Origin: Chloracidobacterium sp. N
GTDB lineage: Bacteria; Acidobacteriota; Blastocatellia; Chloracidobacteriales; Chloracidobacteriaceae
Assembly: GCF_018304765.1 (NCBI RefSeq)
Contig: NZ_CP072642.1
Span: forward strand, 231,501-295,500
Direction of reading: 5' to 3'
Length of the DNA: 64,000 bases
In this document: piece by piece, positions 1 to 64,000 of the stretch
Numbering within the stretch: position 1 is the first letter of the stretch
Layout of the letters: every line of letters begins with the position of its first letter
Program-made: the position numbers and the translations under genes
Notes under the pieces: model-generated
Database searches by the model: none
Told to the model about the DNA's origin: nothing
The model's input: the letters and a program-made list of their open reading frames with translations, nothing else

Positions 1-549
1 CTGACGCTGGCCGAGCGGCAGGTGCTTCAGGTGTTGCTATCCCATCCGCCGCTGTGCGAACTGGCGTTTGCCGCACTGGATGACGAACTCATCAGCATGC
101 TTTCGGGACGGGTGTTTTTCCGCGCAGTGCGGGAGGTCTATCTGAAAGGCGAGCCGTTTGACTACAGCCCGCTGGCCGCGGCGGTGGCCCGTTGGCAGCG
201 GGCCGAAACCAGCGGAAACGCCCACGGGCAGTTTGATTTCCTTGCGGAAGCCGACCACACGCCAACGCCGCTGGACCGGGAAATGGAAAACCACATGGCC
301 GAACTGCTGCTGGGGGCCGAGCCGCCGGCCGACGACACGGCGCTGGCAAAGTACCGTTCCATTCTGGAAGACGGATTGCTGGTGCTTCAGCAGCGGCGGC
401 TGGAACACCAGAGCGCTGCCATGCACCGGAATGTGCAGAAGGCGGAGGAATCCAATGCCGATGACCGTGCCCTGGCCTACGTCCATGAACGGTTGCAGCT
501 CAAACGGGCGCGTCTGGCGGCGCTGCACCATCGGCAGAAAAAGCCATGA
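1..549 (+). CDS. dnaG: DNA primase DnaG, C-terminal part (5' end outside window)
   Basis: The reading frame is open from base 1 and ends at TGA 547-549, so only the C-terminal 182 residues are present. The first residues ([16 protein letters not shown]) match the start of the helical C-terminal domain of DnaG, which binds the replicative helicase DnaB. The zinc-binding and TOPRIM catalytic domains must lie to the left. The identification rests on this helix-rich tail and on the next gene: dnaG directly before rpoD is the classical macromolecular-synthesis operon. The stop overlaps the rpoD start by 4 nt (ATGA), which suggests translational coupling. Confidence is good from context and moderate from the sequence alone. 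Confidence 0.8.
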
Positions 550-2165
550 CCGGTGAGACGACCCAGCCGCTTGTGACGCAAGTGATAACCGCCGCGCGTG
601 GCCGGGCTTTTCTGTCCTATGACGAACTCAATGCCCTGCTGCCGCCGGGGATGACCGATGTCGCGGTCATCGAGGCGCTGCTGTCCGCGCTGGAGCGGCG
701 TGGCATTCGCGTGGGAGAGGAACATGAACGCCCGTTGCCAGCAGGGGCGGTTCCGCTGGCGGGGGCGGTTCCGCCGGCAGGGGCGGTTCACGGAACCGCC
801 CCTACAGCGCCGGCGTCGCCGACCGCCTTTTTTGAAGACCCGCTGCGCCCGTACCTTCAGGAAATGGGACGGATTGCCACGTTGTCCGCCGAAGATGAAG
901 CCGCACTGGTGGCCGGCATCCGCCGCGCTGAGGCGCGGTTTCGGAAGCAGCTTTCCCGCCTGCCGGCCACAGCGGTCCTGCTTATTGAAAAAGCAGAAGC
1001 CCTGGCGCAGGGAGAGAGTGCGGCAGCCCGCTGGTTTGATCTGTCGGGAACGGCAGCCGGGCCGGAGCCGGGCGAAACAGCATCGTCGGAAGCTGCTTCT
1101 CTGGAGGCGGCCCTTGACGAGGCTGTGGCGCGTGTACGGCAGGCGCTGGAAGCCGTTCAGGATGAGTGGTCTCTGTTGTCCGCCGTGGCTGATCTGCCGG
1201 CATCGGCGGACTGGCAGCGCCGCCGCCTGGCCCGGGCGCGGATTGTCCTGTCGCGGGCCGTGCTGGATGTGCCGCTTTCCCGTACCGGTTACACGTCCCT
1301 GCTTGAAGCCCTGGAGGCTGGACGGCGTACCAACGCCGCGTGGCTGCTGACGGCCGCCGAGCCGGAGGGCATCGCGCGCACCCTGGCGCAGGCGCGGCAG
1401 ATGTTTGACCGGGCGGCGGCAGCGCGGCAGCGGCTGGTGGAAACCAATCTGCGGCTGGTGGTGTCGGTTGCCAAGCACTACACGCACCGGGGACTCGGAC
1501 TGACAGATTTAATCCAGGAAGGCAATCTCGGACTGCTGCGCGCTGCCGAGCGGTTCAGCGGGCAGCGCCCGGAACGGTTTGCTTCCTACGCGACGTGGTG
1601 GATTCGCCGCGCCATGGCGCAGGCGCTCAGTGAGCAGCCGCGCCTGATTCGGTTGCCGGCGGCCGTGCGCGCCGAACTCACGCGGCTGCTCGAAGCCGTG
1701 CACCGTCTGACGCTGGAACGGCGCCGTGAGCCAAAACAGGCCGAACTGGCGGAACATCTGGGCATGTCGCTTGAAAAAGTGCAGATGTTGCTCCAGTTGG
1801 CGCAGCCGCCGGTCAGCCTTGAAACACCGGTGGGCGATGAAGAAGACCAGAGTCTGGGGGATTTCATTGCCGATGCCCACGCGCCGAATCCGCTGGATGA
1901 TGCGGCGCGCGTCCGCCTGCGGGAAGACCTCGATGCCGCGCTTCAGTCACTCAATGCCCGTGAGGAAAAGGTACTGCGGATGCGCTTCGGGTTGGGTGCG
2001 GATGGCAAAGCCTACACACTCGAAGAAATCGCGCAGTTTTTTGCGCTCCCACGGGAGCGCATCCAGCGCATTGAAGCGGAAGCCCTGCGGAAGCTGCGGC
2101 GTCCGGCGCGCAGCCAGCGCCTGCGCCAGTTTCTGGACGACACGGCGCACGATGCGTCGGCCTGA
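546..2165 (+). CDS. rpoD: RNA polymerase sigma factor RpoD (group 1-like)
   Basis: This is a 539-residue sigma-70 factor. Region 1.1 is visible at about residues 5-60, region 1.2 at 97-130, a nonconserved stretch at 130-290, region 2 from about 299 ([16 protein letters not shown], then [14 protein letters not shown]), region 3, and region 4 with the recognition helix near 503-519. The ATG overlaps the dnaG stop. Two oddities stand out. The Ala/Pro/Val-rich linker at residues 66-88 is encoded by a repeated GC-rich DNA element. The -35 recognition helix reads [12 protein letters not shown] where the usual form is RERIRQIEAKAL, so R and Q are swapped. The dnaG linkage suggests the principal sigma factor; a diverged group 1/2 paralogue cannot be excluded. 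Confidence 0.93.
741..808 (+). repeat. GC-rich interspersed repeat with inverted repeat, inside rpoD
   Basis: Three near-copies of a GGGGCGGTTCC-type unit lie in tandem. The last is followed by its reverse complement: AGGGGCGGTTC at 779-789 and GAACCGCCCCT at 793-803, an 11-bp perfect inverted repeat with a 3-nt loop. The reading frame is kept and yields the low-complexity linker between sigma regions 1.1 and 1.2. The structure resembles small dispersed palindromic repeats that usually sit between genes. Confidence 0.75.
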
Positions 2166-2183
2166 CGCCGGGGCCAGGCCACA

Positions 2184-2209
2184 CAATCGGTTGGCGATTG
2201 GCCTTTATT
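2184..2209 (+). terminator. Possible weak terminator between rpoD and the carotenoid oxygenase gene
   Basis: CAATCG (2184-2189), a 5-nt loop and CGATTG (2195-2200) form a 6-bp stem, extended by AGGC/GCCT pairing across a small bulge. TTTATTT follows on the plus strand. It lies in the 39-nt gap between converging genes. The stem is short, so this is tentative. Confidence 0.35.
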
Positions 2210-3653
2210 TGGCGACGAACTGCCCGTGCAGACCGTAGGGGACAGTATCGCGCAGGTGGAGCCGCGCCAGCGGCCCGCCGGCCACATTCCGGGCGTCAAA
2301 AATGGCCAGCCCGCTTGTTCCCCGTCGGGCATCGAACACCATCTGCAGGAGGTAGCCGGCGTTTTCTTCGGTAGCGCCCGGCGTGGGCACGAACACCGGC
2401 TCGCCGACGTAGCCGCCGGGGGCGAAGCTGTACGTCTGGGTTTCGCCCGTGTGGGTGTCGTAAGCCATGACGCCTTGCAGCGGCGCATTGCCGGTCGGTG
2501 CATCAGCCATGGCCATAAAGGCCCAGCGGTGGGGGAGTCCGACCCGCGCCGGGTGGACACTAGGGAACTCAACCGCGCGTTCCAGCAGGCGTTCCCGGCG
2601 GGACGCGCCGGTTTTCAGGTTGATGGTGAAGCGGAAAAGCTGCGAGGCCGCGATCTTTTCAATCTCGACCTGCCGGTACATCGTGCCCGGTTCAAGCGAA
2701 GGGAAGGTTTCGTACGCAATGGAATCCACGGTCAGCACATCGTCCACGAGGTGGGCGTTGACGTGGTGGAACACAAAGCAGGCGTCGGTTTCGTAGGTGC
2801 ACATCCGTCCGCCGTGGCGCGGCAGCAGGTGGACTTTCGTCGGGCGGTCAGGCTGGAAGACGAGGCATTCGGCCGCGCCGCGAAAACCGAACCAGTAGGG
2901 CAGGGGATTGACCGTGACCGGGTTCTGGAAAAACACGGCGTAGTCGTCAGTCAGGGCGAAGTCGTGGATGAAGGCAAAGCCGGGGACTTCCCAGCGGTGT
3001 TGCGCCGTCACGTTCAGGTCGGCGTCGAGGGTGTAAAGGTTGATGGTTGAGGACAGTCCCGGCTCGATACCGAAGTTGACCATCTCGCCGGTGCGCCGGT
3101 CATAGTGGGGATGCGCCGCAAAGTTGGCATTGCCGGCCAGTGCCCCGCCCAGATCGTCTTCGCCGATGGTCTCAAGCGTTTCTGGGTCAAGGGCATAAGG
3201 TTTTCCGCCTTCCCACAGCGCCAGCAGCTTCCTGGGCGAGCAGGCCACGTTGGTGTTGGCAATGTTTTTGGCCTGGAGGTCAAAGGCATTGGCCAGCCAG
3301 CCGCCCGGCTTTTGTGTGCCGAAGACACCGCGTTGCAGGAAGCGTCCGGCTTTGGATTCAGCGATGAAGCCGGCCGTGCGGACGTACCGGTTGCGAAACC
3401 GGACCCGGCCGTCGCCGGTGAAGTCAAAGGCGCAGATCATGCCGTCGCCGTCGAACGGATGCTGGACAGACTGACCACCGCGTTCGAGCAGTCCGGGCCC
3501 GTTGCGGTACAGCGTGCCGCAGAGGTCAGCCGGCAGGTTGCCTTCGATGTCGTCAATCCAGTAGTCGCGTTCTTCAGTCAGTGACGTGTAGCCGCGCAGC
3601 CAGTCGGCGCGGTTCCAGCGGCGGGTGGTGGGTTGGGGAGCGGGAGCAGCCAT
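2205..3653 (-). CDS. Carotenoid/apocarotenoid oxygenase (RPE65 family)
   Basis: A 482-residue non-haem iron dioxygenase that should cleave a carotenoid or apocarotenoid double bond. The family's four iron-binding histidines are all in place: AHPHYD (H181/H183), FIHDF (H230), FHHVNA (H296/H297) and the C-terminal GLHGQF (H476). The family signatures LYRNGPG and HPFDGDGM occur at 48-54 and 65-72. There is no signal peptide, so it is probably cytosolic or peripheral to the membrane. It is the last gene of a tightly spaced minus-strand run, 10 nt after the HD-domain gene. The substrate cannot be inferred from sequence. Length is normal for bacterial members. Confidence 0.93.
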   Translation of the reverse strand: MAAPAPQPTTRRWNRADWLRGYTSLTEERDYWIDDIEGNLPADLCGTLYRNGPGLLERGGQSVQHPFDGDGMICAFDFTGDGRVRFRNRYVRTAGFIAESKAGRFLQRGVFGTQKPGGWLANAFDLQAKNIANTNVACSPRKLLALWEGGKPYALDPETLETIGEDDLGGALAGNANFAAHPHYDRRTGEMVNFGIEPGLSSTINLYTLDADLNVTAQHRWEVPGFAFIHDFALTDDYAVFFQNPVTVNPLPYWFGFRGAAECLVFQPDRPTKVHLLPRHGGRMCTYETDACFVFHHVNAHLVDDVLTVDSIAYETFPSLEPGTMYRQVEIEKIAASQLFRFTINLKTGASRRERLLERAVEFPSVHPARVGLPHRWAFMAMADAPTGNAPLQGVMAYDTHTGETQTYSFAPGGYVGEPVFVPTPGATEENAGYLLQMVFDARRGTSGLAIFDARNVAGGPLARLHLRDTVPYGLHGQFVAK

Positions 3654-3663
3654 GGCACCTTCT

Positions 3664-4257
3664 TCAGGCGTGGGGTTCGGCCTGGGGGGAAGCCAACGAT
3701 GCCAGACGTTCCAGTTCCGCTACCGTGCGTTCAAGTTCGTTGGCAAGCGGTTGGCACGGCCCGGCGGCAAAGATTTCGACAAGGCGGCGGTAGTACCACA
3801 GCGTTCCTTCCCGGCCGCCTTCAAACCGCGACCACAGGGCTTCGCCGACCGTCCGGTAGTCGGCCAGAATCGTGCGCGCGTTGTGAACCTTGTCGGCCAG
3901 CGACACCAGCCGTGCCGTGTCAGGCGTCGTACGCAGGTGGGCGAGGTAGGCTTCCTTGCGCGCGCGCCACGGCGGTTTGGGTATCTGATCGGTGTCGGTA
4001 CAGTGGTCCACAATGGCTGCCACGTCTTCGCCGAAGCGGTGACGGATTTCCTGCCGTATGGCGTCGCCGCCCTGGTCTTCCACGGCGTCGTGCAGCAGGG
4101 CCGCAATGGCCTGGTCTTCCGTGCCGCCGTGTTCGAGGACCAGCGCCGATACCGACAGCAGGTGGCTGATATAAGGGATTTCCGTTCCCTTGCGCTTCTG
4201 GTGGCGGTGAAGCTGGTGGGCGAAGACCAGCGCCGCATCGTACCGTTCGCTGAGCAT
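3664..4257 (-). CDS. HD-domain (p)ppGpp hydrolase-like protein (small alarmone hydrolase type)
   Basis: This 197-residue protein consists of one RelA/SpoT-type HD domain. Visible motifs are an early histidine (FAHQLHRHQKRKGTEIPYIS), HLLSVS, the metal-binding HDAVED (HDxxED of SpoT-like hydrolases) and DKVHNARTIL. The synthetase, TGS and ACT domains of full-length Rel are absent. The likely reaction is Mn-dependent 3'-pyrophosphate hydrolysis of (p)ppGpp or a similar nucleotide such as NADPH, as in MESH1. It lies between the thioesterase (30-nt gap) and the carotenoid oxygenase (10-nt gap), so it is probably co-transcribed with them. The family is well supported; the exact substrate is not. 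Confidence 0.85.
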   Translation of the reverse strand: MLSERYDAALVFAHQLHRHQKRKGTEIPYISHLLSVSALVLEHGGTEDQAIAALLHDAVEDQGGDAIRQEIRHRFGEDVAAIVDHCTDTDQIPKPPWRARKEAYLAHLRTTPDTARLVSLADKVHNARTILADYRTVGEALWSRFEGGREGTLWYYRRLVEIFAAGPCQPLANELERTVAELERLASLASPQAEPHA

Positions 4258-4287
4258 GGTTTGTCTCCCAAGCCAGTGACTGAATCG

Positions 4288-4728
4288 TTATGCCGCCTGT
4301 CCGGTGGGGCCGGTGGAGAGTGCCGCGTGGATGTCTGCCGGCAGGCGTATGATGCGGCCCGCGTGGTTCGTCGGCAAGTGTGTCGTTTCGCCCGTGGCCA
4401 GCAGGGTGTCGTCGGTGGCGCGCCGGATGTCGTAACCAAAGACAACCTGCCGCGAGCGCAGCGCCAGCAGGCGGGTGGTGATGTGGATGTCGTCGTCGTA
4501 ACGGGCCGGCGACAGATAGCGCACCCGCGCTTCCGCCACGACAAGGCGCAGTCCGGCGGCTTCCATCGCGCGGTAGGCATATCCGCAGGCCCGGCAGTAG
4601 TCAGTACGTCCGATTTCCATCCAGACCAGATAGTTGGCGTGATAGACCACGCCCATCTGGTCGGTTTCGGCGTACCGGACGCGCAGGCGCGAAATGACAC
4701 TGGAAGGCAGGGCTGAATCCGTCGCCAT
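4288..4728 (-). CDS. Acyl-CoA thioesterase, YbgC/4-hydroxybenzoyl-CoA thioesterase family (hotdog fold)
   Basis: A 146-residue single hotdog domain. The active-site signature YAETDQMGVVYHANYLVWME is present, with the catalytic aspartate at D23 and the helix-capping YHANY. Family members hydrolyse short- to long-chain acyl-CoA or acyl-ACP in the cytosol; YbgC-type enzymes are often linked to envelope lipid metabolism. The gene starts 14 nt after the radical SAM gene and ends 30 nt before the HD gene, so it is very likely in the same transcript. Next to a lipid-type radical SAM enzyme and an Lgt homologue, a role in releasing or trimming fatty acyl chains is plausible, but this is inference. 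Confidence 0.88.
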   Translation of the reverse strand: MATDSALPSSVISRLRVRYAETDQMGVVYHANYLVWMEIGRTDYCRACGYAYRAMEAAGLRLVVAEARVRYLSPARYDDDIHITTRLLALRSRQVVFGYDIRRATDDTLLATGETTHLPTNHAGRIIRLPADIHAALSTGPTGQAA

Positions 4729-4742
4729 GGTTGCGTGGGGGG

Positions 4743-6179
4743 TCAGTGCCGCGTTGCTTCCGGCAGCGGGGCCGCCGGAGCGGCGACGCGCTGCCGCAGC
4801 GCCACAAGCTGTGCCTCGCGGTCGTCGCGGTAAAACAGGTTGAAGGTGTCGAAGGGGATGATCCGCCCGTCAGGGTGAACGATGTGGACACACGACCGCT
4901 TCACCGAGCGGATGTCGAGATTGTGGGCGTCCATAAACTGCACGATGAGAATCCGAAAGACGTTCTCGTAGCTCAGCGATGCCGGAACGTTGACCAGCGG
5001 CAGGCAGCAGAGGAGTTGTTTGAGGGAAAGCGCCTGCCCGTCCGGGGAGTGGCCCGTGGAAAACGTCCTGAACAGTTGCTCCCGAAACGCCGCCTGGTGC
5101 TCGTAGGCGATGGTGTTGTTGCCTTCGCCGGCCAACAACATCTGCGGATCAATGAGTCCGGTCAGCGGGATGATGTCTCCGCCGAGTTTCAGGGCGTAGG
5201 CCATGGCCAGACAGTCGGGATGGCAGGGAACGGGCAGGACATCCTGGGGGCGCAGCCACGGGACCTGCCGCAGCAGTTGCTGCCGTACTTCGCCCAGCGT
5301 CAGGCGGTCACGCGCCGGGTCGAAGTGTTCGGTCCGTCCGGCGGCCTGTACCGGCTGGAAGGTCACACCGCGCACGCACGGATGCTGAAGGGCAAAGGCG
5401 ATGATGTCGCCAATTTCGTCGTCGTTGACGCCCTTTTTGAGGGTGACGACAAGGGTTGTGGAGACCTTCAGCCGGTCGAGCCGTTCCAGCGCGCGCTCAC
5501 GGACGGCGCGCAGGTCCAGTCCGCGCAGGTCACAGAGGGCGGCGGGCCGCAGGGAATCGAACTGAAGGTACACCTCGAAGCCGGGCATGTAGCCGGCCAG
5601 CCGTTCGGCAAAGGCTTCGTCCTGGGCGATGCGAATGCCGTTGGTGTTGATCATCAGGTGCTTGATGGGACGGCGGCGGGCGGCATCGAGAATCCCGAAA
5701 AATGCCGGGTGCAGCGTCGGTTCGCCGCCGCTGATCTGCACGATGTCCGGCTCGCCTTCATTGCGTACGACACAGTCGAGCATGAACTCAACCTGTTCGA
5801 GGCTGCGATGGGTCGGACGATGGGGCCCCGAATCGGCATAGCAAATCGGACAGGTCAGGTTGCAGTGGTCGGTGATCTCGACAATGGTCAGGCAGCCATG
5901 CTGCTCGTGATCGGGACAGATGCCGCAGTCATACGGACAGCCATACCGAATGGGTGTGTTGAACTGCCGGACGAGTTGGCCGGGCTTCAAAAACTGCCGT
6001 TGCTGCCGGTAAAACGCGGCATCCGTGGAAATGAGCACCCGTTCACGCCCGTGCGTCGGGCAGAACTTGTGCATGAACACCCGCTCGCCTTCGATGACAA
6101 TCTTGGCCTCGACCTTCTGGAAACATGTCGCGCAGATGGCGTTGGTCAGCTCATAGAACAGGTAGGGGCGGTCAGCCAT
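4743..6179 (-). CDS. Radical SAM enzyme of the tetraether synthase (Tes/MJ0619)-like family
   Basis: The chosen ATG at 6179 gives 478 residues; a longer frame upstream would run deep into lgt. An N-terminal rubredoxin-like cysteine set (C16, C19, C40) is followed by an auxiliary cluster region GCPYDCGICPDH (C81, C85, C88, with C96), the radical SAM CxxxCxxC (C106, C110, C113; CNLTCPICYA), and SGGEP at 150-154. Then come NTNGIRIA and YLQFDSL, plus further cysteines (PCHPDC, CVHIVHPDGRIIPF). This order of metal sites and the C-terminal motif resemble archaeal Tes, which joins lipid tails by C-C bonds, and the bacterial homologues proposed to make membrane-spanning lipids. It overlaps the lgt-like gene by 8 nt. 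Radical SAM assignment is certain; the lipid role is inferred. Confidence 0.85.
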   Translation of the reverse strand: MADRPYLFYELTNAICATCFQKVEAKIVIEGERVFMHKFCPTHGRERVLISTDAAFYRQQRQFLKPGQLVRQFNTPIRYGCPYDCGICPDHEQHGCLTIVEITDHCNLTCPICYADSGPHRPTHRSLEQVEFMLDCVVRNEGEPDIVQISGGEPTLHPAFFGILDAARRRPIKHLMINTNGIRIAQDEAFAERLAGYMPGFEVYLQFDSLRPAALCDLRGLDLRAVRERALERLDRLKVSTTLVVTLKKGVNDDEIGDIIAFALQHPCVRGVTFQPVQAAGRTEHFDPARDRLTLGEVRQQLLRQVPWLRPQDVLPVPCHPDCLAMAYALKLGGDIIPLTGLIDPQMLLAGEGNNTIAYEHQAAFREQLFRTFSTGHSPDGQALSLKQLLCCLPLVNVPASLSYENVFRILIVQFMDAHNLDIRSVKRSCVHIVHPDGRIIPFDTFNLFYRDDREAQLVALRQRVAAPAAPLPEATRH

Positions 6180-6972
6180 GGGCCGGGCTTCCTTTCGCCG
6201 TGGAGTGGGCCGTTGCGGGGGCGTGGGGGAGCGTTGGTCTCCACTGACGCCACAGGCTGATGGCAGCCGCAACCAAGCCGAGCAAAGCCACAAACTGAAT
6301 GGCCGTCAGTCCGATGAGGTAAGGGAACGGACGCGGCTTGATGAACTCGATGGCGAAGCGGAAGGCGAAGTAGCCGATGAGAAACTGGCGAAACCGCGCG
6401 CCATCCGGTGCGCCGGGCAGCTTCCATGTCCAGAGCAGCCAGCCAAGCCCGGTCAGATAGAGGATTTCATAGAGCTGGGTTGGGTGGCGGCGGAGGCCGT
6501 CGCCGAAATCAACGCCCCAGGGCAGGCTGGTGGCGATGCCGCAGGTGCCGTCGGAGAGACCGGTGAGAAAGCACCCGATCCGTCCGATGGCGATGCCCAC
6601 GATGAGCGGAAAGACGTAGGCATCGCCGGTGGCCTGCGAAACGCCGGCAAAGCGTTTGGCAACTTCGACACCCAGCCAGCCGCCCAGCAGCCCGCCCACG
6701 ATGGACTTTCCCTGAAGCCAGATGAGCGGGTTGGCGCGGTGCTGCCAGTAGAGCGGGAAGACTTCCAGCCAGGCGACGAGCTTTGACCCAAGGGCCGCGC
6801 CGGCCAGGCAGCCGACGAGCGTCCAGACTGCCTGTTCGACCGTCATTCCGCCGGGTTGCCGGCGGCGGGCGCGCAGGTAGAGCCGAAAGCCAACCGTATA
6901 GGCCAGAATTTCACAGACCAGATGAATCGGAATGGTGACGCCGGGCAGCCGCAGGTCGTAGGGGAAGCTCAT
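6172..6972 (-). CDS. Divergent prolipoprotein diacylglyceryl transferase (Lgt)-like membrane protein
   Basis: A polytopic membrane protein of 266 residues with the Lgt layout. GKSIVGGLLGGWLG (88-101) corresponds to the HGGL loop of Lgt, GRIGCFLTGL (130-139) to the GRxGNFxN signature, and HPTQLYEI (163-170) is retained. The histidine of HGGL (H103 in E. coli) is valine here, and both asparagines of GRxGNFxN (N146 in E. coli) are Cys and Thr; the arginine R143 equivalent is kept. It may therefore be an Lgt paralogue that moves a diacylglyceryl or another lipid group to a different acceptor. It follows atpC by 30 nt, and its stop overlaps the start of the radical SAM gene, suggesting coupled synthesis. 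Confidence 0.82.
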   Translation of the reverse strand: MSFPYDLRLPGVTIPIHLVCEILAYTVGFRLYLRARRRQPGGMTVEQAVWTLVGCLAGAALGSKLVAWLEVFPLYWQHRANPLIWLQGKSIVGGLLGGWLGVEVAKRFAGVSQATGDAYVFPLIVGIAIGRIGCFLTGLSDGTCGIATSLPWGVDFGDGLRRHPTQLYEILYLTGLGWLLWTWKLPGAPDGARFRQFLIGYFAFRFAIEFIKPRPFPYLIGLTAIQFVALLGLVAAAISLWRQWRPTLPHAPATAHSTAKGSPAHG

Positions 6973-7002
6973 TGCGGAACCCTGCTCCGGTGGAAGGGCC
7001 GT

Positions 7003-7431
7003 TCAGCGGGACAGGTAGCGTTCGGCGGTTTTGACGCGCACCAGCGCCGCTTCCAGTTCGGCACGCAGACGGTAAAGGTCTTCATCGGGGCGTTCGGCTT
7101 CGGCTTTCCTGAGCGCCAGTTCGGCTTCACGCAGGCGCGTCCGGGCTTCCTCGATGTCAATGTCTTCGGCGAGTTCGGCCCGTTCGGTCAGCACGGTGAC
7201 GCGGTTGCCCAGAACTTCCACGAAACCCTGCGCCACGAACGCCAGGGTTTCCTTTCCGCCCTGGCGATAGGTCAAAAGACCGGCCACACCAAGTTGTGAC
7301 ATCAGGGCGGCGTGGCCGGGGAGGACACCGATTTCACCATCCAGCGCCGGCAGGACGACTTCATCCACGGTCTGGGAAGGAAACGCCCGTTCGGGGGTAA
7401 CGATGTCGAGTGTGAGAGACATATCCTTCAA
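7003..7431 (-). CDS. atpC: F-type ATP synthase epsilon subunit
   Basis: A 142-residue protein with an N-terminal beta-sandwich (LTLDIVTPERAFPSQTVDEV, then DGEIGVLPGHAALMSQLG) and a C-terminal helical hairpin (IDIEEARTRLREAELALRK). It is part of the F1 central stalk and regulates ATP hydrolysis. The TTG at 7431 is preferred because GAAGGA lies 5 nt upstream; the internal ATG at 7422 has its purine-rich stretch only about 1 nt away. It is the first gene of the minus-strand run, with no atpD, atpA or atpG beside it, so it has been separated from the other F1 genes. Confidence 0.92.
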   Translation of the reverse strand: MKDMSLTLDIVTPERAFPSQTVDEVVLPALDGEIGVLPGHAALMSQLGVAGLLTYRQGGKETLAFVAQGFVEVLGNRVTVLTERAELAEDIDIEEARTRLREAELALRKAEAERPDEDLYRLRAELEAALVRVKTAERYLSR

Positions 7432-7598
7432 ATTGGTCCTTCATGTGCCAGATTTGTCTGTGGCGGCACGATACCAGCCCTGCCCCCGGATTGGAAACCG
7501 GTTGCCCAGCACGATGGCCCCGGGCCTCCCAGTGAAGACCCGCCAACGAAAATCCGGAAGTGCCGCTGCTAGAGTTTTCTTGAGACAGGAGATTGTTC

Positions 7599-8012
7599 AT
7601 GGCTGTTGAAATCACCGGCAAGTATCTTGGCGCTTTGCGCGTTGAAATGACCCACGGACCCTCCGGGGCACTTCTGCAAACCGTGGCCCCGACAGACAAC
7701 CAAGGGGACGGAAGCTGTTTTTCGCCAACGGACCTCGTGGCGGCGGCGCTTGGCTCCTGCATGATGACCCTGATGGGCATCGTTGCCCAGCGCGACGGCC
7801 TCGACCTTTCCGGGACGCATTTCCGCATTGTCAAACACATGCAGACCACCTCGCCGCGCCGGGTAGCCTCGTTGCCCATCACCTTTCACCTGCCGGGTCA
7901 CATTCCAGCCGAGGCCCGTCCCAAACTCGAACGTGCGGCCCTGACCTGCCCCGTTCACCACAGCCTGCACCCGGACATTGAAAGCAAGGTTGAGTTCCTT
8001 TACGACCTGTGA
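7599..8012 (+). CDS. OsmC/Ohr-family peroxiredoxin-like protein
   Basis: A 137-residue OsmC-fold protein. The two redox cysteines expected of the family are present: C54 in AALGSCMMTLMG and C117 in LTCPVHHSL. Such proteins reduce organic hydroperoxides in the cytosol using a thiol donor. The ATG at 7599 is chosen because AGGAG lies about 7 nt upstream; an in-frame TTG two codons earlier is less well placed. It stands alone, divergent from atpC across about 165 nt, with tRNA-Gly downstream on the same strand. The YhfA-like subgroup, which is less well characterised, is an alternative to true Ohr/OsmC. Confidence 0.87.
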   Translation: MAVEITGKYLGALRVEMTHGPSGALLQTVAPTDNQGDGSCFSPTDLVAAALGSCMMTLMGIVAQRDGLDLSGTHFRIVKHMQTTSPRRVASLPITFHLPGHIPAEARPKLERAALTCPVHHSLHPDIESKVEFLYDL

Positions 8013-8030
8013 ACCGCACATCAACGGGCG

Positions 8031-8059
8031 TTGACAGGTCACAGGCGGCGGCGTATGTT
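8031..8059 (+). promoter_or_regulatory. Sigma-70-type promoter for tRNA-Gly(CCC)
   Basis: TTGACA at 8031-8036, a 17-bp spacer and TATGTT at 8054-8059 form an almost consensus promoter. It would start transcription near 8066, about 12 nt before the mature tRNA. It lies between the osmC-like stop codon and the tRNA. Confidence 0.75.
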
Positions 8060-8077
8060 CTCGCCAAGTCATCCGAT

Positions 8078-8152
8078 GCGGGCGTAGCTCAATGGTAGAG
8101 TACCAGCTTCCCAAGCTGGGTGTTGTGGGTTCGAGTCCCATCGCCCGCTCCA
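8078..8152 (+). tRNA. tRNA-Gly(CCC)
   Basis: The acceptor stem GCGGGCG (8078-8084) pairs with CGCCCGC (8142-8148). The anticodon stem CCAGC/GCTGG encloses loop TTCCCAA with anticodon CCC, which reads GGG codons. The T-arm GGTTCGAGTCC is present and CCA is encoded at 8150-8152. This is a single tRNA transcript with its own strong promoter. Confidence 0.95.
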
Positions 8153-8210
8153 CATCCGGCGCCAAAAACCACGGCTGCCGAAAGACCACGTAAAACAGAC
8201 AACAACAAAC

Positions 8211-8242
8211 AAAAAACGAGGCGGATGAAACCATCCGCCTCG
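8211..8242 (-). terminator. Intrinsic terminator of the subtilase gene
   Basis: CGAGGCGGATG (8217-8227) and CATCCGCCTCG (8232-8242) form a perfect 11-bp stem with a 4-nt loop. Read on the minus strand it is followed by six T residues. It lies 32 nt beyond the subtilase stop codon. The A-run side faces the tRNA, so it acts mainly for minus-strand transcription. Confidence 0.85.
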
Positions 8243-8274
8243 CGTCGTTTGGGCGTCCGTGTAACGCTACCGAC

Positions 8275-9741
8275 TTAGTAGTTACGGAACAGCGCGTTGG
8301 CATCCAGCGTGCCGTTGCTGACGCACCGGCCGTTGAGGGATGAAATCCGATAGACGCTGTTCATGATGTTGTTCTTGATGGTGAGACCGCGCGCTGAACG
8401 CCGGGCAGCGTAGAGCGCAACCACACCCGTGACGTGCGGGGTTGCCATCGAAGTGCCGCTCAGAGAGCCATACCGGCTCGCCGGCAGCGTGGACTGGATG
8501 TTGGAGCCGGGCGCGCCGAGGTCAACGCTTGTGCGGCCGTAGTTGGAGAAGGAAGACAGCGCACCGGTGCTCGTGATGGAAGCCACGGCAATGATGCAGT
8601 TGTGGCTGTAGCTGGCCGGGTAGGACGGACGGCGGTCGTTGTCGTTGGACTCGTTGCCCGCTGCCGCCACGAAGAGAATGTTGCGCGCCTGGGCGCGGGA
8701 AATCGCATCGAACAGCGCCTGCGAGTAACCGCCGCCGCCCCACGAGTTGTTCGTGGCAACGATGTCCAGCCCATGCCGCACCTTGAGGTCGGTGAAGTAG
8801 TCAATGGCGCGGATGGCGTTGGCCGTCGTGCCGCCCTGTGCACCCAGGAACTTGCCCGAAATCATGGTCACGCGCCAGTTGACGCCGACCACGCCGATGC
8901 CGTTGTTGCCTACGGCACCAATCGTGCCGGCCACGTGCGTGCCGTGGGAGTCAATGTTGGTCGAACCGGAAGCCGGCCCGTCATACACCGTCCGGTCGTT
9001 GTTGGCGAAGTCCCAGCCATGCGTGTCATCCACATAGCCATTGCCGTCGTTGTCGCGTCCATCCACGGGATCGAAGGGGTTGACCCAGATGTTGGCCTGC
9101 AGGTCGGGATGGTTGACCTGGATGCCTTCGTCAATGACGCCGACGTAGATGTTGCGTGAACCGGTGCCATTCGTCACCGAGGTGGACCACACGGCGGCGG
9201 CTTCACTACCGTACTGATTGCTCGTGCCGCTGCCGGTCCGGTAGCCGTACATGCCCCACATCGAGCCGTTCAGGAAGAGCGGGTCGTTGGGACGCGCTGC
9301 CTGAAGCTTGGTGTAAATCCAGTTGGGTTCAACCGACTTGACGGCCCGGTGGCCGCGGAGAATTTCGCACGCTTCCTTGACGCTCAGACCCGGCGGCAGG
9401 GTGTCGAGTTCAACCTCACCGGCCGGGCGCTCCATACCGTTGCGCAGGGGCGTGCCAGCTTCGAGCATACGCCGTTCGTCGGACGAAAGCAGCGTTGTCG
9501 CACGGGCGGCACCAATCATGGCGCGCACCTGCGCGCGGCTGCGCTCGTCGGCGTCTTCGTAGTACTGGATGATGACCTGATTGGCGACGTAACGCGGCTC
9601 ACCGGCCACGTCCACCGGGTATTCGTCGCGTCCACTACCACCTGCCGACGGCGGCAGCGGGCGGCTGATCTGGCTGAAAGTGGTTGCCGTCATACCTCCG
9701 GCAAGCAAAAGCGCAAACGCAAGGGCCAGTGACTTTTTCAC
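8275..9741 (-). CDS. Secreted subtilisin-like serine protease (peptidase S8)
   Basis: A 488-residue preproprotease. The GTG at 9741 is chosen: GGAGG lies about 10 nt upstream, and it starts a clear signal peptide (KKSLALAFALLLAGG) cleaved near residue 23. A propeptide of inhibitor I9 type follows (about 50-145, VEPNWIYTKLQ at its end). The S8 domain has the full triad: D204 (GVIDEGIQVNHPDLQ), H266 (DSHGTHVAG) and S431 (SGTSMATPH), with oxyanion N363 (AAAGNES). No C-terminal anchor or sorting domain is seen, so it is probably exported to the periplasm or outside. It is divergent from a sigma-54-type activator, with a sigma-54-like promoter between them and its own terminator. Confidence 0.95.
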   Translation of the reverse strand: MKKSLALAFALLLAGGMTATTFSQISRPLPPSAGGSGRDEYPVDVAGEPRYVANQVIIQYYEDADERSRAQVRAMIGAARATTLLSSDERRMLEAGTPLRNGMERPAGEVELDTLPPGLSVKEACEILRGHRAVKSVEPNWIYTKLQAARPNDPLFLNGSMWGMYGYRTGSGTSNQYGSEAAAVWSTSVTNGTGSRNIYVGVIDEGIQVNHPDLQANIWVNPFDPVDGRDNDGNGYVDDTHGWDFANNDRTVYDGPASGSTNIDSHGTHVAGTIGAVGNNGIGVVGVNWRVTMISGKFLGAQGGTTANAIRAIDYFTDLKVRHGLDIVATNNSWGGGGYSQALFDAISRAQARNILFVAAAGNESNDNDRRPSYPASYSHNCIIAVASITSTGALSSFSNYGRTSVDLGAPGSNIQSTLPASRYGSLSGTSMATPHVTGVVALYAARRSARGLTIKNNIMNSVYRISSLNGRCVSNGTLDANALFRNY

Positions 9742-9822
9742 GATGAGGATCCCTCCATGGATGAAGCGGGAAAATGTTTTGTGGTGCGCAGGACCGGGTG
9801 GTGCTGGGCGTAACCTGTGCAA

Positions 9823-9838
9823 AACAACTTGCGTGCCA
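9823..9838 (-). promoter_or_regulatory. Candidate sigma-54 (-24/-12) promoter for the subtilase
   Basis: Read on the minus strand the site is TGGCACG-CAAG-TTGTT, against the sigma-54 consensus TGGCACG-N4-TTGCA. The -24 half is perfect. The -12 half has GT in place of GC, which may weaken it. Predicted transcription starts near 9812, giving a leader of about 70 nt. The divergent gene encodes an activator with an intact GAFTGA loop, which is the partner sigma-54 requires. Confidence 0.55.
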
Positions 9839-10048
9839 AACCTGACGGATTCCCGCCGGAACGACACCGGCGGTGGGCCGTCCGCGCCCCACAGCCGTGG
9901 CCCGTGACGCGCCGGAATGCCGGCTTTTTCAAGGTTTTTTCGTCCATGGCACTGGCTTGTGACGCAAAAGGCTTGAGAAAGGGCCGACTTGGCATTACCT
10001 TCACGGCCTTGCACCTGAACCGTCAATCGCCGCTAAAGTGTCAAATGA

Positions 10049-10075
10049 CTTGCTGTCAACCTGCTTGACGGCAAG
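10049..10075. promoter_or_regulatory. Dyad upstream of the sigma-54 activator gene (candidate operator)
   Basis: CTTGCTGTCAA (10049-10059), a 5-nt spacer and TTGACGGCAAG (10065-10075) form an inverted repeat with one mismatch in 11 bp. Another TGTCAA lies at 10039-10044. The position suits an autoregulatory operator or an upstream activator site for the Fis-type HTH protein encoded beside it. A short hairpin in the leader is an alternative. Confidence 0.45.
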
Positions 10076-10111
10076 CATCTTGATGGTTATGGAGACCGAC
10101 TCGTCGCCGCG

Positions 10112-13084
10112 ATGTCTGATGCGCTTTCTGCCAGTGCGCCACGCCTGAGTCGCCATGAGTGGTTGGTCAGTCGGCTGCAATTCGAAATCGGAGAACTTGA
10201 GCAACAGGGGTCGCCGCTGGCTGTCGAGCGGCGCTTTGAGCTGGCCCGCCTTCTGGCCGAGGTGCACCGCTTTGACGAAGCGGCACAGGTTCTGGACCGC
10301 ATCGCCGCACAGGCGGCTGATGCGGAAACCATCGCTGGCGTTCACCTCCAGCGGGCGGACACCTATCTGCGCCAGCATCACATTCCGCGCGCCATTCACG
10401 AAGCCAATCTGGCGCTGAAGGTGGGAGAGTCTGAGCGCCTGGAGACTGTAGTGGGGCAGGCGGAAGCCCTTTTGGGAGGCATCTACGCGGCCATTGATGA
10501 ATACGCCATCGCCCGTGAGCATCTGGAGCGGGGGCTGCGTCTGCTGGAAGCGGCCCGCAGGATGCGCGGCGTTGCCGAATGCCGCTGGCAGCTTGCCGTC
10601 ATGGCCTATCACGAGGGGCGTCCGGCTGAATCGCGTGATGAAGCCGCGCGCGCCCTCGCGCTGCTTGAAGCCCTGCCGGGCGGGTTGGCGGCCCAGGACC
10701 CCAGGCTGGTTGGGCAGTTGCTTGACCACCAGGCTTTTATGGCTTTTGAGGCAGGCGATCTCGCCACGGCGCTGGCGCTGCTGGAAAGGGCCCTGTCCCA
10801 CTGGGCGCAAACCGATGACCGGTTGGCGTTGGGGCGGGCATACGACCTGGTGGCCGATGTGCGCATGTGCGCCGGCAAGTGGCGCGAGGCGGAAGAAGCC
10901 CTGGGGCAGGCGATGTCGCTGGTGGCGGATGACCAGGCGGCTGAAAGCCTGGTACGCCGGACGGCAAGCCGCCTGCGGCTCTGGCAGGGTGATCTGGACG
11001 CTGCCGAACGGCAGGCCCGGTTGGCCGTGGAGCGCGCCCTGGCCGCCGGGCGGGCGGCCGCCGAAGCCGGCGGCTGGGAAGCTCTGGCCGAAGTGCTGCT
11101 GGCGCAGGGACGCAACGAAGAAGCCCTGGCGCTGTTCGAGCAGGCCACGCGCATCAATGCCAAAATCAACCGGATCAACCGTCTGCCCATCAGTCACCTG
11201 CGTCTGGCCGAAGCCTGTCTGGCCACGGGCGATGCCGTCCGGGCGGAAGCCCATATCCGCCGCGCCCGTGAGCTGTTCGGAGAGACATCGAAGCTTCATG
11301 CTGCGGGTCTGCTCTGTCGGCTCGAAGGGGAGTTGCACCTCGTGCGCAACAATCCCAGTGAGGCCGTCACGGCTTTTACCCAGAGCCTGTCCATGTTTGA
11401 AGCGGCCGGCTTTCTCTACGACGCCGCCACGAGTCACCTTGGAGCCGGCCGGGCCTTTCTCGCTCTGGGCAATCCGGCCCGGGCGCGCCTTCACCTCGAA
11501 GCCGCCCAGCGGCTCTTTATGGAACTGGGCGCCCAACGTGGCCTGGCACAGGCGATGCAGTTGCTGGCTGACGCCCAACGCGCCGATGAGCGGGACCGTC
11601 CACTGGCTCCCGCGCCCAGCCTCGATGCCCTGCTCGTCGAAAGTCTTGTGGCGGCTTCGACAACACCGGATTTGCTGCTGCGCGAACTGGTCATCCTGCT
11701 CCGTGATGAACTGCGTGTGAACGCTGCCATTTTTGAACAGATGCCCGATGGACTGCGGCTCCACGCGGGCAGCGCCGGTCCAGCCGAGCGGATGCGCCGT
11801 GCTCTGGAAAGCAGCCTGCATGATGAGCGTTCCCTGCCGGACGATCTGACGGTGCGCACGTTCAATGACGTGCGGCCCGGAGCCGATCTCGCTCCCATGC
11901 GGCGGTTTTTCCTGTGCCTGAGCGGCGTCATCGCGCCCAACATCGCCACAACCATCGAGGCGCTCGTCCACGTCGTGGAGTTCATTCTCGAAAATCACCG
12001 TCTGCGCAACACCGTCCGGGCTTCCCGGGCCATTGCAAGCAGTGAGCCGGCGGCCAACCGCTTTGCCCACCTGGGTCTGGTGTGCGAGTCGCCGGCCATG
12101 CTGTCGGTTGTGGAGCGCATCGAGAAAATCCGCTCCTCCGATGTGACGGTGCTCATCACGGGTGAGTCCGGGGTCGGCAAGGAACTCGTGGCCCGGGCGC
12201 TCCACGCCACCAGCCGCCGCCGGGACCGGGTGTTTTTGCCCTTCAACTGTGCCGCGATTCCGGCCGAGTTGGTCGAAAGCCGGCTGTTCGGGCACCGCCA
12301 GGGAGCTTTTACCGGGGCCAACAAAGACGCCCTGGGCATCATCCGGTCGGCCGCCGGAGGAACGCTGTTTCTGGACGAAATTGGAGAGCTGGCCCTGCAC
12401 GTCCAGCCCAAGCTGCTGCGCTTCCTGCAGGAGCGCGAAATTCACCCGGTAGGCGAGGAAAAGCCCATCAAGGTGGATGTCCGGGTCATTGCGGCGACCA
12501 ACCGCGACCTGGAAGCGGAGGTGGCCCAGGGCCGGTTTCGGGAAGACCTGTTTCACCGCCTCAACGTGGTACGTCTGCACGTCCCACCGCTGCGGGCGCG
12601 CCGCGAAGACATTGCGCCGTTGGTACGGCATCTGTTGCGCGAGTGCGCCAAGCGGGAAGGGAAAAATGTTGCCCTTTCCGAAGCGGCTCTGGAACGTCTG
12701 TGCCAGCTTCCCTGGCCGGGCAATGTGCGGCAGCTCAAAAACGAAGTTGAGCGGGCGGTTGCACTTGCCGAACCCAACGACATCCTGACGCCCGATCACT
12801 TTTCACCGGAGTTGTGGCTCGCCACACCGCCGATGCCGAGTGGCGCGCACCGCATTCCGCCGTTGCCGCCGGGCGGTCGCCGTGGAACGGGGGAGTTGAT
12901 CTTTCCTTCCCGACCGACACTGTCGGCGGCCGTGGAGGCGCTGGAGCGCCAGATGATTGCCGAGGCGCTGGAGCGTCACCACGGCAACGTCACCCATGCC
13001 GCCCGTGAACTGGGCCTGACCCGGCAGGGGCTGATTCTCAAGCGCCGCCGCTATGGCCTTGAAAAAGAACCGCTGCGGGAATGA
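10112..13084 (+). CDS. Sigma-54-dependent transcriptional activator with N-terminal TPR repeats
   Basis: A 990-residue regulator. Residues 1 to about 500 are helical repeats of TPR type (for example FDEAAQVLDRI, YAIAREHLERGLRLLEAARR), followed by a GAF-like region (about 510-640). The AAA+ domain spans about 665-885: Walker A GESGVGKE near 684, the sigma-54-contacting GAFTGA near 730, Walker B TLFLDEIGE near 750, and WPGNVRQLKNEVERA. A Fis-type helix-turn-helix lies at about 953-983. There is no receiver domain, so the signal is probably a ligand or a partner protein sensed by the TPRs. It is divergent from the subtilase, whose upstream region has a sigma-54-like promoter, making it the natural target. 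The domain assignment is secure. Confidence 0.94.
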   Translation: MSDALSASAPRLSRHEWLVSRLQFEIGELEQQGSPLAVERRFELARLLAEVHRFDEAAQVLDRIAAQAADAETIAGVHLQRADTYLRQHHIPRAIHEANLALKVGESERLETVVGQAEALLGGIYAAIDEYAIAREHLERGLRLLEAARRMRGVAECRWQLAVMAYHEGRPAESRDEAARALALLEALPGGLAAQDPRLVGQLLDHQAFMAFEAGDLATALALLERALSHWAQTDDRLALGRAYDLVADVRMCAGKWREAEEALGQAMSLVADDQAAESLVRRTASRLRLWQGDLDAAERQARLAVERALAAGRAAAEAGGWEALAEVLLAQGRNEEALALFEQATRINAKINRINRLPISHLRLAEACLATGDAVRAEAHIRRARELFGETSKLHAAGLLCRLEGELHLVRNNPSEAVTAFTQSLSMFEAAGFLYDAATSHLGAGRAFLALGNPARARLHLEAAQRLFMELGAQRGLAQAMQLLADAQRADERDRPLAPAPSLDALLVESLVAASTTPDLLLRELVILLRDELRVNAAIFEQMPDGLRLHAGSAGPAERMRRALESSLHDERSLPDDLTVRTFNDVRPGADLAPMRRFFLCLSGVIAPNIATTIEALVHVVEFILENHRLRNTVRASRAIASSEPAANRFAHLGLVCESPAMLSVVERIEKIRSSDVTVLITGESGVGKELVARALHATSRRRDRVFLPFNCAAIPAELVESRLFGHRQGAFTGANKDALGIIRSAAGGTLFLDEIGELALHVQPKLLRFLQEREIHPVGEEKPIKVDVRVIAATNRDLEAEVAQGRFREDLFHRLNVVRLHVPPLRARREDIAPLVRHLLRECAKREGKNVALSEAALERLCQLPWPGNVRQLKNEVERAVALAEPNDILTPDHFSPELWLATPPMPSGAHRIPPLPPGGRRGTGELIFPSRPTLSAAVEALERQMIAEALERHHGNVTHAARELGLTRQGLILKRRRYGLEKEPLRE

Positions 13085-13094
13085 TGCCGGTACA

Positions 13095-15281
13095 CTATGG
13101 CAAAGGCAGGCCCCACCGGCGAACCGTGCCATCCTGCCCCCAGGAAAAGGCATGGACGCCATCGGGATGCAGGGCCACGTGGTGCACCCGTTCGGTGTGA
13201 CCGGTCAGGCACATAATTTCACAGCCGCTTTCGATGTCCCACAGCCGCACGGTCCGGTCGTCGCTGCCCGACAGAAGCCGTTTGCCATCGGCCGAAATGG
13301 CCAGACTGTTGACGTAGTTGCCGTGGCCAATGAAGACCTGCACCGGTTTTCCGTCGGCGACCTGCCACAGGCGAATTGTCGAATCGAGGTTGACTGACGC
13401 CACCTGCCGGCCATCGGGCGTAAAGACAACCTGCGCCGAGCCGTAGGGAATTTGCCCGGCATCAAGCCGCTTGATGCGCCGCCGTCCTTCACTTTCGGCC
13501 GTTTTGACCTGTTTGAGTTCACTGCCGACCAGCCGCTGGCGGTCATCCGAAATGGACACGCTCAGCGAGTCGTAGGTCGTTTCGTCCGGCGGCAGATAGA
13601 GCAGCTCCCGTCCAGTGTGCGTGGCCCACAGGTGGATGTCACCGCTGACGGTCATGACGATGACCGATTGCCCGTCCGGCGCAAAGGTGGCGCAGGCAAT
13701 TTCATCGGCATGCTTGGTGAACCGGCGGATTTCGCGTCCGGTGGAAGTTTCCCACAGGCGTACGGTTTTGTCCTGCCCGCCGGTCACAATCCATTGCCCG
13801 TCTGGCGAGAACGCCACCGTCGTCACCATCGTGTGCCCGAAGAGCCGCCGCAGTTCGCTGCCGCTCTGGGCGTCGCGCAGGCGGAGGCTGTCATCCGCGC
13901 CGCTGAACACGGCCAGGCGGTTGTCGGGACTTAGCGCCGCACAGCGTACCGGAAACATGCGCCCGGCGGCAAAACGGGTGATTTCACGCCCGTCTTCAGT
14001 CGAAAACATGCCGATGGTCTGGTCACGGCGCGCTGAATGGAAAAACCGGCCATCCCGCGAAAAAGCAATGCTGTTTGGGTAGGTGTGGGCGGTGAAAACG
14101 GCAATCTCGCCGAGCTTTTCGGGCGGTTTTACCGGTTCGGGCGCCGGCAACACCAGTCCTGCCAGATTCGGCAGGTGCGGGGCGGGGCCGTTGGTCGCCG
14201 ATGGAGCCGTGGCCGCCGGGACGCTTTCCGTCAGCGGGGAAGTGATGATTTCCAGGGTTGAGGTCAGGTCGAAGAGCAACGGTACGCTGGGGCCTTCAGC
14301 CGTCAGCGCCGGGAGTCCGGCCGGAACCGCCGGTGAGGCGGGGTCCGCCGATGGCGTTGACGCCGGACTGCCCAGGGTGAACTTCCCGGAAGAGTAGCCG
14401 AAGGAAGATTCGCCCGTGGCTGCCAGCAGCTCGCTGGCCAGTTCCTCTGCCGTCGGCCGGTTGGCCGGGTCCTTTTCCAGCGCGTGCATGACAACCCGCT
14501 CGATTTCCACTGGAACGGCCGGGTTGTATGAACGCAATGGCGGCGGCGGATCGTTGACCTGCATCCACATCACGGCGACGAAATCATTGTCCGGCGACTC
14601 GAACGGCAACTTTCCGGTCAGCATCTGATACATCATGATGCCCAGGCTGTACACGTCCGCCTTGCCGTCATAGGGTTTGTTGCGCATGCGTTCCGGCGAC
14701 ATGTATTCCGGCGTCCCCATGAGAATGCCGGTGGCCGTCAGGTTGCGCCGGCCGGGTTCTTTCGGGGGGCGCGCCAGCTTGGCAATGCCGAAGTCGAGTA
14801 CCTTGACGACCTCTCCGCGCCGGGTGCGGTGGAGAAAAATGTTATCCGGCTTGATGTCGCGGTGGACGATGCCCGATGCATGGGCTTCGGTGAGCACATC
14901 GCACACTGGAATGATGATTTCCACGCAGCGTTCGAGTGGAAGCACAAACCGTTCCTGGAGTTCGTCGCTCAGCGGGCGGCCGTCGAGCAGCTCCATGACC
15001 AAGTAGGCATGACCATCCTGGGTGATGCTGAAATCCAGAATGGCCACGGCGTTGGGGTGTGAAACCGAACAGGCCGAGACGCCTTCCTGCCGAAACCGCT
15101 CCAGGTTTTCCGGCGTGGTGTTGTGGATGTTGTTGTGCAGCACCTTGACTGCCACAGGGCGGTTGAGGTTCAGATGCGTGGCCCGATAGACCGCACCAAA
15201 ACCGCCCACGCCAATTTTGGCGTCAAGGCGATACTTGCCATCGAGGGTGACACCAATGAAGGGATCGGGGATGGTCGTCAA
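13095..15281 (-). CDS. PknB-type Ser/Thr protein kinase with C-terminal WD40 propeller
   Basis: The TTG at 15281 gives 728 residues, with GTGGAG about 10 nt upstream; the frame is open further 5' but that part has no coding character. The kinase domain spans residues 18 to about 275: glycine loop IGVGGFGAVY, K47 (VAVKVL), catalytic HRDIKPDN (D142, N147), DFG (163-165) and GTPEYMSPER. A Pro/Ala-rich linker follows, then about seven WD40 repeats (for example VAFSPDGQWIVTGGQDKTVRLWE). No transmembrane helix is seen between the domains, unlike many PknB kinases, so it is probably cytosolic. The propeller likely binds partners or substrates. It converges on the sigma-54 activator gene with a 10-nt gap. 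Confidence 0.93.
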   Translation of the reverse strand: MTTIPDPFIGVTLDGKYRLDAKIGVGGFGAVYRATHLNLNRPVAVKVLHNNIHNTTPENLERFRQEGVSACSVSHPNAVAILDFSITQDGHAYLVMELLDGRPLSDELQERFVLPLERCVEIIIPVCDVLTEAHASGIVHRDIKPDNIFLHRTRRGEVVKVLDFGIAKLARPPKEPGRRNLTATGILMGTPEYMSPERMRNKPYDGKADVYSLGIMMYQMLTGKLPFESPDNDFVAVMWMQVNDPPPPLRSYNPAVPVEIERVVMHALEKDPANRPTAEELASELLAATGESSFGYSSGKFTLGSPASTPSADPASPAVPAGLPALTAEGPSVPLLFDLTSTLEIITSPLTESVPAATAPSATNGPAPHLPNLAGLVLPAPEPVKPPEKLGEIAVFTAHTYPNSIAFSRDGRFFHSARRDQTIGMFSTEDGREITRFAAGRMFPVRCAALSPDNRLAVFSGADDSLRLRDAQSGSELRRLFGHTMVTTVAFSPDGQWIVTGGQDKTVRLWETSTGREIRRFTKHADEIACATFAPDGQSVIVMTVSGDIHLWATHTGRELLYLPPDETTYDSLSVSISDDRQRLVGSELKQVKTAESEGRRRIKRLDAGQIPYGSAQVVFTPDGRQVASVNLDSTIRLWQVADGKPVQVFIGHGNYVNSLAISADGKRLLSGSDDRTVRLWDIESGCEIMCLTGHTERVHHVALHPDGVHAFSWGQDGTVRRWGLPLP

Positions 15282-15448
15282 GGGCTGGTGTCTCCACGAA
15301 GAAAACCTGGGTCGGTGCGGGATGAGAAGCCTATTGTGTGCCAAACCTTGTGGTATGACAACCAAGTTTCTCGTCAACCTTTTGGCAGCCGATTGTAGCA
15401 AAAATTCAGATGCAGTGCAGCCGGCCGTGGCGCTGGCAGGGCTGTTTT

Positions 15449-15736
15449 TCAGTCCGGTGTACCGTGCCGCGCGCCGCCATAGCGGAACTTCAGCACCAGA
15501 ATCGTGGCGACCAGAACCAGCGTGAGGGTGTTCCACACCATCAGCGGTATGTCCCGGCGGAGCAACCCATAGATGAGCCACAGGATGACACCGGTGGAAA
15601 ACACAAGGTACATGCCGGCTGAAACGTCTTTGACCGACTTCGTGCGCCAGCTCTGCCACACCTGAAGGGCGAAAGAAAAGCTGGTGAGGGCGCCGGCCAA
15701 AAGGCCCAGAACTGTCAGTGTGGCAGAGGAAGGCAT
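15449..15736 (-). CDS. SemiSWEET-type sugar transporter (PQ-loop family)
   Basis: A 95-residue protein with three transmembrane helices (about 5-27, 40-60 and 66-86), which is the single triple-helix bundle of bacterial SemiSWEETs. The sequence LQVWQSWRTKSVKDVSAGMY matches the conserved region after the first helix. These proteins dimerise in the inner membrane and pass sugars by facilitated diffusion. It follows the PNPOx-like gene by 42 nt and precedes the kinase by about 167 nt. The size and fold pattern are convincing; the transported substrate is unknown. Confidence 0.88.
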   Translation of the reverse strand: MPSSATLTVLGLLAGALTSFSFALQVWQSWRTKSVKDVSAGMYLVFSTGVILWLIYGLLRRDIPLMVWNTLTLVLVATILVLKFRYGGARHGTPD

Positions 15737-15778
15737 AGGTGTGGCACCGGTTGGTTACGGCGCATCCGGTCGGCCTGG

Positions 15779-16405
15779 TCAGGGTGTCAGCCAGTGGCCA
15801 CGCCAGCCGGCGGCATGATCGTCCCAGGTGAAGGCGGCCCGCCGGTGGCCGCGGGCGGCAAGCTGGAGCCAGTCCAGCCGGATAACCTCCGTGACGCAGA
15901 CGGCAAAGTTGACAAAGCCGGCTTCACTTTCTTCCGCCGTCGGCGACCGCTCCACCAGTGCCGGCGGTAGTCCGCTGGAGGGGGTATCGGACGGGGTGCT
16001 GGGAGCCACTTCAGCCAAGTAACAGCGCCGTGACATCAGCCGGGTGCGCGCCCAGGCGTCTGCGGCCACGGCATCACCCTGGTGAACCACACTGTTCCCT
16101 TTGGCCCGTACCTGTACCTTGCCAGCCGGGTCATAAAACACCCAGGCCGTTGTGTGACAGGCCTGTAACAGGCGCACCTTGGGGGCGCGGGCGTCGGTGT
16201 GGAATGCCAGTTCGCGGCGGTCCGGGGAAGCGCGCCGCAGGACGACGACCCGCGCATCGCAGTCTGCCGGGCCGGCCGTGGCTACGACGGGCGTGTGAAA
16301 GGGATGTCCGGCTTCCCGGACGCCGACTTCAAAAGTCTCCCAGATACTTCTGAGAATGGCGTCGAGATCGATTGGCAGGTCAGTTGGCAGGTGATGGCCC
16401 TTCAT
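15779..16405 (-). CDS. Pyridoxamine 5'-phosphate oxidase-family flavoprotein
   Basis: A 208-residue FMN-binding split-barrel protein. The segment DARVVVLRRASPDRRELAFH near the N-terminus, then HTDARAPKVRLL and WVFYDP, fits the FMN-binding strands of the PNPOx superfamily. The C-terminal AARGHRRAAFTW and WRGHWLTP echo the R-R-hydrophobic end of PNPOx, but the overall match is to Alr4036-like members rather than to PdxH, so the natural substrate is uncertain. Its start overlaps the mpg stop by 4 nt. It is probably cytosolic. Confidence 0.8.
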   Translation of the reverse strand: MKGHHLPTDLPIDLDAILRSIWETFEVGVREAGHPFHTPVVATAGPADCDARVVVLRRASPDRRELAFHTDARAPKVRLLQACHTTAWVFYDPAGKVQVRAKGNSVVHQGDAVAADAWARTRLMSRRCYLAEVAPSTPSDTPSSGLPPALVERSPTAEESEAGFVNFAVCVTEVIRLDWLQLAARGHRRAAFTWDDHAAGWRGHWLTP

Positions 16406-16956
16406 CGGAAACGGCTGACACTCGGTTCATTCGGAATGAAGAACCGCCAGAGTAAATCGCGCCCCTGAGTAATGCCAATGCGGGGCGAACTGGCGATGGG
16501 CGGTGCAGTTGCGCGCGGTTGGAGGCAGACCCGGTGCCCGATCTGCTCGCCGTTGTGTTCGCGTCCAATTCCCAGGGCGCGGCAGAGCCGGCCCGGGCCG
16601 CGCGCCAACTCGTGAACCGGCATCGGGCGCGGCGTCCGGGCCTGCATGCTCTCGATGCCATGCGTCGGCGCAATGGCGCGAATGAGCACTGCGCCAGGGC
16701 CGCGCGTATCGGTCGTGAAGTTGAGGCAGTAATACATCCCGTAAATCAGATACACGTAGAGCCGCCCGTAGGTCTCACGCATCAACTGACCACGCGGCCC
16801 ACGCAAAACGGCATGCGAGGCCGGGTCGTCGGTGTAGGCTTCGGTTTCAACGATGATGCCGCCGGCGTCACCGTGCCAGAGCGTACATCCCAGAAGTTCC
16901 TGTGCGACGGTCACGGCGTCACGGGCGAAAAAATCAGCCGTCAGCATTGGGTTCAT
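16402..16956 (-). CDS. mpg: 3-methyladenine DNA glycosylase (AAG/MPG family)
   Basis: A 184-residue enzyme that removes alkylated purines in base-excision repair. IIVETEAYTDDPASHA carries the catalytic glutamate (VETEAY), followed by GRLYVYLIYGMYYCLNFTT and GPGAVLIRAIAP, all typical of the family. LARGPGRLCRALGI matches the DNA-binding part. The ATG at 16956 is preferred because it gives the usual N-terminus (LTADFFARDAVTVAQELLGC); a longer frame would enter the DUF362 gene. The gap to DUF362 is 22 nt, and it overlaps the PNPOx-like gene by 4 nt. Confidence 0.93.
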   Translation of the reverse strand: MNPMLTADFFARDAVTVAQELLGCTLWHGDAGGIIVETEAYTDDPASHAVLRGPRGQLMRETYGRLYVYLIYGMYYCLNFTTDTRGPGAVLIRAIAPTHGIESMQARTPRPMPVHELARGPGRLCRALGIGREHNGEQIGHRVCLQPRATAPPIASSPRIGITQGRDLLWRFFIPNEPSVSRFR

Positions 16957-16978
16957 ACCAGTCAGCACGGCGCGTCGG

Positions 16979-17767
16979 TCAACCGGCCCGCCGCTGCCGG
17001 GCAATGGTCTGGAAATAATCCGAACACGGCTCACCGGCAAGCTCCACGGCGCGCAGGTCCACGTCCAGCAGGTCGGTCCCGGTGACAACCTTGCCCACTG
17101 GAACAGCCGTGCCTTCATCCGGTTGCCAGTCCCGGCTGATGAACTTGTGAGTCAGGTCCACGACGGCCCCTTCAAACCGTACGCCAAGGGTGAAATAGAC
17201 ATCCACCAGGACGCGCTGCACGTCCGGCACGTGGAGCTGCCCGCGGGCATGCGGGCTGCGGGCGCGATAGACGGCGCGCGGAAAGAGTCCGTAGAGATTT
17301 TTGATGGCGGCGCTGATGAGCGGGCGTCCCTTGAGCGTCGTGCGCTTGAAACCGGCCACGGATACCCGGCAGTCAGCTTCCTCCAGAAGCGCCGGGGCCT
17401 GCATCCGGTCAAACCGCTGCGGTTGCCGGGAGGTGTTGGAATAGGCCTTGTGCGACAGCGTATCCGCATCCAGCAGCCGCAGCCCTGGATCGTCCAGTTC
17501 GGTCAGCAGCCGGTTGACGCCCAGCCGGGACATGACTTCCGCAAACGTGACCTTGGTGCAGACCCCTTCCAGAATGACGATCTCCGCCCGTGGCGCAACA
17601 CGCCGGATACCGAGCAGCACTTCCCGCAGCACCGGCAGCCCTACCGTGACCGGAGCCGGGACGGGATAGCCCAGGTTTGGCTTGACAATGACCCGCTGCG
17701 CCCCATGCGCAGCCAGCGGCGGTACGTAGTGAAAGGTCGGACTATCGGCTACGACGGTGTCGCTCAC
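16979..17767 (-). CDS. DUF362 domain protein
   Basis: A 262-residue protein with DUF362 features: VIVKPNLGYP near the N-terminus, GFKRTTLKG, AAIKNLYGLFPRAVYR and a C-terminal VVTGTDLLDVDLRAVELAG. Many DUF362 proteins carry a ferredoxin-type 4Fe-4S domain, but this one has too few cysteines for that. The molecular function is unknown. It lies 71 nt after glmM and 22 nt before mpg on the same strand, so it may begin the mpg-PNPOx-SemiSWEET run or be read through from glmM. Confidence 0.8.
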   Translation of the reverse strand: MSDTVVADSPTFHYVPPLAAHGAQRVIVKPNLGYPVPAPVTVGLPVLREVLLGIRRVAPRAEIVILEGVCTKVTFAEVMSRLGVNRLLTELDDPGLRLLDADTLSHKAYSNTSRQPQRFDRMQAPALLEEADCRVSVAGFKRTTLKGRPLISAAIKNLYGLFPRAVYRARSPHARGQLHVPDVQRVLVDVYFTLGVRFEGAVVDLTHKFISRDWQPDEGTAVPVGKVVTGTDLLDVDLRAVELAGEPCSDYFQTIARQRRAG

Positions 17768-17838
17768 GAAATGGCGTTGGCCGCAGCGAAGGCGGCACGA
17801 TTATGGGCTGGTGGGGGGAGCGTGCAGAACAAGAGGCT

Positions 17839-19212
17839 TTATCCGGGGTGCCCATTGCCCAGGTCACGCTCGATGGCGGCGGCAACCTGCGCGGCAAGCG
17901 TGCCGATGTCTATGCCGTTGGCCGCTTCCAGCATCACCCGCGCCAGATTTTCCGTGCCGGAGTACCGCAGGAGCAGGCGTCCCCGTCCGGCAAGCTGGGC
18001 CTCGACTTCCCGCACCGTTGCCGCCACCCGTGGAAGGGTCTCGAAGGGGCGCTTTTCACGTACGGGAACGTTGACGAGCGTCTGTGGGAAGCGGGTCAGT
18101 CCGCGCACGGCTTCGCGCAGCGAGCACTGCCGTTCCACGAGCAGGCGCAGGACGTTGAGGGCGGTCAGCAGCCCGTCGCCGGCCAGGCTCTGGCGGGCAA
18201 AAATGATGTGGCCCGATTGTTCACCGCCCAGCAGTGCCCCGTGTTCGAGCATTGCCGCCAGCACGGCCCGGTCGCCCACCGGCGTGCGGATGAGGTCAAT
18301 GCCCCGTTCCCGCAGGGCCAGTTCCAGCCCCAGGTTGCTCATGACGGTTGCCACGACACAGCGCGGTGTCAGTTCGCCACGGGCGTCGGCGTCGGTGGCC
18401 ATGGCGTAGAGGATGGCATCGCCGTCCACCACTTCGCCCTGTTCATCCACAAACAGGCAGCGGTCGGCGTCCCCGTCAAAGGCAATGCCAAGCTGCGCAC
18501 CGGCTGCACGGGTCACTTCGGCCACGTGCTGGATGTGAATCGTTCCACATCCGTCGTTGATGTTGCGTCCGTTGGCGGCCGCGCCGGTCACAAAGGTTTT
18601 GGCGCCGAGCGCCTGGAGCATGATGTTGGCGTAAGGCGCGGCCGCGCCATTGGCACAGTCAACGGCAATGGACCAGCCGGAAAGGTCGAGGTCCGCGCCA
18701 ATGTGCTGCGTGAGAAACTCCAGATAACTCAACGCATGGGTTGGGTCTTCCCACAACGAAGCCGGAGCTGAACCGGGCGCCTCAGTCTGCGCCGGGGCCG
18801 GGGACAGGTTTTCAAGGGCGGCTTCAATGGCGGTTTCCAGCGCGTCGTCGGTTTTTTCTCCCGAAGCCAGAAAGAACTTGATGCCGTTGTCGTGAAATGG
18901 ATTGTGCGAGGCCGAAATGACAATCCCGGCGTCAAAGCCTTCGGCGCGGGTCAGGTAGGCAATGCCGGGCGTGGGGATGATACCGGCGCAGCTTACTGTG
19001 CCCCCGGCCTGTGCAATCCCCTGGGCAACGGCGGCAGCTATCCACGGACTGGATTCACGGGTGTCACCGCCAATGACCAACCGGGGCGTCTGCCCGGTAC
19101 GCGCCGCCAGCACCTGGCTGAGCGTGGCTCCGATGACGGTCAGAGCTTCTGGTTGAAGTGGGAACTCCCCGGCGCGGCCGCGTATCCCATCGGTACCAAA
19201 AAAGCGTCCCAT
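17839..19212 (-). CDS. glmM: Phosphoglucosamine mutase
   Basis: A 457-residue enzyme that converts glucosamine-6-phosphate to glucosamine-1-phosphate on the route to UDP-GlcNAc, the precursor of peptidoglycan and lipid A. It starts with the family's FGTDGIRG. The phosphorylated serine S102 sits in ISASHNPFHDNG, the Mg site is DGDADR (245-250), and the phosphate-binding loop is RYSGTEN. The ATG at 19212 is chosen because it puts MGRFFGTDGIRG at the N-terminus, as in known GlmMs. It is head to head with glmU (132 nt apart), which performs the next steps. Confidence 0.97.
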   Translation of the reverse strand: MGRFFGTDGIRGRAGEFPLQPEALTVIGATLSQVLAARTGQTPRLVIGGDTRESSPWIAAAVAQGIAQAGGTVSCAGIIPTPGIAYLTRAEGFDAGIVISASHNPFHDNGIKFFLASGEKTDDALETAIEAALENLSPAPAQTEAPGSAPASLWEDPTHALSYLEFLTQHIGADLDLSGWSIAVDCANGAAAPYANIMLQALGAKTFVTGAAANGRNINDGCGTIHIQHVAEVTRAAGAQLGIAFDGDADRCLFVDEQGEVVDGDAILYAMATDADARGELTPRCVVATVMSNLGLELALRERGIDLIRTPVGDRAVLAAMLEHGALLGGEQSGHIIFARQSLAGDGLLTALNVLRLLVERQCSLREAVRGLTRFPQTLVNVPVREKRPFETLPRVAATVREVEAQLAGRGRLLLRYSGTENLARVMLEAANGIDIGTLAAQVAAAIERDLGNGHPG

Positions 19213-19344
19213 GACAGTGAACTTCGCTGTGGCTGAATTTCGAGCCGCCGGACGCCAGACCACCATAGCGCCGGACTCTTTCTGGAATTTATAGTCTGGC
19301 GGCGGCATCCGCACCAGCCAAGATTGTGTTGAGGAGCTATCCGT

Positions 19345-20727
19345 TTGTCTATTCCAGTTACCGTTGTCATATTGGCGGCCGGCGAAGGGACGCGCATGAA
19401 GTCACGCCTGCCGAAAGTGCTGCACCCTGTCGCCGGCGATACGCTGCTGGGGCATGTTGCCCGGAGCGCGGCCGCACTGGACCCAAAGCAGGTCGTGGTC
19501 GTGGTCGGCCACGGGGCAGAAGCCGTGCACGAGGCTTTTGCCGCCCGTTGGAAGGCGTTGGCCCCGCATATCCCGTTTTCAGTCGTCGTGCAGTCCGAGC
19601 GGCGTGGCACCGCCCATGCCCTGCGGGTGACGGAGGAAGTGCTGGCGGCGGTCACGGGGACGCTGCTGGTGCTCTCCGGGGATGTGCCGCTGCTGCGGCC
19701 AGCAACACTCCGCCACCTGCTGGCCGTCCATGCCGCAACCGGGGCGGCGGCAACCGTCCTTTCCACCCACCTGGCGACGCCGACCGGCTACGGCCGCATC
19801 CGGCGCACATCCGACGGAGGCTTTGACCGGATCATCGAGGAACGCGACGCCACACCGGCCGAAAAAGCCATCACCGAAATCAACGCCGGGGTCTATACCT
19901 TCCAGCTCGACGGCCTGTTTGACGTGCTGGCCCGCATCTCCAACGACAACGCCCAGGGGGAATACTACCTACCCGATGCCCTGCGGCTGCTGCGCCAGGA
20001 TGGGCGGCGCGTCGAGGTGCTGCTGCACCCCGAAGCCGAGGAAGTCTGCGGCGTCAACACCCGCGCCGAACTGGCGGCGGCAGGAGCCATCCTGCGTCGT
20101 CGCAAGGTGTCCGAACTGATGGCCGCCGGGGTGACGTTTCTCGACCCGGCAACAGCGTACGTCGAAGTGGAGGTCGAGATTGGGATGGACACCGTGGTGT
20201 ATCCCAACGTGCACCTCGAAGGTCAGACCGTCATTGGCGAAGATTGCCGGATTCACACGGGCGCACGGCTCGTCAATGCCTGCTTGGGGAACAGTGTGAC
20301 CGTACGCGACTACTCGCTGGTCTTTGACAGCCGCCTCGATGACCGGGCAACCGTCGGGCCCTTTGCCCACCTGCGCCTGAATGCCCACGTGCAGGAAGGC
20401 GCTGTGGTGGGGAACTTCGTGGAGGTCAAGCAGTCGTCGCTGGGTCCCGGAACAAAAGCCATGCACCTGAGCTATCTCGGTGACGCCACGCTTGGGGCTG
20501 GGGTCAATGTGGGCGCCGGCACGATCACCTGCAACTACGATGGCAGACAGAAGCACCGCACCATTGTCGAGGACGGCGTCAAAATCGGCAGCGACACCAT
20601 GCTGGTCGCGCCAGTGCGGGTGGGCGCGGGAGCCGTGACGGGGGCCGGGGCCGTCGTGACCGAGGATGTGCCGCCTGCCACGCTCGTGGTCGGCGTGCCG
20701 GCCAAGGTCAAAAAAGTTTTGTCCTGA
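19345..20727 (+). CDS. glmU: Bifunctional GlcNAc-1-phosphate uridyltransferase / GlcN-1-phosphate acetyltransferase
   Basis: A 460-residue enzyme making UDP-GlcNAc from glucosamine-1-phosphate in two steps. The N-terminal pyrophosphorylase domain has LAAGEGTRMKS.LPKVLHP (10-28). The left-handed beta-helix acetyltransferase domain (about 250-460) has VGNFVEVK, MHLSYLGDA (catalytic His near 374) and GAGTITCNYDG. It begins with TTG at 19345: GAGGAG lies 8 nt upstream and no ATG fits. It shares a 132-nt divergent region with glmM, so both pathway genes may be set from one regulatory region. Confidence 0.97.
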   Translation: MSIPVTVVILAAGEGTRMKSRLPKVLHPVAGDTLLGHVARSAAALDPKQVVVVVGHGAEAVHEAFAARWKALAPHIPFSVVVQSERRGTAHALRVTEEVLAAVTGTLLVLSGDVPLLRPATLRHLLAVHAATGAAATVLSTHLATPTGYGRIRRTSDGGFDRIIEERDATPAEKAITEINAGVYTFQLDGLFDVLARISNDNAQGEYYLPDALRLLRQDGRRVEVLLHPEAEEVCGVNTRAELAAAGAILRRRKVSELMAAGVTFLDPATAYVEVEVEIGMDTVVYPNVHLEGQTVIGEDCRIHTGARLVNACLGNSVTVRDYSLVFDSRLDDRATVGPFAHLRLNAHVQEGAVVGNFVEVKQSSLGPGTKAMHLSYLGDATLGAGVNVGAGTITCNYDGRQKHRTIVEDGVKIGSDTMLVAPVRVGAGAVTGAGAVVTEDVPPATLVVGVPAKVKKVLS

Positions 20728-20825
20728 GCGCCTGTCCGAAACACGGCGTTAACGCGCCTCCTCCAAGCTTCCCTTACGTTTGACATTGCTATTTTCAGGC
20801 TCGGTTTTGAGGGAATCCGGTTCGT

Positions 20826-22226
20826 ATGGATGCATTATTTGGCGAGGCGCTTCCGCCGACGACCCTCGTGCTGCTCCTCGTGTCGCTGGCCGTCGCTTTT
20901 GGTTTCGAGTTCGTCAACGGTTTTCACGACACAGCCAATGCCGTAGCCACCGTGATCTACACGAAGTCGCTGCGTCCCTGGACGGCTGTGGTCTGGTCCG
21001 GGATTTGCAACTTCTGCGGCGTGTTTTTCGGCGGGATTGCCGTGGCCATGGGCATCGTCTATCTGCTGCCCGTCGAGCTGCTCATTTCAAAGAGCACCAG
21101 CGCCGGGCTGGCCATGGCGCTCGCCCTGCTGCTGGGAGCCATTATCTGGAATCTGGGCACGTGGTACTTCGGGCTGCCGGCTTCCAGTTCGCACACGCTG
21201 ATTGGTGCGATTGTCGGCGTCGGTCTTGCCAATTCGCTTCTGCCCGGTCATCGCTTTGGTGATGGGGTCAACTGGGGCAAGGTCTCGGAAACCGGGCTGG
21301 CGTTGCTCATTTCGCCGCTGATCGGTTTTTCGCTGGCGGCCCTGCTCGTCCTGCTGTCAAGGTGGCTGATTCCCGACAAGCGGTTGTACGAAAAGCCGGA
21401 TGAGCACAATCCGCCGCCGCTGTGGATTCGCGCCATTCTCATCCTGACCTGCACCGGCGTGAGTTTCGCCCACGGCTCCAACGACGGCCAGAAGGGCATC
21501 GGGCTGGTGATGCTCATTCTCACGGGGATTGTCCCGGCTTCGTTCGCGCTGGATATGTCCTTCAACGCCCAGCAGATGGAAAGCGCCCGGCAGGCGCTCG
21601 TGCGCATGGACGGCGTTGCATCCCGGCTGGCCCCGGCCGAAGCCGAGGCACTTCAGTCGGCTGTCGCGCGGGTGCGGGGGACGCTTGATGGTCACACCAC
21701 GCTGGGGGAGATTCCGCGTGAGCAACGCAAGGACGTACGCTCAGACATCATCAAGCTTGACGCCACGGTGAAGAAAATCCTCAAGGCCGCGTCGCCGGGG
21801 CTACCGGCCGCCGAAGCCGAGGTGCTCAAGAAAGACATTGCCACGCTCAAGTCGCTCACCGACTTTGCCCCCTTCTGGGTCAAGGTCTCCATTGCCCTTT
21901 CGCTGGGCATTGGGACGATGGTCGGCTGGAAGCGCATCGTCATCACCATTGGCGAAAAAATCGGCAAAGAGCATCTGACGTACGCACAGGGAGCCTCGGC
22001 TGAGCTGGTGGCGATGTCCAGCATCGGGATGGCGTCCTACCTGGGGTTGCCGGTGAGTACAACGCACGTGTTGTCGTCAGGTGTCGCCGGCACGATGGTG
22101 GCCAAGGGGTCGGGCCTTCAGGCGGCCACCGTCATCAAAATTGCCTCGGCCTGGGTGCTGACCCTTCCGGCCGCCATCGGGCTGGCCGGCGGACTGTTTT
22201 TGTTGTTCCACTGGCTGTTCGTCTAG
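20826..22226 (+). CDS. PiT-family inorganic phosphate transporter
   Basis: A 466-residue inner-membrane transporter of the phosphate/cation symporter type. The two inverted family signatures are present: GFEFVNGFHDTANAVATVIY near the N-terminus and GVSFAHGSNDGQKGIG in the middle. Each is followed by a serine/threonine-rich motif (LPASSSHTLIG and LPVSTTHVLSSG). About ten helices are likely. A soluble helical segment (about 245-350) separates the two halves, as in bacterial PitA. No phoU-like pit accessory gene lies next to it. Its stop codon shares the CTAG palindrome with the stop of the converging esterase gene. Confidence 0.95.
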   Translation: MDALFGEALPPTTLVLLLVSLAVAFGFEFVNGFHDTANAVATVIYTKSLRPWTAVVWSGICNFCGVFFGGIAVAMGIVYLLPVELLISKSTSAGLAMALALLLGAIIWNLGTWYFGLPASSSHTLIGAIVGVGLANSLLPGHRFGDGVNWGKVSETGLALLISPLIGFSLAALLVLLSRWLIPDKRLYEKPDEHNPPPLWIRAILILTCTGVSFAHGSNDGQKGIGLVMLILTGIVPASFALDMSFNAQQMESARQALVRMDGVASRLAPAEAEALQSAVARVRGTLDGHTTLGEIPREQRKDVRSDIIKLDATVKKILKAASPGLPAAEAEVLKKDIATLKSLTDFAPFWVKVSIALSLGIGTMVGWKRIVITIGEKIGKEHLTYAQGASAELVAMSSIGMASYLGLPVSTTHVLSSGVAGTMVAKGSGLQAATVIKIASAWVLTLPAAIGLAGGLFLLFHWLFV

Positions 22227-24064
22227 GGCTTTGGGGCGGCTTTGGGCCTGAACACCCAGCCGCCCTGCTGCATCGTCCAGCCGGGCGGTGCCGTAGCCTT
22301 CAGGCGCTCCATAATCCTGGGGACATACATTTCGTTGTAGCGCAGCCGCGACAGGGCATTCGGGCGCGTGGGATCGCCGTTCCAGCAGTGCTCGGCGCGG
22401 TCGCCGTAGCGTACTTCGCCCCCGTAAGGCGGGTCGGTCGTGGCGGCCAGGAACTCCTCGACGAGATAGACGGCATTGTTGAGGTAGTAGTTATCCATGT
22501 CCCCGCAGTAGATGTGGATTTTCCCCTGGAGCCTGGGCCCCAGCGTCTTCCAGTTGCGCCGCAGGATGTCGCCCAGGTCGTAGTGTTCCCGCCAGTACGC
22601 CGCTACGGACTTGTCAATGACGCCCGTGCGTTTGTCCCAGATGGGCTTGGGATAGCCGTCGGGCCCGACGGGTGAGTACACCGCCTGCCAGATGTCCCAC
22701 TGCCCGCCGGAGCGGCCGTTGGAGCCGAGCGCCAGCTCCAGTTGGTTCATCTGCTGGACGGTCGCCTGAAGGTGGCCGAGGTAATCGCGCTTGCCCGGAC
22801 GCGGGACGGTCTTCCACGGCCCACCGAAAACGTAGGCGTTGTCGTCCGCATAGATGTTGACCGTGGTGTAGGCGCGAAAATCAATCGGGTCGGGACAGGC
22901 GGCAAAACAGCCGTTGAAATCGTCCGGGTAAAAGATTTGCGCGGCCAGCGCTTCCCAGCCGCCGGTTGAGCCACCATAGGTGAAGCGCGCCCAGCCCTGC
23001 CCGATGCAGCGGAAGCGGCGTTCGATTTCGGGAATCAGCTCGCGCATGATGGCGTCGCCGTAGGGTCCGACGTTGGCCGAGTTGACCGCGTAGGAGTCGT
23101 CGTAATACGGGTTGGCGTGCTGGATTTCGACAATGACCAGCCGTGGGAAGTCGGGACTCGTCCAGGTTTTGTAAAAATCGTAGGCCGCCTGCTGCTGAAT
23201 CCGGTTGTAGCCCGTCAGTTTGAAACGCTTGCTGTAATCCGGCTTGAGGTCGGGGTCGGGCGGTGTTTCCCGAAAGCCATCGAAGGTGTAGGGAAAATGC
23301 CCGTGGAACACGCAGAGCGGATAACGCAGGTCGGGATGTTCATCAAAGCCTTCGGGCAGAAGAACGCATGCGCCGAGTTCCATGGGGCGTCCCCAGAACT
23401 TCGACAGCAACTCACTGCGGATTTTGAAGTGTTTGATGTACTTCGTGTCCGGCGGGGGCGGAATGGGCGGGATTTCCTGATCGAGGGACAGTTCCACCGT
23501 GCCGCCGCGCTGCGGGTTGAGCGTGATTTGCCGTGGCGTGCTGTAGGTGTTGCCCGGCGCGCGGTTCCACTGCTGCCCTTCGCCCCGGTCCATTGGCAGT
23601 TTGACGACGTGCCCATCGCTGCGTCGGAACGTCTCGTAGCGGTGGAACAGCACCTGCACGAAGTAGTCGCCGGGCGGGAGGTCGGCCAGGCGGAGCACCG
23701 GATAACCGTCAGCCTGGGGGTCGAAGGTCACCACCTGTCCGGGCTGGACGCCGTTGACATCCATGCCGAAAACCTGCTGTGTGTCGAGGTCTTCGCTGAT
23801 TTGAAAGCGGGGTTCGGCACTGGGGTCTTTCGAGATGAGCAACAGCAGCCGCCCGTCGCTTGGGGCGCTGAAGCGCGTCTTGGGAAACAGCACCCGGATG
23901 TTCAGCGAGGCGTTGGCCGCCGCCTGTCGGGCCGGGCCGAAAGCGCCCAGACCGCCCCACAGTAACAGAACGCCGGCAACCAGCAGCCATCCGGCCCGGT
24001 GTGCCGGCGACATCCGGGCCGGTGACATCCGGGCTGGCTGAAGCAGGAGCAGAGGTTTCGGCAT
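22223..24064 (-). CDS. Secreted or membrane-anchored putative esterase (alpha/beta hydrolase, esterase D-like)
   Basis: A 613-residue protein with a hydrophobic segment at about 25-45 (WLLVAGVLLLWGGLGAF), acting as signal peptide or anchor. An N-terminal beta-rich part (50-200) precedes an alpha/beta hydrolase domain with nucleophile S366 in YGGSTGGW and a likely acid/histidine pair in CGDMDNYY and RAEHCW. The domain resembles the PF00756 esterase/mycolyltransferase group. It starts 3 nt after the methyltransferase gene, so it is probably co-transcribed. The N-terminus contains a 5-residue duplication (PARMS) encoded by a 15-bp tandem repeat, which leaves the start among three methionines uncertain. 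Confidence 0.82.
   Translation of the reverse strand: MPKPLLLLQPARMSPARMSPAHRAGWLLVAGVLLLWGGLGAFGPARQAAANASLNIRVLFPKTRFSAPSDGRLLLLISKDPSAEPRFQISEDLDTQQVFGMDVNGVQPGQVVTFDPQADGYPVLRLADLPPGDYFVQVLFHRYETFRRSDGHVVKLPMDRGEGQQWNRAPGNTYSTPRQITLNPQRGGTVELSLDQEIPPIPPPPDTKYIKHFKIRSELLSKFWGRPMELGACVLLPEGFDEHPDLRYPLCVFHGHFPYTFDGFRETPPDPDLKPDYSKRFKLTGYNRIQQQAAYDFYKTWTSPDFPRLVIVEIQHANPYYDDSYAVNSANVGPYGDAIMRELIPEIERRFRCIGQGWARFTYGGSTGGWEALAAQIFYPDDFNGCFAACPDPIDFRAYTTVNIYADDNAYVFGGPWKTVPRPGKRDYLGHLQATVQQMNQLELALGSNGRSGGQWDIWQAVYSPVGPDGYPKPIWDKRTGVIDKSVAAYWREHYDLGDILRRNWKTLGPRLQGKIHIYCGDMDNYYLNNAVYLVEEFLAATTDPPYGGEVRYGDRAEHCWNGDPTRPNALSRLRYNEMYVPRIMERLKATAPPGWTMQQGGWVFRPKAAPKP
24003..24032. repeat. 15-bp tandem duplication in the esterase 5' end
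   Basis: GCCGG(C/T)GACATCCGG occurs twice back to back with one mismatch. It duplicates five codons ahead of the hydrophobic signal region. It probably arose by replication slippage. Confidence 0.7.
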
Positions 24065-24067
24065 GGT

Positions 24068-25930
24068 TTATCCAACGGTTTCCCGAAGCACTTCAAAGAC
24101 TTCCAGTGCGTAGGCGACGCGCCCGAACGGTGCGCTCACCTGTACGCCCTGTACGAGATCGCGCACTTCAGACAACATTTCACGGGCAATGGCCAGCCCT
24201 TCCTGCTGTCCGGCTTCCGGCGAGGCGTTAGCCCGGCGCATGCGTTCGAGAATCTCCGGCGCCACGACGACGCCGGGGACTTCATTGCTCAGAAATTCCG
24301 CATTGCGGTAGCTCGTCAGGGGCCAAATCCCGGCCATGATGGGAATGCGGCAGTGTTCGATGCGCTTGAGAAAGGCGCGGAACATGCCGATGTCAAAGAT
24401 GGGCTGGGTGATGGCGAACTCCGCGCCGGCCTCGACCTTGTACTCAAACCGCCGGATTTCGTAGTCCAGGTCCACGGCACAGGGATTGACGCCGACGCCG
24501 ATGAAATACGAGGTCGGCTGCCCGATGGCATTGCCGCCCAGATCGAGTCCCAGGTTGAGTCGCGTGACCATGTTGGTCAGACCGATGGAGTCAATGTCGA
24601 AGACGGCCGTGGCGTCCGGGTACGGCCCCATCTTCGGCGGATCGCCCGTGATGAGGAGGATGTTCCGCAAGCCAAGGGCTGCTGCCCCCAGCAGGTCGGA
24701 GGTCATCCCCAGCAGATTCCGGTCCCGGCAGCAGTAGTGCGTGACCGTCTCGATGCCGACCTGCTGCTCGATGATGAGCGAGGTTGCAATGGCACCCATC
24801 CGCGACTGCGCCCGTGGGCCGTCGGGAACGTTGACGGCATCCACGCCAGCCGCTTTGAGCAGACGCACGCCTTCCAGCATTTTGGTCGGGTCACAGCCGC
24901 GCGGGGGGACAATCTCCACGCTGGTGACAAACTCGCCCTGCACGATCTTGCGCGCAAACCGGGACTTTTCCTCCGGCGGCGTGATGCGCACATCCGGGCA
25001 CTTTGTCTCCAGAACCTGTATCACCGGCTCGATGCGCTTGGCCGGCGACAGCGCCCGCACGGCCGCCTTGAGGGTCTTGATGTGCTCCGGGGTTGTGCCA
25101 CAGCAGCCGCCGATGAACCGTACGCCGGATTGAATGAGCCGGCGGGCGTATTTCGCCATGTATTCCGGCGAGCAGAGATAGATTTTGCGCCCCTGCAGGT
25201 CTTGCGGCAGGCCGGCGTTGGGCTGTGCAGACAGGGGTTTTTCCGTAACGGCCGCCATGCGCTCGATGGCTTCCAGCATGGGCTTGGGCCCTACGCTACA
25301 GTTGAGACCAATGACATCCGCACCCCACTCATCAAGCCGTGTGGTGAAGGTTTCCGGGGCTGTCCCGTAGCCGGTGGCACCGTCTTCCCCCACGGTCATC
25401 TGGGCGACAACCACCATGTCCGCGGACAGTTCCCGGACGGCGGCCAGCGCCTGCCGAATCTCTGTCAGGTCAGTGAAGGTTTCGAGCACGATGAGGTCCA
25501 CGCCGCCGTCAATCAGCGCCTCGGCCTGCTCGCGGAAAAAGGCTTTGGCTTCGTCAAACGAGGTCGGCCCCCACGGCTCGATGCGGATGCCCAGCGGCCC
25601 GATGGAACCGGCCACATACACCTGCGGGCCAACGGCCTCGCGGGCCAGTTTGGCCGCCTTGTAGTTGATCTCCTGGACGCGATCCTGAAACCCGTGCATT
25701 TCGAGCTTCGGACGATTCGCGCCAAAGGTGTTGGTCTGGACAATTTCAGCGCCGGCCTTGACGTATTCGCGGTGCACTTCCTGGACAAGCGCCGGATTGG
25801 AAAGCGAAATCTCGTCGTAGCACCGGTTGACATAGACACCTTTGGCGTACAGCAGGGTTCCCATCGCGCCGTCGAAAACGTGGATACCGTCGGCGGCAAG
25901 GAGTTCACGGAACGGTTTGAGGACTTTCAT
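24068..25930 (-). CDS. Homocysteine S-methyltransferase / methylenetetrahydrofolate reductase fusion
   Basis: A 620-residue two-domain enzyme. Residues 1 to about 295 are a homocysteine methyltransferase barrel with DGAMGTLL, NTFGAN and the zinc cysteines C211 (GLNCSVGP) and C276/C277 (GGCCGTTPEH). Residues 330-620 match MetF-type FAD methylenetetrahydrofolate reductase (SVEIVPPRG, VPDGPRAQSRMG, LITGDPPKMGPYPD). The order matches Bacillus YitJ-type fusions. It couples formation of 5-methyl-THF to methionine synthesis or a related methyl transfer. The cobalamin-binding and activation domains of MetH are absent. Upstream there is a sigma-70-like promoter; the esterase follows after 3 nt. Confidence 0.94.
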   Translation of the reverse strand: MKVLKPFRELLAADGIHVFDGAMGTLLYAKGVYVNRCYDEISLSNPALVQEVHREYVKAGAEIVQTNTFGANRPKLEMHGFQDRVQEINYKAAKLAREAVGPQVYVAGSIGPLGIRIEPWGPTSFDEAKAFFREQAEALIDGGVDLIVLETFTDLTEIRQALAAVRELSADMVVVAQMTVGEDGATGYGTAPETFTTRLDEWGADVIGLNCSVGPKPMLEAIERMAAVTEKPLSAQPNAGLPQDLQGRKIYLCSPEYMAKYARRLIQSGVRFIGGCCGTTPEHIKTLKAAVRALSPAKRIEPVIQVLETKCPDVRITPPEEKSRFARKIVQGEFVTSVEIVPPRGCDPTKMLEGVRLLKAAGVDAVNVPDGPRAQSRMGAIATSLIIEQQVGIETVTHYCCRDRNLLGMTSDLLGAAALGLRNILLITGDPPKMGPYPDATAVFDIDSIGLTNMVTRLNLGLDLGGNAIGQPTSYFIGVGVNPCAVDLDYEIRRFEYKVEAGAEFAITQPIFDIGMFRAFLKRIEHCRIPIMAGIWPLTSYRNAEFLSNEVPGVVVAPEILERMRRANASPEAGQQEGLAIAREMLSEVRDLVQGVQVSAPFGRVAYALEVFEVLRETVG

Positions 25931-25980
25931 GGGCAGCAGACCGACAGGGATGTGGGGGTTGGTTCGGGCTGGAAGTCCCG

Positions 25981-26009
25981 ATTGTCAGGGAAGATGGCTT
26001 TCCATGCAA
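25981..26009 (-). promoter_or_regulatory. Candidate sigma-70 promoter for the methyltransferase-MTHFR gene
   Basis: On the minus strand TTGCAT (26009-26004), a 17-bp spacer and GACAAT (25986-25981) fit a sigma-70 promoter. The start would be near 25974, giving a leader of about 44 nt. I see no SAM or cobalamin riboswitch core in this leader. Confidence 0.5.
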
Positions 26010-26143
26010 CCTGCCGGCGAACGCCCGCCGGTTCCGGCGACCACCGGAGTTGTCCGCTGTCCGCTGATGGGTGCCGGCTTGCTTCCGCCCCTATTGCTTC
26101 TGCCTTTGGGCGCGTACTACAGTGATGCCGGAGAAACAACCCC

Positions 26144-26569
26144 ATGCGTGTGCAGCATTCCGGTCAGCACAAAACAGGTTGGCAGCAGGGCTTCGGGAGT
26201 TTTTTCCTGCTCTGGCTGCTGTTTGACCTGTGTGTGGTGCACCTGCTTTGCCCGCAGTACTCGGCCGGTGAACTTTTCGGGTGCGCTGTGCCGGCGGTTG
26301 TCGCTGTGCCCACTTCGGGAGACCTGGCGCCGGAAGACGGAGGTGTACCGCAATTGACAGCGGTTGCCCTCGGCGGCAGCGTGACCGAAAAAGGCGCTGT
26401 GGCACATTCCTGCCTGTGGAACACCCAGTCGGTGGTTGAATCTCCCCCCTTCGTCGTCCCGCCGCTGCACGGTATCCCGCTGGCGGCAGGCGCCCATGGC
26501 GACGACCTCCCGGTGTTCTACGCCCGCATGTTTCCCGGCGCGATTTTCCACCCACCACGACATTCCTGA
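26144..26569 (+). CDS. Small membrane or secreted protein preceding the RND efflux genes (hypothetical)
   Basis: A 141-residue frame with one hydrophobic helix near residues 17-36 (FGSFFLLWLLFDLCVVHLLC). The rest is hydrophilic to neutral with scattered Cys and His (LLCPQYS, VAHSCLWN) and a C-terminal HPPRHS. GGAG lies about 10 nt before the ATG. The next gene on this strand is the RND adaptor, 87 nt away. Short membrane-anchored proteins with a similar layout often stand in front of heavy-metal RND operons. Overlapping minus-strand frames have poorer composition. I do not recognise a family, so the gene is probable, not certain. Confidence 0.5.
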   Translation: MRVQHSGQHKTGWQQGFGSFFLLWLLFDLCVVHLLCPQYSAGELFGCAVPAVVAVPTSGDLAPEDGGVPQLTAVALGGSVTEKGAVAHSCLWNTQSVVESPPFVVPPLHGIPLAAGAHGDDLPVFYARMFPGAIFHPPRHS

Positions 26570-26656
26570 CCCAATGCCTGTTTGACGGCGGCTGGCGCCC
26601 GAAGCCGGGCCCGGCAGTCTGGCTTTCCACAAACAGATGAGGTCAGGAGTTGTGTC

Positions 26657-28075
26657 ATGACGACGGAAATCATGCCGGAGGTTTCTCCGGCTGTTGGTAC
26701 AGAAGTGTCCGGCGGCGGCGGAATGGCCCCGGTCACGCCGCCCCGGTGGGGACGCGGGTGGTCATCCTGGGCGGTTGCCCTGGGGCTTTTGGGAATTCTG
26801 GCGCTGGGCGGCTGGTGGCTTGTGGGTGCGCGCCGTTCGGCCGTCGTGGCCACACTGCCGGCAACGCCGCAGCCGAAAGCGGGCACGCCGGCGCTGCGGC
26901 TTGAGTCTCTGGACGGCGTACGCCTTGAGCCGGCAGAGACCGCCGCTGTGTCTGCGGAATGGCATGTCACCGGCACAGTCGAACTCAATCCCCAGGCGAA
27001 TGTTGTGATTGCGCCGCTGGTATCCGGGCACATCAGGCGGGTGCTGGTCACGCAGGGGACACGGGTGCGGGCCGGGCAACCGCTGGTGGTTCTCGACAGC
27101 CCGGAAATTGCTGACCTGCACGTACGGTTGCACGACGCCGAAACCCGCCGCGACATTGCCGCGCGCAACGTGCAGCGGGTCGAGCGCGATGAAAGCCGGG
27201 TGGCGCTCGTGCAGGCGCAGGCGCGCATGCATCAGGCGGAAGCCACCTTCGAGCGCATGAAACAGCTTTTCGAGGCCGGGGTGCTGTCGCGGCAGGAGTT
27301 GCAGGACGCCGAAACCGCCTATGCCACGGCCAAAGCCGAGTATGACTTTCAGAAAGTGGTCGGTCTGGAGCGTGATTTACGGGAGGCGCGGGCCGCACTT
27401 GAAGTCGCCACGGTGGAGGTCAGGCACATCCAGGATCAGCTTGCCGCGCTTGGCGCGCCGGCCGGTGCTTCCGATGACACGGCCCATCCGACGGCAGAAA
27501 TCACACTCGTTGCGCCGCTCTCCGGTCTGGTGACGGAACGAACGGCAAATGTCGGGGCGTTTGTCCCGGTTGGCACGCCGCTGCTGACGGTCGCTGACCT
27601 GCGGACGGTGTGGGTCATGGCGGCCGTTCCCGAAGCCCAGTTGGGGCAGGTACGCCTGGGGCAGCCGGTGACGGTTCACGCGCCAGTGCTTGGGGCAACG
27701 CCTGTGCGGGGGCGGGTGGCCTTTATCGAAGCGCAGATCAATGCCGACACCCGTACGGCGCGCGTCCGCATCGAGGTGCCCAATCCCGGCGAGCGTCTGC
27801 GGGCGGGGATGTTTGTCGAAGTCGCCCTGCTGTCACCGTCACCGGTAGCGCAGCTTGTCATTCCGGCGGCGGCCGTCCAGCGCATTGGCGCCCGAACGGT
27901 GGTGTTTGTCGCGGGAGCCGACCCCCACGAGTTTCACCCACGGGACATCGAGGTTGGAGCAATCCAGGGCGACAGCGTTGTGGTGCTGCGCGGTCTGGAA
28001 GTCGGTGAGCGCGTCGTGGTCGGGGGGGCGTTGGCGCTCAAAACCCAGCTTGTCGGCCTCGAAGCGGAGGAATAA
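26657..28075 (+). CDS. RND efflux periplasmic adaptor (membrane fusion protein, CusB/CzcB type)
   Basis: A 472-residue adaptor linking an inner-membrane RND pump to an outer-membrane channel. There is a transmembrane anchor at about 35-57 (AVALGLLGILALGGWWLV). A split lipoyl domain (VIAPLVSGHIRRVLVTQGTRV at its first half and TLVAPLSGLVTERTANVGA at its second) flanks a coiled-coil hairpin (about 150-245). A beta-barrel (PVTVHAPVLGATPVRGRVAFI) and a membrane-proximal domain follow. The ATG at 26657 has CAGGAG 7 nt upstream. It is spaced 3 nt from the pump gene. No His/Met-rich metal-binding tail is visible. Confidence 0.94.
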   Translation: MTTEIMPEVSPAVGTEVSGGGGMAPVTPPRWGRGWSSWAVALGLLGILALGGWWLVGARRSAVVATLPATPQPKAGTPALRLESLDGVRLEPAETAAVSAEWHVTGTVELNPQANVVIAPLVSGHIRRVLVTQGTRVRAGQPLVVLDSPEIADLHVRLHDAETRRDIAARNVQRVERDESRVALVQAQARMHQAEATFERMKQLFEAGVLSRQELQDAETAYATAKAEYDFQKVVGLERDLREARAALEVATVEVRHIQDQLAALGAPAGASDDTAHPTAEITLVAPLSGLVTERTANVGAFVPVGTPLLTVADLRTVWVMAAVPEAQLGQVRLGQPVTVHAPVLGATPVRGRVAFIEAQINADTRTARVRIEVPNPGERLRAGMFVEVALLSPSPVAQLVIPAAAVQRIGARTVVFVAGADPHEFHPRDIEVGAIQGDSVVVLRGLEVGERVVVGGALALKTQLVGLEAEE

Positions 28076-28078
28076 GCC

Positions 28079-31000
28079 ATGCTTGACCGTATCCTGCGCT
28101 TTTCGGCCAACCATCCGCTGCTCATACTCATCGGCGTCCTGCTGCTCGTGCTGGCCGGGCTGGATGCGTTCCGGCGGCTGCCGATTGATGCCGTGCCGGA
28201 TGTCACCAACAACCAGGTTCAGATACTGACGTCCGCGCCCGCCCTGACACCGCTGGAAATCGAACGCCAGGTAACGTTTCCGATTGAAACGGCGCTGGCC
28301 GGACTGACCGGCGTCGAGGAAATCCGCTCCCTGTCGAAGTTTGGTCTCTCGGCCGTCACTGTCGTCTTTGATGATGACATGGACATTTACCGGGCGCGGC
28401 AGTTGGTTTTTGAACGGTTGGCAGCCGCGCGCGATCAGATTCCGCCGGGTAGTGGTGCACCAATGCTGGGCCCCATCACAACCGGTCTGGGGGAGGTCTA
28501 TCAGTATGAGCTGCGCGCCGCGCCCGGCAGTGGTTACGACGCCATGGGGCTGCGGACCATCCAGGATTGGATTGTCCGGCGGCAGTTGCTGGGAACGCCG
28601 GGTGTCGCTGAGGTCAACAGTTACGGCGGTTTGAGCAAGCAGTATCAGGTGCGGATTGAGCCATCCCGGCTTCAGGCGTACGGTCTGACGCTGCGGGAGG
28701 TCATGGATGCCGTTGTCCGCAACAACGCCAACGTGAGCGGCGGGGCGATTGTCCACGCCCAGGAGCAGTACCTGTTGCGTGGCTTGGGACTGGCGCAATC
28801 GGTGGAAGACCTGGCGCAGATTGTCGTGGCAACCGGACGCGGCGGGACACCCATCCTGGTGCGCGACCTGGGCGAGGTTGTCTGTGCGCCGCCCGCTGTA
28901 CGGCAGGGGGCAGTAACGGCCGACGGCACTGGCGAAACCGTCTGCGGCATTGCGCTGATGCTCAAGGGCGCCAACGCCCGGACGGTGACGCAGAACGTGG
29001 CCGAACGGCTGGCCGAAATTGCGCCGACGTTACCGCCCGGCGTGCACATCGTGCCGTTTTATGACCGGGCCGAACTGGTTGGGCGCACCATCCGCACGGT
29101 GATCTGGAACCTGACCGAAGGGGCGCTGATTGTCATCGGTGTCCTGGTCCTGCTGCTGGGTCACTGGCCGTCGGCGCTGCTGGTCGCCACGGTGATTCCG
29201 CTCTCGATGCTGGGCGCTGCCGTCGGCATGCAGATGCTGGGACTGTCGGGCAACCTGATGAGTTTGGGGGCGATTGATTTTGGTCTCATCGTGGATGGGG
29301 CTGTCATCCTGACGGAAAACAGCATCCGGCGGGTTGCCGAGCATCAGCATGCGCTTGGGCGGCGGCTGACCACGGCGGAACGGCAGGAGGTCGTGGTGGC
29401 GGCCTCAAGCGAGGTGCGGCGCGCCACGATGTTCGGCGAGATCATCATTGCCCTGGTGTATGTCCCGTTGCTGGCCCTGCGCGGCATCGAGGGAAAAATG
29501 TTTGCGCCCATGGCGCTGACCGTCATGTGCGCGCTGGCCAGTGCGGCGGTACTGTCGTTGACCTATATCCCGGCGATGCTGGTCTTTGTCCTGCGCGGCT
29601 TCGTTGCGGAGCATGAAGTCTGGCTCATCCGCCTGGCCAAGCGCGGTTACGGCCCCGTCTTTGCGTGGATGCGGCGGCAGCGCGCCCAGGCCACGGCAGT
29701 GGCTTTTGGACTGGTGCTGCTGTCCGGCGCGCTGGTGATGTCGCTGGGGGCGGAGTTCATTCCACGTCTGGAAGAAGGGGCGCTGGCGGTGCAGATACAG
29801 CGCCTGCCCAGTGTGTCGGTTGCCGAAGCCGTCCGCACGGCCACCGAAGCCGAACGGGTGCTGCTGGAATTCCCGGAAGTGACCAAGGTCGTCACGAAAA
29901 ACGGCAGTGCCGAAATTGCCACCGATCCGATGGGGATTGAGTTGGGCGACATGTACATCGGGTTGAAGCTGCCCGCCGAATGGAAGACGGCCCGAACCCG
30001 CGAAGAGCTGGTGGCGGCGATGGCCGCGGCGCTGCGGCAGCGGATTCCTGAAGCGCATTTCAGCTTCAGCCAGCCCATTGAGCTGCGGGTGTCGGAACTC
30101 ATTTCGGGCGTCAAGTCGGATGTCGCGGTCAAGGTCTTTGGGGATGATCTGGAGGTGCTGCGTGACCGGGCGGAACGGATTGCCCAGGTGCTCACCCGGG
30201 TTCCCGGCGCGGCGGATGTCAAACTGGAAACGATTGCCGGCATCCCGCAGGTACAGATTGTGCCCAACCGCCCGGCGCTGGCGCGGTACGGTCTGAGTGT
30301 CGAGGATGTCAACCTGCTGGTGGAATCACTTGTGGTCGGGCGGGAAGTCGGCACGGTCTATGAAGGCGAACGGCGTTTTCCGCTGGTCGTGCGTCTTGAT
30401 GAGACCAGCGCCCGCCGGATCGAGGACATTGCCGCCCAGGTGCTTTTGACGCCGACTGGTGCGCGGGTGCCGTTGGCGGCCGTGGCTGAGGTGACGCTGG
30501 TCGAGGGGCCCGCCCAGGTGTCACGTGAACACGGCCGGCGCCGGATGGTGGTCGAGTGCAACGTACGTGGGCGGGATGTGGCCGGCTTCGTTGCCGAGGC
30601 CCAGTCCAAACTCAAGGCGTCCGTGGACCTGCCGCCCGGCTACCGGTTGGTGTTCGGAGGCCAGTTTGAGAACCTGCAGCGGGCCGCGGCCCGGCTGGCG
30701 GTGGTCGTTCCGGTGGCCCTGTTGCTGATTTACGCACTGCTTTATACCTCGTTCGGGCAGGCACGGGCGGCGGCGCTGGTCTTTACCGGCGTGCCTTTTG
30801 CCGCCGTAGGTGGCGTGGCGGCGCTGGCGCTGCGCGGTATGCCGTTTTCCATCTCGGCCGGCGTTGGCTTTATTGCCCTGTTTGGCGTGGCGGTGCTCAA
30901 CGGGTTGGTGCTGGTGTCGGCCATGAAGCAACTGCGGCGGCAGGGCTTGACGCTGGAAGCCGCCGTGCGCGAGGGGGCGCTGACGCGCGTGCGTCCGGTA

Positions 31001-31195
31001 CTGACCACGGCGCTGGTGGCAAGCCTGGGCTTTTTGCCCATGGCTACGGCCACTTCGGCCGGCGCAGAAGTGCAACGGCCGCTTGCCACGGTCGTCATCG
31101 GCGGGTTAGTGACAGCCACGCTGTTGACCCTGCTTCTGTTGCCGGCGCTGTATGAATGGGTGGAGCAGGCAGCAGACACACCGGAAGGGAGATGA
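28079..31195 (+). CDS. Heavy-metal efflux RND pump, CzcA-like
   Basis: A 1038-residue inner-membrane antiporter of the HME-RND family. It starts with a first helix (HPLLILIGVLLLVLAGLDAF) and the family's LPIDAVPDVTNNQVQI. The fourth-helix proton relay reads IDFGLIVDGAVILTEN, with D400, D406 and E413. This is the CzcA-type (Zn/Co/Cd) signature; CusA copper pumps differ here. Two large periplasmic loops and the usual twelve helices are evident (MSLGAEFIPRLEEGAL, VGFIALFGVAVLNGLVL). The adaptor lies directly upstream, but no outer-membrane factor gene is found nearby, so a TolC-like partner must be encoded elsewhere. Confidence 0.96.
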   Translation: MLDRILRFSANHPLLILIGVLLLVLAGLDAFRRLPIDAVPDVTNNQVQILTSAPALTPLEIERQVTFPIETALAGLTGVEEIRSLSKFGLSAVTVVFDDDMDIYRARQLVFERLAAARDQIPPGSGAPMLGPITTGLGEVYQYELRAAPGSGYDAMGLRTIQDWIVRRQLLGTPGVAEVNSYGGLSKQYQVRIEPSRLQAYGLTLREVMDAVVRNNANVSGGAIVHAQEQYLLRGLGLAQSVEDLAQIVVATGRGGTPILVRDLGEVVCAPPAVRQGAVTADGTGETVCGIALMLKGANARTVTQNVAERLAEIAPTLPPGVHIVPFYDRAELVGRTIRTVIWNLTEGALIVIGVLVLLLGHWPSALLVATVIPLSMLGAAVGMQMLGLSGNLMSLGAIDFGLIVDGAVILTENSIRRVAEHQHALGRRLTTAERQEVVVAASSEVRRATMFGEIIIALVYVPLLALRGIEGKMFAPMALTVMCALASAAVLSLTYIPAMLVFVLRGFVAEHEVWLIRLAKRGYGPVFAWMRRQRAQATAVAFGLVLLSGALVMSLGAEFIPRLEEGALAVQIQRLPSVSVAEAVRTATEAERVLLEFPEVTKVVTKNGSAEIATDPMGIELGDMYIGLKLPAEWKTARTREELVAAMAAALRQRIPEAHFSFSQPIELRVSELISGVKSDVAVKVFGDDLEVLRDRAERIAQVLTRVPGAADVKLETIAGIPQVQIVPNRPALARYGLSVEDVNLLVESLVVGREVGTVYEGERRFPLVVRLDETSARRIEDIAAQVLLTPTGARVPLAAVAEVTLVEGPAQVSREHGRRRMVVECNVRGRDVAGFVAEAQSKLKASVDLPPGYRLVFGGQFENLQRAAARLAVVVPVALLLIYALLYTSFGQARAAALVFTGVPFAAVGGVAALALRGMPFSISAGVGFIALFGVAVLNGLVLVSAMKQLRRQGLTLEAAVREGALTRVRPVLTTALVASLGFLPMATATSAGAEVQRPLATVVIGGLVTATLLTLLLLPALYEWVEQAADTPEGR

Positions 31196-31201
31196 GTCAG
31201 C

Positions 31202-31933
31202 GTGGCCGAACTGCCGATTTATCACGATTCCTACCGCCCTTCATCGAACTGGGCGAAGCGACTTGAAGCGGCCCGGCAGGCGCACCCGGCTGCGGCCGTT
31301 CTGGCGGCGCAGCCACGGTGGCTGCCGAAGTGGATTGCCGGGCTGGAAGCTTATGCCGTGCCACCGTTTGATACGGCGTCGGATGCGACAACGCCGGCTG
31401 CTCTGGAAAGGGCTGCGCGGTGGCTGCTGGCGCGGGCAACCGCCAAGCCCGGAGACCAGCGGGATGCCCTGACGATGGACGATCTGGAAACGGCCTGCCG
31501 CGAACTCGTCGGGGAACAGGGAGACACCGTTCAGGTGTGGCGTACCGCTGCGGGCCGGCCCCAGGTGGAGACCCACCAGCCGGCCGCGCCGGCCGCCTTG
31601 CCGGTGCTTTTGGAGATGACCCTTGACTGGTTCACCACCGATGCCTTTGCCGAACTGCATCCCGTCGAGCAGGCGGGCCTGTTTCACCTGCGCCTGCTCG
31701 ATCTCCAGCCCTTTGCCGCCCGGACAAACACCCTCGTGCGCCTGCTGTCCAGTTTTTATGTCCTGCGGGCTGGCTTTCCGCCCATCATACCCGTCGCTGA
31801 AGAACAGTCGGCCTATCGGGATGTTGTCGGGTATGCTTTCCAAATGATCACGCAGCCCGGGGTGGAACTGTTTGCCCGCTGGCTGCTGGCGGCTTACAGC
31901 CTCATCGAGACGGAGCAGGAGGAACGACGGTGA
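31202..31933 (+). CDS. Fic-fold protein with degenerate active-site motif
   Basis: A 243-residue protein starting with GTG (31202), AAGGGAG about 9 nt upstream. The stretch HPVEQAGLFHLRLLDLQPF and what follows (153-190) align by pattern with the Fic core helix-loop-helix. The signature HPFxxGNGRxxR has become QPFAARTNTLVR (169-180): only P, F and the last R remain. The catalytic histidine and the anion-binding GNGR are lost, so AMPylation is unlikely by the standard mechanism. It begins 6 nt after the RND pump gene and overlaps the MBL gene by 4 nt. It may be a structural or regulatory pseudoenzyme. The Fic assignment is by motif pattern only. Confidence 0.68.
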   Translation: MAELPIYHDSYRPSSNWAKRLEAARQAHPAAAVLAAQPRWLPKWIAGLEAYAVPPFDTASDATTPAALERAARWLLARATAKPGDQRDALTMDDLETACRELVGEQGDTVQVWRTAAGRPQVETHQPAAPAALPVLLEMTLDWFTTDAFAELHPVEQAGLFHLRLLDLQPFAARTNTLVRLLSSFYVLRAGFPPIIPVAEEQSAYRDVVGYAFQMITQPGVELFARWLLAAYSLIETEQEERR

Positions 31934-32577
31934 GATTTTTCCGTGTCACGACGGGTGTATTTCAGGCGCATACGTACTTTCTCATCTGCGAGCAGACCCG
32001 CCAGACGCTGGTCATCGATCCCGGTGAGGAGTTCGATGCCATTGCCGATGCCATTCAGAAAGAACGGCTGGACGTGGTGCGGATTGTGGTCTCTCACGCC
32101 CACCTGGATCACTTCTGGAGCGCCGGGGCGCTCCGGGACATGACGGGCGCACCGATTCATCTGCATCCGGCAGATGACTTTCTCTACACACAGTTGCCAG
32201 AGCAAGGCTCGTGGTTTGGGTTTGATCTGGAGGATGCGCCGCCGGTGGAGGTGTATCTGAAAGACGGCGACGTACTCACCTTCGGGCGTGAGCAGGTCAG
32301 GGTGCGTCACGTGCCCGGGCATTCACCTGGACACGTGATGCTGTACAACGAAACCGATGCGTGGGTGGGTGACTGTCTGTTTGCTTCGTCGGTTGGGCGG
32401 GTGGACCTGCCTGGCGGCGACGGCCCAACGTTGATCAACTCAATTGAAGAACGCATCGTGACCTTGGGTGAGCACTACCGCATTCATCCCGGCCACGGGC
32501 CGTCAACGACGGTGGCCCGTGAATTGGACGACAACCCGTTCCTGACCGGTCGCCTTCCGGGCATGAGCCGACGGTGA
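31930..32577 (+). CDS. Metallo-beta-lactamase-fold hydrolase (glyoxalase II-like)
   Basis: A 215-residue single-domain hydrolase. The binuclear metal site is complete: SHAHLDH (H56, H58, D60, H61), GHSPGH (H131/H135), GDCLFA (D148) and HPGHGPST (H189). The layout fits the YcbL/GloB-like group that hydrolyses thioesters such as S-D-lactoylglutathione, but other substrates are possible. The GTG start at 31930 overlaps the stop of the Fic-like gene (GTGA), indicating translational coupling. No signal peptide is seen, so it is cytosolic. Confidence 0.92.
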   Translation: MRFFRVTTGVFQAHTYFLICEQTRQTLVIDPGEEFDAIADAIQKERLDVVRIVVSHAHLDHFWSAGALRDMTGAPIHLHPADDFLYTQLPEQGSWFGFDLEDAPPVEVYLKDGDVLTFGREQVRVRHVPGHSPGHVMLYNETDAWVGDCLFASSVGRVDLPGGDGPTLINSIEERIVTLGEHYRIHPGHGPSTTVARELDDNPFLTGRLPGMSRR

Positions 32578-32611
32578 GGTTGCGGGCGTGCAGCGGGGGC
32601 CAACCCGTGAA

Positions 32612-32821
32612 CTAAAACTTCGTGATGCTGATGTCTTCGGCCCGCTCTTCCGGTCTGGTCAGGAAGAAGCCAAGGGCTGAACCGCCAGCCGCCACAAAAC
32701 ACACGACAGCAATCCAGAACTTGTAGGTCTCTGTCGAGGATGCCTGGCTCATGTACATCCAGGCCCCGACAATCGCCAACAGAATCGCAGCACCGAGCAA
32801 TCCAATCCGAAGAGGGGACAT
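32612..32821 (-). CDS. Small two-helix membrane protein (hypothetical)
   Basis: A 69-residue protein with two predicted transmembrane helices (about 5-23 and 36-54) and a charged C-terminal tail (TRPEERAEDISITKF). Composition and spacing are typical of real small membrane proteins, and a promoter-like sequence stands about 100 nt upstream on the same strand. It converges on the MBL gene (34-nt gap). I recognise no family and assign no function. Confidence 0.6.
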   Translation of the reverse strand: MSPLRIGLLGAAILLAIVGAWMYMSQASSTETYKFWIAVVCFVAAGGSALGFFLTRPEERAEDISITKF

Positions 32822-32925
32822 ACGCTTAGCCTCCAGGGTGTGACAGGTGGTGGGGTGAACGTCAGGTGGCTGAAGCGCCTGCCGGGTTCAGCGCACCTGC
32901 CATCTTAGGTCTTCCAAGTGTAAAC

Positions 32926-32955
32926 ATTATCACATGCGGAGGGGGCTGCGGCCAA
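32926..32955 (-). promoter_or_regulatory. Candidate promoter for the small membrane protein gene
   Basis: On the minus strand TTGGCC (32955-32950), an 18-bp spacer and GATAAT (32931-32926) with TGT just before the -10 form an extended -10 type promoter. Transcription would begin near 32919. Confidence 0.35.
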
Positions 32956-32985
32956 GTCGGGCCGGCAAGGTGGAAAAGAAAGGCG

Positions 32986-33013
32986 TTGCAATCCGTGAAC
33001 GATGTGCTATCAT
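32986..33013 (+). promoter_or_regulatory. Promoter of the tRNA-tuf operon
   Basis: TTGCAA (32986-32991), a 16-bp spacer and TATCAT (33008-33013) lie about 50 nt before tRNA-Thr(TGT). The tRNAs and tuf that follow are closely spaced on one strand, so this is probably the main promoter of the cluster. Confidence 0.6.
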
Positions 33014-33060
33014 CGTGGCTTTTCCAGGCAATCATGGTGTGTGTCACCAAGGAGGTTTTT

Positions 33061-33133
<73 letters not shown>

Positions 33134-33150
33134 CTTCACAAAGGATCGTT

Positions 33151-33237
33151 GCAGGGGTGGCCGAGCGGTCAATGGCAGCAGACTGTAAATCTGCCCTCCG
33201 AGTGAGTTCACAGGTTCGAATCCTGTCCCCTGCACCA
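33151..33237 (+). tRNA. tRNA-Tyr(GTA)
   Basis: The acceptor GCAGGGG pairs with CCCCTGC (33227-33233). The anticodon stem GCAGA/TCTGC encloses CTGTAAA with anticodon GTA. The long variable arm expected of bacterial tRNA-Tyr is present and CCA is encoded. Confidence 0.96.
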
Positions 33238-33249
33238 GCTTGGACCCGA

Positions 33250-33324
<75 letters not shown>

Positions 33325-33329
33325 TCCGC

Positions 33330-33402
<73 letters not shown>

Positions 33403-33492
33403 CTCGCAATTTTTGCGCGCCGTCCACCCGAGCAGGTGAGCGACGCCCTATTTTTCGCGGTAACTCACGCGGCTATTCATCGAGGTTTTGAC

Positions 33493-34680
<1,188 letters not shown>

Positions 34681-34691
34681 ACCGGCTTTGC

Positions 34692-34767
<76 letters not shown>

Positions 34768-34830
34768 ATCCATTCCCTGGTGCGCCGGGCAGGTGCCTGT
34801 GCCGAGTTTAGAAGGTGTTCGGGGTATTTC

Positions 34831-35097
34831 ATGGAACGAGCTTCCGAAACAGTAACAGCACCGGAGAGCAAACCCTCCGTACCGGTTCCAAAACTGGCCG
34901 GTTGGTGGTCGTCCGGTATCCAGTTTCTCCGTGACACACGTAGTGAGCTCAGGAATGTAGTCTGGCCGACGCGCGAGGAAGTCTATGATACAACCCTTGT
35001 CGTCATCGGCATCGCGGTTTTCTTTGGTTTCTTTCTGTGGGGTGTGGATGTCGTGGTGACACGCCTCCTGGAAATGATCTTCAAGTGGTTGGCATAA
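34831..35097 (+). CDS. secE: Preprotein translocase subunit SecE
   Basis: An 88-residue SecE of the single-helix type. An N-terminal polar stretch precedes the conserved amphipathic helix [20 protein letters not shown] and one transmembrane helix ([21 protein letters not shown]). SecE clamps SecY in the inner-membrane Sec channel. The ATG at 34831 is the best start. nusG follows after 22 nt, as usual. Confidence 0.95.
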
Positions 35098-35119
35098 CGC
35101 GCGCCGGCTGAGACTGTAT

Positions 35120-35683
35120 ATGGCAAAGCGCTGGTACATCATTCATACCTATTCGGGACACGAGAAAAAGGTACGCGAGAGCCTGCAGAGCCGCCTCAAG
35201 GCCTACGGCATGGAAGACGAGGTGACGGAGGTGCTCATTCCTTCGGAAACCGTCGTCGAAATGCGCGGCAACAAGCGCGTCGAAACTTCGCGGATGATTT
35301 TTCCGGGCTACGTTCTCGTGCAGATTGAAACGAATGACGAAACCGGCGAAATGTCGGAGCGTGTCTGGCACACCATCAAAAACACCCCCAAAGTGACCAA
35401 CTTCATCGGCGGCCAGAAGCCGACGGCGCTCACTGAGGAAGAAGTCAATCAGATCATCAACCATGTCACCGAGACCACGGACCATCCAAAACCAAAGGTC
35501 ATGTTTTCCACTGGGGAGACCGTGCGCATCATCAGCGGTCCTTTCACCGGTTTTACCGGAGTGGTGGAAGAGGTCAATGCCGAACGCAGTACGCTGAAAG
35601 TCATGGTGACGATTTTCGGGCGGGCGACGCCAGTTGAGCTGGACTTCCTGGGTGTCGAAAAACCCAACTTCACTGAGTCCTGA
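35120..35683 (+). CDS. nusG: Transcription elongation/antitermination factor NusG
   Basis: A 187-residue NusG. The N-terminal NGN domain begins [20 protein letters not shown] and contains FPGYVLVQ, which contacts RNA polymerase. The C-terminal KOW domain is [22 protein letters not shown] near 130-151. The length is normal with no inserted domain. It is downstream of secE in the usual order. Confidence 0.97.
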
Positions 35684-35817
35684 ACCCTGTCCGGCATCCT
35701 GAGCAGCGGACGGGAAACCCGTTGCCTGTGGGGTGTCCGATATGCTTTGTCATTGTCCGTCGTATGAGTGATGCCGGCTGCCCGGCTTCAGATAACCGAG
35801 TGATATAGACAAACGTT

Positions 35818-36243
35818 ATGGCAAAAAAAGTTACGGCATATATCAAGCTTCAAGTTCAGGCTGGAAAGGCCAATCCGGCCCCGCCGATTGGCCCTGCGCT
35901 GGGTCAGCATGGGGTCAACATCATGGAGTTCTGCAAGCAGTTCAATGCGCGCACGAGCGACATGGGAGACCTGAAAATTCCGGTCGTCATCACGGTCTAT
36001 GCGGACAAGTCATTTACCTTCGTGACGAAGACACCGCCCGTCCCTGACCTCATCAAAAAGACGTTGGGGATCACGAGCGGCGCGGCGCGGCCCGGACGGG
36101 AGCGGATTGGAAAGCTGACCATGGCGCAGGTGCGTCAGATTGCGGAGACCAAGATGCCGGATATGAACTGTGCTTCACTGGAAGCGGCCATCCGCTCGGT
36201 CAAAGGGACGGCCCGCAGCATGGGGCTCGAAGTGGTCGAATAA
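35818..36243 (+). CDS. rplK: 50S ribosomal protein L11
   Basis: A 141-residue L11. The N-terminal domain is [20 protein letters not shown], followed by [14 protein letters not shown], and the rRNA-binding C-terminal domain contains [19 protein letters not shown]. It forms the GTPase-associated centre with 23S rRNA. A gap of 134 nt follows nusG and may hold a separate promoter, but I see no clear consensus. Confidence 0.98.
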
Positions 36244-36339
36244 GTATTGAACCGGCATACCACACCGGCCAGATTGGCTGCGCCGGTGATTTCAGGGAGC
36301 GACGGCAACGGTCGCGCTGGCACCTGAGAGGAGACGATT

Positions 36340-37035
36340 ATGGGACGGATGGGCAAGAAATACCGGGCTGCACTGGCACAAATCGAGCCGGGGCGGCTCT
36401 ACGCCCTGGCGGATGCCGTGCCGCTCATCAAGCGGATGGCCTACGCCAGGTTTGATGAGACGGTCGAAGTCACCATGGTTTTGGGCGTTGACCCCCGCAA
36501 GGCTGACCAGATGGTACGCGGGACGGTCATTCTGCCGAACGGGCTGGGAAAAACCAAACGGGTGGTGGTGATTGCCGCCGGAGAGAAGCAGTCCGAGGCG
36601 CAGACGGCCGGTGCCGATGAGGTCGGCGGTGAAGACTTCGTCGAGCGCATCAAGGGCGGCTGGCTGGACTTCGATGTGCTCATTGCCACGCCGGATATGA
36701 TGAAGTCCGTCGGTGCGCTGGGTAAAATTCTCGGCCCGCGCGGGCTGATGCCCAACCCGAAGACGGGAACCGTGACTTTTGAGGTCGGCAAGGCCGTGCA
36801 GGAAGTCAAGGCCGGTAAGGTCGAGTTCCGCGTGGACAAAACCGGTGTCGTTCACGTTCCGGTGGGGCGTGTCTCTTTTTCGGATGAGAAGCTCACGGAA
36901 AACATCCGTACCCTCATTGAAGCCGTTCTGCGCGCCAAGCCGTCGGCAAGCAAGGGGCGGTATGTGCGCGCCGCTTACTGTGGCTCAACCATGGGGCCGG
37001 CCGTACCGCTTGCATCGTCTGAGTATCATAGCTGA
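36340..37035 (+). CDS. rplA: 50S ribosomal protein L1
   Basis: A 231-residue L1 with [20 protein letters not shown] at the start, then [17 protein letters not shown], and [15 protein letters not shown] near 128-142. It binds the L1 stalk of 23S rRNA and represses its own operon in many bacteria. GAGAGGAG stands about 8 nt before the ATG. Confidence 0.98.
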
Positions 37036-37130
37036 ATCCAGACCACAGCGAGGAAAACGTTGATGCCCTGTGCGGTAAGCCGGGGCGTCCTTGTGCAATG
37101 CCTGAGTTGAGGGCCTGAGTTGGGGGAACA

Positions 37131-37649
37131 ATGACGCGACAGGAAAAGGTGTCGGCAGTGGAGGCGTTGGCGGCGGAGTTTCAGTCCACCCGCCATGCCT
37201 TTCTGGTTGATTTTCAGGGCTTGACGGTGCAATCCGACACGGCGCTGCGCGGTGAGCTGCGCCGGGCCGGTGTGCGCTACCACGTTGTCAAGAACACGCT
37301 GGCGCGCCGCGCCGCCAAAGGGACCGTGCTGGAGCAGCTCGGCGATCGGTTTACCGGCCCGACGGCGGTTGCCCTGGCCCCGGAAGACCCAGTGGCCGCC
37401 GCCAAGCTGCTGCTCAAGCTCTTCAAAGACTATCAGCAGTTTGCTTTCAAAGCCGGGGTGGTGGACGGGAACACCATCGGGGAGAAGGACATGGAGGCGC
37501 TGGCCACCATGCCCTCCCGTGAGGAACTGCTGTCCCGCATCATGTTCCTGGTCAACTCCGGGGCCCAGCGGATTGCCTCGGCAACGAGTGGTGTGGCGCG
37601 CAATGTGGCGGTGGTCACGGCGCAGGTACGAGACAAAAAGGCAGAGTAG
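37131..37649 (+). CDS. rplJ: 50S ribosomal protein L10
   Basis: A 172-residue L10 with the N-terminal rRNA-binding domain (FLVDFQGLTVQSDTALRGEL, then YHVVKNTLARRA) and a C-terminal helix that carries the L7/L12 dimers. A 95-nt leader precedes the gene, where an autoregulatory L10-binding structure is expected in this operon type; I could not confirm a fold. Confidence 0.97.
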   Translation: MTRQEKVSAVEALAAEFQSTRHAFLVDFQGLTVQSDTALRGELRRAGVRYHVVKNTLARRAAKGTVLEQLGDRFTGPTAVALAPEDPVAAAKLLLKLFKDYQQFAFKAGVVDGNTIGEKDMEALATMPSREELLSRIMFLVNSGAQRIASATSGVARNVAVVTAQVRDKKAE

Positions 37650-37808
37650 CGTCCGGTCGAGCGTTGTGACCCAGCCATCTGCCAGCGGATGTCGCGGAGC
37701 AGGGGAAGAGCAGGGGGGGGCGGCGCTGCCTGGTCAGAGCCTGAACAACCCCTACCTGAACCACCCATGGCAGCTCGTGATTTTACGTTTTAGTTCAGAA
37801 AGGTAGGA

Positions 37809-38201
37809 ATGAACATGTCGGAGAAGTTGACGGCCATTGTCGATCAAATTGGTTCATTGACATTGTTGGAGGCAGCGGAACTCGTCAAGCTGATGGAAGC
37901 GAAGTTTGGAGTTTCGGCTGCGGCGGCTGCGGTCGCCGTTCCGGCTGCCGCCGCCGCCGGTGCGCCGGCGGCTCCGGCCGAGGAAGCCAAGGATGAGTTC
38001 GATGTCATCCTGACGGCGGCCGGCGCCAACAAGATCAACGTCATCAAGGTTGTCCGGGAAATTACCTCGCTGGGGCTGAAGGAGGCCAAAGACCTTGTGG
38101 ACGGCGCTCCCAAGCCGGTCAAGACCGGCATTCCAAAGGCCGAGGCCGAGGCTATCAAGGCCAAGCTGACGGAAGCCGGAGCGTCCGTCGAAGTCAAGTA
38201 A
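37809..38201 (+). CDS. rplL: 50S ribosomal protein L7/L12
   Basis: A 130-residue stalk protein with an N-terminal dimerisation domain ([19 protein letters not shown]), an Ala/Pro-rich hinge and the factor-binding C-terminal domain ([22 protein letters not shown]). Two ATGs compete: 37809, and 37815 with AGGA 6 nt upstream, which would begin MSEKL. The second may be the true start. A long spacer separates it from rpoB. Confidence 0.97.
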
Positions 38202-38297
38202 GAACGTTTGTCGTCGGCGGGGCGGTAGGGGCAGATTACCACCACCATGTCCAAGGTCAGGGCAGGTGGTGGGCTTGCCTTTTGAGCACAGGGCTTA

Positions 38298-38351
38298 CCT
38301 GAAAAACCCGTCCGGCCTGGAAAACCTGTCCGGACTGGAAAGCCTGTCCGG
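38298..38351 (+). repeat. Three 18-bp tandem repeats in the rplL-rpoB spacer
   Basis: Units begin at 38298, 38316 and 38334, with the form (C/A)CTG(G/A)AAA(A/G)CC(T/C)GTCCGG. They differ at a few bases, so the array is not recent. The period of 18 keeps a reading frame open but no convincing protein. Confidence 0.8.
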
Positions 38352-38578
38352 TTTGAGCCATTCATTGGTGGCGGGAGGCGCTTTTGAACAACGTCAGTGG
38401 CGCCAACTGGCTCGTGGTTACGGGGTATGCACGAGTGGCTTTCCCTTGTCACCTGACGGGCGACTGTGGCCGGCCGGCTGCGGCAGGTGATCCCGGTCCG
38501 GCCCTGACCCGTTGTTTTCCCAACTGGTTTCGCTGCACCATTTCCTTGTTGGCTTCCTTACTTCACGCGCATCGAAAA

Positions 38579-38603
38579 GCCCGTTTTTCAACGGGTGCGT
38601 TTT
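38579..38603 (+). terminator. Possible attenuator hairpin before rpoB
   Basis: CCCGTT (38580-38585), loop TTTC and AACGGG (38590-38595) form a 6-bp stem, with a possible G-T pair at the base. A broken T-run (TGCGTTTT) follows. It is weak, which suits partial readthrough into rpoBC. Confidence 0.3.
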
Positions 38604-38659
38604 CCCGTGCCCGTTGTTTTCCGGGGCTGGTTTGATGCGGAAAGGCATGTCTTTGGCTT

Positions 38660-43099
<4,440 letters not shown>

Positions 43100-43164
43100 G
43101 ATGGTCAACCAGTGACGGCCGTTCAGTCCGGCGGCCGTCACATTGCCCGCTTTGGAGGTCATTC

Positions 43165-47367
<4,203 letters not shown>

Positions 47368-47403
47368 CACGGGGGACGGGACATTTTCCCCCGGTGACGG
47401 ACG

Positions 47404-47442
47404 GCGCGCGTCCGGGTTACGATGCCCGGCGCGCGCTTTTTT
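47404..47442 (+). terminator. Strong intrinsic terminator of the rpoBC operon
   Basis: GCGCGCG-T-CCGGG (47404-47416) pairs with CCCGG-CGCGCGC (47425-47436), giving 12 bp with one bulged T and an 8-nt loop. TTTTTT follows at 47437-47442. It is the clearest plus-strand terminator in the window. Confidence 0.88.
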
Positions 47443-47502
47443 GTCTGCTTTGGCCGCGCCATACCTTGTTCCGGCAACCCTCTTGCGGAGGCAACTGCGA
47501 TC

Positions 47503-49149
47503 ATGCCAACCGGAGATGAACTGCGCCGCCTGGCGCAGCAGCTACGCGAAGGAACTGCGCCGGTGCTTGAAGCGCCTGCGATTGGAAGCTGGCTACAGTC
47601 CTGGGCCCGTCAGCAACCGACGGCAACGGCGCTGGTTGCCTACGATGCTGAAGGGCAACGTACGGCGCTGAGCTACGCGGAGTTGTGGGAAGCCGTCCAG
47701 GTAGGCGTCGCCGCATTGCGGGCGCACGGTATTGCGCCGGGCGACCGGGTGGCCACGCTGGCCCACAATGACGGTGAAACCGTTGTGGCGTATCTCGCCA
47801 TCTGGGCGCTTGGCGCATGTGTGGCGCCGGTCAACATGACCGAAGACGCCGGGCGCCGGCGCTTCATTGTCGAACACGCCGAAGCCCGGCTGCTGCTCGC
47901 GCTGGATGATTACCTGTCCGAAGCCCACGAACTGGCGCGTCAAATTCCGGCGGTGCGGGCTGTCCTCGAACTTCAGGGCGGACGGTGGCGGGCCGGCTTT
48001 GCCAGCGCTGGCAATGTGGAGCCGGATTGCACCCCGGAGCGCGAAGCCCTGATTGTCTATACCTCCGGCACGACCGGCGCGCCAAAGGGGGTGGTGCTCA
48101 CGCAGGCCAACCTGCTGCTCGATGCCCAGGCGCTGCGCGACTGGAACGGCGTCACCCGGCAGGATGGGCTGATGTGCGTTCTGCCCATCCACCACGTCAA
48201 CGGCATTGTGGTCACGCTGCTGACGCCGCTGGTTGCCGGTGCGCGGGCGGTCCTCAATCACCGGTTTTCGCCGGCGACCTTCTGGCCGCGCCTTGTGGCG
48301 GAGCAGGTACGCATTGTGAGCGTCGTTCCGACACTGCTTGCCTTCTTGCTGGAGCGTCGCCAGCACTTCCTGCCGGAAGCCAGGGCGTTTCTTTCACACG
48401 TCATCTGCGGGGCCGGGCCGCTGACCGTCGAACTGGCACGCCAGTTTGAAGACACCTTTGGCATCCGGGTGCTCCACGGGTACGGGCTGAGTGAAACAAC
48501 CTGCTACTCGACGATGCTGCCGCTGGACCTACCGCCGGACGAACACCGGCACTGGATGCAGACCTTGGGCTTTCCTTCCATCGGGGTGGCCCTGCCGGTC
48601 TGCAACGTGGCCATTCACGACGCCACGGGGCAGCCCCTGCCGCCGGGCGTCCGGGGGGAAATCGTCGTGTGCGGGCCGACCGTCATGGTCGGGTATTTCA
48701 AGCGCCCGGAAGCGAATGCTGATACCTTTGCCCACGGCTGGTTTCGGACGGGCGACGAGGGCTTCTACGAGCGCGATGCCCAGGGGCGCGCCTTTTTCTT
48801 CATCACCGGACGCATCAAGGAACTCATCATCCGGGGTGGAGTGAACCTGTCGCCTTTTGAGATTGACGCCGTGCTTTCCCACATTCCCGGTGTGAAATGC
48901 GGGCTGGCCGTCGGCTTTGAAAACCGCTGGTATGGCGAGGAAGTAGGGGCTTATGTCGTTTTGGAGGAAGGCGTCCAGCTTGACGCTGAAACCATCCTGC
49001 GGGCGGCGCGGGAGCGGCTGCCCTTCCACAAGTCGCCCAAAGTCGTCGTGTTTGGCACGGACATCCCCGTGACTTCCACGGGCAAATACCAGCGCAACAA
49101 ACTGAAGGCTTACTTTGAACCGTGGCGTGACGCCCAGTTCACCGCATAG
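47503..49149 (+). CDS. Acyl-CoA synthetase / AMP-dependent ligase
   Basis: A 548-residue adenylate-forming enzyme that activates a carboxylic acid to acyl-AMP and then acyl-CoA. Motifs in order: [20 protein letters not shown] (ATP loop), [37 protein letters not shown] and the C-terminal [11 protein letters not shown] with the adenylation lysine. ATG 47503 with GGAGG upstream is preferred to earlier frames that lie in the terminator. The substrate (fatty or aromatic acid) cannot be told. Its last 40 nt overlap the converging DUF5522 gene. Confidence 0.93.
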
Positions 49150-49331
49150 GCCGGCTGATCGTGGGCGGGCGTGGACAGTTCCCGCTGCGGCTGCCGGGAC
49201 GCCGGCTGGTCGCGGTAGGGGCAGTGACGGCAGCCCGAACCACAGCAGCGCCCACGGGCCAGAAGATACCGCGCCGTAAAGACGTAGCAGCCGTTTTCAA
49301 GGTAGTAGTCGTCGCCTTCGATGAGCGCCAT
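49110..49331 (-). CDS. DUF5522 small cysteine-rich protein
   Basis: A 73-residue protein with the compact motif EGDDYYLENGCYVFTARYLL, then RGRCCGSGCRHCPYR (27-41). The family consensus ends in CCGxGCRHCPY, so recognition is good. The cluster of four cysteines and a histidine suggests a bound metal or Fe-S centre, but the function is unknown. It overlaps the 3' end of the acyl-CoA synthetase gene on the opposite strand and follows the glycosyltransferase gene by 33 nt. Confidence 0.8.
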   Translation of the reverse strand: MALIEGDDYYLENGCYVFTARYLLARGRCCGSGCRHCPYRDQPASRQPQRELSTPAHDQPAYAVNWASRHGSK

Positions 49332-49364
49332 CCCGCTTGACCGATGGGCCGGTGAACGCGGCCA

Positions 49365-50606
49365 TTATGGGCAGTCTGTGGGGACGGACGGCGGCGTGCG
49401 CCAGAGAATTTCGGTTTGCTGCGCCGAAATGAGCCGGTAGGCAATCCCGCGCCATACAACAACCCGGCAGAACAGCGACACGACCGTATTGGCAGCATAC
49501 AGCATGGCCGTCGGGATGTGGAGACAGCAAAACAGGATGCGCCGCCGCCAGTCGCCGATGTGCTGCGCGCCGAGCGCCTGCCGGACGGCCAGCAGGGACA
49601 GGGCATCATCCAGCCCGCCGAGCAGCCACAGCCCGACCAGTCCCAGGTGGGCTGTCGAAAGCACACCGGCCCAGGCATCCCGCAGCCCTTCCAGCCCGAT
49701 GCCGAGGACGACGAGCGTAAAGAAGCCGTACCAGAGCAGGGCAATGCGCCACATCGCCGGGTGATAAATGCGGGTGATGAGGATTTGCCGGGTCGTAAAC
49801 TCCCACAGATCGCGCCAGCCAAGGCCATCGGATGAGGCCACAAGACAGGTTGGAACAAACACCATCCGTCGCCGGTAGGCGCGCAGGGCGGCGCTGGCAA
49901 CGTAGTCATCGCTGAGTGTTCCACGCCATCGTTCGGCCAAGCGGAGTTGTGCGAACGTCGCCCGCCGGAGCGCCATCGAGCCGCCCCAGACAAAGCTCGA
50001 TCCGCCGGGTTTGAGGTTGGTCAGGATGACGGTGTTCCAGTGTGCGCGCCACAGGCTGGGCAGATCAGCGTTGTCCAGCGAGTACCACCGCATGCCGCTG
50101 GTCGCGCCAACCTGCTCATCGCCAAGGGGTGCGACCAGTTCGCGCAACCAGTCGGGCGGGATTTCGATGTCGGAGTCGAGAAACGCCAGCACTTCACTGT
50201 CCGGCCGGGCGGCTGCCACACCAGCCAGCAGGTTGTGAACTTTCTGACCGCTGTCGGTGGCCAGCCCGGCGACAACAAGGCGGAGGCGTCCGGGATGTTG
50301 CAGCACCCATTGGGAAAGCTGCTGATAAGCCGGATCGGTCTCGCTTTCGACGACAAACACCACCTCGTAGTCGGGAAAGTCGAGGGCGGCCAGTCGCGGC
50401 AGGCTGCGACGCAGTCCGTCGTCATCACCCTTGCACGGCGCAATGACGGTCACAAAGGGCGCGTAGTCCTTGGGATGCGCCCGTGCGGCAACAAAGCGTC
50501 GCACACAGGCAAGGAGCTGGAAGCCTTCCCAGAGCCGAAGCAGGGCGCGGCCCAGCAGCGGTAGCAGCAGCAGGTCAAACCCGTGTGTGACCAGTCCTCC
50601 GGTCAT
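49365..50606 (-). CDS. Family 2/21 glycosyltransferase, ceramide-glucosyltransferase-like
   Basis: A 413-residue membrane enzyme. The GT-A domain has VTVIAPCKGDDDG near 52-64, FLDSDIEIPPDWL near 140-152 (DxD-like), GGSMALRR and GTLSDDYVAS (third Asp), then RQILITRIYHP. Two or three hydrophobic segments at the C-terminus anchor it in the membrane. These enzymes put a sugar on a lipid such as ceramide, hopanoid or diacylglycerol; the acceptor is unknown. Its start overlaps the glycerate kinase stop by 4 nt. Confidence 0.87.
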   Translation of the reverse strand: MTGGLVTHGFDLLLLPLLGRALLRLWEGFQLLACVRRFVAARAHPKDYAPFVTVIAPCKGDDDGLRRSLPRLAALDFPDYEVVFVVESETDPAYQQLSQWVLQHPGRLRLVVAGLATDSGQKVHNLLAGVAAARPDSEVLAFLDSDIEIPPDWLRELVAPLGDEQVGATSGMRWYSLDNADLPSLWRAHWNTVILTNLKPGGSSFVWGGSMALRRATFAQLRLAERWRGTLSDDYVASAALRAYRRRMVFVPTCLVASSDGLGWRDLWEFTTRQILITRIYHPAMWRIALLWYGFFTLVVLGIGLEGLRDAWAGVLSTAHLGLVGLWLLGGLDDALSLLAVRQALGAQHIGDWRRRILFCCLHIPTAMLYAANTVVSLFCRVVVWRGIAYRLISAQQTEILWRTPPSVPTDCP

Positions 50607-51748
50607 AGGGTCTGACCACTCGGCTTCAGCGCCATACCGGCCAGGGCCCTGGCGACACAGCCGGACAGCGTGCGGACGGCCTGGTTGGGTGCATGGGGCG
50701 GAAGTTCATAAACGGCCGTAAACCCGGCGGCGCGCCACTGCGCTTCGGTCAACCGGACGCGCCCGGCAAAGGCCACCACCGGCAGGTGGCGCTGCGCGCC
50801 CAGTGCGGCCAGAAATCCCGTGGACTTGCCGTGAAGGGACTGTTCATCAAGTTGTCCTTCACCCGTGAGCAGCGCTGTGGCGCGGGTCAGTTCAGCCTGG
50901 AAGCGGGGGTGTTCGGTCAGCCAGCGCGCGCCCAGTACCCGTTCGGCGCCGAGCCAGGCAACCAAGGCAAAGGCCGTACCGCCGGCCGCGCCAGTACCGG
51001 GAAGGTCGCGGACGCGGCGACCGGTTACGGCTTCAAGGACCTCGGCCCAGTGGTGGAGGTTGGCTTCGAGCTGCGGCAGTTCGTCGGGTGTCGCGCCTTT
51101 CTGTTCGGCAAAGGTATGGACCGCGCCGCTGGGGCCGAGCAGCGGATGCAGCACGTCACAGGCGCAGATGAGGCGACCGCCGCGCGCCCGGAAGGTTTCC
51201 GGCGGGCTGTCCGGTTCAGGCCCTTCAATCCGCTCCACCTGACCGAGGCCCGCGTTGCCGGGAGGCACCGGGTTGCCATCGCGGTCAAGCAGCCGGACAC
51301 CAAGCGCCTGCAACACCCCGGCGCCGCCGTCCATCGTCGCCGTGTCGCCCAGACCAAGCACGATGGTGTGCACCTGCGGGCGCGCCATGATGGACCGGAG
51401 CAGTTCGCTCGTCCCGCGACTGGAGAGGTGCGCCGGGCGCCGGGCTGTTTCCGGCACGAGATCAAGCCCCGACGCCAGCGCCATTTCGGCATAGGCTGTC
51501 CCGTCTTCGCCCAGAAGAAACGTGACCGGAATACGCCTTCCAACCGGTGGGTGCACGTTCGTCTGGTGTTTCCGCAGGTGTGGGGAGAGGCGGCGAATGG
51601 CATCGAGAAAGCCGCGCCCGCCGTCACTCATCGGAAAGCTTGTGGAGTCGAGCGTTGGATGGGCGCGATGCAAGCCCAAGGCTATGGCCCGGGCCGCCTG
51701 CACCGACGAAAGCGTACCTTTGAACCCGTTGGGAGCGATGAGGATCAC
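50603..51748 (-). CDS. Glycerate 2-kinase (GarK/GlxK family)
   Basis: A 381-residue kinase. IAPNGFKGTLSSVQAARAIALG and PMSDGGRGFLDA at the N-terminus, GLGDTATMDGGAG and LTGEGQLDEQSLHGKSTG are family signatures. It phosphorylates D-glycerate, feeding glyoxylate or sugar-acid breakdown into glycolysis. The start is a GTG at 51748, 4 nt from the histidine kinase stop; it overlaps the glycosyltransferase start by 4 nt. The three genes are probably co-transcribed although their functions differ. Confidence 0.92.
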   Translation of the reverse strand: MILIAPNGFKGTLSSVQAARAIALGLHRAHPTLDSTSFPMSDGGRGFLDAIRRLSPHLRKHQTNVHPPVGRRIPVTFLLGEDGTAYAEMALASGLDLVPETARRPAHLSSRGTSELLRSIMARPQVHTIVLGLGDTATMDGGAGVLQALGVRLLDRDGNPVPPGNAGLGQVERIEGPEPDSPPETFRARGGRLICACDVLHPLLGPSGAVHTFAEQKGATPDELPQLEANLHHWAEVLEAVTGRRVRDLPGTGAAGGTAFALVAWLGAERVLGARWLTEHPRFQAELTRATALLTGEGQLDEQSLHGKSTGFLAALGAQRHLPVVAFAGRVRLTEAQWRAAGFTAVYELPPHAPNQAVRTLSGCVARALAGMALKPSGQTL

Positions 51749-51752
51749 GCGC

Positions 51753-53597
51753 TTATTCAGGCTTCTTTTCGGTCACGACCTGTTTGACAGCATGCAGGAG
51801 TTCATTTTCGCTGAAGGGCTTGGCCAGAAACACCGTGTCCAGCGGCAAATCCGTCGCCCGGTCGCGGGCGCCAAAAGAACCGCTCATGAGAATACACCGG
51901 CAGTTCGGATATTCTCTGGCGATGTCCTGAAAGACACGCTGTCCGCCGCCTTCCGGCAGGATGTCATCGGTGATGAGCAGGTGAATGGGTTTGCCACTCT
52001 GCGCCACGATGTGGTGAAGCGCCTCTTCGGCGGTTTGGGCGGAGAGAACTGAAAAGCCGGCATCGGTGAGCCACTCGCAGACGAGTTCGAGCAGGTCCGG
52101 TTCATCTTCGACGACGAGCGCCGTCAGACCGACGTAGTTGCCGGTCGGACGCCAGGACAGACGCGCTCTGGGCACCAGGCTCGGATCGGCTTCGGCCATG
52201 GGCAGGAACAGGTGAAACGTCGTTCCCAACCCAAGTTTGGACTCCACTTCAATGAAGCCACCGGCTTCGGTCACACAGCCATAGACGGCCGCCAGGCCGA
52301 GACCCGTGCCTTTACCGGCTGGTTTGGTGGTGAAAAAGGGTTCAAAGAGACGGTGGCGCGTTTCGGCGCTCATGCCAACGCCGGTGTCCGAAACCGCGAT
52401 GACGGCGTAATCGCCGGGCGCAGGCGGGGTGGCACAGGCCCGGATGCGTTCCGGTGAGGGGATAAGCTGGTCTTCCGTGAGGAAATGTCGCGTCGTCTTC
52501 ACGGTCAGGGTGCCGCCTTCCGGCATGGCATCCCGCGCATTGACAATGAGGTTGAGCAGGCACTGCGAGAGCTGTCCGGCGTCTATGGACACGAACAAGG
52601 CCTCTGGATGAAGCTGCCTGGTGAATGTCACCCGCGCCGACAGGATGCGCTCGGCGAGAACGGCCGTTTCGGCCGCAACCGGATTGATGTCCTGAACGAG
52701 GGCAACGGAGTCGCTTTTGCGGCTGAAAATCATAAGCTGCCGCACGAGTTCAGCGCCACGCTTGGCTGCCGTCAGAATGGACGACCGCTGCTTGGCGAGG
52801 CGCGCATCGAGCTGGCTGGACCGCGCCCCAATCATTTCGGCATAGCCTTGGATGACGGACAGGATGTTGTTGAAGTTGTGGGCCACGCCGGAGGTCAGTT
52901 GCCCGATGGCTTCCAGGCGCTGCATGCGCCGGAACTGCTCTTCCCGCTGTTGCCGGCCGAAGGTTTCTTCGGCCACGGCGACACAAAATTCCCTGGCGCA
53001 CAGCTCCAGACGGGCCAGGGAGAGGTGCACACTGATGGGGACACCCGCTTTGGTCTGATGCCGCCAGGCCACCGGCTGGGTGAACCTTTCCATCGCCACT
53101 TTCTGGCAGGGGGCCTGCACAAGGTAGTCCTGCCAGGCAACAGCCGTATCTGTCGTGGCCAATTGCCGCACATCCATCCCCACCCACTCATCGGCTGGAT
53201 AGCCATAGAGTTCCAGGGCGGCGACGTTTCCGTACTCAATCTTCAGGTTTTGAGGGTCGAACGACCAGACCGGCAGCGGAAAGTGGTCGAAAAGCCGGTG
53301 CCAGGTTTGGGTTGTCAGGGAGGCTTCGCGGGCGTGGAACTGTTCGTCCTGCAGGGCCGCCAGCAGCTCTCCGGCACGCATCAGGGCGGACGGAGACAAG
53401 GTTCCCGCTTCAAGCAGGGCTGCCAAGGCTTCATGGTGAAGCGCCGTGAGCCGGTGTGTGTCGGTGGAAGCTGCCGCGAGTGATGCCGTCAGGGAGGTGA
53501 GCGCCGTTGGAAGGCCGGCCGGATCGTCGAGGCAGATCTTGAGCGCCTGCAAATAGGCTGCAAACAGTGGTTCTGGAGAAGACATGGAAAGGCCCAT
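51753..53597 (-). CDS. Hybrid sensor histidine kinase with PAS and receiver domains
   Basis: A 614-residue soluble kinase. A PAS-like sensor lies at about 105-220 ([19 protein letters not shown]). The phosphoacceptor box is [17 protein letters not shown] (H near 238), with the HATPase N box [13 protein letters not shown] and G boxes DTGVGMSAE and [15 protein letters not shown]-terminal receiver follows (ALVVEDEP, Asp in [11 protein letters not shown] near 541, Lys in [10 protein letters not shown]). No transmembrane segment is present. No separate response regulator is adjacent, so output may pass by phosphorelay. ATG 53597 is used; 53585 is also possible. Confidence 0.93.
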
Positions 53598-53829
53598 CTG
53601 ACCAATGGATGAGCGGAGTCTAAAACAGGCTGTTACACGTAAGCAATCAACGTAGTCTGCCGTTCATACACGTTCGCCGGGAGGGGAGGGGGGCTTTGGC
53701 AGTTTCCCGGCCCAGTCCGAAGTGCCTGGGCGCCTGCCCGTTGGGCAACGGTTTCGATGTGAATTGCAGGAAGTCTTGAGGCAGCCATCCACACAACTGG
53801 CTGTTCTGCCGCTCACACCAAGGCGGCAC

Positions 53830-56034
53830 TCAAAGCCGGAAGTTATATGACAGCTTGAAAAAGAACGTCCGGGCCTGGCGAAAAAGTCCCGGCGTCCGGC
53901 GTCCGGCGATAGGGTCAAAGCCGTTGAACAGCAAGTCGTTATAGCCCACAAAGACCGCTGTGTTGGGGTATGGGTTATAGGCATAGAGCACGCTCAGCCC
54001 AAAGCGACGGGCGGCGCTGTCGTAGTCAAACAGCCCGCGAAAGGATGTGTTCTGGGTGAACTGGTACGTTGTGCGCAGGCGAAAGATATTTTGATCGAAG
54101 AAGGGACTCCTGGTGCGCTGGTCGCGCAGGCGGCTTTTCAGATAGAGCAGTTCCAGGTTGAGTCGTTCATTGGGGCGAAAGGTGATGGTTTCACGCAGGT
54201 CGAGACGCCGACCAACCGTGGTGTTGGAGGGGTCAAGGTTGAGTCCGGTTCCAAAACTCAGGTTGCCCGAAAATGTCAGACGCTTGAAGCGCGTAACCGA
54301 GTGTCGTAGTTGCACTGCCCGGTGTGAAAGAACCCTGCCGGCAAAGCCATCGCGGTTGAACTCATAGCCCGCATAGAAAAAAATACCCCGGCGCAGTGTC
54401 ACATCAATACCAGGCTTGACGTTCTGGAGTTCGGGGAATCCCGTGCTGGTTTGTGAGCGATAAGCCTGGACGAACGGCCAGATTTCGGCATACCACTTTC
54501 TGTCATCAACCGGACGAAAGGCATAACCCACTTCAGCAAATGTTCCCTGGTAGCCGGTTCGATCCACGAACCCGGCATCGTTGCGATACGTGGGGTCCAC
54601 CTGCTGGTGATCGGCAAAAATGCGCCAGTTGCGCCCGAATAAGCTGTAGTTGACTGTAAATGATTTGCCGCGTTGTGTCAGTCCGTCGGGCGTGGTGGTT
54701 TGGGTTTGCGTGAACTGCCCCCGAAGCGTGGTATCTGAGCGCACACGGACGCGCGTATCCACCGCTGCCGCCTGGTTGGTTGTGCCGGCCCAGTGCGTCC
54801 TGGTGAAAAAGCCGCCGATGGCCGAGTCCCGCCAGAAGTCCCGCTGGTAGCGTCCAACGAGGAACAGGGCATTGGCGCCGGCTCCAGTCTGTCCGGGAGC
54901 CACCCGCTTGCCGGGCGCACGGTCGCTGGCCGCCAGAAAGGCAAAGGTATTCCGGCCAACTTTGCCTGTCAGCTTGGCACCCCAGTCTGGATCAACGATG
55001 GTCCGACTGTTGAACGGCGAAAGCCCGTTGTACTGTTCGTTTACGGCCAGACTCCGAAAGAATTCCTGTCCTTCCAGAAAGAAGGGCCGACGTTCCGGGA
55101 AAAAGAGTATGAAGCGCTGGTTGACATTGACCTGCGGCGTATCAGCTTCAACCTGTGAAAAATCGGGATTGGCCGTCGCGGTGAGGGTGATGTTGGGTGT
55201 GATGGAGAAAGCGACGGTAAGCCCGGCCTCGGCCTTGCGGAAGGTGGCCACCCGTCCGTCAGGGCGTCGTTCGTCGTTGAGCGAGCCGATGACGATAGGA
55301 ACGACATCAAGTGTGCGACTGATCCGCAGGTCGTCAAACCCCCGGAGTTCGCCACTTTGAACCAGAAGGTTCGATACCTGGCGTGACACGGGCTGCCATG
55401 ACGTGCGCTCGGCTTTGCGGGCAATCCACCGCTGGAGATGCAGTCCCCACACCGCATCCTTACCAGCCCGAAAACGCAGGGTTTTGAATGGAATCGCGAT
55501 CTCGACCACATAGCCATTGGCGGTGACGCGCCCCTTTGACCTGAAGATGCCGTCCCAAGTGTTGTCAACGTCTCCTTCCTGGTTGATAAAGCCGTCGGAT
55601 TGAATGCCCAGCGGGTTGAAGCTCAACCGGTATGCCCGCACGTGGTCATTGTAGGTGTCAAGCATCACGATGACATAATCATCATCGTCAATGTCGTCCC
55701 GTCGGGTCACGCGCGCGCGAATGGACTGCGAATCCGTGTCGTGCGCCTGGAAGGCCAGGTACAGGTGTTGATCATCACGTGCCAGCCAGGCTTCTGTTTT
55801 TTCTGAAGCCGGGGCGTTGTCGCCCGGTTCAACCTGGAATGGCAGTTCGACCTTGACGGCTACCTGCCATTCGTCCGGCTCAAGCCTGCCATCCACTACG
55901 GGCGGTGTGGCAAGGAGCGGCAACGTGAGTGCCGTGTCTCCCGCTGCGCTTGCCCGTCCTGTGCCGGTCGCCACCAGAAGCCAGGTCAGCAGGCAGGTGA
56001 GTAATCCCACAGCGGTACGGAACGGCATCCTCAT
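53830..56034 (-). CDS. CBM9/DUF5916 outer-membrane protein
   Basis: A 734-residue protein with a signal peptide (AVGLLTCLLTWLLVATGTGRASA), a CBM9-like beta-sandwich at about 40-215 (VDGRLEPDEWQVA, YLAFQAHDTDSQSIRARVTRR), and a long C-terminal DUF5916 region. That region has alternating beta-strands and ends in FFFKLSYNFRL, a terminal phenylalanine/leucine strand typical of outer-membrane barrels. It contains FFPERRPFFLEGQEFF, a family signature. The function is unknown, possibly binding or uptake of carbohydrate or peptide fragments. A dyad stands about 50 nt before the start codon. Confidence 0.9.
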   Translation of the reverse strand: MRMPFRTAVGLLTCLLTWLLVATGTGRASAAGDTALTLPLLATPPVVDGRLEPDEWQVAVKVELPFQVEPGDNAPASEKTEAWLARDDQHLYLAFQAHDTDSQSIRARVTRRDDIDDDDYVIVMLDTYNDHVRAYRLSFNPLGIQSDGFINQEGDVDNTWDGIFRSKGRVTANGYVVEIAIPFKTLRFRAGKDAVWGLHLQRWIARKAERTSWQPVSRQVSNLLVQSGELRGFDDLRISRTLDVVPIVIGSLNDERRPDGRVATFRKAEAGLTVAFSITPNITLTATANPDFSQVEADTPQVNVNQRFILFFPERRPFFLEGQEFFRSLAVNEQYNGLSPFNSRTIVDPDWGAKLTGKVGRNTFAFLAASDRAPGKRVAPGQTGAGANALFLVGRYQRDFWRDSAIGGFFTRTHWAGTTNQAAAVDTRVRVRSDTTLRGQFTQTQTTTPDGLTQRGKSFTVNYSLFGRNWRIFADHQQVDPTYRNDAGFVDRTGYQGTFAEVGYAFRPVDDRKWYAEIWPFVQAYRSQTSTGFPELQNVKPGIDVTLRRGIFFYAGYEFNRDGFAGRVLSHRAVQLRHSVTRFKRLTFSGNLSFGTGLNLDPSNTTVGRRLDLRETITFRPNERLNLELLYLKSRLRDQRTRSPFFDQNIFRLRTTYQFTQNTSFRGLFDYDSAARRFGLSVLYAYNPYPNTAVFVGYNDLLFNGFDPIAGRRTPGLFRQARTFFFKLSYNFRL

Positions 56035-56080
56035 GGGTTTCGGCTGGAAGCTTGCAACGGATTCGGTCTGTACCGCTATT

Positions 56081-56106
56081 CGCAGATAGGATAAATCTTA
56101 TCTGCG
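56081..56106. promoter_or_regulatory. Dyad upstream of the DUF5916 gene
   Basis: CGCAGATA (56081-56088), a 10-bp spacer and TATCTGCG (56099-56106) form a perfect inverted repeat with 8-bp arms. The AT-rich centre suits a two-fold operator. The position, 47-72 nt upstream of the ATG, fits control of the outer-membrane protein gene. Confidence 0.55.
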
Positions 56107-56214
56107 CTGCTTCAGAGCCTATGCCCGAGTGAAACCGGCTGTCAAGTCCGCTGCGGAGAACAGTCTGCTGTATTTGGCAGGAACCAGCTTAGGTGATTGT
56201 GGCATTCGCTGTGG

Positions 56215-57870
56215 TCATAACCCCGTGACACTACCTCGTCGTAGCCCATAAGCCAGCAGGCCACAGCCGACGGCGCCGGCCGTGAGCGTGCCGAACAGCC
56301 ACCAGCGCAGCGGAATCGGTTGCCGTTCGCGGGGTTGGCGGGGCATCCAGATGGGCCACGGGCGGCCGACGTAAAACACCTCAAAGTTGAGCGCCCACAG
56401 CGGGCCATCGTCCGCCCACTCAGGTGACAGCCCAAAGATGCAATAGGTGTTGGTGTCGTCGTAGGGGCCGGGCCGAAACCAGCAGGCTTTGTCCCGTGCC
56501 GACGGGTTGACCGGATCGAGCAGTTCCGCCGGCCGCGCCAGCAGCGCACTTTCCCGGAAATAAAAGCCCGGGTCCGTTGCCCAGAAGTGCGGCGGCAGAC
56601 AGCGTTCCAGAAAGAACCGCTGGTGGTCGAGGCTCAATCCCAGCGCCTGCACCCCCAGCCCGACGGCGACGATGACCACCGCCCCCCAGCGCATCAGGGT
56701 ATTTGAGGGCAAAAAGGCAAAGGTCAGTGACCACAGCGGCAGGATGGGCAGCAGATACCGCGGCCCCCAGCACCAGTCGCCACCATAAAACGAGATGCAC
56801 CCGATGAAGCCGACGAGGACCACCGAGGCTGCCAGGGTCATCTGCGCCACCATAGGCGCGCGCGCCCGCAACCCGGCGTAGCCAAAGAACGCCAGCAAGA
56901 TCGGCGGGCTGTACCACAATACCCCTTTGCCGGGGCTGATGAGGATGCCCGGCACACCATAGAGCGGATTGCCCCAGAAGGAAGGATGTCCGGGAATGTC
57001 GAACTTGCCGGTGGCGAGAGGATGCCCGAAACGAAGCGTGTTATAGACCCCGAAGATCACCAGCCCAACGCCGCAGGCCAGACTGAAGGCTGCGATGCGT
57101 TGCAGTGAAGCGCGTCCGGCGTCCGTCTTCCAGAAGTCCGTCCAGAGGTGGGTCAGCCAGGGACGCATGTCGCCAGACCATGGAGGCCGGGTGATGTTCA
57201 CCCGCGAACACATCAGCGCCAGAAAGGGCCACAGCAGCACAAGGTGTTCGACAAAGTTGACCAGCCAGCCGGCGCACAGTCCCCCGGCAAGGGCATACCC
57301 GACCGACTGCCGCCGGGCGCTGCGGTAGGCGCACCAGGCAGCACACAGGACGAACAATGCCTGCTGGAGGTTGTCAAACGTCGTCGTGGCGCCAATAAAC
57401 GTCAATGTGGCAAAGGCATTGACCAGTGTCCACACCACGGCGCGACCGGGAGAAACGCCAAGGTCAAGCAGAAAGAAAAACAGCACTACGGCCAATCCCG
57501 CGCCAACAAGGGCGCAGGTGAGGGAAAACAGAAAACGCTGGCGTTCGCCTTTCCAGTCGTCGCCGATTTTGCCGAGGGCTACCAGTGGCACGCCCATTGC
57601 CGAAGCACCCAGACCATAGTGGCTATACAGCCGCTGGTCTTTTCCCCGAACGCCAATCCACTGGAGCGCCGGGTCGCGCAGGGTCGGTTGTCCGGCTTCC
57701 ACCAAGCTGCGCGCCACCTCGAAGCGGCACTGACCGTCAATGATGTCAATCCGGCCGGGACTCATCAGGACATAGACCGCCCCGACGAACAAAAACAGCC
57801 CGGCAGCCAGCCAATGCGCACAGGATTTCACAAAAAACAATCGTGGAGACGACAGGATTTGAGCTTGCAT
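56215..57870 (-). CDS. Multi-spanning membrane protein, GT-C glycosyltransferase-like
   Basis: A 551-residue integral membrane protein with about ten hydrophobic segments. The first periplasmic loop, FEVARSLVEAGQPTLRDP followed by DQRLYSHYGLGASAMGVPL, resembles GT-C enzymes that use polyprenyl-phosphate sugars (Asp in an early loop: RIDIIDGQCRF). Later parts are helices (FLPSNTLMRWGAVVIVAVGLGVQ) and a C-terminal helix. ATG 57870 is preferred over 57903 because the latter leaves only a few bases to the divergent gene. No catalytic residue can be proven. Confidence 0.75.
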   Translation of the reverse strand: MQAQILSSPRLFFVKSCAHWLAAGLFLFVGAVYVLMSPGRIDIIDGQCRFEVARSLVEAGQPTLRDPALQWIGVRGKDQRLYSHYGLGASAMGVPLVALGKIGDDWKGERQRFLFSLTCALVGAGLAVVLFFFLLDLGVSPGRAVVWTLVNAFATLTFIGATTTFDNLQQALFVLCAAWCAYRSARRQSVGYALAGGLCAGWLVNFVEHLVLLWPFLALMCSRVNITRPPWSGDMRPWLTHLWTDFWKTDAGRASLQRIAAFSLACGVGLVIFGVYNTLRFGHPLATGKFDIPGHPSFWGNPLYGVPGILISPGKGVLWYSPPILLAFFGYAGLRARAPMVAQMTLAASVVLVGFIGCISFYGGDWCWGPRYLLPILPLWSLTFAFLPSNTLMRWGAVVIVAVGLGVQALGLSLDHQRFFLERCLPPHFWATDPGFYFRESALLARPAELLDPVNPSARDKACWFRPGPYDDTNTYCIFGLSPEWADDGPLWALNFEVFYVGRPWPIWMPRQPRERQPIPLRWWLFGTLTAGAVGCGLLAYGLRRGSVTGL

Positions 57871-57914
57871 TCGGGTTTTGGGCGCAAGTATATGCACACC
57901 CATGAGGTTTGCCC

Positions 57915-59468
57915 ATGCCTGCTTTCATACACTGTGGCCCCTCACTGTGGCCCCTGCCGCGCTGGGCCGTGGCCGGGGCTTGTGCGCTGGCCGTTGCGCT
58001 GCCTTTGTGGACAACACCGTTCCCACCAGTCACCGACCTGCCCCAGCACGTTGCCCAGGTGCGGCTGTGGTTTGAAACCCTGGCCGGAATGCCACACCCG
58101 GACGGAACGCGCTACATCATTCAGTGGTGGACGCCCTACAGCCTGACCTACTGGCTCATGGGCGGATTATGGCAGATGTTGCCGCCGGTGCGCGTCGGGC
58201 AGGCGATAGTGCTATTGCAGGCGCTCGCCTGGGTGTTTCTGGTGCACTGGCTGGCGGCCCGGCGGCAACGCTCGGCGGCTGCGGCGGCCCTGGCCACGAC
58301 CCTGTTTTTCAACCATACGCTGTACTGGGGATTTGTCAGCTTCATGACCGGTGGCCCCCTGTTTCTGCTGTGGGTTCACACAACGGCCCGGGACGCGCCC
58401 ATGACACGCCGCCGGCAACTGCTTCTTCTAGGCTTGGCAGCGTTGCTCTATGCCGCCCACGCCCTGTGGTTTGCCATGGCGCTGCTGTGGTTTGGGGTGA
58501 TGGCGTGGGGATTGCGACGCCCTTGGCGCACGGTGCTGCACAACGGCCTGTGGCTGCTGCCGCTCGCGGCGCTGGCGGCACTGATGTACAGCCGGATTGG
58601 CTACGCCACAACTCTCGTGGAGCATAAAACCCTGTGGCGCGTGCCGGTGGTCGGGCGGCTGTTCACCCCGTGGTTGCCGGAATCGGTCTATGGCGGCCTG
58701 AGCGGTCCCGTGGAGCCGCTGGCGCTGGCCGGGGTGGGGCTGTGGCTGGTTGCCGGATTGGTCCGGCATCGGCGCCAGTGGCGGTCCGCCAGCGATCCGG
58801 TCTGGCTGCTGGCTGGCGGGCTGTGCCTGGCCGCCGGGTTGCTGCTGCCTTACCAGTATCAGTACACCATTGAGTTTGCCGAACGCTGGATGCCAGCCGC
58901 CGTAACCTGTCTGCTGCTCGGCGCACCGGCTTTGGATGTACCACCGCCCGGCAGCGACACCCGTTCTGTTCCGGGTTGGCCGCGCGCCGTCGCCACAGCG
59001 GGCTGTGTCGTCTTCTGCGGCTGGACGGCGCTGGTCTGGCAGGCGTTTCAGCGCGACTACCTGCCCGGTCTGCCCGAAGCGCTGGCGGCGCTTCCGTCCC
59101 AACCGCGTGTCGTCGGGCTGGATTTCGTCAAGGAAATTCCGGGCTTCCAGCGGCGTCCGCTGATGCAGATGCCTGCCTATGCCCAGGTGCTGCACGGCGG
59201 CGCCTACAGCCTGTCCTTTGCCAAGTTTCCGCAGAGCTTCGTGCGCTATGAAACGGATGCCGTGGTGGGCTGGACGGATGGCCTTGAATGGTCACCCGAA
59301 CGCCTGACGGAGCGTGACCTGGGCTACTTTGATTTTGTGCTGGCCGTGGGCGACCGCTGGGCGCACGAGCGTTTGCAGACAAAGTTTCCCCGGCTTCAGC
59401 CCCTCACCGGCGACGACCGCACTCCCTGGCGGTTGTATCGCATCAGCGCCTGCGCCCATCACCAGTGA
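57915..59468 (+). CDS. Multi-spanning membrane protein of unknown function
   Basis: A 517-residue protein with about ten transmembrane helices (AVAGACALAVALPLW, LLQALAWVFLVHWLA, LLLGLAALLYAAHALWFAMALLW) and a C-terminal soluble part (about 400-517: SLSFAKFPQSFVRYETD). The loop TPFPPVTDLPQHVAQVRL after the first helix recalls GT-C-like membrane proteins but no key motif is certain. GAGG lies 7 nt before ATG 57915. It is divergent from the preceding membrane protein across about 44 nt, so the pair may share a control region. Confidence 0.75.
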   Translation: MPAFIHCGPSLWPLPRWAVAGACALAVALPLWTTPFPPVTDLPQHVAQVRLWFETLAGMPHPDGTRYIIQWWTPYSLTYWLMGGLWQMLPPVRVGQAIVLLQALAWVFLVHWLAARRQRSAAAAALATTLFFNHTLYWGFVSFMTGGPLFLLWVHTTARDAPMTRRRQLLLLGLAALLYAAHALWFAMALLWFGVMAWGLRRPWRTVLHNGLWLLPLAALAALMYSRIGYATTLVEHKTLWRVPVVGRLFTPWLPESVYGGLSGPVEPLALAGVGLWLVAGLVRHRRQWRSASDPVWLLAGGLCLAAGLLLPYQYQYTIEFAERWMPAAVTCLLLGAPALDVPPPGSDTRSVPGWPRAVATAGCVVFCGWTALVWQAFQRDYLPGLPEALAALPSQPRVVGLDFVKEIPGFQRRPLMQMPAYAQVLHGGAYSLSFAKFPQSFVRYETDAVVGWTDGLEWSPERLTERDLGYFDFVLAVGDRWAHERLQTKFPRLQPLTGDDRTPWRLYRISACAHHQ

Positions 59469-59501
59469 TGTTCCCCAGGCGCACCGGGGAACACGTGGGC
59501 G

Positions 59502-60359
59502 TTACTCGTACTGTTCCCGCCGCCCGCGCGGCGAAGGCTGGAAGCTTTCGGGATAGTTGGCACTCTCGATGAGGTTGAGTCCCGACAGGGCCGGCGCAGA
59601 TTCTTCCAGGATTTGCTTGGTGATTTCGATATTGGCGAGCAGTTCGTCGAAGTCCAGGTCCGTCGCGCCCGCCCCGTCCAAGGCCGTCATGGTCACGATA
59701 TGGTCGTTGATCAGACTGAAGCGGTTTTCAATCGCCTGAAGTTGGGCCTCGACCCGGCGGACACTGCGCTCAATCTCATCGAAGGTCTTGAGGCGGCGGC
59801 GGAGAACATCCAGGTTGTGTTCGAGCAGGGGGCGGGTGGCTGCATCGGCCGTGGTCATCTGGCGCTCAATCTGGATGATCTGGTTTTGAATGGCATTCCG
59901 GTTGACCGACCGCAGGTGGGTTTTGCGCCGCCGATAGACATCAAGCAGGTCAACGAACTGCTCCCACATCGTATCCAGGCACTGGATGGATTCCGGGAGT
60001 TTTTCGAGTTTGGTGAACTTGAGATAGTTTTCGTAGATTTTGCTTTTCTGGAAGCGCAGATACTCGACCATTTCACGGTCGCGCGGCTCGAAGGTGCGGA
60101 TGAGTTCTTCCCGCTGCCGCCGCCGAAGCATCTGCCGCTGCCGGGCCGCCCGGCGTTCGACAAGACGCCGGTAAGCATTCATCGCCGGGACGACCGTGAG
60201 ATAGGTCGCTTCCAGCGCCGCGCCCGCCACGAGGGGCATCCAGTCCTGGGTGTAGGCGGCCGCCGACAAAAACAACACCATCGTCCAGATGTTGTAGGGT
60301 TCGCCAGCGGCTTCCTTGACATAGTTGATTCGTGAGGTAGCAGAGGTCAAACCGCTCAT
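59502..60359 (-). CDS. Membrane protein with long coiled coil (hypothetical)
   Basis: A 285-residue protein. The chosen ATG at 60359 starts SGLTSATSRINYVKEAAGEPYN, followed by one or two hydrophobic helices (WTMVLFLSAAAYTQDW and PLVAGAALEATYLTVVP). Residues 65-235 are charged and heptad-like (RRLVERRAARQRQMLRRRQREEL, LLEHNLDVLRRRLKTFDEIE), so a long cytosolic coiled coil is expected. I recognise no family. It is divergent from the SpoIIE-like gene, and the two may act together; that is a guess from position. Confidence 0.72.
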   Translation of the reverse strand: MSGLTSATSRINYVKEAAGEPYNIWTMVLFLSAAAYTQDWMPLVAGAALEATYLTVVPAMNAYRRLVERRAARQRQMLRRRQREELIRTFEPRDREMVEYLRFQKSKIYENYLKFTKLEKLPESIQCLDTMWEQFVDLLDVYRRRKTHLRSVNRNAIQNQIIQIERQMTTADAATRPLLEHNLDVLRRRLKTFDEIERSVRRVEAQLQAIENRFSLINDHIVTMTALDGAGATDLDFDELLANIEITKQILEESAPALSGLNLIESANYPESFQPSPRGRREQYE

Positions 60360-60595
60360 GACACTTTGGACCTGGATGTGGCCAGTGTTTGCTCGTGGGA
60401 GCGTCAAAGTGTCGCACCATCGTTCTGGCATTTCAAGGCATTCTCACATTCCTGCGCGGGCCACATGGTGCCTGTGGGTGATGCCTTGCCGCCGCCGGCC
60501 GGTCTGGTTTGAAAACCCCGGGAGGCTTACATACAGTCGGCTTTCCCTTGTCCGAGCCACTTGCACACCCTGCTGATCCACCACGAGGCTTGTTC

Positions 60596-63070
60596 ATGGC
60601 TGCCCTGCTTTCTGCGCCCTCAAAATCAGCCACAATGCCGCCAACCGCCGTTGGGAAGGACCAGGCGTTGGTGTGGACGAGCTGGGCGACCCTGTTGGCG
60701 CTCGTGGTGTTTGCCCTGTGCAGTGGGCAGGTCTATGCGCCTCCCGTGGCGCGCCTGACAGAGCCGGAAGCACTGACCCGCGCCGAACGTCTGCTGGAGC
60801 GTCTGCGCCCAGCCGACCTCTCCGGTGTGCCGCTGGCGGCGTACCAGAGAGCCGGGCAGTGTCAACGGCATCCGGTTGATTTGGCCCGGTGGGAGTTTGC
60901 TTTTCTGGCGCCGGACAGGAGCCACCTGTACCGCCTGACGCTGAATGCCACCGGCGACTTCCGGTACTTCGCTGTTTATCGGCGTCGCCCGGCAGTGGAA
61001 GCCGCCGCCGCGTTCAATGAGGCTGCCGTACGTCAGCAGTCCGAAGTCTGGCGGGACTTTCTCAGAGCGGAAGCCGGAATCACCCCGGTGCCTGTGACCG
61101 AAGCGCCACCGCCCGTCCGGGAAAGTCCCTTTCCAGGTTCGGTCCGGGACATCCTGCGGCGTTGGAAAACCGATCATGCGCAGTGGGCCTTTGTGGAAGT
61201 CAGCTTCGACCAGCAGGGGCTTCAATCCCTGGGGGTGACACCGGCGGAGACACCACGCCCTACCGGAGGCAGCGTTTGGGGTGGTGTCCTTGTCATCGGG
61301 TTTCTCGCGCTGGTTTTCTGGCTTCCCTGGCTCCTGGTGTTTGTGCGTGGGATTGCCCGCCGTGAAATGGGATCGCTCACCACGCTCGTTACAAGCGGGG
61401 TCCTGGCGACGCTGCTGATGCTTTGGCTCACAACGCTTCTGGGGGTTACATTGGTCACACACTTTGCCTGGCTGAACCCGTCCATCTCGGAGGAGGGATT
61501 TGTTGTCCTGCTGTCAGATGCCGGCTATCGGTGGGTGATCTTTTTCATCACTTTGCTGGTGGCGGCGGGCGTGTCGCTGGGGGCGCTGGGTGTGGGGCTG
61601 GTTTCTCTGGCCGTGACGGAGTCTTACGACTGGAAGCGCCAGCGGCAGTTGCTGGGCGATGTGTATCGCCTGACGCGCCGGGGCGGCCTGACGCCCTTGC
61701 AAATGCTGCGGCTCAGTGTGGGGAGCGTCGCGCTGGCATCGTGGGTGCTGGCGCTGGAAACCGGCGTCCAGTGGATAACCGGGCAGCCTCTCCTTCCCTG
61801 GCATGAGTTTGCTGTCTGGTCGCAAAGTCTGGCTATCGGGCGGTGGCCGGGTTGGAAAATCATCGGCGAATGCCTGGCCGACGTATGGCTGATGACCATC
61901 TGGCTGCTGCCCCTGGTGGCCTTTGCCCGCGACCGCCTTCAGGATCGTTCCACGGGACTGGCGGTTGGAGTGCTGTTGGGCTTGATGGGTTTGCCCTTCG
62001 TCATCGGCGACTGGGCCATGGCCTTAGGCTATGCCCTGCTGGTCACGGGACTGGTCTGGGCGCTGCTGAACTATGGCTGGCTGGCCGTTGTGTTTGGCCA
62101 GCTTCTGGTAGGCGGGCTGTTTCCTCTGCTGTGGGGGCTGCGGTTTCCAAATGGTTTCGAGCCGGCGTTTCTGCTGGGTGGGATGCTCATCATCCTGCCG
62201 CTTGGGTTCCTCATCGGGTTTCGCCGGCCGGCGCGCCGCCTGCGAAAAGAGACTTTCGATCTCGCCCCTCGGTACATCCGCGATCGCCTCCGCCTCGAAC
62301 GCTGGCGCGAAGACCGCGAAGTGCGGTGGCTGATTCACTGCAACCTGCTGCCGCCCTCCGGTTTTCGGGATGAGCGGCAGCGCGTCCTTGCCGAGTACGC
62401 CCACCTGCCCGAACAGGGCCAGGAGTGGTTTATCGTGCTGCCGTTGGGTCCGGAGCGGATTGGCGTGGGGATTGGGGAAGTGAGCGGACAGGAACTCCAG
62501 GCTTCCCTGCTGGTGGCGATTGTACTGGCGGCCATCCGGTCCAAGGCGGCCCACTATGCAGACTGTCCAGCGCAGGTCATCGAGCGCCTCAATGACTTTT
62601 TATCCCCCCGCTTGCGGGCGATTGGTTCGCAGGTCCGGCTGCTGTACGGTATCGCCGATTTCCGCACGGGTGAGTTTATCTACTGTAATGCCGGCTATGT
62701 TGCGCCGGTGGTGCTGCGACCGCGTGCGGGGGAAAAGCCGTCGCCCTCCAGCCTGACGGGGGCGCGGAACAGTGCGCTGGACGGCCGCACGGACCTGCGG
62801 TTTACCGAAAATCGGGTGTGTCTCGAACGGGGGAGCCGGGTAGTGCTGATGAGTGACTGGCTGGCTGAAGTTCAGGGGCTGGAGTCTGATGCGCCCGACC
62901 TTGCCTCACGCTACGAAACCCTGTTGGCGTCTCTGGATGAACCGCCGGAGGGCAACCTGCCACGTGCCGTAATTGACTATGCGCGTGAGCGCCTTCAGCC
63001 ACCGCCCGGTGAATCGTTTGCCAAGTCCCCGGCTGAGACTGAAATCACCGTCGTCTGCCTCACCTTCTAA
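60596..63070 (+). CDS. Polytopic membrane protein with SpoIIE/PP2C-like C-terminal domain
   Basis: An 824-residue protein. After an N-terminal helix (TLLALVVFALCSG) comes a soluble region to about 220, then about eight helices (for example LAFWLPWLLVF-type segments between 225 and 540). The C-terminal domain (about 580-824) has the fold pattern of SpoIIE phosphatases: EEWFIVLPL-like strand, GIGEVSGQE (626-632), FIYCNAGYVAPVVL and VVLMSDWLAEVQGL (about 752-760). The usual metal residues GDVSGKG and TDGVTEA are changed to GEVSGQE and SDWLAEV. It could be a variant phosphatase or a pseudoenzyme that binds a partner switch. GAGG stands 7 nt before ATG 60596. Confidence 0.8.
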   Translation: MAALLSAPSKSATMPPTAVGKDQALVWTSWATLLALVVFALCSGQVYAPPVARLTEPEALTRAERLLERLRPADLSGVPLAAYQRAGQCQRHPVDLARWEFAFLAPDRSHLYRLTLNATGDFRYFAVYRRRPAVEAAAAFNEAAVRQQSEVWRDFLRAEAGITPVPVTEAPPPVRESPFPGSVRDILRRWKTDHAQWAFVEVSFDQQGLQSLGVTPAETPRPTGGSVWGGVLVIGFLALVFWLPWLLVFVRGIARREMGSLTTLVTSGVLATLLMLWLTTLLGVTLVTHFAWLNPSISEEGFVVLLSDAGYRWVIFFITLLVAAGVSLGALGVGLVSLAVTESYDWKRQRQLLGDVYRLTRRGGLTPLQMLRLSVGSVALASWVLALETGVQWITGQPLLPWHEFAVWSQSLAIGRWPGWKIIGECLADVWLMTIWLLPLVAFARDRLQDRSTGLAVGVLLGLMGLPFVIGDWAMALGYALLVTGLVWALLNYGWLAVVFGQLLVGGLFPLLWGLRFPNGFEPAFLLGGMLIILPLGFLIGFRRPARRLRKETFDLAPRYIRDRLRLERWREDREVRWLIHCNLLPPSGFRDERQRVLAEYAHLPEQGQEWFIVLPLGPERIGVGIGEVSGQELQASLLVAIVLAAIRSKAAHYADCPAQVIERLNDFLSPRLRAIGSQVRLLYGIADFRTGEFIYCNAGYVAPVVLRPRAGEKPSPSSLTGARNSALDGRTDLRFTENRVCLERGSRVVLMSDWLAEVQGLESDAPDLASRYETLLASLDEPPEGNLPRAVIDYARERLQPPPGESFAKSPAETEITVVCLTF

Positions 63071-63236
63071 GCCTGGGGAAGGCATCCGCCGGGTCACCGG
63101 CCGTGTGATTCGGCAGCGGCGCGCTGTCTGCTCTTGCCGTGGGTACGCCAAACAAGTACCTTGCGTGGCCGGGCATGTGGCTTGTCTGGTGTGGCCGTGG
63201 CCCGTGATTGCACCCCTTCCCGGAGATGTTGCCGCA

Positions 63237-64000
63237 ATGTCTTTCCTCGATCAGATGACCAAAGAACTGCTCAAGCGGTACGGACGCCTTGCCTTGGGCA
63301 AGCCGTTTGCCCCGGTTTTCCTCAACATTCTGGCGACGTCCGTCTGTGACATGCGCTGTGTCCACTGCTTTTTCACCGAAGAACTGGATGACAAAGAGCG
63401 CAAAAAGAACCAGATGAAAACGGAAAACATCGTCCGGGTCAGCGAGACCCTGGGGGGGAATCTCTCCGTGCTGGTCATTGCCGGCGGCGAACCGTTCACC
63501 CGCCTCGACCTGCCGGATATTGCCCGGGCGTTTTACGAAAACAACCAGCTTGAATCCATCTACCTGATGTCCAACGGGCAAATCCAGAAGCGCATTCTGC
63601 CCGATGTCGAACGCATCCTGACCGAGTGCCCGAAACTTCACGTCACCGTGGCGCTGGGCCTTGACGGACTCGAAGCCGACCACGACCGGATTCGGCAGAA
63701 ACCGGGCAGTTGGGCGCGGGCCATTGACACGGCACGGCAGCTCCAGAAACTGAAGAAAAGCCTGGCGCGGCTCGACGTACAGACCTGCACGTGCGTGATG
63801 AACTCGAACCAGGACCGGCTGTTCGAGTGGTATGACTTTCTCAAGCACGACCTCCGGCCGGACAAAATCAACGTCAACTACATCCGTCCGCCGGCGGCCC
63901 GCCCCGAAGAACTCAACATTGATCTTGAGCGTTACCGGCGGTTGTCCCAGATGATCCTTGAAGATTCGCGCAGCGGACAGGCCAAGAACGTGTACGGCGG
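63237..64000 (+). CDS. Radical SAM protein, N-terminal part (runs off the right edge)
   Basis: The first 254 codons of a radical SAM enzyme. The cluster motif is SVCDMRCVHC (C37, C41, C44), followed by IAGGEPFTRLDLPDIARAF (GGE motif) and LGLDGLEADHDRIRQKPGSW, as in SPASM-type maturases. The C-terminal cluster domain, if present, lies beyond the window, so the reaction is unknown. The frame stays open to base 64000. The ATG at 63237 has CGGAG about 11 nt upstream. It is 166 nt downstream of the SpoIIE-like gene on the same strand. Confidence 0.88.
   Translation, partial: MSFLDQMTKELLKRYGRLALGKPFAPVFLNILATSVCDMRCVHCFFTEELDDKERKKNQMKTENIVRVSETLGGNLSVLVIAGGEPFTRLDLPDIARAFYENNQLESIYLMSNGQIQKRILPDVERILTECPKLHVTVALGLDGLEADHDRIRQKPGSWARAIDTARQLQKLKKSLARLDVQTCTCVMNSNQDRLFEWYDFLKHDLRPDKINVNYIRPPAARPEELNIDLERYRRLSQMILEDSRSGQAKNVYG

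Follow-up and report, generated by a model that had tools for sequence, protein, structure and literature searches.

The 64,000-nucleotide stretch of the Chloracidobacterium sp. N genome analysed here (the window) carries, on its minus strand, a radical SAM gene that overlaps a gene for an Lgt-like membrane protein. What do these two genes make? The first-pass annotation proposed that, with a neighbouring acyl-CoA thioesterase gene, they form a lipid-modification module that builds or attaches membrane-spanning or otherwise modified lipids. In the re-derived open reading frames, the radical SAM protein P0001 (478 aa) is encoded at 4743..6179, with an ATG start at 6179 and a stop codon ending at 4743, and the Lgt-like protein P0002 (266 aa) at 6172..6972, both on the minus strand. 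The genes share 8 nt (6172-6179), and 14 nt separate the radical SAM gene from that of a YbgC/FadM-type thioesterase (4288..4728, minus strand); all these positions and distances agree with the annotation. In the locus comparison the thioesterase was a neighbour of the pair at Chloracidobacterium loci only, and it was therefore left out of the module, contrary to the annotation: as a genus-specific gene, it was ruled out as a component.

Relation of the radical SAM protein to Tes, Mss and TrsS

P0001 shares with Tes (GDGT-MAS; MJ0619, PDB 7TOL, NF045702) the fold over its whole length, the domain order, the rubredoxin-like site, and the N-terminal cluster and radical SAM motifs. Its N-terminal rubredoxin-like or zinc-ribbon ligand set C16-C19-C40-H43 (6051..6134, minus strand), arranged as C16xxC19...C40xxH43, matched Pfam PF23545, 'HMPTM N-terminal zinc ribbon' (E 1.4e-15), and was invariant in 61 sequences of the class to which P0001 belongs, termed class A. 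The N-terminal auxiliary cluster motif C81xxxC85xxC88xxHxxH94 (5898..5939, minus strand), which reads C81PYDC85GIC88PDHEQH94, was likewise invariant in class A. The radical SAM motif C106xxxC110xxC113 (5841..5864, minus strand) reads C106NLTC110PIC113 (PF04055, E 1.4e-19), and C430VHIVHPDGRIIPF443 forms a late motif. A phmmer comparison with 7TOL gave an E value of 4e-60, far above chance, and the AlphaFold2 model (mean pLDDT 87) had 7TOM and 7TOL as its top Foldseek matches, at full length and with a TM score of 0.79, the next PDB match being far weaker. Among NCBIfam families, TrsS (NF045646) scored highest, with 309.9 bits over residues 12-453 (cut-off 490), while Tes (NF045702) scored 273.4 bits (cut-off 450); both values lie below the respective cut-offs. 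A scan of a defence-system library returned generic viperin/radical SAM matches only. The fold and the 7TOL match bear out the annotation's assignment of P0001 to the Tes superfamily; its claim of a Tes-like motif set stood in that all motifs are present in the Tes order, and failed at the decisive C-terminal residues, which differ.

The position of P0001 was examined in a maximum-likelihood tree of 49 proteins, beside a separate quick tree of 58 rows. Class A formed a single clade with 100/100 support, and a further 100/100 branch divided Tes (MJ0619), 540-aa acidobacterial homologues and a class C from class A, a class B and TrsS. The Tes/Mss side is here defined by MJ0619, whose sequence was pieced together from printed alignments, and by residues. 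TrsS and class A were separate clades, each at 100/100. The annotation would have given up its reading for a protein in an unrelated radical SAM clade; what the tree returned lies halfway, a Tes-related protein in a clade apart. A basal relative of class A (L053/L025 in G193), 40% identical and near an Lgt-like gene, has Ser at the position of Tes C470.

The residues agree with the tree. All Tes-side, class B and TrsS sequences in the comparison had Cys at C338, C455 and C470 (MJ0619 numbering), whereas in class A (n=29) C455 was replaced by Ser/Thr, C470 by Asp/Glu and Tyr459 by Ile/Phe; C338 and Met439 were not conserved. Since C338 is Cys in some members, its loss is not a class A feature. 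In Tes, Met439 is described as a labile ligand of the C-terminal cluster, and C338, C455 and C470 are not named as ligands (PMC9433317); a ligand role of these Cys is therefore suggested by their conservation. The Tes variants M439A and Y459F are still active (PMC9433317), so the argument that separates class A from Tes rests on the Cys and not on Met439 or Tyr459. In the Tes reaction, an intermediate is bonded from a lipid carbon to a cluster sulfur (PMC9433317), and on this ground class A would differ from Tes in its reaction centre.

The altered C-terminal auxiliary-cluster region of P0001 (4848..5225, minus strand) has its own pattern: Cys 319, 391, 392 and 430 (P0001 numbering) were nearly invariant in the 61 class A sequences, and Asp444, which aligns with Tes Cys470, was Asp/Glu in 60 of them. 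These residues may serve as cluster ligands. Because the four Cys are kept and the AlphaFold2 model is too uncertain there, we do not claim a complete loss of the cluster. Residues 352-397 were mostly of low confidence, with pLDDT below 50 over most of 372-397, and the rewired site was for that reason not judged from the model. Judged by tree and residues, P0001 is neither Tes nor Mss and belongs to a clade of its own on the TrsS side. With TrsS it shares this side of the tree and the Cys at position 319; it differs in that TrsS keeps the C455/C470-type Cys. Two TrsS-like genes (G274:C25 and G258:C336; L031, L032) have an in-frame TGA, possibly encoding selenocysteine.

The Lgt-like protein and conservation of the pair

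P0002 is a member of the Lgt family PF01790 (91.5 bits, cut-off 24.9, E 6.7e-26), with 42.6 bits against the lgt equivalog, under its cut-off of 118.9. Using the residue numbering and roles reported for E. coli Lgt (PMC4728403), we found that R143, Y235 and R239 correspond to R131, Y201 and R205 of P0002 and were invariant in 51 Lgt-like sequences, and that the equivalent of E202, E169, was conserved in at least 90% of them. In contrast, H103 of the HGGL motif, proposed to bind the lipobox peptide (PMC4728403), has no equivalent: the position is V92 in P0002 and Val/Leu/Ile in 51/51 Lgt-like sequences (chain numbering in this comparison is one higher). Thus, P0002 resembles Lgt (PF01790, 5AZB) in family membership and in four of these residues, and differs in the missing His, in an altered signature motif and in its equivalog score. 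A Foldseek search with the Lgt-like model matched no Lgt structure, despite the clear sequence homology. The genome carries a separate Lgt (G000:C1:1943101), with Tyr at the H103 position, which makes P0002 unlikely to be the housekeeping enzyme. With the donor-site residues kept and the lipobox-binding His lost, phosphatidylglycerol would still be the donor and the acceptor something other than an ordinary lipobox.

Where Tes is concerned, the Lgt-like partner is itself a distinguishing trait of class A. An Lgt-like gene lay near the radical SAM gene in 18/20 acidobacterial class A or related loci and at 74 of the 80 best loci of the genome collection, spanning about ten phyla; one locus lacking it (L109) lies at a contig end. 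The Lgt-like gene usually stands immediately 5' of the radical SAM gene on the same strand. Hosts of the pair include Paenibacillus, Brevibacillus, Bacillus, Fictibacillus, Cylindrospermum, Dyella, Pelomonas, Chitinophaga and Niabella, as well as MAGs of Planctomycetota, Verrucomicrobiota, Omnitrophota, Elusimicrobiota and Melainabacteria. Of the 396 genomes of Acidobacteriota, 20 carried a close Lgt-like type (defined as E<1e-40), 21 carried class A and 19 carried both (p 3e-29), and two of the three mismatched genomes, G354 and G015, are contig-end cases. In the third (G233, locus L051) the class A gene is decayed, with a frameshift near the N-terminus and C81 changed to Arg, and the Lgt-like gene was looked for and not found there, which is consistent with functional coupling. 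The distance matrices of the two proteins were correlated (r 0.67, reached in 0/2000 permutations), and no other gene family around the pair was conserved to a similar extent.

The pair is therefore inherited together across many phyla. The coupling that the annotation had noted is confirmed, and its spread is far broader than the annotation had indicated. Given a Tes-superfamily protein with a conserved Lgt-like partner, the annotation's broader proposal of a lipid-modification module with a role for Lgt chemistry is reasonable. We found no paper on the pair in the open-access literature; the module is genuine and widespread, and it seems not to have been described before.

Small membrane proteins beside the pair

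In hosts other than Chloracidobacterium, genes for small membrane proteins of about 60-170 aa often lie with the pair on the same strand; they frequently overlap the stop codon of the radical SAM gene or are placed in tandem between the two genes. The proteins vary in sequence and N-terminus, some bearing zinc ribbons, and typically have a Cys towards the end of a hydrophobic helix. It follows the last Lys/Arg by 16-26 residues, with surroundings such as LLNAACFG, SLGLCG, IGLSTCG and LLLTICG. In the one family that could be aligned, the Cys was invariant while mean column identity was 31%. Ten representatives matched no curated Pfam or NCBIfam family.

A small open reading frame with a transmembrane Cys stood directly 3' of the radical SAM gene at 43 of 100 loci, compared with 9 of 746 control genes, which were other genes of the same loci. 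Under a lipobox-like criterion (16-26 residues from K/R to Cys), and with redundancy removed at 78% identity, the figures were 24/48 loci and 18/722 control genes; the p value of 3e-21 overstates the case, as do such values here generally, because the criterion was chosen after examples had been seen. The specificity check on other radical SAM genes, given below, came after that choice. About half of the non-redundant loci fail the strict form of the criterion. Beside Tes, Mss, TrsS, class B and class C-type genes, a small Cys neighbour occurred in 1/23 cases and at none of the other 22; at the loci checked, its absence beside TrsS genes is a further difference between TrsS and class A. The single case (L150:3046-5942, G211) is a radical SAM gene of the Tes/TrsS type that is very distant from class A and lacks the N-terminal cluster Cys. 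Next to it lie an Lgt-like gene and a gene for a membrane protein of 160 aa that ends in LAGTCFAIVMAYQ, so that the three-part arrangement also exists beyond class A.

Two or three tandem copies of small Cys proteins were seen at or near the pair at eight loci (L043, L094, L103, L112, L120, L046, L047, L067). In Paenibacillaceae (L079, L085, L092, L093, L095, L106, L069), proteins with zinc-ribbon-like N-terminal Cys are encoded 5' of the Lgt-like gene and end in a helix with a (T/A)(I/L)C(G/A) Cys close to the terminus; with their variable N-termini and conserved Cys helix at the C-terminus, they resemble carriers of a sorting-type signal. Both the repetition in tandem and the diversity of N-termini would suit a substrate more than a subunit.

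In the window and at the other Chloracidobacterium loci, no small Cys protein adjoins the pair. Queries from two of the small families returned no homologue in the Chloracidobacterium sp. N genome, a result of little weight as such sequences are short. A genome of the same family (G063) encodes a related small protein away from the pair, and in Chloracidobacterium, too, the acceptor gene may be unlinked.

A proposed lipid modification of membrane proteins and its alternatives

The pair and the small Cys proteins together suggest an undescribed lipid modification of membrane proteins. Our main reading, to which we give a probability of roughly 0.4, is that the pair supplies the two enzymes for a module, mobile and widespread, by which one or more membrane proteins are modified with lipid: the Lgt-like protein would lipidate a helix Cys and the radical SAM protein would do the tailoring. 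The computations show that the pair is conserved, that class A forms a clade of its own with altered cluster residues, and that small Cys-containing membrane proteins accompany the pair elsewhere; on this basis we infer a donor, an acceptor, an order of steps and a chemistry as follows. The Lgt-like enzyme would transfer diacylglyceryl from phosphatidylglycerol to the single conserved Cys of a dedicated small membrane protein, placed near the outer end of its transmembrane helix. The positive cytosolic flank, the hydrophobic stretch and the Cys near the outer face of these proteins resemble a lipoprotein signal, which argues for an acceptor of the Lgt type. The class A enzyme, which probably binds lipid tails given its Tes fold, would then perform a radical step at its rewired C-terminal cluster site, with either the lipid or the helix that bears the Cys as target. 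In Chloracidobacterium the acceptor gene would lie elsewhere in the genome. The fuller version, a new lipidation system acting on a transmembrane Cys and possibly leaving a radical-altered or membrane-spanning lipid anchor, is more doubtful.

Is class A instead a bacterial Tes or Mss that couples lipid tails by C-C bonds into lipids of the iso-diabolic acid type, which the Lgt-like protein attaches or handles? The full-length Tes fold and the conserved rubredoxin-like, N-terminal and radical SAM motifs speak for this, as do the presence of iso-diabolic acid in Chloracidobacterium (PMC12816986) and the activity of M439A and Y459F Tes, by which losing these two residues would not in itself abolish function. 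Yet class A is excluded from the Tes/Mss side at 100/100, and every class A sequence has lost both C455 and C470, which all other classes compared retain. The genome also has a better placed enzyme. Its three Tes-like genes encode P0001 (class A), P0004 (class B, contig 2), which adjoins a methyltransferase (best family DVU_1556), and P0005 (class C; L003/L138), a 747-aa protein at G000:C1:2379448-2381025 (minus strand) that scores best with Tes (322 bits; TrsS 208 bits). Class C keeps C338, M439, C455, Y459 and C470, and has lost the Cys of the N-terminal auxiliary cluster. Matches to P0001 were found in 215/396 Acidobacteriota genomes, many of them of this long class C type. A P0005-type gene is thus a better candidate than class A for iso-diabolic acid synthesis, and P0001 was rejected as first choice for that synthase. 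In addition, the pair is present in ordinary aerobic mesophiles such as Paenibacillus, Dyella, Pelomonas and Chitinophaga, and class A was the sole close Tes homologue in the 13 non-Acidobacteriota genomes scanned, with aerobic mesophiles of four phyla among them. On these grounds we regard a Tes/Mss activity of class A as improbable, and the annotation's link of these genes to membrane-spanning lipids and iso-diabolic acid is not supported.

Two other explanations were considered. The small protein could be a RiPP-like membrane peptide, matured at or near its Cys by the radical SAM enzyme and anchored or capped by the Lgt-like one: the partners are small, fast-evolving and often in tandem with one invariant Cys, the top NCBIfam match is TrsS rather than Tes, and RiPP-lipoprotein hybrids are known (PMC12636315). 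Such DAG-RiPPs also join a modifying metalloenzyme with diacylglyceryl attachment, though through MNIO enzymes and the ordinary lipoprotein pathway instead of a dedicated Lgt-like protein and a Tes-fold radical SAM enzyme. Against maturation of this kind, which we consider unlikely, the nearest characterised fold binds lipids, neither a leader/follower region nor a maturation protease was found, and the Cys, close to the outer face of its membrane helix, is away from a cytosolic enzyme. Alternatively, the product would be a modified free lipid: the Lgt-like protein would hand diacylglycerol to an acceptor other than a protein, the radical SAM enzyme would alter a chain, and the small proteins would be structural or regulatory. 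Lgt residues for the donor are kept while the lipobox-binding His is lost, the adjacent small protein is absent in Chloracidobacterium, and this genus has the unusual lipid DGTA (PMC12816986), all of which would fit. A free-lipid product nevertheless leaves the invariant Cys of the small proteins unexplained. Moreover, to our knowledge, many bacteria with the pair are not known for unusual lipids, and we hold this explanation to be rather improbable.

If lipidation of a helix Cys is the true function, bacteria of many phyla share an undescribed lipid-modification step on membrane proteins, for which the enzymes and likely substrates can now be named. Class A is also relevant to the search for the bacterial producers of branched tetraether (brGDGT) lipids. 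Bacterial Tes homologues have been proposed as brGDGT enzymes from BLAST searches with cut-offs of E<1e-50 and >20% identity (PMC8941075), and surveys of Mss used E<=1e-30 and >30% identity (PMC13274423). With its E value of 4e-60 to Tes and about 30-40% identity to the other homologues, class A, like TrsS, may be counted as tetraether or Mss enzymes under such cut-offs. Cys at C455 and C470, as opposed to Ser/Thr and Asp/Glu, offers a simple residue filter for recognising class A in these surveys.
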